Assembly: GCF_023698535.1 (NCBI RefSeq)
Contig: NZ_JALJCL010000022.1
Coordinates: 1 to 40,144 of the forward strand
Source of the DNA: Halorientalis regularis
Lineage (GTDB): Archaea > Halobacteriota > Halobacteria > Halobacteriales > Haloarculaceae
Reading direction: 5' to 3'
DNA length: 40,144 bases
The notes under the pieces were generated by a model, which ran no database searches, was not told the origin of the DNA, and saw only the letters and a program-made list of their open reading frames with translations. Shown here piece by piece: positions 1 through 40,144 of this stretch; positions within the stretch are counted from its first letter, which is position 1, and every line of letters starts with the position of its first letter. The translations under genes were made by a program, and so were the position numbers.

Positions 1-2
1 GC

Positions 3-95
3 TTCGCCGTGCGAGCGCGTTCGTGGTTCCGTGAGTTCCGAGAAATCGCTCTGATGTGTGTCGTCTATAACATCAAGCGGGCTGTGAAACAGTGA
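3..95 (+). CDS. IS5-family transposase, C-terminal tail only (partial at window start)
   Basis: An open frame from base 3 ends at a TGA at 93-95. It encodes about 30 residues with the run EFREIALMCVVYNIKRAVKQ, which resembles the C-terminus of haloarchaeal IS5-family transposases, the helix just after the catalytic Glu region. The rest of the gene lies outside the window, so intactness cannot be judged. It marks an insertion sequence immediately upstream of the glycan-locus genes. The call rests on recognising a short C-terminal motif, so it is moderately confident. Confidence 0.6.
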   Translation, partial: FAVRARSWFREFREIALMCVVYNIKRAVKQ

Positions 96-240
96 ATTCC
101 ATCGCAGTATGGCGATTCAACACAGCCCCACAACGGGACAGCATCTCCAGGCGAAGATACGGAAGTCGGTGCTTTCACGCGGAGCGATCTCAATCCACGT
201 CTCCGATTTATTTTTTACTGATCGAGTTCTTCGCGTCTCC

Positions 241-1218
241 ATGGACACACTTCCGAGTGTCAGCGGGATGCGTGACGCTCTTCGAGACCCGTCGGTCGCG
301 TTCAACAAACTGCGGCAAATAAACCGGCGGATGAACGAAGCGCTCTACGCCGACAGATTCGGAGAGGGTTTCGACGTGATGTCTGCCGACTGGGACAACC
401 TCATCATTCTGGACGGCTGCCGCTACGATGTCTTCGAGGCGGAGAACGATCTGGACGGAGACCTGTCCCCTATCGTCTCCCAGGGAGGCCACAGCGAGGA
501 GTTCATGCGAAAGACCTTCGACGGACGCCAGTTCCACGACACCGTGTATATCACCGCGAACCCGTATATCGAAAAACAAAGCGACGATATCTTCTTCACT
601 ATCCGGACGACCTACGACGAGTCGGACCAGAGCGGAAAGATGCGTCTGCCCGAGGACGTAGCCGAACTCGCGTTGAATACGTTCGACGAGTTCGACGACA
701 AACGGTACATCGTTCACTTCATGCAGCCAAACAATCCGTACGTCGGCCCCAAAGCGGCGGAACTACGGGCACGTGTGACCGAAAGCGAGGACGTCATCTT
801 CACCGAGATGGAATCACCCAGTGCGTCGGACCTGCCGAAATCCGGCAGAATCGTCCAGCACCTCCGGCGAGCGCTCAAGCGTGGGTACATAACTCGTGAC
901 GAAATGCTGGACGTTTACAGGGAGAACCTCGGAATCGTGCTGGACCACGCCAGGGAGGTGATGTCTGAACTCGGTGGGAAGACGGTGATCACGGCAGACC
1001 ACGGTGATATGTTCGGGGAACGACTGCCACCACTGTATCTGCGTGAGTACTCCCACTGGCGACATACGTACGCCGACGAACTCAGGAACGTTCCGTGGCT
1101 GGTCGTGGAATCGGAGCAGCGACGTTCAGTTACGGCCGAAGAACCGATCGAGTACGAGAATATGGCGACCAGCCACCTCGAGGGGCATCTGGAAGCGATG
1201 GGATATCTCAGCGACTGA
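241..1218 (+). CDS. Alkaline phosphatase/sulfatase-superfamily protein
   Basis: This encodes about 325 aa from the ATG at 241. An in-frame ATG at 109 would add 44 residues that look unlike the acidic family core, so the later start is preferred. Two superfamily landmarks are visible. The first is an N-terminal metal/nucleophile strand, NLIILDGCRYDVF. The second is a C-terminal metal-binding motif, TADHGDMFGE, followed by a His-rich turn (YSHWRHTYADELRNVPWLV). Such proteins are frequent in haloarchaeal surface-glycan loci and may hydrolyse or transfer sulfate or phosphate esters, but the substrate cannot be read from the sequence. No signal peptide or membrane helix is visible, so a cytoplasmic or peripheral location is inferred. 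The neighbours (ABC exporter, FkbM methyltransferase, epimerase) support a role in glycan or N-glycan modification. Confidence 0.75.
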   Translation: MDTLPSVSGMRDALRDPSVAFNKLRQINRRMNEALYADRFGEGFDVMSADWDNLIILDGCRYDVFEAENDLDGDLSPIVSQGGHSEEFMRKTFDGRQFHDTVYITANPYIEKQSDDIFFTIRTTYDESDQSGKMRLPEDVAELALNTFDEFDDKRYIVHFMQPNNPYVGPKAAELRARVTESEDVIFTEMESPSASDLPKSGRIVQHLRRALKRGYITRDEMLDVYRENLGIVLDHAREVMSELGGKTVITADHGDMFGERLPPLYLREYSHWRHTYADELRNVPWLVVESEQRRSVTAEEPIEYENMATSHLEGHLEAMGYLSD

Positions 1219-1364
1219 ACGAGCCCTCTTCGAAAACGCTGTCAAGGTGTGCTCCCCCTGGCGGGTTTTCTAAGCTCCATTTGATTATGCTGTTGGGGGA
1301 TAAACTGTCCGCGAAGGGTGCGGTATTAGACGATTAGCAGCGATGAATTAAGTTAGCAGTACGG

Positions 1365-3170
1365 TCAGTGTTTTGACTGTATTGAATACAACTCGGCATA
1401 TTGGCCATCTTGAGCGATCAGATCCTCATGGGTGCCGGATTCGATGATCTCACCACCGTCGACTGTGTAGATTCGATCGGCATTTTGGACGGTCGATAAC
1501 CGATGTGCAATACTGAGAACAGCGTACTCACTGTCCATTTGTTCGATAGCCTCTTGAACTTGCTTTTCTAAGTTCGAGTCGAGATCACTCGTTGCCTCGT
1601 CGAGAACGAGCACGTCGGCGTCTTTCAAGAGGGTCCGTGCGATAGCGACACGTTGACGTTGCCCTCCTGAAAGACGCACGCCCTCGTCACCGAGTTGGGT
1701 GTCATAGCCGTCAGGTAAATCATCGAAGAACTCGTCGAGCTTTGCGATTTCACAGACTCGATCAAGTTCTTGTCGAGACACGTCCTGGGTAGCTATCGTG
1801 AGGTTGTACCGAAGTGACGCGTTGAATACATAGGGATTTTGTCGCACGACCGCAATGCGCGAGCGCCATTCGTCAATGTGCATCTCGTGAATCGATCGCC
1901 CATTGGCACGGATCCTCCCGGAGTCAGGTTCGTACATCCGTGCGAGCAACGAGACGATAGTTGATTTACCGGCCCCAGACTGACCGACAAACCCGATGAA
2001 CTCTCCCTTCTCGAATTCGAAAGAAAGGCCGTCGAGGGCGTCCTCTTCCTGACCCGCATAGGAGAACCGCACATCGTCGAACTCGATGGTTCGAACCTCG
2101 TCAGGGACTAGTTCCGAATCTACTGTAGGTTCGCTGTTCTTTTCGAGTTCGTGTATGAACTCCTGACTACGAATCAAGTGTGGAAGATTGTTCTCGATTT
2201 GGTATAGCTTCGAGTTCAATCCACTCGCTTTCGGCCCCAATCGAAACATCGCGAACAAAAAGACACCGAGCGTTCCAAGCGACATCTGAGCGAACGTGAT
2301 TGCCAAGTAGATGAGAACGAACACAGAGATGGCAGTCAATAAATTGTAAAAGTTTTTTATCGCCTGTTGGTTTCGCTGTTGCCGAATGATCGAATCTGCG
2401 TACTTTTCCAACTCCTTCGTAAAATTGTCAAATATTTTGTTTTTAATCCCGAATAATTTTGTATCCCGTATACCTTGGGTCCCAGCCTGTGCAGTCTGGT
2501 GAACGCCCTCATTTGCGTCCGCCACCTTATCACCCAGTCGATAACCGGATTCCACTAGGTGTCGAAATAGCAAAGAAAATCCTCCCAGGAACAGTAATGC
2601 GAATAACGTCAGTTTCGGAGCGAGAATAAATGCGACGCCGAGATACACAAGCGCCAGGAATCCTTGTTCGACAAAATTGACCACGAACTTAATCACCTGG
2701 CCCGCATACTCCGATTGCGTGACGATAGCATTTAGGATGTCATCGGATCCTTCGCGGTCAAAGTACTCGATCTTTGCATCAAGCGCATTTTCGAAGGACT
2801 GCGACTGAATCTCTCTCGTATAGTCGACCATCAGTGCTTCTCGAAGCCACCTGACGACGAAGGTTAGTGTCCACCGGACCGTCAACACGAGACTCACACC
2901 AGCGACGACGAACCCGAGCGTTAACGGGACACCAAGAACATTAAATGCGGACACGAACAATCTCATCATCCCATTGGCCTCCTGTGTCGGATCACCGGAA
3001 GTTTGCACGATCTCCACAATAGGGAGGATAAAACTCAAACCGACGCCCTCTAATAGCGCGGCGAAGACTCCACCGACGATGATCGCAACAGTAAGAACCG
3101 GTCTGAACTTCGCAACTCGTAACAAGCCGCGGAGTTTTTGACGACGACCGATATCCTCGGCCTCACTCAT
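1365..3170 (-). CDS. ABC-type exporter, fused membrane and ATPase domains (lipid/glycan flippase type)
   Basis: A 601-aa half-transporter with the usual exporter order. Residues about 23-310 form the six-helix transmembrane domain, with hydrophobic stretches near 23-50, 82-105, 160-203 and 275-308. Residues about 360-600 form the nucleotide-binding domain. Visible motifs are Walker A GQSGAGKST (396-404), a Q-loop Gln near 444, signature LSGGQ (500-504), Walker B VLVLDE (520-525) and the H-loop His at 556. All key residues are present, so it should be functional, presumably as a homodimer that flips or exports a lipid-linked glycan or similar amphipath. It diverges from the methyltransferase gene across a short AT-rich gap. 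Membrane-coding parts are richer in AT than the neighbours, suggesting a gene moved within a surface-glycan locus. The family is clear, but the substrate is unknown. Confidence 0.9.
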   Translation of the reverse strand: MSEAEDIGRRQKLRGLLRVAKFRPVLTVAIIVGGVFAALLEGVGLSFILPIVEIVQTSGDPTQEANGMMRLFVSAFNVLGVPLTLGFVVAGVSLVLTVRWTLTFVVRWLREALMVDYTREIQSQSFENALDAKIEYFDREGSDDILNAIVTQSEYAGQVIKFVVNFVEQGFLALVYLGVAFILAPKLTLFALLFLGGFSLLFRHLVESGYRLGDKVADANEGVHQTAQAGTQGIRDTKLFGIKNKIFDNFTKELEKYADSIIRQQRNQQAIKNFYNLLTAISVFVLIYLAITFAQMSLGTLGVFLFAMFRLGPKASGLNSKLYQIENNLPHLIRSQEFIHELEKNSEPTVDSELVPDEVRTIEFDDVRFSYAGQEEDALDGLSFEFEKGEFIGFVGQSGAGKSTIVSLLARMYEPDSGRIRANGRSIHEMHIDEWRSRIAVVRQNPYVFNASLRYNLTIATQDVSRQELDRVCEIAKLDEFFDDLPDGYDTQLGDEGVRLSGGQRQRVAIARTLLKDADVLVLDEATSDLDSNLEKQVQEAIEQMDSEYAVLSIAHRLSTVQNADRIYTVDGGEIIESGTHEDLIAQDGQYAELYSIQSKH

Positions 3171-3273
3171 TGTCAGTGCTTCTAAAGCCCTATTAATAAG
3201 GTCTGCGAGTCGAGAATGCGGCGTCTGATCTGTCCAAATCGTTCATCATGATAAGTGTGCCACTGAGAGAACA

Positions 3274-4113
3274 ATGCCTATAATGGTTCATATTCTTTCT
3301 ACCTCTATGTCCTCGCTTCATGACCGCGCTCTGCGGTCTTATCGACGGGATGGAATCCTACTCACCGGTGTGAAGGCCACTCGGGTGGTTGCCACGATAA
3401 TAATTACCACGCTACAGCTTATGATTTTTCGGGTACAGAACGTTCGAAAGGGCCGGATTTCGACTTTATTCGGTCGATTACGCTCCCCACACCTGTACCG
3501 TATTACGCCGAGCCCGGAGAACCTTTCTAGCTTCCATTACTGGTACGAGCTAAAACGGCCGGACCACCAACGCCGCATTACTGGCGATTATGAGTCGGAA
3601 GTCCTAGAGGTCCTGGCACGCCAGTGCTCTCCCGACAGTGAATTTTGGGAAGTCGGTGCAGGGTATGGCTATCACTCCATGGCTGTCGCCGACCGCGTCG
3701 ACCACGTCCGGAGCTTCGACCCGGACCAGGACAGGCTCTCTCTCCTCGAACGATCGATAGACTACAACGGCTACGACAATTTCACCACTTATCAAACGGA
3801 AGTCGATTCGCTCGACGATTACCTCGATGACGGTCAGCCTGACATCATCCTCATGGATATCGACGGCTGGGAACACGAGGTTATTACCTCCTCACCCGAT
3901 ACTATCGCGGCCGAACCGATTTGGCTCATCGAACTGCATACCGACCAACCTGACGTCCCCGACGAGAAGCTCAACCCACACGAGGTGGTGGAGCATCTCC
4001 AGAACCATGGATACGAGACGGAGGAGTTTGCCCACCGTGGATCCTACGACCCGTTCGGCCGAGAGCGAGACGACCTGAATGCATGGCACGTACTCGCTAC
4101 GCCCACCGAGTAG
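3274..4113 (+). CDS. FkbM-family SAM-dependent methyltransferase
   Basis: A 279-aa protein. In-frame ATGs at 3274, 3283 and 3307 are all possible starts. The N-terminal 60 residues are basic and hydrophobic (a helix around 35-53), perhaps a membrane anchor. The Rossmann methyltransferase core follows: SAM-binding motif I EVGAGYGYH (126-134), an acidic residue ending strand 2 (SFDPDQ, about 147-152), and the FkbM-type acidic motif MDIDGWEHEV (about 195-204). FkbM enzymes O-methylate sugars or polyketides. Here the neighbours point to methylation of a surface glycan or glycolipid sugar. It is transcribed divergently from the exporter gene. The family call is firm and the acceptor is inference. 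Confidence 0.85.
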   Translation: MPIMVHILSTSMSSLHDRALRSYRRDGILLTGVKATRVVATIIITTLQLMIFRVQNVRKGRISTLFGRLRSPHLYRITPSPENLSSFHYWYELKRPDHQRRITGDYESEVLEVLARQCSPDSEFWEVGAGYGYHSMAVADRVDHVRSFDPDQDRLSLLERSIDYNGYDNFTTYQTEVDSLDDYLDDGQPDIILMDIDGWEHEVITSSPDTIAAEPIWLIELHTDQPDVPDEKLNPHEVVEHLQNHGYETEEFAHRGSYDPFGRERDDLNAWHVLATPTE

Positions 4114-4392
4114 ACGGTAGAACACCCTTCTTGAGTCCACGACCCTGTTTTCGCGTTTTGATTCCACAAGAAGACTTGATCAGCGCAGATACCGATTTCT
4201 TCGTCTGGCACGATACTTTTCCAATACTCGACATACCCCTGGAATTGTTCCCGTCCCTGTCTCTTCGAAGAGCATCGTGATCGCTGCCAGTGCCTTTTTT
4301 CAGTCTTCAATCTCGACCGAGTTTGCAATACTGACGCCGAGGGTTTCGAGAGCTCCATACAATATCGAACATATTTCCGAATAGCTACAGGA
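4114..4392. other. Gap with possible decayed coding remnant
   Basis: No convincing gene is present. On the minus strand (about 4150-4300) there is an open stretch containing GYVEYWKSIVPDEEIG, with codon use that looks protein-like but with no proper start and an end merging into the epimerase. It may be a remnant of a deleted glycan-locus gene. I do not recognise a family. Confidence 0.25.
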
Positions 4393-5254
4393 TCACTCTG
4401 ATTCCGACAGCAGACCCCGGATCGAGTCCTCAACCGTCTCGGCCGGTTCCCAGCCCAGTCGATCCAGCGCAGCCGCAGTATCGACTCCGAACTCGCTCAC
4501 TATCGTCTCTCCGCTCCGGGGGTTCTCGACCAGTGCCACCTCTGCCTCGATGCCGCGCTCTTCGCGAGCGATCGACTCCACCAATTCGGCCACCGCCATC
4601 ACGCCCGGGTCCTCGTCGCTGGCGATCTCATACTTCTCGACGCCGGTCTCCCCAGCCGCACGCTGTTCCACCAGCCGCTCGGCGCTCTTGACGAACGCGT
4701 CGGCCACGTCCTTGACGTGGACGAAGTTCCTCGACTGGCTCCCGGGTTCGTAGACCGTCAGCGTCTCGCCAGCCAGCGCCCGGTTCACGAAGAAGTTGAT
4801 CACGGTGCCCTTCGAGACCTCCAGACCGCCCACCTCGTGGCGGCCGTACAGGTTGGAGATCATGAACTGGTGGGCCGGGAAACTCCCGTCGGCGAACGTG
4901 TCGATAGCGCGCTCGCCCAGCACTTTCGTCCGGCCGTACCAGTTCAGCGGGTCCCGCGGGAGGTCGACGGTGATCGGGAACTCCTGGGGGTCGCCGATGA
5001 CGGCCATCGAGAAGGGGAAACACAGCGCCGCACCCGATTTCTTGCAGAACCAGGCGACGTTGTTCGTCCCGGTGACGTTGACCTCGTAGGCCAGGTCCGG
5101 CTTGTCGTCGCAGTCGTCGACGCCGGAGATCGCGGCCAGGTGCAACACCACGTCCGTGCCCGACAGCGCTTCTTCCAGCCGGTCGCGGTTGCGGATGTCG
5201 ACGTGGTCCACCTCGACGTCGTCGATGGTTCGGAGTTCGCCGAGGCGTGTCCCG
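4393..5254 (-). pseudogene. NAD-dependent sugar epimerase/dehydratase (extended SDR), N-terminus missing
   Basis: The readable protein (272 aa from a GTG at 5211) matches the extended-SDR fold of UDP-glucose 4-epimerase-type enzymes. It has LHLAAISGVDD (end of the NAD-binding half), the catalytic pair YGRTK (Tyr and Lys), a SNLYGRHE substrate loop and an RNFVHVKDVADAFV motif. The first about 40-45 residues, which should carry the GxxGxxG dinucleotide-binding loop, are absent. The frame upstream of 5211 stays open only to a TGA near 5266, and no glycine-rich loop is encoded. The truncation lies next to the start of the plasmid-like block, so an insertion or recombination probably removed the 5' end. 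Without the Rossmann loop, activity is unlikely. The family call is firm. Confidence 0.8.
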
Positions 5255-5385
5255 TAATTGGATACTCAACCACAGCCGTCGAACGCAATGTATTCCAAAC
5301 AGCTTTATTTTTATTTTCTTCGATAGAAATAAATGTGCAGGTGCAGCAGTATGTGTCACCGCAATCACCACTCCCCTCCATCATC

Positions 5386-7463
5386 ATGGCAAAAAGCCAG
5401 TCAACAAACGTCCCGCTAGACACCAAAGACGACCAGCTCCCAGTAGCCCCCAACCAACCACAGACCAGCCTTATATCGAAATTAAACCCACCGACACACC
5501 GATCGATCCCGACACGGTCGCTTGCGGGATGGACATCCTCCTGACGGCGCTCCAAGAAGCCAGCCAGACCGGCCTCCGACACACGCTCACGGGATCGGTC
5601 AAACGACCACGCGTCGAATGGTTGCTGGTCAGGGACGGCCGACCGGACGCCCAGATCAGATATCTGGTCGGGTCGGAGTACACGGACTTCCACCCGGACA
5701 TCGAACACGTACTCCGGACGGCACTCCCCAACACCTACGAACTCCGGGGGGTCGAGTGGCACCCTCGACAGGTCCACGAACTGCTCCCGGTCGCACCCGA
5801 CAATGACTGCCATCCGCATCCGGCGATCACGCCGGCCCATCCCTACGTGGCCGGCGTCGAGTATCGCGGCCACGCGAAGCGGCGACCCGACTGGCAGGCA
5901 CCGCTCGCCACGTTCGAGACCATCGTCGACGACGGCCAATCCACCCGCCGCTATAGCGACCGGACCCGTCGCGAGTCGCGCCGCGTGCCACTGGCAACGC
6001 TGATCCAGACGATGCGCGACGCCGACATGTCGGTCGTCTACCAGGCGATCTGTCGACCGTTCCGCGACTGGACGACCGAGCAGCAGTCCTATCTCCAGGA
6101 CCTCCAGGAAGGCAATCAGTGTCTGCTGGACGCGCTGTTCCCCGCACGCGCGAGCAGAAACGAGCCTACCAACCGTCGCCGGAGGAACAGGCCCGCATCG
6201 ACGCGATCAGCAGCCTTGACCCGGCGCGGTCGCTGGTGCTCTCGGCACGGTCGGTCGTCCTCACGCGGAGTGATCCCATCGGCGCGGACCGGATCGCCCG
6301 CGAACTGACCAGTGCGTTCGGGCACGTCGGGAGCCAGTTTCACGAGGTGCGTGGCCACCTCCAGACCGACGACGAACTCCACCCCTGTGACCCGCAGCCG
6401 CCTGGTTCGCAGATCTATCGGGACCACTGTGATCGGGTCCTCTACCCGGCCAGCTACATGCGTCTCACATCGAAACTCCCGACCGTCCCGGTAACCAGTC
6501 GTGGGATCGTCGTCGGCCCGGACGAACTCCCGAACTTCTGTCTGCTGGACGGCGACGGACTCACACCGGACGGGAAACGTACCCTCGGGACCCGGCCACG
6601 CGAACGGACCGGCGTCCCGCTACCAGCCCCCGACGTGCTCGCCCGCTACACCGGCCCAGGGATGGCTCTGGGGATGCCACTGACCCACGACCGACAACCG
6701 TACGGACGGGACCTCTCACTCCCGCCGGCGTATCAGGACCGGCACGTCTTCGTCGGTGGCAACACGGGCGCTGGTAAATCCATCCTCACCGAGAACGCCA
6801 TACTCACGAACGTCAAGGCGACCGCGGGGCCGGACATCCTCATCGACTCGAAGGGCGGTGGCACCGCCGAGGAGTACCTGCGGGCCCACTACGCCCGCTA
6901 CGGCGACCTCGACGACGTCCTCTACTTCGACTGTACGAAGGTGCTGCCGGCGCTGTCCTTTTTCGACATCCGCCCGCTGCTCGACGCGGACGTCCCCCGG
7001 ACCGAAGCGTCGGCCCGGGTAGCCGGCCAGCACGAGGAGATTCTCGAGGGACTCCTCGGTGCAGAGCGCTACGGACGAGCCGCCGACTCGGTGAAGGCCA
7101 TCCGCAACCACGTCAGGGCACTGTTCGATCCCGTCCACGGCGACGACGTGTTCGGCCACGACCATCTCTACGCGACGCTGAGTCGGACGATGGACATGGA
7201 AGCCCCACCCGCGGTCACCGACGATGGCCTCGACGAGTACTTCGAGAGTCTCGTCGAACGGGACCGGGAAATCTTCATGAAGGTACTGAGTGGGGCTGTG
7301 GGCCGTGTCGACACCATCGCAACCGACGGGCGACTCTCGACGATGTTCGATCACACGCCCGCGGACGGCGCGGCCACGTTCGACTTCGCGGACCTGCTCG
7401 ACGAGGATCGAGTGATCGTCTTCGACTTCGGCGGCATGGAGGACCGGGTAAACCACCCCACGT
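5386..7463 (+). pseudogene. HerA/TraG-type ATPase gene, two frameshifts and truncated 3' end
   Basis: This is a paralogue of the intact ATPase gene at 8342-12037, readable only in three frames. The first frame starts at the ATG at 5386 (MAKSQSTNVPL). A shift near 5450-5465 moves to a second frame (from TDQPYIEIKPTD). A second shift near 6140 moves to a third (TREQKRAYQPSPEEQ), which runs to 7543. Matching landmarks include FRDWTTEQQ, TSRGIVVGPDELP, Walker A GGNTGAGKS, the PDILIDSKGGG segment, ALSFFDIR and VIVFDFGG. The similarity stops at 7463, exactly where a MITE-like repeat begins, so the Walker B region and everything C-terminal are lost. The last residues before the stop are encoded by the repeat. 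It was probably a DNA-pumping or conjugation ATPase and is now non-functional. Confidence 0.8.
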
Positions 7464-7573
7464 ATAGTAGAATCTGGAAGTCTTTGCGGGGGTGTCTGCC
7501 GAAGATAGCGTGTCTCGTTGGTTCTCCGAGATCTGCTGAGTGATGTGAGTAGATACTTCTGGAGATTACTATA
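7463..7573. mobile_element. Putative MITE, about 110 bp, imperfect terminal inverted repeats
   Basis: The left end reads tatagtagaatctggaagt and the reverse complement of the right end reads tatagtaatctccagaagt. Most of about 20 positions match, allowing small gaps. It has no coding capacity. It interrupts the first HerA-like gene, which shows no recognisable continuation on the far side, so an adjacent deletion is likely. No clear target duplication could be seen. Confidence 0.5.
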
Positions 7574-7623
7574 ATTTCGCTCGGGGTCAAAGAACCCACT
7601 CGCTCGTTGAGTAGTAGGGTAGT

Positions 7624-7971
7624 TTACTCAGATGGACCCCACCACTCAAGCAGACTGACCTCAGTCACACATGGCCGATGGGTCCGGCCAGTTGGAATCA
7701 AGACCGACCCGAGCCGCGCTCTCGCAATCACCTCCTCAACACCGAGCGTCGATTCGATCCCGTCGAAACACGGCCGACAGTACACCCGGGGAACCCGCCA
7801 CACCGACTCCTCGCCTCGACGCTGTGCATACACTACAATATCCGCACCCACCTGAATCTCACCACCACAGGCGGTACAGTGAACTGTCGTACTCGCGGTA
7901 CCGGGCGTCATGCCGGACAGCCGCTGTTCGATCGCGCGTTGCCGCTCAGTAGACGGTGGACATTCACACAT
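7624..7971 (-). CDS. Small zinc-finger protein of unknown function
   Basis: A 115-aa protein starting MCECPP. It has a central cysteine set, C-T-A-C-G and, about 30 residues later, C-R-P-C, the typical spacing of a treble-clef or zinc-ribbon metal site. A predicted helical N-terminus (STERQRAIEQRL) precedes it. Small CPxCG-like zinc-finger proteins are abundant in haloarchaea and mostly uncharacterised. The gene lies antiparallel between the broken and intact HerA-like ATPase genes, so it probably belongs to the same plasmid-derived module. The codon use fits a real gene. No function is assigned. Confidence 0.65.
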   Translation of the reverse strand: MCECPPSTERQRAIEQRLSGMTPGTASTTVHCTACGGEIQVGADIVVYAQRRGEESVWRVPRVYCRPCFDGIESTLGVEEVIARARLGSVLIPTGRTHRPCVTEVSLLEWWGPSE

Positions 7972-8071
7972 GGTCCACTACTCCGGCCCTGCCACAACTC
8001 TTCATCACAGTCAGTAGCTCGGCAAATACACCTCTCCAACGGACAGCCCCGACCGAATGCGCGTCACATCT

Positions 8072-8341
8072 AGTTTGATATTATTTTTGATAATATAATA
8101 CGGCAGTAAGAGAATTAGAGAAGACATTCTACACATATTAGTATCATATTTGATTCACAGACCGATCGCTTTTCACCCCCGGCCAGTGCAAGCCCCTGAT
8201 ATGAGATTCCACGCTGACTGAGCGCCCGCCATACCAACACCACTGCACCTCCAGCAGACAGCAGTACCCGCTATACGGCACCGACACACACCGACGACCG
8301 ACCAACGAGCGACTGCGAAACCACACACGCTCAACCGAACC
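8072..8341 (+). promoter_or_regulatory. AT-rich promoter and long AC-rich leader before the large ATPase gene
   Basis: Around 8075-8160 the DNA is very AT-rich, with several possible TATA boxes (e.g. gataatataata). The following about 180 bases have an A/C-rich plus strand, no reading frame and no visible Shine-Dalgarno sequence before the ATG at 8342. The broken paralogue also begins after an AT-rich stretch (about 5300-5335) and a shorter leader. A long untranslated leader is unusual for haloarchaea, where leaderless mRNAs dominate. The exact promoter position is inferred. Confidence 0.4.
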
Positions 8342-11300
8342 ATGACAGACGACACGCCGCCACTCCCCCAGAACTGGAGTCCAGAGACAGACCAGTACCT
8401 TCGGGTCGAACCCACGATGACAGCGCTTGACCCGAACGATATCGCCAGACAAACAGCCACGTTCACTGATTTACTGGCGGATAACGACGACGGGCTGCTC
8501 ACGAAACTAACCAAGACGGTCACCACGGACAACGAACCATCTTATATCGAATGTCGCATCGTCGCCCCGGGCGCCGAAACCACGCCCACACCACTGAACT
8601 ATTACTTCACGATCAGTGGCGCGGAACACCGCCTGCAAGCCCTCGAAAACACACTTCGAAGTCTCTTCCCCGCGGAATATGCCATCACCTCTGTCGAGAG
8701 ACCAGTAGCCAGCGCCGGCGTCCTCACACAGGGCTCGGCGGGCCCGGTACCCGAGTACACCGCCGGCGTCGAATACTGTAGTGTCACAACCCGCCGTCAC
8801 AACTGGCAGATGTCACTGCTGCCCGATGATTCCCAGCCCTCCGCTGCGCAACCATCACCCACACCGGCCGACCGCGTCAGATCGCTTGGCCTAGGCACCG
8901 ACGAAACGGGCCCACTGGCGCTGTTGCTCAGGACAATGGTCACCACACGCCTGCCGGTCATCTACCAGCTCCTGATAACGCCATTCCGGGACTGGCGACA
9001 GACCAAACGAAACCGGATTCACGATATCGATATCGCCCAGGATCGCGTCCTGGCGAAATTCCTCGGCACCGATTACGAGCCTGGCGAGCGCGATCTCACA
9101 ACCGAAGAGCAAACCCGCAGACATGCGATTGACGTTCGCAACGCGGCTGCGTCGTATCTCGTCAACGCTCGGGTGGCCATCCCGGTCGACAGCGCCTCCC
9201 AGGAAGCCGCTGATGGCGTCGCGTCCGATCTCGAATCGGCGTTTGCTCACCTGGGGAGTGATTATCACTGGCTTGCCGGGCGGCGGCGCTGTGATAATGA
9301 TGGGGGGAACAAACAGCCCGGGCGGACACTGTTCCGGCGACTCCGGGACCGCACCCATATCGACCCGGAGTTCACGGCCTCGCACAACTGGCCGACCTGG
9401 CGTGACAACACCAGCCGTGGCATCATCGCCGACGCCGAAGAACTGCCGGGGCTGTTCGCAATCGAGGGAGGGTCGGCACCGCCGCGGGTCGAACGCGGCC
9501 TCGAAACGACGCCACCAGCACAGACTCCACTTACGCTCCCGTCCACATCGACCCTCGATCAGTTCCGCCAGCCCGGGTTGGCGCTTGGCTATCCGATCGA
9601 TAGCGACCACCAGCGACAGGAGCCACACATTTCGGTGCCGCCACGCTTCCAGACGAGACACATCAGTTGGGTCGGGCAGACCGGCTCGGGGAAATCGACG
9701 GCTCTGAGCAACGCATTACTGGCAAACCGGACCGCGACGGCCGGCCCGGAGATCCTCATCGACCCGAAAGGCGGCCGGATGGCGACAGAGCTGTGCCAGT
9801 CGCTGTACGCTCAGACTGGCTCACTCGACGATGTCTACTATTTTGATCTGGCCGAGTGGTTGCCCGCCCAGTCGTTTTTCGACATCCGCGACGAGGTGGC
9901 TGCGGGGGTCCAACGATCCACAGCCATCGAAGACCGGGTTGGCCACTTCGAGGCGATCCTCCGCCAACTCATGGGGCCCGAGCAGTACGATGCAAAGCTT
10001 GCACCGAAGGCGATCCGTAGCGGGCTGCGAGCGCTGTATGACCCGCTCCATGGCGATGAGGTCCCGACGGTCCGGTCGCTCTACGAGACGCTCCGAACGC
10101 TCCAGGACAACAAGACGCCCCCGCCAGTCGAGAGCGAGGCACTCGAACGGTCGTTCGCGTCGCTGGCCGCCAAGGACGACGAGGTCTTCCAGTCGGCGAT
10201 CGGGGCCGCGCTTACCCGCATCGAGGCGATTACCAACCGGCCGCGGCTCCGCCGGCTGTTCAACGTTGATCCCACAGTCGAAGAAACCCCGCAGTTCGAT
10301 TTCAGTGCGTTCCTCGACGAGGACGTGACGATCATCCTCGACATCGGTCGGCTCCGCGAGTCGGTCCAGCGGGCGATGGTGCTGATCGTACTCTCCCAGC
10401 TCTGGACGGCGCTGCGACGCCGCGGCCGGCGGCGCGGCGGAGAGTCGCTCCCACTGGTCAACGTCTACCTCGAGGAAGCCGGGAACGTGGCCGGCAGCGA
10501 AATCCTCGATGCATTGCTCTCGGAGGGCCGGGAGTTCCAGGTCAGCATGACCCTCGCGATGCAATTCCCCCAGCAACTGGCCGATACCGACACCCGGGCC
10601 ACGACGGCCGGCGGTGATGGGGCAACCACCTATGATGAAGTCCTCAACAACGTCGGCACGATCGTCACAGGGCAGGTCGGCCACGACCGCAAACTCGCCG
10701 AACGGCTCGCAACCGACGAGATCGAAAGCGAGAAGATGGCTGCTCGCCTGCGCCAGCTGTCGGCCGGCCAGTGGCTCGTGTCACTACCCGACGAACTATT
10801 CGAGCAGGCATCCAGACCGTTCCACATCGAGTCACTGCCACTGCCGGATGGCCATCCCGACGCCACCGTATCGACCCCGGCTGGATTTCAGGCAGCCTTC
10901 GACGAGCGCGTGGCACACACCCGATCAACCCATGCGGTGACCGTCGCCGACGAGCCAGCCACGGCACCAGAAACAGAGACCGACGGAGCTACCGACGACG
11001 CCCGGTCCCACCCAGGTATCAACGTGTTGGTACGGACGACGCGGCTCCCCGGGGCCGTCACCTACGACCCCGAGCAACACGCCATCCAGTGTGCCCGCTG
11101 TGAGCGGCGGTATAACCCGACGAGTACGGGAATGCGGCGGGCGTTGCGCTGCAGTGGCGCCCTTGAGACGGTCGATCGGAATGATATCCCGATCTGTGAC
11201 CTGTACCTGAACAGGAGTGCCGACGAGATTGCGGCGTTGGACTGGAGTCGGGTGCAACTGGCGTTTCTCCAGGCCGTCTATGACGCCCAGCAGCGGCGCT

Positions 11301-12037
11301 TTGCACCACACGAGTACGACATCGTGTGGGATTCGATGCTCCGGCTCAAGGAGTATCTCGATATCGACCAGGCTGCGATCGACGAGCTTCTCGATGCGGA
11401 GTTGCTCCGCCACGACGGCGACCACCCCCATCGGTTGTACAGCCTCTCGGAAGCGGGACGGGAACTCATCGCGGAGAAACCACGCAGTGGGCTTGAGTTC
11501 GGCCACGAGACTGGCGATCTCGGCGAGTCGAGTCTGCACACTCTCATGAACGAAGTTCTGCGACGCTGGATCGTCCAGAACTACAAACAGGATGATACAT
11601 CGCCAGTCGAGACCGTCCACACGTATTATGAGGTACAGGAGGGTGAACTCGCCGCCGCCGCGTTCATGGACGATACCGGCGTGCCAGCCGACGCTGACAG
11701 TATCACGTTCAGACGCCTCGATGTGGTCGGACTCGATGCTGACGGCAGTATCGTCGTGACCGGTGAAGCCGAGCGGATTCACGGTGATAAATACGAGGCG
11801 ATTCCCGACGACTTCGACACGATGGCGGCCTGTGAGCCCGAACAAGCGATCTGGGTCGTCCCGAGACAGTCAGACGGTGCGGAGGTCCTCGAAGGCCTCA
11901 ACGAACCCAGTGATGGCCGACCCCGTGTCGAGACGACCTACAGCACGAACAGCCCACCCCGAAAGTACCAGGTCGACACAGCCGGGCTGACTGACATCTA
12001 TACGGTGTCGAAGTTGCTTGATGATCTCGAGGACTGA
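8342..12037 (+). CDS. Large HerA/TraG-type ATPase fused to zinc ribbon and nuclease-like C-terminal domain
   Basis: A 1,231-aa protein. Residues about 1-400 form an N-terminal region of the kind found before HerA/VirD4-class pumps. Residues about 440-800 form the ATPase: Walker A GQTGSGKST (445-453), the strand PEILIDPKGG, and Walker B VNVYLEEAGN (706-715, with the acidic pair at 711-712), followed by the sensor-like SMTLAMQFPQQL. A cysteine ribbon starting CARC (917-920) comes next, then a winged-helix-like stretch (about 960-1040, FAPHEYDIV and HRLYSLSEAGREL). The tail has an LDVVGLD strand (Asp 1127) and GEAE (Glu 1142 and 1144), resembling the D...ExE/K core of PD-(D/E)XK folds. It likely pumps or processes DNA, as in conjugation or defence. 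The ATPase call is firm, the nuclease-like tail is inference, and no relaxase is seen nearby. Confidence 0.85.
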   Translation: MTDDTPPLPQNWSPETDQYLRVEPTMTALDPNDIARQTATFTDLLADNDDGLLTKLTKTVTTDNEPSYIECRIVAPGAETTPTPLNYYFTISGAEHRLQALENTLRSLFPAEYAITSVERPVASAGVLTQGSAGPVPEYTAGVEYCSVTTRRHNWQMSLLPDDSQPSAAQPSPTPADRVRSLGLGTDETGPLALLLRTMVTTRLPVIYQLLITPFRDWRQTKRNRIHDIDIAQDRVLAKFLGTDYEPGERDLTTEEQTRRHAIDVRNAAASYLVNARVAIPVDSASQEAADGVASDLESAFAHLGSDYHWLAGRRRCDNDGGNKQPGRTLFRRLRDRTHIDPEFTASHNWPTWRDNTSRGIIADAEELPGLFAIEGGSAPPRVERGLETTPPAQTPLTLPSTSTLDQFRQPGLALGYPIDSDHQRQEPHISVPPRFQTRHISWVGQTGSGKSTALSNALLANRTATAGPEILIDPKGGRMATELCQSLYAQTGSLDDVYYFDLAEWLPAQSFFDIRDEVAAGVQRSTAIEDRVGHFEAILRQLMGPEQYDAKLAPKAIRSGLRALYDPLHGDEVPTVRSLYETLRTLQDNKTPPPVESEALERSFASLAAKDDEVFQSAIGAALTRIEAITNRPRLRRLFNVDPTVEETPQFDFSAFLDEDVTIILDIGRLRESVQRAMVLIVLSQLWTALRRRGRRRGGESLPLVNVYLEEAGNVAGSEILDALLSEGREFQVSMTLAMQFPQQLADTDTRATTAGGDGATTYDEVLNNVGTIVTGQVGHDRKLAERLATDEIESEKMAARLRQLSAGQWLVSLPDELFEQASRPFHIESLPLPDGHPDATVSTPAGFQAAFDERVAHTRSTHAVTVADEPATAPETETDGATDDARSHPGINVLVRTTRLPGAVTYDPEQHAIQCARCERRYNPTSTGMRRALRCSGALETVDRNDIPICDLYLNRSADEIAALDWSRVQLAFLQAVYDAQQRRFAPHEYDIVWDSMLRLKEYLDIDQAAIDELLDAELLRHDGDHPHRLYSLSEAGRELIAEKPRSGLEFGHETGDLGESSLHTLMNEVLRRWIVQNYKQDDTSPVETVHTYYEVQEGELAAAAFMDDTGVPADADSITFRRLDVVGLDADGSIVVTGEAERIHGDKYEAIPDDFDTMAACEPEQAIWVVPRQSDGAEVLEGLNEPSDGRPRVETTYSTNSPPRKYQVDTAGLTDIYTVSKLLDDLED

Positions 12038-12050
12038 CTGACATTGGGTG

Positions 12051-12091
12051 CTACCCATCGTGTCATCCCCTGCGTTGTCCGGGGTGGGTAG
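12051..12091 (+). terminator. Hairpin just downstream of the large ATPase gene
   Basis: ctaccca (12051-12057) and cccc (12067-12070) can pair with gggg (12081-12084) and tgggtag (12085-12091), with a bulge. It lies 14 nt after the stop codon, so it may affect mRNA 3' end formation or stability. Archaeal termination usually relies on U-tracts and none is obvious here, so a terminator role is weakly supported. Confidence 0.3.
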
Positions 12092-13579
12092 TAGAACCAC
12101 TCACGTTCGAGTACCACCGATAGTACTATTTTCACGGTTATGTCGACCAGATTCGGTCGCTGACCGCATCGAATGCATCGTGTGGGTGTTGTATCAGACG
12201 CAGTAGCCGGCCGGCCAGATGCGCTTTGGCTTACCGAACACCGATGTGGTGGTGAGACTGTATACGCGCTTGCAGGGCGTTGCGGATAGCAAGCAGTGTG
12301 TTCGCGGTCCCTCGGACGGTAACACGAGCGGTATACTCGACGCAAAGTCCGAAAGAAGGACGGAGAGTGTTGGGTATACAGCCCGGACGTGACTGAAGCA
12401 ATGGCTGGGATGTTCAGTGATCACGGCCACGGGGCCGGCATCGGATTGCTGGCGGCCACAGACGGTGTCGGAAACAGATGGATCGAGTGTAGGTGGATCG
12501 TAGCTGGCTCAACGCCGCTTAACTGGCTGTGAAATGTCGCCGCTGGCTGGAGAAACAGATCGACATAGAACGGAGTGATTATCCACTGGTTGGGAGAGGG
12601 CACTGGCAACAACTTGAGCAGGAGTCCCTGTTGCAACTGGTGAGTGCTGAAGGAGAGTCGGCATCAGTTGTGGCTGCTGTCGTCTGTAGGTGAGGCGTGT
12701 CTGAACCGTGTCTCGGGTGGACTATCGGTGTATTGTATGGTCGGTGGCACGGTCGTTGCTCGGTTCGGGAGCGAGCGTGCAGACACGCCATTGTAACGGC
12801 TCTTCCAGCCAGGGTGAGGGGTAGCGTGGTTTGCTACTAATTCACTGGCCTGCTGCTATGTTGTAGGGCTATTCGCACCTGAAAGGAGCGAGGGGAGGTC
12901 GTGGCCTATGAATTGAGGGGCGCCCAGTACGTGTTTTTTCCGTCTTCACGTAGCGAGGACTGAAACACGCGGTGGTCGTGATCGACAACCCTTGGGGCTG
13001 GTGACTGTTTATGATTCTGAGTGTCTGAACAACGAGATTGTTCCGGACAGCAGTACCTAGTGGGGGCTCAGTACCGTATCCGCCAGCTCGGATCGGGCAG
13101 TTGTGCGTCGTTCCTGTTGGCCGGAAGTGCCAGTGCCTCGGTCGCTGTTGCGTATTCTGCCTCTCGGTTATCCAGTTATGTGTGGATGCAGTGTGTCACG
13201 TGGCTCGAGCAACAGTCTCAGTATTCACTGGTAACAGACGACTGGGGTCGGGCACCTCTTGGATATACTCGGCCCAAACCACCAGACTGAAGCCGGGTAT
13301 ACAGATCCGTGTTGTAGGAGCGTCTGCCTGTTTTTCGTTTGCTGCTGGTGCGAGCCCCTGTTTATGTCGTGTTTGAATAGCTCATATATTTCTTACTTAG
13401 GTCGTGTTCTTAATGCTCTATTCTTCCGGTCAAAAGTGCTGAGTATATGAGCCTATAATCTCCTCAAATAGACCTACAGATAGTATAAAGCGATCTAAGG
13501 CCGTCGATATGTATATATCGCGCGAGAGCAGCCACACCAACAATAGTAAACAGCTCTCTGCTATTCAGTAGCTGTGGCC
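12092..13579. other. About 1.5 kb without a recognisable gene, plus strand rich in G and T
   Basis: No frame in this stretch has the acidic composition or codon pattern of the neighbouring genes. Short open frames exist (e.g. 13021-13290) but give Ser/Cys/Val-rich or Arg-rich translations of no family I know. By eye, the plus strand from about 12170 to 13360 is G/T-rich, the opposite bias to the A/C-rich leader before the ATPase gene. From 13380 to 13560 it becomes AT-rich. It could hold decayed genes, a plasmid replication or transfer region, or an untranslated RNA. Nothing decisive is visible. Confidence 0.4.
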
Positions 13580-13750
13580 TCAGAAGGGCCAAAACCCCAG
13601 CGACGAACAGTCATTGCGGGGCCCGTGTTTCTGGAGCGTTTCCATTTTGACCCGTACCATCCCATCATCACCAACGACAAACTCCTCTGATTCGCGAAAA
13701 TCGATCTGTGACTGCTTAGCGTGGGTCATTGCCCGACTATTATCGTTCAT
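13580..13750 (-). CDS. Candidate small protein (56 aa, or 49 aa from the second ATG)
   Basis: This minus-strand frame begins MNDNSRAMTHAKQSQIDF and ends in LQKHGPRND...FWPF. The codon pattern is plausible for a haloarchaeal gene and the product is acidic in its middle (RESEEFVVGDDGMV). A TATA-like tatattta lies about 33 nt before the second ATG but only about 12 nt before the first, so a leaderless 49-residue product beginning MTHAKQSQ is the better guess. I do not recognise the family. It sits directly upstream of the toxin-antitoxin pair on the opposite strand. Confidence 0.4.
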   Translation of the reverse strand: MNDNSRAMTHAKQSQIDFRESEEFVVGDDGMVRVKMETLQKHGPRNDCSSLGFWPF

Positions 13751-13935
13751 TGGGTAAATATACTGTTCATCATGCTAATCGAATTCCCCGGGAAGGGTCG
13801 AGGACGATATCAGTCGACATGTACCTCCTCGGTGATCAGCCCGCATAGCAAATAGCGTACCTCGACCGTATCAGCCAAGATTTCGTGGCTGCCACGACAG
13901 GTGGCGGCTGCGGCTAGGAGTGGACGCCAACGAGA

Positions 13936-13965
13936 TTAAATATGTGTAGACTCTACACACAATTG
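13936..13965 (+). promoter_or_regulatory. Promoter and perfect palindromic operator of the toxin-antitoxin operon
   Basis: A TATA box (ttaaatat, 13936-13943) lies about 26 nt before the ATG at 13966, the normal distance for a leaderless haloarchaeal transcript. Between the box and the start is tgtgtagactctacaca (13943-13959), a perfect 8-bp inverted repeat around one central base. Ribbon-helix-helix antitoxins commonly bind such palindromes to repress their own operon, so this is a strong candidate autoregulatory operator. Confidence 0.65.
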
Positions 13966-14361
13966 ATGGCCGGAGAGAAAACCCGCGTCGATTTCAATGC
14001 CCCGAAGTCCCTCGTCGAGCGTGCCGATAGCGTCGTTGAAATCCTCGATATCTCTCGCACCCGCCTCCTCATCGATGCCCTCGAGGACGAGCTCGAAGAA
14101 CTGGCAAACGACGAGGAGTTCCGCCGGCGACTGAGCGACGCCTACTACGATGACCGCGTTGGCTACGATACCGTCGAGGCAATCCTGGGGCGGGAAGAGG
14201 CGATGCGGTTGAAACTTCTCCGGGAGTCGATGGACCGGACACCTGCCACCCCCAAACTCGAGGACGACCTCCCGAGTGATGATGACTTCTACGACGGCGA
14301 GATTCCCGAATGGACGGGTTCGAACGCGCCTGACGCATCGGATGGCGAGTCACGCACCTGA
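13966..14361 (+). CDS. Ribbon-helix-helix (CopG-like) antitoxin
   Basis: A 131-aa protein starting MAGEKTRVDF at the ATG at 13966. An in-frame ATG at 13942 overlaps the TATA/operator region and is rejected. Residues about 4-45 read as a beta-strand (TRVDFNAPKSLVERAD) plus two helices (VVEILDISRTRLLIDALEDELEELA), the ribbon-helix-helix pattern. The acidic, disordered C-terminus (DDLPSDDDFYDGEIPEW) is the part expected to embrace and neutralise the toxin. It is followed after 2 nt by the PIN-domain gene, the usual antitoxin-first order of type II modules. It probably also represses the operon through the palindrome just upstream. Confidence 0.75.
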   Translation: MAGEKTRVDFNAPKSLVERADSVVEILDISRTRLLIDALEDELEELANDEEFRRRLSDAYYDDRVGYDTVEAILGREEAMRLKLLRESMDRTPATPKLEDDLPSDDDFYDGEIPEWTGSNAPDASDGESRT

Positions 14362-14363
14362 CG

Positions 14364-14924
14364 ATGTCGGAGCGCGCCGTGGCTGTCGTCGACACGAATG
14401 TGCTCTTGAATCTTGCGACACCGGTCGTTGACGGGCGAACACAGGCACCTACTGGCGCGGATCCACTCAAAGCACTCCTCACCGCGTACGACGTCCATAC
14501 ACCCGCGAGCGTCCTTGGCGAGATCACCGACGCGACAGGAAGTGACGATCTCCTCGCAGCAGCCGCCGATCTCGTGCTCCAAGCAACGCATCATCTGAGG
14601 ACGCACAACGTCGACGAGCGGGCCGACGAACCACCCGACTACGGGCTTGATCGCGGCGAATCCGATTGTATCTGGTTGGCCAACGAATTGGAGGCAGACC
14701 TCTTCATCACCGATGAGTTCAATACGACGAACTATCTGTTCGTCGCCCTCGCACTCGACGACCGGAATACCCTCTTCACGACACCGCATATCCTTTGCAC
14801 GCTGGCGACCCACGAGAGCATCCCCGATGGATACGTCAACGCAGTGCTCACCTACTACGTGGAAACCAAAGGGTGGGATACCCAATATGTGGCACAATTG
14901 CGGGAGCTGTATCTCTGCGAGTAA
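14364..14924 (+). CDS. PIN-domain ribonuclease toxin (VapC-like)
   Basis: A 186-aa protein with the acidic quartet of PIN nucleases: Asp10 in VVDTNVLLN, Glu53 in VLGEITD, Asp101 in the LDRGESD motif, and Asp117 in FITDEFNT. These residues coordinate Mg2+/Mn2+ for RNA cleavage. All are intact, so the toxin could be active. It is somewhat longer than classical VapC (about 130 aa), with a C-terminal extension of about 50 residues. It is the second gene of a tight operon with the ribbon-helix-helix antitoxin. The likely target (tRNA or rRNA) cannot be inferred. Confidence 0.8.
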   Translation: MSERAVAVVDTNVLLNLATPVVDGRTQAPTGADPLKALLTAYDVHTPASVLGEITDATGSDDLLAAAADLVLQATHHLRTHNVDERADEPPDYGLDRGESDCIWLANELEADLFITDEFNTTNYLFVALALDDRNTLFTTPHILCTLATHESIPDGYVNAVLTYYVETKGWDTQYVAQLRELYLCE

Positions 14925-14933
14925 AGCGATTGT

Positions 14934-15842
14934 CTACGCCACGCCGTAGACGCCGTCCTCGCCGACCGAAACCGAAAGTTCCCCCTCCTCGGCCAGATGC
15001 TCCAGATACTCACAAACGACGAGGGTGAGGAAGCCGACGGTCGCGTCATCGGCATCGAACACCTCTCTGGCGAGATCGCTGGCCGCGACGGGTCCCTCGG
15101 CGGTTTCGATCGCCCTTTCGATTTCTCTCTCGGCCGCCCGAGCCTTCCGGAGTGCGTCATCGATCCGCGCCGTGGGATCGTCCATCACCGGCCCGTGACC
15201 GGGCACCAGCCGGTCGGCGTCGTAGGTCCGCAGACGCTCTAAGGACTCGATATACGTACCTACGTCCCCGTGGAGCGGGCCGTACATGAAGTGGCCGTTC
15301 GTCGAGACGAGGTCGGCCGAGACCATCGTCTTGCTGTCGGCGTGCCACAGTGCCATGTGCTGTTCGGAGTGGCCGGGCGTGTGAAGGACCTCACATTCGT
15401 ACTCGCCCAACCGGACCGTATCGCCGTCACCGACGACGCGACTGATCTCGATGTCGTCCTCGGCGTAGTCGTCCAGCGGGAAGTACGACTCGTCGATCGC
15501 GCTCCGGTCGCCGGGAAGGCCAGCACTCCGCTCGCGGATCTCCGCGTGGCCCGCTTCGAGATAGCCGGAAAAGTCGGTGATGAGGGGTGGAACACCTTCG
15601 AAGACGACGTGGGGGAGCGCCGCGAGTTCCGGGATCGTCTGACTGCCGCCGACGTGGTCGATGTGTGGGTGGGTCAGAACCACCCGCTCGATGCCAGCGA
15701 GTGCCCCGTCCTCGAGCGCGGCCCGGAGTTCCATCCGCGACCGCTCGGCGACGTGGCCGGTGTCGACGAGTGTGTCCCCGATCCGGTAGACGTTGACCGA
15801 TCCGTAGAGCGGTTGTTCGAGAGCCCGCCGCTCGTACTCCAT
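14934..15842 (-). CDS. Metallo-beta-lactamase-fold hydrolase
   Basis: About 302 aa from the ATG at 15842. The frame stays open to 16073, but the extra 77 residues are not family-like and overlap a transposon end. The zinc-site motifs are clear: HPHIDHVGG (HxHxDH) near residue 65, HTPGHSEQHMAL near 160, Asp in SADLVSTNG, and a final VPGHGPV. A C-terminal helical/winged-helix segment (ASDLAREVFDADDATVGFLTLVVCEYLEHL) matches the extended MBL-fold hydrolases that include RNase-Z-unlike thioesterases and lactonases. It acts in the cytoplasm on an unknown ester or thioester. It converges with the PIN toxin gene with 9 nt between stops. Confidence 0.85.
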   Translation of the reverse strand: MEYERRALEQPLYGSVNVYRIGDTLVDTGHVAERSRMELRAALEDGALAGIERVVLTHPHIDHVGGSQTIPELAALPHVVFEGVPPLITDFSGYLEAGHAEIRERSAGLPGDRSAIDESYFPLDDYAEDDIEISRVVGDGDTVRLGEYECEVLHTPGHSEQHMALWHADSKTMVSADLVSTNGHFMYGPLHGDVGTYIESLERLRTYDADRLVPGHGPVMDDPTARIDDALRKARAAEREIERAIETAEGPVAASDLAREVFDADDATVGFLTLVVCEYLEHLAEEGELSVSVGEDGVYGVA

Positions 15843-16059
15843 GCCGTCTTTCCGAGTCCCCACATCAAAAATAACCGTGTCGGTAGTCCCGTACACGTCA
15901 TCCAAAACGAGAGACGTCTCGTCCGCCCACAAGTGATGAGACGAGCGAGACAAGGCATTCCACTCGAAGAAATCCCCTTGATACCAGATCAATACTCGAA
16001 CGACAAACAACCGAGCAGGCGTACTTCGGTCACAGATGACCACCAAAACGGGATAATCG

Positions 16060-16110
16060 GCGTCATTATACAAAACACGAGGCGAAAACCCACGGCTTTA
16101 CCCGTGGGAT
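16060..16110 (-). repeat. IS200/IS605-type left-end hairpin of the truncated TnpB element
   Basis: A hairpin at 16089-16108 (cccacgg / ccgtggg) is followed outward, on the minus strand, by ttttcgcctcg. This matches the motif (hairpin, then nnttcgcct) seen beside the intact TnpB element at 39504-39545. It lies just upstream of the TnpB N-terminal fragment, as a left end should. Confidence 0.6.
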
Positions 16111-16195
16111 GAAGCCGACAACTGGGAATCAAACCACGCTCCAGTAGCAGGCCGACTCCCAAATGTTTAAGAATTACCTGTCCTACATATAAGAT

Positions 16196-16653
<458 letters not shown>

Positions 16654-17721
16654 GAGCGTGTCATAGAATCCGTTCCATAGCGTGAGGTTCTCTCAACGGG
16701 GATCGTCTCCTCGCTCGTAGTTGGTGATTGCAACGACGAGTCGGAGACACAGTGACAGGAACATTTCTGTTCGTGCGTGGACGCGGCTTCGGACGCGGAC
16801 GTGCCCGAGGCCGCAGTCCTTGACTGCGTCATTGGTTCGTTCAACTCCCGTCCGGTCATTGTACGTCTCGTCCAAGATGGACTGTTTCATCTGAACGTCC
16901 TCGCTGTGTTCCGTGATGCGGTCTTTGACCCTGTACTCGATGTCTTTCGGGTCATCAGTGTTTCGCGGATTGTATGGAGCGATTGGCACGACCCCTGCGG
17001 CCAGCAGGTGGTCGTGCCAGTCAAGCGTGTCGTAGGCGCTGTCTCCAAGCATCCGACCGGTGTATCGACGGCGAGCGCGTCACGCGTGACGCGCATCGCC
17101 GTCTCTTGATCTGCTTGCTTGGTCTGTGTGAACTCCGCTGCAATCGCGATCTTAGCGCCGGTCGAGACAATCGTACAGCCGAAGCCGTAGTAGTATTCTT
17201 CGGCTGTGGGGTCGTAGTTCCACGAGGCAGCGTCGTTGTACTGAGTCGCTCGACGTGGGTCGAATCGATAGAGTACGTGGAGTCGAGCAGGCCACGGACG
17301 GCGGCCTGCTCGACGAGTCTGTCGAAGACATCGTCGATAACGTGTTCGAGGTCGGTGAGAAACCGGTCAACCGTGTCTCTGGATGGCGGTTTGTCGAGTC
17401 CACAGTAGTACCAGACAAGGCCGTTCTGAAGTTCTCGTGTAACCGGACGCGTGCCGTAGACATCCTCGTAGTAGCAGTGCAGAAAGCTGCGAAAGAGGTC
17501 TGGTGGCTCGTGAACTCGTGTTCGCCCCTCGAAGCGGGGGCGAACACGTCGTACTCTAGGAGAAACTCGAACTCAAGATGGTTGAACAGCGGTACTGTCT
17601 CGGTAGCCGCCGCATTCAAGAATTTGTCTACCGAAGCCACGTCTTGCAGGGCGTTGGTACTGTTGGGCACAGTTTCCAAACCCTGCGGCCTCCCTTGGGA
17701 GGGTTTCTATGACACGCTCGT
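16654..17721 (-). mobile_element. IS5-like insertion sequence, copy 1 (about 1.07 kb)
   Basis: The left end gagcgtgtcatagaatcc matches the reverse complement of the right end (gagcgtgtcatagaaacc) with one mismatch. A 3-bp direct repeat gta flanks both ends (16651-16653 and 17722-17724), as expected for some IS5-family groups, though three bases could match by chance. The transposase inside is frameshifted. The element is a diverged relative of the one at 18623-19927. Confidence 0.7.
16693..17679 (-). pseudogene. IS5-family transposase of copy 1, multiple frameshifts
   Basis: Reading starts METVPNSTNALQDVASVDKF and follows the copy-2 protein to about DVFAPASRGEHE, where a shift occurs. The middle is readable only in other frames. 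A further one-base loss precedes LGDSAYDTLDWHDH, after which the C-terminal 119 residues are open (with RTGVERTNDAVKDCG and RLVVAITNYERGD). The landmarks of a DDE transposase (second Asp in GDSAYD, Glu in GVERTN) survive, but the gene cannot make a full protein. Calling it dead rests on at least two shifts relative to copy 2. Confidence 0.75.
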
Positions 17722-17723
17722 AG

Positions 17724-17765
17724 CTGGTTCAGCAAACCATGAGAACCATTCTATGACAGCCTCTT
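17724..17765. repeat. 42-bp solo IS end, repeated at 37403-37444
   Basis: This stretch begins agctggttcagcaaaccatg and ends ttctatgacagcctc. It matches 37403-37444 at 40 of 42 positions. The outer 15 bases, read inward, are gaggctgtcatagaa, closely related to the IS5-like ends here (gagcgtgtcatagaa and gggtgtcatagaa). Both copies therefore look like one terminus of a third, related element whose body is gone. Confidence 0.55.
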
Positions 17766-17837
17766 ACGTACTTCTGTCCGTGAGTATCAGCAACTACTGT
17801 GATGTCGTAGGATTCTAGCCCGCTACTGCTCTAATAA

Positions 17838-18455
17838 TCACCGGAATGGCTTGTATGCAGCATGAATCTCTGCCACAGCCACGTGTTCTCCTACGTCTTT
17901 GGGGACAGTTGTCGGACCACGGTTGGTATTGTCGACAACAAACACATAGGTACCTGCTTCAAGATTAATTGAGTCTTTACCACTGCGAACACCCTCGTCT
18001 GCGATTAGAGGCTGGAATTCGTTTCGTGCTTTGAAAGCATCCCATTCTGACTCAAATAGGTTATCTGACTTAGATAGGAGATATGCGTCAACCTTTGGTC
18101 CTTCTCGAATTGTGAATTCATAAGCAAACGTAGCCCTACGCTTGAGGACAAATCGGTGCGATCGCATTCGATATCCGGGGATTCGGATGACTTCATTTGT
18201 GATGCGCCACGCGTTGGGTTCAGGCTCGTGAGTTGGTGTCTCCGGTTCTGGGGTCGAGTCTGTCTGAGGGGTGGTGAGATCTTCATTCTTCTTTGGGGGC
18301 GAGTTCGGGGTTGCCGTCGGTGTAGGGGTATCGGCTACCAATTCAGGATTTGCTGGGTCGCTCGTATTCTTGTCCGATGCGGTTCCGATACATCCGGCTG
18401 TTGTGAGTGCTGTTCCAGCAGCACTTAGCACCCAACGCCGTGATCGCTCAGACAT
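17838..18455 (-). CDS. Tat-type lipoprotein, family A (PPC-like C-terminal domain)
   Basis: A 205-aa protein. The signal region has an RR pair (SERSRRWVLSAAGTALTTAGCIG) and a lipobox ending in the Cys that would be lipidated. A Thr/Pro/Glu-rich linker (about 35-85) follows, then a folded domain ending EAGTYVFVVDNTNRGPTTVP...GEHVAVAEIHAAY. The pattern (Gly-x-Tyr, VVDN/H, RGPT, a Pro, then a final beta-strand) is shared with the lipoprotein at 24543-25076 and the broken gene at 25803-26317, so these are homologues. It is anchored outside the cell, and its binding partner is unknown. AT content is higher than in the neighbouring core-type genes. Confidence 0.8.
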   Translation of the reverse strand: MSERSRRWVLSAAGTALTTAGCIGTASDKNTSDPANPELVADTPTPTATPNSPPKKNEDLTTPQTDSTPEPETPTHEPEPNAWRITNEVIRIPGYRMRSHRFVLKRRATFAYEFTIREGPKVDAYLLSKSDNLFESEWDAFKARNEFQPLIADEGVRSGKDSINLEAGTYVFVVDNTNRGPTTVPKDVGEHVAVAEIHAAYKPFR

Positions 18456-18645
18456 CTATGTTTATTCTGGTGTTCCGCCACAAAAGGGGTATCGTTTGGT
18501 TCGAGAGACTGCACCGCGATTTAATCCTGTAGTTGGTGACAGTTATCTGGTCGGTGAAGTGGTCGATCTTGAAGTCGGTGGTAGAGACGACAAGCGCGAC
18601 ACCGGTTGAGTAGGTCCTTATAGAGAGGGTGTCATAGAAGTATTC

Positions 18646-19871
18646 TCACACTGTGATCACGGTACTTCCCGGATTGTCTCCGCGTTCGTAGTTGGTGATT
18701 ACGACGACGAGGCGCAGGCACAGGGCAAAAAACACCTCCGCTCGTGCGTGGACGCAGCCTCGAGCGAACGCACGCGCGAGGCCGCAGTCTTTCACTGATT
18801 CGTTGGTTCGTTCGACTCCTGTCCGGCGGTTGTATGTCTCATCCAACGTGGACTGCTTCAGCTGAACGTCCATTCGTCTTTACCTAATACTCAGAGTAAT
18901 ACTTGACCGCGTCGATTTGAGAGTGGATCTCGTTAGAACACGACTGCTACGGGACGAAAAGACGGTTTCCAAAGGTTCTGTATCGGCTACTTTCAGCTGC
19001 AGGAGCGTTTCAGTCGTTAGATTTCTTCATCTACTACTATTGAACATAATTATCTGGTGAGATACTACTGCTGGTCTTAGCTAAAGACGAATGGCTGAAC
19101 GTCCTCGCTGTGTTCGTTGATGCGGTCTTTGACCCTGTACTTGATTTCTTTCGGATCGTCGGTGTTTCGTGCGTTATACGGAGCGACTGGCACGACACCT
19201 GCGGCCAACAGGTAGTCGTGCCAGTCGAGTGTGTCGTAGGCGCTGTCACCGACCATCCACAGCGGTTGGGCGACGGCGAGCGCGTCACGGGTGACGTGCA
19301 TCGCCGTCTCCTTTGGCGCTTGCTTACTCTCTGTGAATTCCGCTGCAATTGTGATCTTTTGCCCGGTTGAGACGATCGTGCAACCGTAGCCGTAGTAGTA
19401 CTTGTCGTCGGTTGGATCGTAGCACTTCGACGCGTCTTGATCGGCGGGCATCGCCCTCACGTCGCTTGAATCGATGCAATAGGTCAAGTCGAGCAGGCCA
19501 CGCCGGGCGGCCTGCTCGACGAGTCGGTCAAAGACTTCGTCAACGACATATTCGAGGTCAGTGAGAAAGCAATCGACCGCGTTTCGCGACGGCGGCCGAT
19601 CGAAGCCACAGCTAAGCCAAACGACCGTGTTCCGAAGTTCTCGCACAACGGAACGAATGCCGTAGATGTCGTGGTAGTAGCAATGGAGCAAGCCACCCAT
19701 CAGCTCTGGTGGTTCGTGTTCTCGTGTTCGCCCTGTCTGCGCCGGGGCGAACACGTCGAACTCTTCGAGAAACTTGAAGGAGAGATGCTCAAACACCGCT
19801 AGCGTCTCGGTTTCCGCGACATTGAAGAACGACTCTACCGAAGGATCATCTTGCAGGGCCGCTGAACTCAT
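18646..19871 (-). pseudogene. IS5-family transposase of copy 2, split by a MITE
   Basis: The 5' part (from 19871) reads MSSAALQDDPSVESFF and carries the first Asp in TYCIDSSDV and the second in WMVGDSAYDTLD. It runs to ...NEHSEDVQ at the MITE. The 3' part (18873-18646) resumes DVQLKQSTLDETYN with the catalytic Glu in RTGVERTNESVKD and ends RLVVVITNYERGDNPG. Without the MITE and one target copy the frame is continuous (HSEDVQLKQ), as in copy 1 (HSEDVQMKQ). All three catalytic acids are present, so this copy was recently intact and was inactivated by the MITE. Confidence 0.8.
18871..19093. mobile_element. MITE, 223 bp, with 12-bp inverted ends and 10-bp target duplication
   Basis: The left end cattcgtcttta matches the reverse complement of the right end (taaagacgaatg) perfectly over 12 bases. 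The direct repeat gctgaacgtc lies immediately outside on both sides (18861-18870 and 19094-19103), perfect over 10 bp. There is no coding capacity and the interior is AT-rich. A 10-bp duplication would fit mobilisation by an IS4/ISH8-type transposase, but that source is inference. Confidence 0.85.
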
Positions 19872-19927
19872 CCACCTCAGCGTTCACCCTACTCTTTGGT
19901 GTGCTACTCGTTCTACGACACCCTCTC

Positions 19928-20266
19928 ATAACCCGTTATCAGACGGTCAAAGATACTCTCCAGCAGGCGCACAACAAGTCCGGCGACCACTGGGAGGCGG
20001 GCGAACTCACAGTCACTCTGGAGACTCCACAGGGAGAGGCCATCGAGGTGATACTGGATCTCGAGCAAGATCCGGCAGCTAATGCCCAGCAGCGCTACGA
20101 ACGGGCCAAGCAGTTAGAAGCCGAACTCGAACAGCAACAGGCCGTGGTCGGGCAACTCGCACCACTCCCGGCCGATCCGGTGGCGTATCGGATTCTGTAC
20201 GTATTTACCCCGAGACCGATTCCGCCAGTCTCTCGTAAGGGCGGCCCGACTGGTGTCGTAGATTGA
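19928..20266 (+). pseudogene. Fragment of a coiled-coil protein, possibly NFACT/RqcH-like
   Basis: An open stretch beginning right after the IS5-like copy 2 encodes GELTVTLETPQGEAIEVILDLEQDPAANAQQRYERAKQLEAELEQQ and continues to PLPADPVAYRILY. The ...NAQxRYERAKxLE pattern resembles the segment entering the coiled coil of NFACT-type (RqcH/NEMF) ribosome-quality-control proteins, but I cannot confirm the match. The 5' part is missing (no matching frame before the IS), and the 3' end runs into unrelated sequence. It is treated as a truncated remnant. Confidence 0.35.
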
Positions 20267-20294
20267 TGCGCCGGGCGAGTATGCGCGTTTCTGA

Positions 20295-20345
20295 GGGATG
20301 GTCTCCAGGCGAGAGACCATCCCGTCTCGCCTGTTCATGACCTCT
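20295..20345 (+). repeat. Orphan IS200/IS605-type left-end hairpin (perfect 11-bp stem)
   Basis: gggatggtctc (20295-20305) and gagaccatccc (20313-20323) form a perfect 11-bp stem with a 7-nt loop. It is followed by gtctcgcctgttcatga, matching the flank of the left ends at 25730 (tattgcgcctgttcagcc) and 32745 (cactcgccctgctcagcc). No TnpB gene adjoins it. Confidence 0.5.
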
Positions 20346-20357
20346 TCGGAGCCTACC

Positions 20358-21052
20358 GGCGGTGTTCAGATAAGGATGAATAGTGAGGCGGTGTGTTTTC
20401 TGAGTGTCCATGCCCAAAAACACACGCCTCGGCGGGAGTATCGACCGGATCGACTTAGAGTTTGTTGAACGCGAAGCGACACCGCGGCTGCTGATGAAGT
20501 TCGGTATTCAGCTGCATCTCACCGGACTCTCACTTTCGAATACAGTTTGGCAATTGATATATTTGGCGTCGAGCGAGCGCGATCCACCGTGCATAATTGG
20601 GTTCACAAGGCAGATCTACAGCCCAAAACTGGATGCTGTCCGGATCACGTTGCGGTCAACGAGACCGTGATCCGACTCAACGACGAGCAATACTGGCTGT
20701 ACGCTGCGGTCGATCCCGACACGAACGAATTACTCTACACAAAGCTTGAACCGGTGAGAACGAATGCTCTTGCTCACGCATTCTTTGCCGAACTCCGCGA
20801 GAAACACGACGTGGACGACGCTGTGTTTCTCCTCGATGGTGCAGCACCACTGAAAGACGCCTGCCAGCGACACGGCCTCGATTTCAGATACGAGCGCCAT
20901 GGAAATCGGAACAGTGCCGAACGTGTCTTTCGTGAGGTAAAACGCCGCACCTCCTCGTTCTCAAACTGTTTCAGCAACGCCGAGCGAGACACAGTTGACG
21001 ACTGGCTCCAATCGTTCGCCTTCGCATGGAATCAGCTAATCTGAACACTACC
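20358..21052 (+). mobile_element. IS6-family insertion sequence (695 bp) with perfect 8-bp target duplication
   Basis: The left end ggcggtgttcaga and the reverse complement of the right end ggtagtgttcaga form 13-bp inverted repeats with two mismatches. The 8-bp sequence agcctacc occurs immediately outside both ends (20350-20357 and 21053-21060), the duplication size expected for the IS6 family. Rejoining the flanks gives an ATG at 20337 followed by TSSEPTREEILEC and then a stop, so the target may have been the start of a small gene already decaying. Confidence 0.85.
20410..21044 (+). pseudogene. IS6-family transposase, frameshifted and with first catalytic Asp lost
   Basis: The gene starts MPKNTRLGGSIDRIDLEFVERE and is typical of haloarchaeal IS6-family enzymes (HLTGLSLSNTV, the helix-turn-helix). 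A single-base shift near 20545 moves to the frame reading ...IFGVERARSTVHNWVHKADLQP and on to FAFAWNQLI. The first catalytic residue, normally Asp in a DETVI motif, is Asn here (VAVNETVIRLN). The second Asp (VFLLDGA) and the Glu (ERVFREVKRR) remain. Both changes make it non-functional in isolation. The start in the first frame is the ATG at 20410. Confidence 0.8.
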
Positions 21053-21060
21053 AGCCTACC

Positions 21061-21547
21061 AGGGAAGAGATCCTTGAATGCTGATGTCAGTGTCCCACAT
21101 GAACCGGAACGAAGCCTCTTGCCTCGGAGTGACGATGCCAACGAATCAGACCCAAACAACCGAGATATCCTCGACAAAACTGGGACGATTGCCGAGCACG
21201 TCAGCCGCGTCGTCTTCCCCGCGTTCTCATTGGAACGCGGAGACGGCTGTGAGATTCATGAGAACACCTACTGGAGCTTACAGACCCATCTAGGGTTCCA
21301 TGAGAACTTGGCGGCTAACGAGGGCGCACGTAGCTTCATCCACGAGTCGACGTGGGAGCGGACACCACTCGGGCACGCTCATTGCGATCACATTCGCGCC
21401 CTCTCTATCGAGCAGATTCGAGAGATATATGGACAAGTGACCGGCACCTCATCGACGAGGTCGCAGAGACAGAGGAGTTCTTTCGCGCAGGCATCGTCGC
21501 CATCGACATCACTGAGGCTGACCCCTTCACGGGCGATAGAACGGCTC
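21061..21547 (+). pseudogene. IS4-type transposase, N-terminal fragment with a frameshift
   Basis: Readable as GTIAEHVSRVVFPAFSLERGDGCEIHENTYWSLQTHLGFHENLAANEG...GHAHCDHIRALSIEQIREIYGQVTG. A shift near 21443 then gives HLIDEVAETEEFFRAGIVAIDITEADPFTGDR, where AIDIT holds the first catalytic Asp of this DDE family. The match ends at about 21547, and the remaining about two thirds of the enzyme are missing. It lies directly after the IS6 element's target duplication. A better preserved relative is at 28994-30185. Confidence 0.7.
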
Positions 21548-21704
21548 ACACCGATTCAACTCGGCTTACAAATCCTCGATTGGGAAGTACCGATTGTGTG
21601 ACTGAATCTTAAACATGAAACAGGGGCAACTGCCATCCAAACTCCCTACACGCACCGATTGCCCCTAGTCTCTACCTTCGGCGCTTATCGGCACACCAAT
21701 GCAC

Positions 21705-22880
21705 CTACCACTGTATCTTGTTGATTTCGCTCATGTATTCCGTTCTATCATCTGATTGCAAGTGGGCAACCGCTCGTTCTCGATATTCTACATACCTTTC
21801 ATCATCGTTGTCGGTTTTTGCCTCCGCACTCTCGGTGAGGTCATCCGCGATCCGGTAGAGTACAGTCGCAAAATCCAAACCTGGTTTTATTTCAGATTGC
21901 AAAACACCGTTGCCACGTGCAGTTCCAAATGCACGTTTCCCAGATGAGAGTGCGGTTGTGGCAGAGGTCAGGTCAAACGACGCATCCTGATATTCTCTAT
22001 CAGTGTATAATTCAGTGCCCTTTTTTAAGTCAGCTAGCCCATCCCCGATCTCACTGATTCCCTGATCTAGCGAACGGAATGTCTGAATAAGTGCCTCGAA
22101 CTGCGCTAACTTGGCTTCATATAGCTTTTCGGCATCTGAACCGATAACTTGCAGAGCGGTTGAATCGGCTTCCGATCGAATCAGATCAACCTCGTCTTGG
22201 ACTCGTGCTGTATGATCTCGAAGCCGTTTCTGCGCTGCGTCAAAATTCATGGTGCCACCATCATAGAAAAAGTTCATACTGGTCTCGTATTCAGAAAGTG
22301 CTGTCTGTAATTCTGCCTCGGCGTTTGTAGTGTGCTTCAGAAAGATCCCTACCTGCTCAAGTGCCAATATATATACTTTCTGACCTTCTGTCGCATATTC
22401 TGTTGCTTTTCGCAATGGCTGTTTTGCATTGTCGATCTTGCTTTTCACTTGATATTGCGAAAATGATTCTGTTGTTGGTGTAACAGAAGTTATATCGATA
22501 CGTTCCCCACCAAATCCTGCATAAATCTTTATTGCCTCGTTGAGGGTTCGGCGAGCTTGGACAAGATACTCCGTAGCCCGTTCGTTCGTTTCAGATGGAG
22601 TTGGAAGAGAATCCCGCTTGTTGTTTTCCTCACCGGCAATATCAAACGTAATGTCGGATCCCCCCTGACTTTTATTGAAGTCAAATTTTGGGTCATCTCC
22701 ATAGTTAAACTCAAATGATTGGTTCTTGCCTTTTAAGCCAAAGTCAACAGGCGTATCCGCGCTGTTTCCGATTCCGAATCCACTCTTGTGGGCCCCGCGA
22801 GATTCTCCACCCCTTTTGTTTTGAGAACATCCTGCAGCGAGTATCGAGCCAATAGCTGCTAAAATTGCCCGGCGGTTCAT
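21705..22880 (-). CDS. Tat-type lipoprotein with long helical body
   Basis: About 391 aa from the ATG at 22880; the frame stays open upstream but without a signal sequence. The N-terminus MNRRAILAAIGSILAAGCSQ has an RR pair, a hydrophobic run and a lipobox Cys at residue 18. A Gly/Asp/Phe-rich low-complexity stretch (about 35-80) follows. From about 95 to 390 it is mostly alpha-helical, with Ala/Glu/Leu heptad-like pattern (NERATEYLVQARRTLNEAIK and AEKLYEAKLAQFEALIQTF), reminiscent of TPR-like or coiled-coil surface proteins. The gene is markedly AT-richer than most of the window, a sign of transfer or weak selection. No enzymatic motif was seen, and the function is unknown. Confidence 0.75.
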   Translation of the reverse strand: MNRRAILAAIGSILAAGCSQNKRGGESRGAHKSGFGIGNSADTPVDFGLKGKNQSFEFNYGDDPKFDFNKSQGGSDITFDIAGEENNKRDSLPTPSETNERATEYLVQARRTLNEAIKIYAGFGGERIDITSVTPTTESFSQYQVKSKIDNAKQPLRKATEYATEGQKVYILALEQVGIFLKHTTNAEAELQTALSEYETSMNFFYDGGTMNFDAAQKRLRDHTARVQDEVDLIRSEADSTALQVIGSDAEKLYEAKLAQFEALIQTFRSLDQGISEIGDGLADLKKGTELYTDREYQDASFDLTSATTALSSGKRAFGTARGNGVLQSEIKPGLDFATVLYRIADDLTESAEAKTDNDDERYVEYRERAVAHLQSDDRTEYMSEINKIQW

Positions 22881-23123
22881 GACATTGGGTACCTTACACC
22901 GACCTACTAACATAAGATGTTCGCCGGCTATGTCCGCCCATATAAGTACAGGCAATCAGGATACGAGTAGCCGCGCGACATAGCGTTCGTCGACACGTTA
23001 CCGACGACGACCGGGAAGATCCAGCGCCGGAAGTGCGTGAGCGTGACGTCGAGGACTGAGCGAACCGACCGAACCTCCCGGGCACGAGAACCGTTGCTCG
23101 GACGGAGGGGACTGGATTCAGTG
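22881..23123. other. Gap between lipoprotein and transporter fragment
   Basis: The upstream side of the lipoprotein gene (22881-22950) is moderately AT-rich and probably holds its promoter. The rest is GC-rich with no convincing frame; a minus-strand stretch encoding VRSVLDVTLTHFRRWIFPVVVGN looks protein-like but has no start I can support. Nothing else is visible. Confidence 0.3.
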
Positions 23124-23853
23124 TCAATCGTCGGTCGGTTGGTTCTCCGCCACCCGGTCCGGTAATTTCCGTCGAACGCTCGACGCGATGTCGGTGTCCG
23201 TGTACTTGGATTCACTTAGCAACACGGGGGCGTGACGTTCGAGTTGCACGACCATGCCGACCAGCGCGATCAGACACAGTATCGCGGCCGGGATGCCGGC
23301 GAGGACGGTGAACGAGCGGAGAACGGAGATCCCACCGGCGAGAGTGGGTGCGATCGTCAGGAATCCCAGAACCAGCCCCCACGTGATCCGGTTGAGGGTC
23401 GACGGTGACGGTTCGCCCTCGTTCGCGATCATGGAGGAGCTAAAGGTCGCCGAATCGAGCGTCGTGATGAGGAAGCTCAACACGAGTCCCAGCAGGATCG
23501 CGGAGAACAGATCGGCGAACGGCAGCAGCTGATCGAACAGGGCGAAGCTGACGCCAGCGAGACCGACATCCGAATACACGGCCAGCAGGTCGGCCTGCCC
23601 GGTCGTCTGTAGCCAGAGTGCCGAGCCGCCGGTCGCGACGTACCAGGGGACGGTGAGTGCGAACGAGCCGAGAATGCCGGCGAACACGAGCTGGCGAAGT
23701 GTCCGGCCGCGGGAGATCCGAGCCATGAACACGCCGACCATGGGCGCGAACGTGAGCCACCACGCCCAGAAGAACACCGTCCAGGAGCCGAACCAGCCGC
23801 TGGCCTCCGGCGTGAAGTAGAGGCTCATCCCGACGAAGTCGGTCACCGGCCTC
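23124..23853 (-). pseudogene. BCCT-family transporter, C-terminal half only
   Basis: About 240 residues matching the second half of betaine/carnitine/choline transporters. The characteristic WTVFFWAWWLTFAPMVGVFMARISRGRTLRQLVF segment (the periplasmic-to-TM8 signature) is followed by further membrane helices (IAPTLAGGISVLRSFTVLAGIPAAILCLIALVGMVVQL). About 250-300 N-terminal residues, including the first seven helices, are missing. The match stops at about 23853, where a short-chain dehydrogenase reading begins on the other strand. In haloarchaea BCCT proteins import compatible solutes such as glycine betaine. This copy cannot work. Confidence 0.8.
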
Positions 23854-24513
23854 GTGAACAACGCCGGCATCGGCCTCCTGAACATCTACGACGAGGGGCG
23901 ACTGCTCCACGACGTCGACACTGAGGACTTCCGCCAGATCATAGAGGTGAACGTCATCGGCGTCTTCCTCTGCTCGAAGTACGCCGTCCCCAAGATGATC
24001 GAGGTCAGCCGCGGGAACGTCGTCAACGTCTCCTCAGGCCTGGGTCGCCGTGGATCGGCCTGGTGGGGGCCGTACGTCACCTCGAAGTGGGCGCTGGAGG
24101 GGATGACCCACACGCAGGCAAAGGAACTCGATGAGTTCGGGATCAACGTCAACGCGCTCGATCCGGGCGGTCGCGTCGACACCGGTTTCTGGGACCACCT
24201 GCCGGACGAAGAACGAGCGGGGATTCTCGATCCGGACGTTAACACGACAGTACGAACACTCCCCGACGATGATATTCAGCTCGGATATACACAGTGGCGA
24301 CTCCTGACTGTCGGCCCACAGATACCACAGTCCGATGATGCGGCCATGCGGCGTGCAGACTACGAGAATATGCTCCCCGACGAAACGACATATGAAAAGA
24401 ATGACGCTGAACAGTATCGGATCATCTTCGCAACCGACTACACGCGGGAAATGACATTCGTGATGTATCCATTCGGCTCACAAAACCATAGGCCGCTTGT
24501 GTTCAGCAGGTGA
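23850..24513 (+). pseudogene. Short-chain dehydrogenase fragment fused to unrelated 3' sequence
   Basis: It begins inside an SDR protein at NNAGIGLLN (the NNAG motif). It continues through VNVIGVFLCSKYAVPKM, a VVNVSSGLG strand carrying the catalytic Ser, and the YVTSKWALEG motif with catalytic Tyr and Lys, to RAGILDPDV. The N-terminal NAD-binding TGxxxGxG part is missing because the DNA switches to a BCCT gene. After about residue 130 the sequence no longer resembles an SDR C-terminus (RTLPDDDIQLGYTQWRLL to HRPLVFSR), so the 3' end looks recombined too. Treated as broken at both ends. Confidence 0.75.
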
Positions 24514-24542
24514 GGAAAGAGTATTCTGTACCCGTTAGGTGG

Positions 24543-25076
24543 TCAAATGGTATATGAGATAGTGGCATCAACCGTGGCTGAAACCTTCTCAAACTGACCG
24601 GGTGGCGATGTTGGCCCGCGATCTGAGTGATCAAGAACTACATAATAGTTTCCCCGAGAGATGCTGATATTGTCAGCTGCTTCACTACCATCTACGGCTT
24701 GAATGGCGGTGAAGGACTGACCAGATCGGTAACGCTGGAAATTCCCAAGTGAAAGAACAAAGAAATCGATTTCTATATTATCTTGAACCGTAAAGTCGTA
24801 TTCAACGGTAGCCGGTGACGAGACACTAAAGTCGGCATGTGAATTCTCTCCTTCAGACAGTTCGATTGTATCATCAATTAAAATATTGGTATCTGAGACT
24901 GGCGTCGAAGATCGCGCTTGTGTTGATGTTTCGATTGCTTCCGTTGTTGTTTCGGGGCCTTCGGTGTCGTCCGTTGAATCCGGATTCGGTGAGTCCGTTG
25001 CCGATTCGCTACTACACCCCGCAGTAGACATGGTAATTACAGCACCGACTGATGTGAGAAATTGACGTCGATCCAT
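24543..25076 (-). CDS. Tat-type lipoprotein, family A (PPC-like C-terminal domain)
   Basis: About 177 aa from the ATG at 25076. The N-terminus MDRRQFLTSVGAVITMSTAGCSS is a textbook twin-arginine signal with a lipobox Cys at 21. A Ser/Thr/Asp/Glu-rich linker (about 25-70) precedes a beta-rich domain: ATVEYDFTVQDNIEIDFFVLS, then ISRGNYYVVLDHSDRGPTSPPGQFEKVSATVDATI. The latter run aligns with the lipoprotein at 17838-18455 and with the decayed gene at 25803-26317. It is anchored on the outer face of the membrane. The promoter region just upstream is AT-rich (tatatataat near 25100). The function is unknown. Confidence 0.8.
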   Translation of the reverse strand: MDRRQFLTSVGAVITMSTAGCSSESATDSPNPDSTDDTEGPETTTEAIETSTQARSSTPVSDTNILIDDTIELSEGENSHADFSVSSPATVEYDFTVQDNIEIDFFVLSLGNFQRYRSGQSFTAIQAVDGSEAADNISISRGNYYVVLDHSDRGPTSPPGQFEKVSATVDATISYTI

Positions 25077-25162
25077 ACTCGTACATTGTATCTCTTCATA
25101 TATATAATTCCACCAGATAGCTAAGTGATGACACATTGCGAACCGAGTTATGTTGTGAACCC

Positions 25163-25205
25163 CCTCGGGGTCAAGCCCTGAGGTACTCGGCCTGCCTCGC
25201 CTGTA
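25163..25205 (+). repeat. Orphan IS200/IS605-type left-end hairpin
   Basis: The hairpin cctcggggtcaagccctgagg (25163-25183) is followed by tactcggcctgcctcgcctg. It is nearly the same hairpin and flank as the left end of the intact TnpB element (39504-39545). No TnpB gene lies on its inner side; the lipoprotein gene is there instead. Confidence 0.5.
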
Positions 25206-25249
25206 GAGGTGCGAATGGGAATTCGATTGATTATCAAAATCTGATGGGT

Positions 25250-25770
25250 GAGCGTTGACATCCTCCTCCGCGTGAACGCGGAGGAATCCCGAGCGGTGGG
25301 AGTTTCAGGTTTGGAGTCCAATCACCGGACTACAATTCCTTTCGGGCACGGGTAGTCCCACGGTATCGGACTAGTAGGCTGCTGGCCATGCCAAGTGGCC
25401 GTTACCCCTATCCTCGACCGTGTACGGCGTCCAGGTGTTGTTCTTGCCACGGGGACGCCAGCAGGCATCAGCGGAGTTGGGGGTATCGTCTGTCTCGCTT
25501 TGAGCAGTCGGCACAGACACACTCTTCTGGAATATGCGTTCACTGACTGCCTTTTCGGATACTGCCTCGTTACGTGGGCGGACAGGCCGCCTCTGAAGGA
25601 CGGTTCGGAATCCGCTCCGTTCCGACCGATTCCTACCTCAGCGTAAGGCTACCTGTCATTTAAACGCCAGTATTCTGAAACTCACGGGGGGATCAAACGT
25701 GGATTCTCTCCCAAATTGACGGCGCGTATCCACGGCCTGAAGGCCGTGGTATTGCGCCTGTTCAGCCTAT
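25250..25770 (-). mobile_element. Internally decayed IS1341-type (TnpB) element, about 0.5 kb
   Basis: The right end on the minus strand is the hairpin cctccgcg/cgcggagg (25265-25284) followed outward by aggatgtcaac, a form typical of haloarchaeal TnpB right ends. The left end is the perfect hairpin ccacggcc/ggccgtgg (25730-25749) followed by tattgcgcctgttcagcc. Both ends are oriented as for a minus-strand element. The about 430 bp between them give only broken frames; a short CVCADC motif near 25510 could be a zinc-finger remnant, but no RuvC motif is readable. It is either a decayed TnpB gene or a non-autonomous derivative. Confidence 0.5.
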
Positions 25771-25802
25771 AAACTTTAGACATACGATAGACATGAAAAA
25801 GT

Positions 25803-26317
25803 ATGCAAACATCACGGCGGAGATCTTTGGCAACCTGCGGGACAATGACCGGTATTGTGGTTTCGGGATGTGTGAGTGATGAAACACTCTCTAGTAGCAA
25901 AGATAATACACATATGTAGACAAAACGTCGTGATACTGCAGACGAATATAGAGCTGACACAGTATCTCCTCCCAGCGCGGATGTGTTAGCTGATGAGTCG
26001 AGAACCATTGAAGAAGGCACCTTCGCCGCATATGATTTCAGCATTGATTCCGAGACAGTTCAACTGCTATATTAATTCTAAAAATGGCTCCCTGGTTGAT
26101 GTTTTTGTCATTTCAACCCGCGGTTTTGTAGGTATGAAAAAGACCAAGTTATTGAACCGGTTGCCACAACCGAAGACACAGCCGGTGATTCAGGCACGTT
26201 TGTGATTCCGAAGGGGAATTACTACTTTGTCATTAACCATATGAAAAACTAGAGGCGGAGCCGCCCGGGCAATTTGAATCAGTTCCTGCGGAGGTTGATA
26301 TTGAAATTGGATATTGA
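25803..26317 (+). pseudogene. Decayed Tat-type lipoprotein, family A
   Basis: The plus strand begins MQTSRRRSLATCGTMTGIVVSGCVSDE, a twin-arginine signal plus lipobox, but hits a stop near 25915. Further pieces in shifted frames give DESRTIEEGTFAAYDFSID, VDVFVISTRGF, SGTFVIPKGNYYFVINH and finally EPPGQFESVPAEVDIEIGY before a stop. These pieces follow the same order as in the intact lipoprotein at 24543-25076 (SRGNYYVVLDH, SPPGQFEKVSATVDATI). At least two frameshifts and several stops are present. It is the third member of this family in 8.5 kb. An antisense open frame across it (25682-26044) is not a gene. Confidence 0.7.
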
Positions 26318-26594
26318 TGTTTTCGTCGCACAGAGGAACTGTATACTCTAAAAACCGCCTTCCTGCGTTTGAATATATCCTAATGGTGTCCAGTCAATTC
26401 GAGATGACCTACACACGCACATCCTTCCCAATCTACCGGCTCAAGCTGACACAGCCAAGATCAAACCTATCAGGATAAGCTGTGTGACCGTATCTAGAAG
26501 GCCTTGCGTGGCACGATATCGAACCACCACAAACCGACGATTGCCACCTGTGACAAGCGTGGTGGTTAAATTGCCAGCACCCTATCCACCAACC
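26318..26594. promoter_or_regulatory. Gap with probable promoter of the DoxX-like gene
   Basis: No gene is seen. A TATA-like ttaaatt (26566-26572) lies about 25 nt before the ATG at 26595, fitting a leaderless start. The rest is mixed composition without a recognisable feature. Confidence 0.4.
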
Positions 26595-26987
26595 ATGGTT
26601 GAGACTGAGACAGACGACACGACTGCACCGTCACGCCTTGGACGCTTGCTGTTTGGCGGCGGCCTTATTGTCCTGGCTGTACGGAACCTCACAGACCTCA
26701 ACGGGCGAATTGCATATGCCAATGCCAAAGATGTTCCCAAAGCCGACACGCTTGTCCCGGCAGCCAGCGGCCTCCTGCTTGGGGGCGGGCTAGGCATCAG
26801 TGCGTGGAAATTCCCGAAACTCTCCGCTGGGAGTGTGACAGCTTTCTTCATTGGCGTGACGCCACTCATGCACAATTTCTGGGCCGTCGATGAGGAGCAA
26901 CGCGGTGAGGAATTGACTGCCTTCCTCCAAAATCTCGCACTTCTTGGGGCGGCAATTGCATTCCTTCAGCGCGCTCGGGACGAGTAA
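26595..26987 (+). CDS. DoxX-like small membrane protein
   Basis: A 130-aa protein from MVETETDDTTAPSRLG; an upstream in-frame ATG at 26484 adds a basic, unlikely extension. It has four hydrophobic helices: about 14-30 (RLLFGGGLIVLAVRNL), 50-68 (LVPAASGLLLGGGLGISAW), 77-93 (AGSVTAFFIGVTPLMHNFW) and 105-124 (AFLQNLALLGAAIAFLQ). The MHNFW motif near the third helix, followed by a C-terminal helix, is typical of DoxX/DoxD-type proteins. These are linked to redox and thiosulfate or quinone chemistry in some organisms, but the role in haloarchaea is unclear. It is probably monocistronic. Confidence 0.75.
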   Translation: MVETETDDTTAPSRLGRLLFGGGLIVLAVRNLTDLNGRIAYANAKDVPKADTLVPAASGLLLGGGLGISAWKFPKLSAGSVTAFFIGVTPLMHNFWAVDEEQRGEELTAFLQNLALLGAAIAFLQRARDE

Positions 26988-27148
26988 CTGACTGCCGCGG
27001 CTGCCGTGATTCAGTATTCACCCGCCAAGCCACCCGTAGTCAGTACAGTCGTACAACTGCATGACGCAGTGGTATGGAATTTGTGCCTGTTCTTCCGCGT
27101 TGAAAATCGACAACAGCACTGAATACACTCGTGACGATTGTGGAAGTG

Positions 27149-27556
27149 ATGTCCACGCAATCATCAACCGCTAGTGGCTCGATTCTGAGTGCTCCCACAC
27201 ATCCGGTAGGGTACCTGGCCATCTTGGCAGCGCTGGTCACAGGCATTCTGCATCTCTTCCTCGGTCCACAAGTGATGGGCTTCAGCCAGCTGCTTGGTAC
27301 CCTGTTCATTCTGAATGGGCTTGGCTTTCTGGGCGGTATCGGCCTGTATCTCAGTCGCTACTGGCGGCGAGAACTCTACCTGCTTACGGTTGCATACGCC
27401 CTGGTGACGATCATCGCACTATTCGCGTTCCAGGGTTTCAGTGTTGAGGCGTTCTACAGACAGGGCAGCCTCAATCCGATGGCGGTTGTCTCCAAGGCAG
27501 CTGAGTTGGTTCTCGCAGTGTGTGCTGGGTATCTGTATACTGCAACCGGTCGGTAA
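27149..27556 (+). CDS. Four-helix membrane protein of unknown function
   Basis: 135 aa from the ATG at 27149 (MSTQSSTASGS); a GTG at 27131 is an alternative. Predicted helices are near 22-42 (VGYLAILAALVTGILHLFLG), 50-70 (LLGTLFILNGLGFLGGIGLYL), 78-98 (LYLLTVAYALVTIIALFAF) and 115-132 (VVSKAAELVLAVCAGYLY). A conserved-looking HLFLG motif sits at the end of helix 1. Such proteins are widespread and unannotated in haloarchaea. It lies in the same direction as the DoxX-like gene, 161 bp downstream, so co-transcription is possible but not shown. Confidence 0.65.
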   Translation: MSTQSSTASGSILSAPTHPVGYLAILAALVTGILHLFLGPQVMGFSQLLGTLFILNGLGFLGGIGLYLSRYWRRELYLLTVAYALVTIIALFAFQGFSVEAFYRQGSLNPMAVVSKAAELVLAVCAGYLYTATGR

Positions 27557-27858
27557 CGGACGGCGGCCCAGCCACCGAGTTCGTGCTCACCAGCATCAGG
27601 TACGATCCCACCAGCCACATCAGCACAGACCGACACACCGGCGCCCAAACTCACGGCGCAGGATCAGATTTGCGCGGCGTTGAAAGAACTGAACGTCAAA
27701 GTCCCCAAGCAGCTGACCGACTGTCCTCCAGTTTGCGGTCTCAGCGAGAGAGGGAGAACACTATAGAAATACAACCGGATATGGCTGTTGTTAGAGCAAT
27801 CCTTGAAAATCTTCAAGAGTCTGCTCTCACGGCACCCGTAGCGTTTGATAGAAGCGTT
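27557..27858. other. Gap with a short coding remnant
   Basis: Between the membrane protein and the lipoprotein gene, one plus-strand frame (about 27630-27770) reads PKLTAQDQICAALKELNVKVPKQLTDCPP, which looks protein-like but has no start and soon stops. The second half is AT-rich. No gene is called. Confidence 0.25.
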
Positions 27859-28440
27859 TTACACATCCAGTGTTCGTTCGAAAGAGAACGTCTCTGCTGC
27901 ACCATTACTTGCTTCCGGTTCAAGGAATAAGGTGACCTCACCGTCGTTACTCTTGATTTTTGAACCGCCCCCAATCCCAACATCAATTTCGTGTACAATC
28001 CCAGACTTTTGTGCGCGGCTTGGTATATTGTCGATTGATTGAGCTTCGTTATACACTTGTTCACCACCCGTGCGTACTCGAATGCGGGCTGTTACCCCTT
28101 CTGCGGCCGCTCGGCCAGTGTTTTGAATCGTGTAATCAATTTCTCTACACGTCGTCCCACATTTAGTGATTGAATTCAGTTCTGCATTGAATTGTATGGA
28201 GGGTTCTGGTGTCTCAGTTTGCCCCGTTTCCTCGGCCGTAGAGGTCATATTCTGTTCCTCTTGAGGATCAGAGTCAGTCTGTTCTGATGAATCGTCATCT
28301 GTCCGTGGGTCCAGGGTTTCGACTTCCGGAGTTTGAGTATTTGTACCCTCACCCGAGTCTGATGAACATCCTGCTAGCAAAGCGGCCCCCGCAGCGGCAG
28401 CAGTTAAAAGTGTTCGTCGTTGTTTGATTGGTTCTTTCAT
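27859..28440 (-). CDS. Lipoprotein with a CARDB-like beta domain
   Basis: A 193-aa protein starting MKEPIKQRRTLLTAAAAGAALLAGCSSD, a signal with RR, an Ala-rich hydrophobic core and lipobox Cys. Residues about 30-85 are a Thr/Glu/Asp-rich linker. The rest (IDYTIQNTGRAAAEGVTARIRVRTGG ... VHEIDVGIGGGSKIKSNDGEVTLFLEPEA) has the alternating pattern of a CARDB/immunoglobulin-like domain, with the typical NTG turn. Two cysteines (KCGTTC) may form a disulfide outside the cell. A TATA-like attataaaat lies about 25-30 nt upstream of the start (about 28464-28474). Likely a surface-anchored binding protein; partner unknown. Confidence 0.8.
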   Translation of the reverse strand: MKEPIKQRRTLLTAAAAGAALLAGCSSDSGEGTNTQTPEVETLDPRTDDDSSEQTDSDPQEEQNMTSTAEETGQTETPEPSIQFNAELNSITKCGTTCREIDYTIQNTGRAAAEGVTARIRVRTGGEQVYNEAQSIDNIPSRAQKSGIVHEIDVGIGGGSKIKSNDGEVTLFLEPEASNGAAETFSFERTLDV

Positions 28441-28520
28441 GGTCTTCGGTTGGTAATCCCACCATTTTATAATAAATGTTTGCTCTATTCAATTGACGGT
28501 GTTCAGCCAAGGATCAAAGA

Positions 28521-28676
28521 TTAGGCATGGTCTGCGTACTCGGCCCGAAAATATACGCCCCGGCGGTTGGTCAAGCTGCCCGGCGATGCGATCTCGACAC
28601 AGCAGTGTTCGCTACCCGGCCCAACCACGCCACATTCACACGCCGATACACGGGCGGTGGAGTCAACGACACACAA
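28521..28676 (-). CDS. Candidate small Cys-containing protein (low confidence)
   Basis: A minus-strand frame ending at 28521 reads VVDSTARVSACECGVVGPGSEHCCVEIASPGSLTNRRGVYFRAEYADHA. The third-base pattern is GC-rich and the composition plausible. No ATG lies at a sensible position: a TTG at 28676 is possible, and an ATG at 28769 would add a dubious extension. It could be a real small gene or a remnant. No family is recognised. The surrounding stretch 28441-28990 otherwise shows nothing. Confidence 0.3.
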   Translation of the reverse strand: MCVVDSTARVSACECGVVGPGSEHCCVEIASPGSLTNRRGVYFRAEYADHA

Positions 28677-28993
28677 AATACTATTTTTCCTGGTAGGATT
28701 CGGATGCCAAGGTCCTACCGGGGCAGGCCAACTGCCGACAGACACAGGGAATGATCCGGGCAATCCCAAGACGGCAATAGGTATCCAGCCCCGAACATAT
28801 AGACGCGTAGTCAGGTGCCAACGCTTATTGGCATCGGCGTCGTTGGTTCAACTGGCCAACCTGGGGGTCGGCACTGGTGTCGGCCCTACTTGTCTTTAGT
28901 CTTGATGAGCACCAGCGCTGGCACACAGTCACCTAGACAGCTGTGAACTCTCCACAGCGTCAGTAGCAGCACCTTTCCCTGTCTTCGACAGCA

Positions 28994-30185
28994 GTCAAGC
29001 AGACAATCGTACCTACGACGACAAAGCGATTTTGGAGATAGTTGCTCGGATATGCACGATGGGTGAGAGCGTCCACGGCGAAGGCGAATACACTGGCTCA
29101 CCGATGGTAGTACTACTGCCTCCCGCGATACGATTCTTCGAGTAGTCAAGCAATTCGCTACGCTCGGAACCGAAGAGGCACAGCTCACCATCGATGACTT
29201 CGCTGCGGATGATCGAATGCCGGCAATCACGGAAATCCGCGATACGCTGATGGACTCTTTCGAATCTGCAACTGACCATATCTTAGGAACGATTCGTGAC
29301 GACGATCCGTTCGATGACCGCCACGTCACCGCCGCTATCGGCATTACTTACGAGCGATTCTGGCCCACGCCGTGGGAGAACAAGGATGAGGGGGTTGCGA
29401 AGAGTACATTCCTACCGATGGTAAGCGGCTACAAGCACGATGGTGAGGTGAAGCGCGGCTACAAGTACGCCATTATCACGCTTGTAGGCGATGTCGCTCC
29501 GATCATCCTCGCTGTTGAGCCCATCAAACCAAACTCTGTCTGGGAGAATAAAGACGCCGCCTCGTACGCGAAGGGCGAACTAGTTGCACGCCTTTTGAAC
29601 CAGGCACAACAGTATGTCGACATTGACGAAGTGATGTTTGGCCGTGGCTTCCACAGCTACGAGGTCTACACAGCCGTTGATGAACGCTACCCGACGTATC
29701 TTGCACCTGTCCCGAAGTACGCAGATGACCTCGACGCTATCGAGGATATCAAATCGACCGAGGGTGCGGACGCTGGTGTCATTCACGATGTGCCGTTCAG
29801 GAGTGACGATGGCTATCGTCACTCCGCGGAATACGTCTATGCGCCGGTTGATACTGATGATGCTGACGGGAACTACGGCGCATACAGCACGAACCGTGAC
29901 CACGTTGCTCCCGAGGAAATCGACTCGGTCATCAACGAATACAACCGCCGACGGGATATCGAGAACCAGTACAAGTCTATTGAAGAGTTCCTCCCGCGGA
30001 CATCGTCAACTGACTACCGCGTGCGTCTGTGTAATTTCGTGCTGGCGTCACTGCTGTACAACCTCTGGCAGCTCACCGATTATCTCATCAAGGTCGGGGT
30101 CGGCGAACCGATCCGGTCACCGCCAGTCATCTCGGCAAATACATTCGTTCGTGCATTGGGTGACTTCCTGCGCCGGTACGATTAA
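28994..30185 (+). pseudogene. IS4-type transposase, frameshifted and lacking two catalytic acids
   Basis: The 5' part reads TYDDKAILEIVARICTMGESVHGEGEYT. A shift near 29095 leads to LTDGSTTASRDTILRVVKQFATLGTEEAQLTIDDF and then an unbroken 322-residue frame to 30185. The expected catalytic positions are altered. The AIDIT strand of this family (seen in the fragment at 21061-21547) is AIGITYERFW here. The second Asp position, before RGF, is Gly (VMFGRGFHSYEVY). The C-terminal Glu region (RRDIENQYKSIEEF) is intact. Each change fits a single GAC-to-GGC transition. The element ends could not be defined. Confidence 0.7.
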
Positions 30186-30513
30186 GCACGAAGCCACCTC
30201 TCGGTTTGCGTAGTTTGTAAGCGGCAGCACTCTCCGAAGTTGACTTTCTTGACGCTTTAATCCGACAATTCCGGGGATTCTCGTCTGAGTCTACTTCCAG
30301 TTTAGCTACCAAGTAGTTTCCAGCTGATATCATGTGTGGAATAGTATCATACTCCGGTGTCTTGGTTGGAGCGCCCGTCATCTACTCAACGTCTGATTTC
30401 TCCGATAGTTGTCTGACAAATGGCGAACGAAGGATTGGTATACGATAAGTACCCAACACATGGCATAAGCCGAGTTATATATGAGAGAAATTACTAATGA
30501 CACAGTTACATAG
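30186..30513. other. Gap with promoter of the membrane-protein gene
   Basis: No certain gene is present. A TATA-like gttatatatg (30473-30482) lies about 36 nt before the ATG at 30514. On the minus strand an open frame (30381 to about 30186) reads MTGAPTKTPEYDTIPHMISAG and has a plausible composition, but it runs antisense into the transposase and is not called. Confidence 0.35.
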
Positions 30514-31653
30514 ATGGCAGATGGTCCGCGCAAGCACCAGTTAGAAAATCGCGATCTCCGACAGGCTCAACAGGATATTCGGAACCAATTCGATGAAAAA
30601 CGAGATATACAGAGGCGCGCTGAGAAACTCGTCAAGTCTGTTTTAGTGCCCTTTGGCGCGCTATTGCCGATTCTCGCGCTGATACTATGGATTGAGTCTG
30701 GTACTGTTCTTGAACTCTTTTCACTCAAGAGTATCACGGCGTTGGCCACAGAAGCAACGACAGAGACGTTCCTCCAAGAATATGACTCAGAACTGATTGT
30801 TTCTATTGCTATATTTGGGACCTTCATACTTCTCGCTCATGCAATTTATTTTGTGTTTGTGAAGTTCTTCCCGATAGCTATCGAACTGATGTCCTCAGCG
30901 GAGATGCGCTCGGGCGTGAAACCATCGCGATATGCGGCTATACATGGTGACACCGCTGATGAAAAATCTGAACGATTACTCCTCTTGGATCTAATATCTG
31001 CCTTAGAACACAATCAAGAGGTCCTCAACAACTTGCAGACACAGCTTGATGAGTCATTACAGTATTTGCAGAAAGGCGTCACACTCCTCATTAGTTCTCT
31101 TCTGATTATCTTTGTCCCACTCATCACCCAGAGTTCGCTTGGCTTTGTCGTGGGGAGTGTTGGCGCAGCGGTAGCTGGTGCACTACTGTTGCTGGATGAA
31201 GTTACGCTGGCAAACTACAGTGGTCTGCTTGTACATGAACCGAAGATCGAGTTTGCGATCGCCGTTGCTGTACTCGCGATTCTGCCACTGAGTCTGTTTT
31301 CTACTGCTCCACTCATTATCGTGGGGCCACTTGTCGTAGTGGTTGCCCTCTCGTATCCTGCGGTGCTGTGGTTTGCGATTGGTGTCGGTCTTGATGCGCG
31401 ACTAGCAATAGCGACACGAACACTGCTTTTTACCGTGATTGTCGCGGTGCTGTTAGGCGCAGTTCGGGCCGGAATTCGAGACTTGCCAACTGCAGTCCTC
31501 AATATTTCACTCGGTGTGATAGGATCGCTGACTTATAGTATCGGGGCACTGCTGCTGGTCAGTCTGATTGATGCGGCAGCTCGGACGGGATCACCATTTG
31601 CGAAATCTGTTATCAATAGGCTTCGTAGCGAACACAGGGGCAAAAACGAGTGA
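30514..31653 (+). CDS. Multi-pass membrane protein of unknown function
   Basis: A 379-aa protein. Residues 1-42 are charged and coiled-coil-like (LENRDLRQAQQDIRNQFDEKRDIQRRAEKL). Hydrophobic helices are near 43-60, 93-118, 188-205, 209-227, 246-263, 265-285, then about 300-320 and 335-358. A soluble helical segment (about 150-187, LLLLDLISALEHNQEVLNNLQTQLDESLQYLQ) lies between helices 2 and 3. No transporter or enzyme signature is visible and I do not recognise the family. Moderate AT content and its position beside an integrase suggest an accessory gene carried by a mobile element. It converges with the integrase gene 12 bp away. Confidence 0.7.
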   Translation: MADGPRKHQLENRDLRQAQQDIRNQFDEKRDIQRRAEKLVKSVLVPFGALLPILALILWIESGTVLELFSLKSITALATEATTETFLQEYDSELIVSIAIFGTFILLAHAIYFVFVKFFPIAIELMSSAEMRSGVKPSRYAAIHGDTADEKSERLLLLDLISALEHNQEVLNNLQTQLDESLQYLQKGVTLLISSLLIIFVPLITQSSLGFVVGSVGAAVAGALLLLDEVTLANYSGLLVHEPKIEFAIAVAVLAILPLSLFSTAPLIIVGPLVVVVALSYPAVLWFAIGVGLDARLAIATRTLLFTVIVAVLLGAVRAGIRDLPTAVLNISLGVIGSLTYSIGALLLVSLIDAAARTGSPFAKSVINRLRSEHRGKNE

Positions 31654-31665
31654 TGCAATGTTGGG

Positions 31666-32241
31666 TCAGGCTTCAGTGATGTGGTCGTAGATCTGCTCAG
31701 TAGTCTGGATCGAGCGGTACCGGAGTCGATTCCGCACGTCGTAGAGTGTGTTGCCGGTCTCGTGGTTTATCATCCAGTAGGCGACGCCGTGCCGGAGTGC
31801 GTGGGGCGACACGTCGGCTGGATCGCCTTGCGTCCCGCCGATCTCGTACGGCCGCACGTCGGCTTCGGCGGCGGCCTTCTCGACGACGTTCCGGACACCC
31901 TGGGTGGTGATCCGATCGTTCGAGCATGAGGGAAAGAGTGCATCGGGATTTTTCCAGGGCGTGTTCAGGTACGTGGTGAGCGCGTGTGTGGTATCGCTCG
32001 TGAGCGCGAGCGTCTTTGGGGTCGGAGAATTATCGTTGGGGTAGTCCTCCTGGATCTCGGTCGTCAGGTAGAGTTTGGCGTGGTGCCCGCGGAGGTACTC
32101 GACGTCGACATTGACCAGCTCCCCGACCCGGAGGTCGGCATCATACAGCAGCGCAATCATCGTGTCGTTCCGCTCGGCGAGGTAGTCCGCGCTGGTCTGG
32201 AAGACGGCTGTTCGCATCTGGTCGACCTGCTCCGGTGTCAC
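31666..32241 (-). CDS. Short tyrosine recombinase (XerC/D-like integrase)
   Basis: A 191-aa catalytic-domain-only integrase beginning at a GTG (TPEQVDQMRTAVF). Catalytic positions are Arg38 in DADLRVGELV, His147 and Arg150 in SPHALRHGVAY, and the nucleophile Tyr185 in TEQIYDHITE. The usual second His/Trp position, HRSIQTTE in relatives as I recall them, is Tyr175 here (LRYRSIQTTE), which may weaken but not necessarily abolish activity. Short haloarchaeal integrases of this type without an N-terminal SAM-like domain occur on plasmids and integrated elements. An N-terminal truncation is also possible. No tRNA or obvious att site was seen beside it. Confidence 0.8.
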   Translation of the reverse strand: MTPEQVDQMRTAVFQTSADYLAERNDTMIALLYDADLRVGELVNVDVEYLRGHHAKLYLTTEIQEDYPNDNSPTPKTLALTSDTTHALTTYLNTPWKNPDALFPSCSNDRITTQGVRNVVEKAAAEADVRPYEIGGTQGDPADVSPHALRHGVAYWMINHETGNTLYDVRNRLRYRSIQTTEQIYDHITEA

Positions 32242-32353
32242 TCAGACTTTCGCACGAACTTAAGAATTTACAGACTCGGACACCACAGTACACTTTCTTT
32301 ATAAGCGAAATGGAGCGCATCCGCTTCGAACTTTGGACCTCGCACGTAGAGTC

Positions 32354-32500
32354 CTAAGTTGAATCCGGTGCACGGCAGAGAGCATCGGATACCGGGTGTT
32401 CCTCCAGATCGCCCTTCGTAACCATATCAACCGTTTCCAACTGGACCTCACGGCGGGAGTGTCTGCCGGGCAGCGCCCCGACAATCGTTTCTGTCGCCAT
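32354..32500 (-). CDS. Candidate small protein (48 aa)
   Basis: A minus-strand frame from an ATG at 32500 reads MATETIVGALPGRHSRREVQLETV and ends LCRAPDST, with haloarchaea-like codon use. No family is recognised. It lies upstream of the integrase in the same direction, 113 bp away, and could be a small regulator or a gene fragment. Confidence 0.35.
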   Translation of the reverse strand: MATETIVGALPGRHSRREVQLETVDMVTKGDLEEHPVSDALCRAPDST

Positions 32501-32744
32501 TGATTTCGACACAACGCTCTTGCGTAGTACATTGTTGATGACGCGCTATCGTGTAGTTTTGATTTTGGACCTGATCACAGAACCCTCCTCTGAACACCGT
32601 CGTCACCGGTTCAGACAGCGGTCAAGATCCATCCCAGAAACGCAGAATGAGATATCAACAACCTGCTTCACAAGGTCGTTTGAACAATGCGGGGATAGGA
32701 GCAACTGTGTACTGGACGCAGATCAACCGCTTGACGGGCTTCAC

Positions 32745-32785
32745 CCTCGGAGTTAAGCCTCGAGGCACTCGCCCTGCTCAGCCCA
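32745..32785 (+). repeat. Orphan IS200/IS605-type left-end hairpin
   Basis: cctcg (32745-32749) and cgagg (32761-32765) pair around agttaagc-like loop bases. The flank cactcgccctgctcagcc matches the left-end flanks at 25730 and 39504. No TnpB gene is present on the inner side. The neighbouring DNA (32501-32740 and 32790-32975) holds no gene that I can support. Confidence 0.5.
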
Positions 32786-32978
32786 TAGATTGGGTCAAAA
32801 CTGAGAGTTATGATTACGTAGCTGAGAGTAGGTAGTTTCAACGTGCGATATTGCGAATTTCAGCAGCCATTGTTCCAATCAGACTTGATGAGATCATTGC
32901 TCAGTACCATTGGCTAAACATCTAAATTTGGCAAAGAGCAACTCATTGGTCTTGAATAACTCAATTTTCGTTATATAG

Positions 32979-33151
32979 GCGGTGGTGCAGAAGTATTTAC
33001 AGACCCTCTACTGCCATATCTCGATTTGTAATGTCGCTCGACTGCTTTTCAGGAATCGAGAACAAACCTTCGCTAATCAACCAACCACTGATGAACTCTC
33101 TCCAACTGAAATCCGTCGATTTAGACCTTGAGACGTATTCTGCACCACCGC
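32979..33151. mobile_element. Putative MITE or IS relic, about 173 bp
   Basis: The left end gcggtggtgcagaagtatt and the reverse complement of the right end (gcggtggtgcagaatacgt) share a perfect 14-base core. The interior encodes a short run starting MSLDCFSGIENKPSL that looks like a transposase N-terminus joined straight to the right end, suggesting an internally deleted insertion sequence. It ends 54 bp before the surface-protein start codon, so it may contribute to that promoter. Confidence 0.55.
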
Positions 33152-33159
33152 GTATATCA

Positions 33160-33205
33160 TGTGTTCAGACACATTTATGTATTTGTGCACAATATTGTGT
33201 GTTGT
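33160..33205 (+). promoter_or_regulatory. Promoter of the surface-protein/RND operon with two palindromes
   Basis: The TATA-like tttatgta (33174-33181) lies about 28 nt before the ATG at 33206, right for a leaderless transcript. An inverted repeat tgtgt-tcag-acaca (33160-33173) sits just upstream of it. A perfect palindrome cacaatattgtg (33188-33199) sits between it and the start codon. Both positions suit a repressor or activator dimer, but the regulator is unknown. Confidence 0.5.
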
Positions 33206-34870
33206 ATGCAATATAGGGCTCGTCGGCGAATCGTAGCAGGTGCATTGGTGTTGTTTTTAGTTGGAGCGTCTCTGACAGTGGTCCCAGCATCGGTTGCAGC
33301 AACCCAGTATGACGACTTCTCAGAACCGGAGTTGGAACCAACAGTACAATCAGGAAATACGCTGTCACCTGGCGAGACAGCAACCGTTACTGTGGCAGTG
33401 CAGAACCAACAAGGGGGGAATATGAATTTTGATCGATCGATCGGTGATCTTTCTCAGGTGGTTCAGACACACCAAATTAGGCTTGGGTCGGCAGGTACAA
33501 CGACTGCAACGGCCAAATCTGGGAATGCACCACTCGAGGTGAAATCTGGCCAGAAAGGCCTTGGGACGATTCCTGCAGGCGGAAGTAATCAAGCAGCGAT
33601 TACCGTCGAAGTTGCTGAAGATGCTGCACCTGGAATGTATCGCCTGCCGGTGACGATGACGTACACGTACGTCGACCAGATTATTGTTAATGACGATGGG
33701 TACTACGTACTCCGTGATACGGAGACGATTACAGGCCATGTGACTGTCCAGATCGAAGAGTCGGTTCGTCTCGACATCGTCGAAGCGACCGGTGAGGAAC
33801 TTTACGATAGTGCCGATGGCCGTATCGCGGTAACGGTCAAAAACGGCGGGACGGAAGTCGCCCGGAACACTGAACTCAGTATGGTTGAGTCCTCCCAGTT
33901 TAGACCCCAAAGCAACGGGGTCGCACTGGGCCGTCTCGCTCCAGGCGAGACGGCGACGGCGACCTTCCAGACTACGGTGACCGGTGCCGAAGAAGCAGGG
34001 ACGTACGGCGTTGATTTCCGATTACGCTACGAAGACGAGAACGACAATCCGCGGCAGTCGGCAGTTCGGACGGCCAACGTTTCGGTCACTGCCGGTCCCC
34101 AATTTGATCTTACGACATCGACATCGGCGCTGTATGTCGACTCGACTGGCATCGTTGAATTGTCAGTGACGAACACAGGCAGTCAGCCAGCGACAGATGC
34201 TCGGGCCCATTTACACTCAATGGAACCATTTGCGTTACTTTCGAGCGGTTCGAGCCTCGGAACGCTTGAACCGGGCGAGTCTTCGACGGCGCGATTCAAA
34301 CTCGAAGTACCTGATCGGGGGCTTGATGGAGCGTACCCACTGTCGGTGACCATTGTCCACGATGATCTGTACGGTAACACTATTGAGAGCGAAACGATGT
34401 CGGCTGATGTGTCAGTCGGTCCTGAGCGATCATTTGAGGTGGTGAATACGGCACAACTCCCAGCAGGCTCGACTCAGACTATTGAGCTTACCGTGCGAAA
34501 TACTGGTAAGACATCGCTGAACGATAGCGAAGTCCGCATCAACACGAACTCGCCATTTGAGACAGACGACGACACAGCTTATGTTGGGACACTCGCGCCG
34601 GGCGAGACGGCGACTGTCTCATTTACTGTCAGTGTCGACAGTGCCGCAACAACAAAGACATACTCAATTGATACATCAATCAAGCATGATAATGCGTTCG
34701 GTGAGAGTGTCGTCACCGACATCGAAACTGCACCTGTTCACGTCACTGAATCTGAAAGTGGGCCATTTGGTATTGGTATGACCGGGCTGGCAGCTCTCGT
34801 ACTTCTCCCACTGTTGGTACTCATCGGCTTTGTGTACCGAACTGACCTCAGTGATCATATCCTGCCCTGA
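33206..34870 (+). CDS. Secreted COG1361-like (S-layer-domain) surface protein
   Basis: About 554 aa from the ATG at 33206. The N-terminal signal peptide MQYRARRRIVAGALVLFLVGASLTVVPASVAA ends in an Ala-x-Ala-type site. The body contains at least four CARDB/NEW3-type beta-sandwich repeats, each with an LxPGEtaT turn (TLSPGETATVTV, LAPGETATATF, LEPGESSTARF, LAPGETATVSF) and an NTG turn. A C-terminal transmembrane helix (MTGLAALVLLPLLVLIGFVY) with a short basic tail anchors it, leaving the repeats outside. The stop is 2 nt before the RND-exporter ATG, so the two genes form an operon. COG1361-like proteins beside RND exporters are seen in other haloarchaea and may act as the periplasm-equivalent partner. 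Confidence 0.85.
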   Translation: MQYRARRRIVAGALVLFLVGASLTVVPASVAATQYDDFSEPELEPTVQSGNTLSPGETATVTVAVQNQQGGNMNFDRSIGDLSQVVQTHQIRLGSAGTTTATAKSGNAPLEVKSGQKGLGTIPAGGSNQAAITVEVAEDAAPGMYRLPVTMTYTYVDQIIVNDDGYYVLRDTETITGHVTVQIEESVRLDIVEATGEELYDSADGRIAVTVKNGGTEVARNTELSMVESSQFRPQSNGVALGRLAPGETATATFQTTVTGAEEAGTYGVDFRLRYEDENDNPRQSAVRTANVSVTAGPQFDLTTSTSALYVDSTGIVELSVTNTGSQPATDARAHLHSMEPFALLSSGSSLGTLEPGESSTARFKLEVPDRGLDGAYPLSVTIVHDDLYGNTIESETMSADVSVGPERSFEVVNTAQLPAGSTQTIELTVRNTGKTSLNDSEVRINTNSPFETDDDTAYVGTLAPGETATVSFTVSVDSAATTKTYSIDTSIKHDNAFGESVVTDIETAPVHVTESESGPFGIGMTGLAALVLLPLLVLIGFVYRTDLSDHILP

Positions 34871-34872
34871 CC

Positions 34873-37239
34873 ATGCCAACAACGCTCGGACGCGCCGTCC
34901 GCGACGCTCTTGAAGCGACAGGTAAGTACGCTGCAGCCCACCAGCGTCAGGTGTTTGCTGTCGTACTTGTGACGGCGCTTGTTTCACTGGGCGTCGGTCT
35001 TAGCGGCGTCCAGATGAGCATGGGGATGACTCTGTACATTGACGACGACTCGCAAACGGCCGACAACTGGGAAACGGTTAAAGAAGACTTCGGCGTCGGC
35101 AACAACGTATTCGTCGTTGTCAAGTCGGACCGGCTTTACGATCCCGAAACGATCCGCGCTATCGACCGCCTCGACCATCGCTACCGCACAAACGTCGACG
35201 GTATCACGCGGGTCACCTCGATTGCTGATATTGTCAGATCGGGTAACGACGGCGAAATTCCGGAGACTGAAGCCGGCGTACGTCGATCCATCGATCAAGT
35301 ACGGGAGCAGAGCGAAGCAGGTGCAGCGATGGTTGCGCGTATAGTGCCAGAGAGCGGGACGACAATCGTCCTTGCGACGTACGGAAGCGTCGATCGGTTC
35401 GACCGGGGAAATTTTCTCCCACAACGTGGCTCTGATATTGTCTATAGCGAAGTGCGCGGCGAGACGGCGCTGGCGTCGCTTCCACCAGGCATGTCGACGA
35501 CGATCACTGGCCAACCGGTGTTTGAGAATGCCGCGTTCGGGTTGATGCTCCCAGAGATGATTGCGCTGTTCGCTGGCGCATTTACGCTTATTTTCGGCGT
35601 GATCTACGTCGTCATGCGCGGCAAAGTTGAGCAGGGTTGGCACGTTCTGTTACCGCTTGGAACCGCGCTGACAGCACTCGTCTATATGATGGGCGCGATG
35701 GGGGTGTTGGGGTACGATTTCAACGCCATCATGCTCGGTGTCATGCCCATCGCGCTCGGCCTCGGCATCGACTACGGTCTCCAGATCCACTCGCGGTACG
35801 TTGAGGAACGCCGCGCTGGCGTTACCCCCCTCGATGCGGCGGGCGTGGCTGCACAGACCACCGGGCGCGCATTACTCATCGCCATGGGGACAACCGTCGT
35901 CGGCCTCGGTTCACTGCTTGTGTCCGCGGTACCTCCGGTCAGGCAGTTTGGTGTTACGAGTGCTATTGCCGTCTTCGCGGCGATGGTGCTGTCAGTGACT
36001 CTTCTGCCCGCTCTCCTCGTCCGCTATGATACGGGGAATCATGAGTCGCTTGAAGCTACCGGCGAAACGGCCCGCAGCGATGATTGGTTAGAAGCCGGAG
36101 TCTATCGCTTCACGCAAGTCGTGACCGGAGGCAAGCCCCTGTTGACACTCCTGGTCGCATTGTTACTCGTCACCGGTGGTGCATATGCCTACCCGCAGGT
36201 TGAGCCACGGCAGGAGATGATGGACTTCTGGCCGCAGAATCTCGATGCGAAAAACGATATGGACCGCTTGTCCGACACTGTCGACAGCCCAAAGGTCGTG
36301 TACGTAATGGTCGAGACTGACCAAGCGTACACTTCCAAGACGTTCCGCGATGTCGCGACTTATCAACGCCTGATGCTGGCGAACGATCAGGTCAACGCGG
36401 TCCAAAGTCCCGCATCCGCAATACGGCTCCGAAACGATGGGCGAATACCGGATGACAACGCAGAATTGGACCGACTCATTTCGAGGCAGAGTACCGAGGT
36501 GGGAGTAACGAGCATCCAGCCACCTGCCGAGAATCCGAGTACAATGCTCTTGACGTTCTACGTTGATGATATCGAAGGAGAATCCGTCCGGACGCTCATC
36601 TCGGAGTTTGAGTCCAACGCTGACGCGACGCTTACTACCGCCGAGGAATTGAGTGTAACGGGTAAACCGGTCCTCAACCGGAACGTTATCGAAAACGTCA
36701 CTGCCGGCTTGACACCCATGACGCTACTATCGTTTTCATTGGGGCTTATATTGCTCTCACTGGCGTTTCTCTCTTGGCGTATCGCCGCTGCACTTATTGC
36801 CAGCGTGGCCGGGAGCGCTGCCCTGTTGGTGACTGGCTGGATGCATCTCCTCGGAATCCCGTGGAACCCACTGACAATCACGATGTCATCGCTCACGCTT
36901 GGTATCGGTGTCGACTACGGTATCCACGTGTTCGAACGCTACGAGTACGAGATCGAGACAAACGGTCAAACAGCGGTTGGTGCGGCCGCGACAGCCGTCT
37001 CGAAACTCTCTCGTCCGATTGTCGGGTCGAGTTTCACTACTATCTTCGGCTTTGGTGTTCTAATACTCTCGCGATTTCCCGTTCTCGCGAACTTCGGCAC
37101 GACAACGGTTCTCGCTATTGGTATGTCGCTCGTAACGGCTTTCACCGTCTTACCGGCGGTACTCAGCCTCGGACCATCGCTTGGTATTTCAGCTACAGGG
37201 GCTACTGCCAACAGACCGGATAGCACAGGAGGTGATTAA
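34873..37239 (+). CDS. RND-superfamily exporter (MMPL/HAE2-like)
   Basis: A 788-aa protein with the duplicated RND architecture. TM1 is near 24-46 and a large extracellular loop spans about 47-205. Five helices follow, including the LGLGIDYGLQIHSRY motif near 295. A second TM1-like helix lies near 425-445 and a second loop to about 610. Five more helices carry LGIGVDYGIHVFERY near 676. The paired GxDYG motifs with their Asp residues form the proton- or cation-relay helices of the family. It probably exports lipids, hydrophobic compounds or small molecules using the ion gradient. No MFP or outer-membrane partner exists in archaea, so the surface protein encoded just upstream (2-nt gap) is the likely partner. 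Confidence 0.88.
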   Translation: MPTTLGRAVRDALEATGKYAAAHQRQVFAVVLVTALVSLGVGLSGVQMSMGMTLYIDDDSQTADNWETVKEDFGVGNNVFVVVKSDRLYDPETIRAIDRLDHRYRTNVDGITRVTSIADIVRSGNDGEIPETEAGVRRSIDQVREQSEAGAAMVARIVPESGTTIVLATYGSVDRFDRGNFLPQRGSDIVYSEVRGETALASLPPGMSTTITGQPVFENAAFGLMLPEMIALFAGAFTLIFGVIYVVMRGKVEQGWHVLLPLGTALTALVYMMGAMGVLGYDFNAIMLGVMPIALGLGIDYGLQIHSRYVEERRAGVTPLDAAGVAAQTTGRALLIAMGTTVVGLGSLLVSAVPPVRQFGVTSAIAVFAAMVLSVTLLPALLVRYDTGNHESLEATGETARSDDWLEAGVYRFTQVVTGGKPLLTLLVALLLVTGGAYAYPQVEPRQEMMDFWPQNLDAKNDMDRLSDTVDSPKVVYVMVETDQAYTSKTFRDVATYQRLMLANDQVNAVQSPASAIRLRNDGRIPDDNAELDRLISRQSTEVGVTSIQPPAENPSTMLLTFYVDDIEGESVRTLISEFESNADATLTTAEELSVTGKPVLNRNVIENVTAGLTPMTLLSFSLGLILLSLAFLSWRIAAALIASVAGSAALLVTGWMHLLGIPWNPLTITMSSLTLGIGVDYGIHVFERYEYEIETNGQTAVGAAATAVSKLSRPIVGSSFTTIFGFGVLILSRFPVLANFGTTTVLAIGMSLVTAFTVLPAVLSLGPSLGISATGATANRPDSTGGD

Positions 37240-37578
37240 TTATTTCGGAGCAGCCGACTCCGAGATCGTCACACTCAGCGACCAGTTTGTCTACTTCTTG
37301 CACGATTTGCTTATCAACAGCGACTCCAAACATCTATTTCGCCATAGTTATGACATGTTAAGAACAGCGTGGAATAAATACACGGCGCTTTGGATTCGTT
37401 GGAGCTGGTTCAGCAAACCATGGGAACCCTTCTATGACAGCCTCGTTGGACTCATCGAAATAGGTACCCCATTTGTCATAAACCCCGGTCCGATTAGGTA
37501 TTCATCTGTACTGACCACAGCCCGTCGGACAATCTCGGGGAGATGGTAAGCTATATATTTGAGGATCCATGCCCGCCG
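37240..37578. other. Gap holding a 42-bp solo IS end and a promoter
   Basis: The copy of the 42-bp IS terminus lies at 37403-37444 (see 17724-17765). A TATA-like gctatatatt (37550-37559) lies about 24-28 nt before the ATGs at 37579/37582. No convincing gene is present. A minus-strand stretch encoding LPEIVRRAVVSTDEYLIGPG is open and protein-like but without a start. Confidence 0.45.
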
Positions 37579-37581
37579 ATG

Positions 37582-37743
37582 ATGAGCGAGCACCCTCCCC
37601 TCAAAGAACAGGCAGAGGCCCATCTCGAACAAGCTCTCAGCGCGGACGATCCCGACACGAAGAACTTCCACATCCGGAGTGCGCTGCAGTTTGAGGAGTG
37701 CATTGAGGCGATTGAACAGGATGACCACGCCCACGCTGACTGA
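37582..37743 (+). CDS. Small acidic helical protein of unknown function
   Basis: 53 aa from the second of two adjacent ATGs (MSEHPPLKEQAEAHLEQALSADDPDTKNFHIRSALQ). It is acidic and fully helical in appearance. The pattern (KEQAEAHLEQAL...DTKNFHIRSALQF) resembles small haloarchaeal proteins found near mobile elements, perhaps HEPN-like or antitoxin-like, but I cannot name a family. A TATA box about 25 nt upstream supports leaderless expression. Confidence 0.55.
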   Translation: MSEHPPLKEQAEAHLEQALSADDPDTKNFHIRSALQFEECIEAIEQDDHAHAD

Positions 37744-38198
37744 AGCTGAGTGACTGGGCCAGCGTTGTGAGAGCTTCGCCAGTCGGAGACACAGCTCAGC
37801 GGCCCGTGGTGCCGGCGGCCAGCTCGTATGCGCCGCGCGATGATCCCGTCCCGGACTCGTCAATCACCCCACCAGTCCATCTGATCCGCGGCTCAGTATC
37901 ACTCGCAGCGTGTGTACGCCTAGTTGGCCGACGTACTGTCTGTGGCCTGATCGATAATCTGGAAAATTGGGAAGTCTTCGGCGTAATCGAAAGAGGCAAA
38001 GACAGCCTGGTGGCGCTCAGACGGGAACAGCAGCACGATGAGGTCATGGAAAAACAGCGATTTGCGGTATATTGTGCTTGGTCGACAATCTGTCGAAACT
38101 GGCTGCCTGAAATCTGATTCGCCATGATGAGTCGGTACGCTTCCTCAAGATCGGCCTCCGAGTAGTGATCGGCCACGTCATCGCGCACGTGTCTGATT
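37744..38198 (-). pseudogene. Decayed small gene(s) on the minus strand
   Basis: From about 38190 downward the minus strand reads VRDDVADHYSEADLEEAYRLIMANQISGSQFRQIVDQAQYTANRC. After a frameshift it reads FHDLIVLLFPSERHQAVFASFDYAEDFPIFQIIDQATD before stops. The two pieces look like one acidic haloarchaeal protein of about 80-90 residues broken by a shift near 38050. The start is lost where the TnpB element's right end begins. No family is recognised. Confidence 0.35.
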
Positions 38199-38205
38199 GT
38201 GAATC

Positions 38206-38330
38206 GCCTCGGGGTCAAGCCCCGAGGCTTCCTGCTTCGATGACGCGCTTTGCAGACACCGTAGTGGTGTCCGTAGGGAGCGCAGTCTCCACAGACGTGT
38301 CTTCGGGCCATCCCAGCCCTAATTCAGAAA
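38206..38330 (-). ncRNA. Probable omega/reRNA scaffold overlapping the TnpB 3' end
   Basis: TnpB guide RNAs span the 3' part of tnpB and the right-end hairpin. Here the hairpin at 38206-38228 and the about 100 nt before it on the minus strand are the expected scaffold, with the guide continuing into flanking DNA below 38199. Inferred from family knowledge and hairpin position; the 5' boundary is arbitrary. Confidence 0.4.
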
Positions 38331-39441
38331 AACCGCGTTGCAGGACATTCATCGCCGCATTCGCGTCACGGTCACACTCAAACCCACACGCCGGGCAAGA
38401 GTGTTCCCGAACCCAGATGGGCTTCGCCGTCTCCACACAGCACGACGCACACTCTTTGGTTGTCCCTTCGGGTTCAACCTGCTTGACGTAACAGCCATAC
38501 AGGTCGGCCTTGTATTCGAGCAGGGTGATGAACTGCCGCCACGCCGCATCCTGCTTGTTGCGAGCGTTGTGCGAGTCTTTTAGCATCCCCTTCACGTTCA
38601 AGTCCTCGACGAATACGGCGTCGTACTCGCGGACCAACCACGTCGTTATCTTGTGCTGGTAGTCCAGAACCTTCTGACGGATGTGACGCTTGACCTTGGC
38701 AACCTGCTTCCGTTGTTGTTCGTAGTTGTTCGATTCCTTCTCCTTGCGAGACAACTTGCGTTGTTCGCGGCGAAGACACTCGTACTCGTCTTCGAGGTCG
38801 AGCCAGTCCACCGTCTTGCCATCAGACGCGTGGATGTAGTTCAGGATGCCGAGGTCAATCCCGACACTGTTGCTCGCGTCGAGCGTGTTTGCGTCAGGTT
38901 TCTCGGGCAGGTCGGCCTCGTCGGTTTCGAGGGCGAAGGAGACGAACCATTCTCCGGTTGTCTCTTTCTTGATTGTGACTTCCTTGATGTCGGCGTTATC
39001 GGGAATTTCGCGGTGGTAGCGGATGGGGATGTCACCTATTTTGCAGAGCCAGAGTGTCGCGCGTCGGCCACTCGTGTTTTTGAGTTCGAAGCCAGACTGC
39101 GAAAACGTCATACTCTGGAACTCCTTCGGCGACTTCCACTTAAGTTTCCCAACCTTGTTCCCGTTCTCCTTCTGGTCTTTCAAGTTCGAGAGGTTGTCGT
39201 AGAACCGTGTGACGGTTCGTTGCAAGGCCTTCGGGTTGACCTCTGAGAAGATGGAAAACTCGTCTTTCCAATCGGGAAGTCGGTAGTGGTGTTTGTACGC
39301 GGAGCCGATATTGTCGGCATCCACGTTCTCGTATTCGTACCGAGTATAGTTGTACGCTTGGCGATGAATGTCGATGTGACGTTCCAGTTCAGCCGCTACC
39401 TGTTGTGTCGGGTACGCGGGGTAGCGGTGACTGTACTCCAT
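38215..39441 (-). CDS. tnpB: TnpB RNA-guided endonuclease
   Basis: A 408-aa protein starting MEYSHRYPAYPTQQ. The RuvC catalytic acids are all present: Asp196 in SVGIDLGIL, Glu279 in VFVEDLNVKGM and Asp359 in DRDANAAMN. The zinc finger has Cys331 and Cys334 (CASC) and Cys349 and Cys352 (CPAC). Length and motifs match intact haloarchaeal TnpB, the ancestor type of Cas12, which cuts DNA guided by an RNA transcribed across the element's right end. The stop codon (38215-38217) lies in the loop of the right-end hairpin, so the coding region overlaps the expected guide-RNA scaffold. It is unusually well preserved compared with the other TnpB copies here. Confidence 0.9.
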   Translation of the reverse strand: MEYSHRYPAYPTQQVAAELERHIDIHRQAYNYTRYEYENVDADNIGSAYKHHYRLPDWKDEFSIFSEVNPKALQRTVTRFYDNLSNLKDQKENGNKVGKLKWKSPKEFQSMTFSQSGFELKNTSGRRATLWLCKIGDIPIRYHREIPDNADIKEVTIKKETTGEWFVSFALETDEADLPEKPDANTLDASNSVGIDLGILNYIHASDGKTVDWLDLEDEYECLRREQRKLSRKEKESNNYEQQRKQVAKVKRHIRQKVLDYQHKITTWLVREYDAVFVEDLNVKGMLKDSHNARNKQDAAWRQFITLLEYKADLYGCYVKQVEPEGTTKECASCCVETAKPIWVREHSCPACGFECDRDANAAMNVLQRGFSELGLGWPEDTSVETALPTDTTTVSAKRVIEAGSLGA

Positions 39442-39699
39442 CGCTGTCTCTTGATTAGAGGTGTATTTACTTAATGATTTGTGCCACGGGTTGTCGGCTT
39501 CAACCCCGGGGTCAAGCCCCGGGGCATTCGCCTTGACTGCCTGAAAATCAACTTGTCCTAACTCAGCGACAATTCAGGGGGTAGCATCCTCAACATCTAG
39601 AATAGATTCGGCGACTGGTGACGTACAGTAGCAAATGTGTGGTGATATTAAAAACTGCGTGACTCTGAATTGCTGGTTAGTGAGCGGCGACTCGACAGC

Positions 39700-40020
39700 G
39701 CTACGGCTTGACCAACACGCGAACCGGATGCGAGCCGCCAGCCCCGACCAACCACAGCAGACTTCATACCCACTACCCGGCCAGCAGCGGCCGGCTGGCA
39801 GTGCTGCCCGCCGCCCGTGCCGCGCTGGCTCGTGAGCAAGCGCGCCCGTACTACGAAGACGCCGTCCCCGCACACGGTATCTTCCATGCCACCCGCGTCC
39901 GGGACGCGGCCTGCCAGCTGGCAACCCAGCACCCGGTCACTGTCGACCAGGAACGCCTTGCCGTGGCCGCGTGGCGACACGATATCGGCCGCCCACGCGA
40001 ACGCGTCGGCGAGGTCGTTG
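39700..40020 (+). pseudogene. HD-domain protein gene, cut by a TnpB element
   Basis: A GC-rich frame reads REQARPYYEDAVPAHGIFHATRVRDAACQLATQHPVTVDQERLAVAAWRHDIGRPRERVGEVV. The HGIFHATRV and WRHDIGRP motifs give the His...His-Asp metal site of HD phosphohydrolases, which hydrolyse nucleotides or cyclic nucleotides. The coding stops being family-like at about 40015, where the right end of an IS1341-type element starts. Upstream, the reading shifts frame near 39800 (MRAASPDQPQQTSYPLPGQQ to LAVLPAARAALAREQ), so the start is uncertain. Confidence 0.6.
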
Positions 40021-40022
40021 AG

Positions 40023-40144
<122 letters not shown>

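Follow-up and report, generated by a model that had tools for sequence, protein, structure and literature searches.

The window analysed here is a stretch of 40,144 nucleotides from the haloarchaeon Halorientalis regularis. At 8342..12037 on its plus strand lies a complete gene that begins with ATG, contains no internal stops and encodes 1,231 amino acids, joining a coupling-protein-like ATPase to a zinc ribbon, a winged helix and a PD-(D/E)XK-like domain. Its GC content by codon position (67/47/74%) and the acidic excess of its product (15.7% D+E vs 9.7% K+R) are those of a typical coding haloarchaeal gene. The same genome holds a second full-length copy of the family on contig C45, which is 42% identical to the window protein. 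The first-pass annotation had also pointed to a paralogue nearby, and a relative is indeed present at 5433..7489 on the plus strand; it is, however, a decayed fragment that has a frameshift near 6140, ends after the ATPase and lacks zinc ribbon, winged helix and nuclease. A gene of a congener (G098) shares about 72% identity with it, and we therefore regard the fragment as the remnant of a different copy and not as a working paralogue. Neither VirB4 nor VirB6 is encoded in the window.

Downstream of the gene, a two-gene pair at 13942..14924 on the plus strand recurs near relatives (clusters c3 and c4, 9 loci each); it has no Pfam matches, and its sequence suggests a putative VapBC-like antitoxin and PIN toxin. 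Two diverged repeat copies at 16700-17652 and 18671-19859 share segments of 74-87% identity and, as the second contains a DDE-transposase reading frame (19077-19871), probably represent an insertion sequence. The minus strand carries a short, probably truncated tyrosine recombinase of 191 aa (Phage_integrase) at 31666-32241 and an intact gene for a 408-aa TnpB-like protein (OrfB_IS605, Cas12f1-like TNB) at 38215-39441. At 33128-37239 on the plus strand, a gene for an NPCBM/CARDB-domain protein adjoins one for an MMPL-family transporter, and the two probably form one operon.

Domain architecture and conservation

Alignments, Pfam, AlphaFold and Foldseek agree with the original view of a single polypeptide in which a HerA/TraG-superfamily motor is followed by zinc ribbon, winged helix and nuclease-like tail. 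The ATPase core of the VirD4/TraG/HerA superfamily spans residues ~411-835 (9572..10846, plus strand; Pfam, Foldseek). In an alignment with 33 homologues, which are 36-43% identical to the window protein, we located the Walker A motif GQTGSGKS at residues 445-452 (9674..9697), the Walker B strand with D667 (10319..10351) and a second acidic strand with E711/E712 (10463..10480), all on the plus strand. G448, G450 and K451 are invariant, and D667, E711 and E712 are invariant or nearly so; the places first assigned to Walker A, the Walker B aspartate, the cysteines C917, C920 and C937, and D1127 and E1142 all fall among the invariant columns. Pfam recognised TrwB_AAD_bind in 30, DUF87 in 27 and TraG-D_C in 20 of the 33 family members. 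The AlphaFold model of residues 1-865 (pLDDT 87) matched TrwK/VirB4, TrwB (TM by target 0.65), HerA and DndH-C in Foldseek.

The N-terminal region (residues ~1-410; 8342..9571, plus strand) is built of tandem alpha/beta domains. Foldseek alignments with TrwK/VirB4 extend through this region, but an identification with the VirB4 N-terminal domain was rejected, as hhalign against haloarchaeal VirB4 matched the ATPase part only. A hydrophobicity scan of the window protein revealed no stretch over threshold, and hence no apparent transmembrane segment, including the N-terminal anchor that is common, though not universal, in coupling proteins. The protein thus shares with VirD4/TraG/TrwB coupling proteins the RecA-like ATPase with TrwB/TraG-type Walker A and B motifs and the TrwB fold, and differs from them in its lack of detected N-terminal membrane helices, its large N-terminal alpha/beta region and the fused zinc ribbon, winged helix and nuclease-like domain.

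The tail begins with the zinc-ribbon cysteines C917, C920, C937 and C952 (11090..11197, plus strand), the first three of which are invariant within the close branch of the family. As the window protein has S938 (nt 11153-11155) where most relatives have cysteine, the fourth zinc ligand is here perhaps C952. The VirB4-linked plasmid branch lacks the zinc-ribbon cysteines, which are therefore not essential to the common function of the family. A winged helix follows at residues ~970-1042 (11249..11467, plus strand), as judged from AlphaFold secondary structure and from Foldseek matches to the MarR and RIO2 wHTH domains.

The PD-(D/E)XK-like domain occupies residues ~1060-1231 (11519..12034, plus strand). 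In the AlphaFold model of residues 866-1231 (pLDDT 88, pTM 0.85), it forms an alpha-beta-beta-beta-alpha-beta core (residues 1064-1173) in which strand 2 carries D1127 and strand 3 carries E1142, so that the LDVVGLD...GEAE motif had been placed correctly. A fold search of the tail returned restriction-endonuclease-like PD-(D/E)XK enzymes in the ten best Foldseek ranks, among them VC1899 (E 3e-4), SduA, Can2 and Card1, whose TM-scores are low (0.17-0.27) because several linked domains were aligned together. H1066, D1127, E1142, E1144, D1157 and D1159 are invariant in 25 of 25 sequences from three branches, including one of only 30% identity, and E1062 is kept in 24 of these. Mean column identity is higher in the tail than in residues 1-865 (52% vs 43%). 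In place of the lysine of the canonical E-x-K the family has a glutamate (E1142-x-E1144), which leaves the strand-3 motif within the E-x-(K/E) pattern of the superfamily. Judged by the model, we are highly confident that the tail adopts the PD-(D/E)XK fold. The window copy has T1160 (nt 11819-11821) where most relatives have lysine; together with S938, this substitution may influence how this copy binds zinc or whether its nuclease is active.

Spread of the family and its conjugative neighbourhoods

Homologues were found at E 1e-20 in 155 of 293 genomes sampled from the order Halobacteriales. A search of 393 genomes of the phylum with a C-terminal profile yielded no members outside this order, and a virus origin was rejected, as phage records and viral contigs contained no match to the family. 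Three branches can be distinguished: a close one of ~40% identity, which is full-length and mostly chromosomal, a plasmid branch of ~30% identity, and a short branch of ~35% identity, whose proteins of 806-830 aa lack the N-terminal region. Short-branch members such as L081:8489-10909 and L082:8507-10999 retain the zinc ribbon, the winged helix and the nuclease signature; one short-branch genome, G158, has neither a VirB4 match nor TrbL_3.

On haloarchaeal plasmids, the family gene is embedded in the order VirB4, family protein, DNA primase and primase-associated protein, and in pHcu_235 the reading frames of the VirB4/family/primase block overlap by 8 and 4 nt. Ahead of this block, the plasmid operon encodes a TrbL_3/VirB6-like protein, other membrane proteins and a small membrane protein that resembles pilins. 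In the close branch the immediate neighbours vary, with an OB-fold protein, an ArdC-like protein, Orc1, TFIIB and toxin-antitoxin pairs recurring, and the VirB4/TrbL_3 block typically lies at a distance of 12-60 kb, in many cases on the other strand. VirB4 was encoded within 60 kb of 22 of 38 testable close-branch copies, compared with an approximate expectation of 1.7 that takes genome size as 3.6 Mb; for some close-branch genes, VirB4 is missing from the same contig. TrbL_3 (VirB6) was present in 37 of 40 genomes picked for carrying the family and in 4 of 40 without it (Fisher P 2e-14), and in two of these four exceptions a remote family homologue lies within ~7 kb of TrbL_3.

The association with VirB4 and VirB6 that characterises coupling proteins is thus found for the family as a whole, and we consider it highly likely that its members are coupling ATPases of conjugative elements. 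The initial impression that this is not an obvious standard conjugation gene applies to the unusual fusion, but not to the neighbourhood, which with VirB4, TrbL/VirB6, primase, OB-fold protein, ArdC and TFIIB is that of a conjugation gene. VirB4 and VirD4/TraG homologues have been described in haloarchaeal integrated elements, namely in a 53-kb region of Haloferax volcanii (PMC2841640) and in fusexin-carrying elements (PMC9259645). The VirD4/TraG proteins of these elements very probably belong to the same family; the relevant passages of the two papers mention neither a nuclease domain nor a relaxase role for them.

The H. regularis genome departs from this pattern: TrbL_3 is absent, and contig C8 carries the sole VirB4-like gene, a remote one. 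The window gene is an orphan in this genome, as VirB6 and a matching VirB4 are absent from the assembly. Because of this, the window copy may be inactive or a remnant. Alternatively, by analogy with CloDF13, it could serve a mobilizable element that borrows the channel of another element; CloDF13 has its own coupling protein and a MOBC relaxase, but no channel.

The relaxase question and the MOBC-like signature

Earlier studies report no relaxase in the conjugative elements of archaea (PMC9905601, PMC12857230, PMC6563490), and the relaxases of archaeal conjugation have been suggested to be of unknown kind (PMC3158045). Our survey fits this picture and the early remark that no relaxase was in view, as 29 of 30 genomes with the family had no match to the classical relaxase family PF03432. 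A separate known relaxase within the elements was rejected, because in the single positive genome (G157) the PF03432 matches lie on other contigs beside a different VirB4. These partial matches (G157:C5:7186-7353 and G157:C7:38279-38446) are within ~1.5 kb of a different 1,086-aa VirB4-like gene, and G157 may therefore harbour a second haloarchaeal transfer system, possibly with a classical relaxase. Rep-Arvir (DUF7845), an archaeal replication-nicking family of 2026 reported in ICEs, was likewise rejected as the relaxase; although 29 of 40 genomes encode it, for 23 of 24 elements it lies at a distance of over 100 kb or on a different contig. Replic_Relax (PF13814) gave no matches over the cut-off. 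Homologues lying always in complete conjugation operons, with both VirB4 and a relaxase, would have spoken for an ordinary conjugation gene; VirB4 does accompany most homologues, whereas a relaxase does not, and the C-terminal fold looks like PD-(D/E)XK, so that neither point refutes the earlier proposal as it was worded.

MOBC relaxases belong to the PD-(D/E)XK superfamily, and one of them, TraX, has an N-terminal winged helix (PMC12857230). Intact MobC sequences show H114, D148 and E161-x-E163-R164, and their N-terminal part is winged-helix-like, with a MarR regulator as best PDB sequence match. The haloarchaeal family resembles CloDF13 MobC and pAD1 TraX in that a winged helix precedes the PD-(D/E)XK-like domain and in the succession of a histidine in the preceding helix, an aspartate and E-x-E-R. 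Moreover, the mobC gene of a MOBC plasmid directly follows the coupling-protein gene and overlaps its end, an order that equals the domain order within the haloarchaeal chain. Unlike in MOBC, the nuclease-like domain of the family is fused to the pump; the D-to-E spacing is 15 compared with 13, and in the plasmid branch the arginine of E-x-E-R is leucine. An hhalign profile comparison with one MobC was not significant (probability 0.2%), and direct homology to Replic_Relax had no significant support either; what we describe for MOBC is therefore a resemblance of architecture and active site that falls short of proving common descent, and the signature may have arisen by convergence.

Of the plasmids matching the family, 149/149 were typed as non-mobilizable, while the same typing called 870 of 876 MobC plasmids mobilizable or conjugative. 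It also lists CloDF13 as non-mobilizable, and the old reference record of this plasmid has mobC split across frames (L185:6300-7700). Around the family genes we found no transfer origin or conserved repeat. Origin-like repeats were rejected as a general feature, as a five-copy 56-bp array is confined to L096 and its near-twin L121. There, five direct repeats, mostly 56 bp apart, lie upstream of the homologue (L096:9410-9664), forming a possible binding site, and were not seen near the other relatives checked.

Proposed working and alternative readings

Because PF03432 is absent from nearly all genomes tested and Rep-Arvir lies outside the elements, our preferred reading is that of a coupling protein into which a relaxase-like nuclease is built. 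Overall, we lean towards the gene encoding a type IV coupling-protein-like pump that serves conjugative or integrative elements of haloarchaea and brings its own MOBC-like nicking domain, whereas for a relaxase-like role as such we would put the chances just short of even. We infer that the protein may have nuclease activity, recognise a transfer origin and couple nicking to pumping. The winged helix, joined in the close branch by the zinc ribbon, would recognise the origin, the PD-(D/E)XK-like domain would nick one strand there, and a hexameric VirD4/TraG-type ATPase would pull the DNA and feed it to the VirB4/VirB6 (TrbL_3) channel. This sits less easily with the short branch, whose members are missing the N-terminal region and one of whose genomes has neither VirB4 nor TrbL_3, and with the glutamate in place of the lysine of E-x-K and the residues T1160 and S938 of the window copy.

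The same conjugative ATPase could also use its tail to process DNA ends before export or after import, leaving the origin uncut. HerA-NurA has been proposed to produce single-stranded DNA in archaeal conjugation (PMC9905601), and in Thermus, TdtA acts together with a NurA-like nuclease and a restriction enzyme of type IIG in the absence of a classical relaxase (PMC5365140), so that resection or trimming of double-stranded DNA, as proposed for the Ced/Ted systems and for TdtA with NurA, could serve as a model; the AddAB and MGME1 exonucleases among the weaker Foldseek matches of the tail are in line with this. These systems likewise pair an FtsK/HerA pump with a nuclease and lack a classical relaxase, but their nuclease is a separate NurA of RNase H fold, whereas that of the family is fused, PD-(D/E)XK-like and accompanied by a winged helix. 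As the domain order and the H...D...E-x-E-R signature fit MOBC relaxases, and a winged helix beside the nuclease suggests sequence recognition over end processing, we consider end processing unlikely. A non-catalytic tail, serving an ordinary coupling protein as a DNA-binding or structural module, appears more doubtful still. Many proteins of PD-(D/E)XK fold have lost activity, and the family has exchanged the lysine of E-x-K for glutamate; however, branches that share only 30% identity retain H1066, D1127, E1142 and E1144 without exception, and the E-x-E triad is also present in MOBC relaxases and in BamHI.

The first-pass annotation had further considered HerA-NurA-like resection or defence, a reading that does not agree with neighbourhoods that are those of conjugative elements. 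In favour of a HerA-type pump whose fused effector nuclease would destroy incoming DNA, defence systems that pair HerA with a nuclease exist, and the Foldseek matches of the tail include SduA (Shedu) and Can2/Card1. Among the defence models, only PADLOC mad8 scored notably (E 8e-10); its match falls on the P-loop region and is unspecific, since the same model also matches an ABC transporter in the window (E 2e-6). No recurrent defence partners or defence-island context were found in the family neighbourhoods, where the linkage is with VirB4, VirB6, primase, ArdC and the OB-fold protein; a defence system was therefore rejected, and an anti-plasmid function of this kind is very improbable.

No DNA-nicking enzyme has yet come to light for archaeal conjugation; as a pump with a predicted built-in cutting domain, the protein is a candidate for this part. 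More tentatively, we propose that the missing haloarchaeal, perhaps wider archaeal, relaxase could be a MOBC-like domain fused to a VirD4-type pump, so that one hexamer would recognise, nick and pump the DNA. Our literature search covered open-access papers, and an earlier description of the fusion may exist. A fused relaxase would, if true, explain why relaxase-based typing classes these plasmids as non-mobilizable. As more than half of the haloarchaeal genomes sampled carry the family, among them species of the tractable Haloferax, point mutants in the fused domain turn the question of the archaeal relaxase into a direct experiment.
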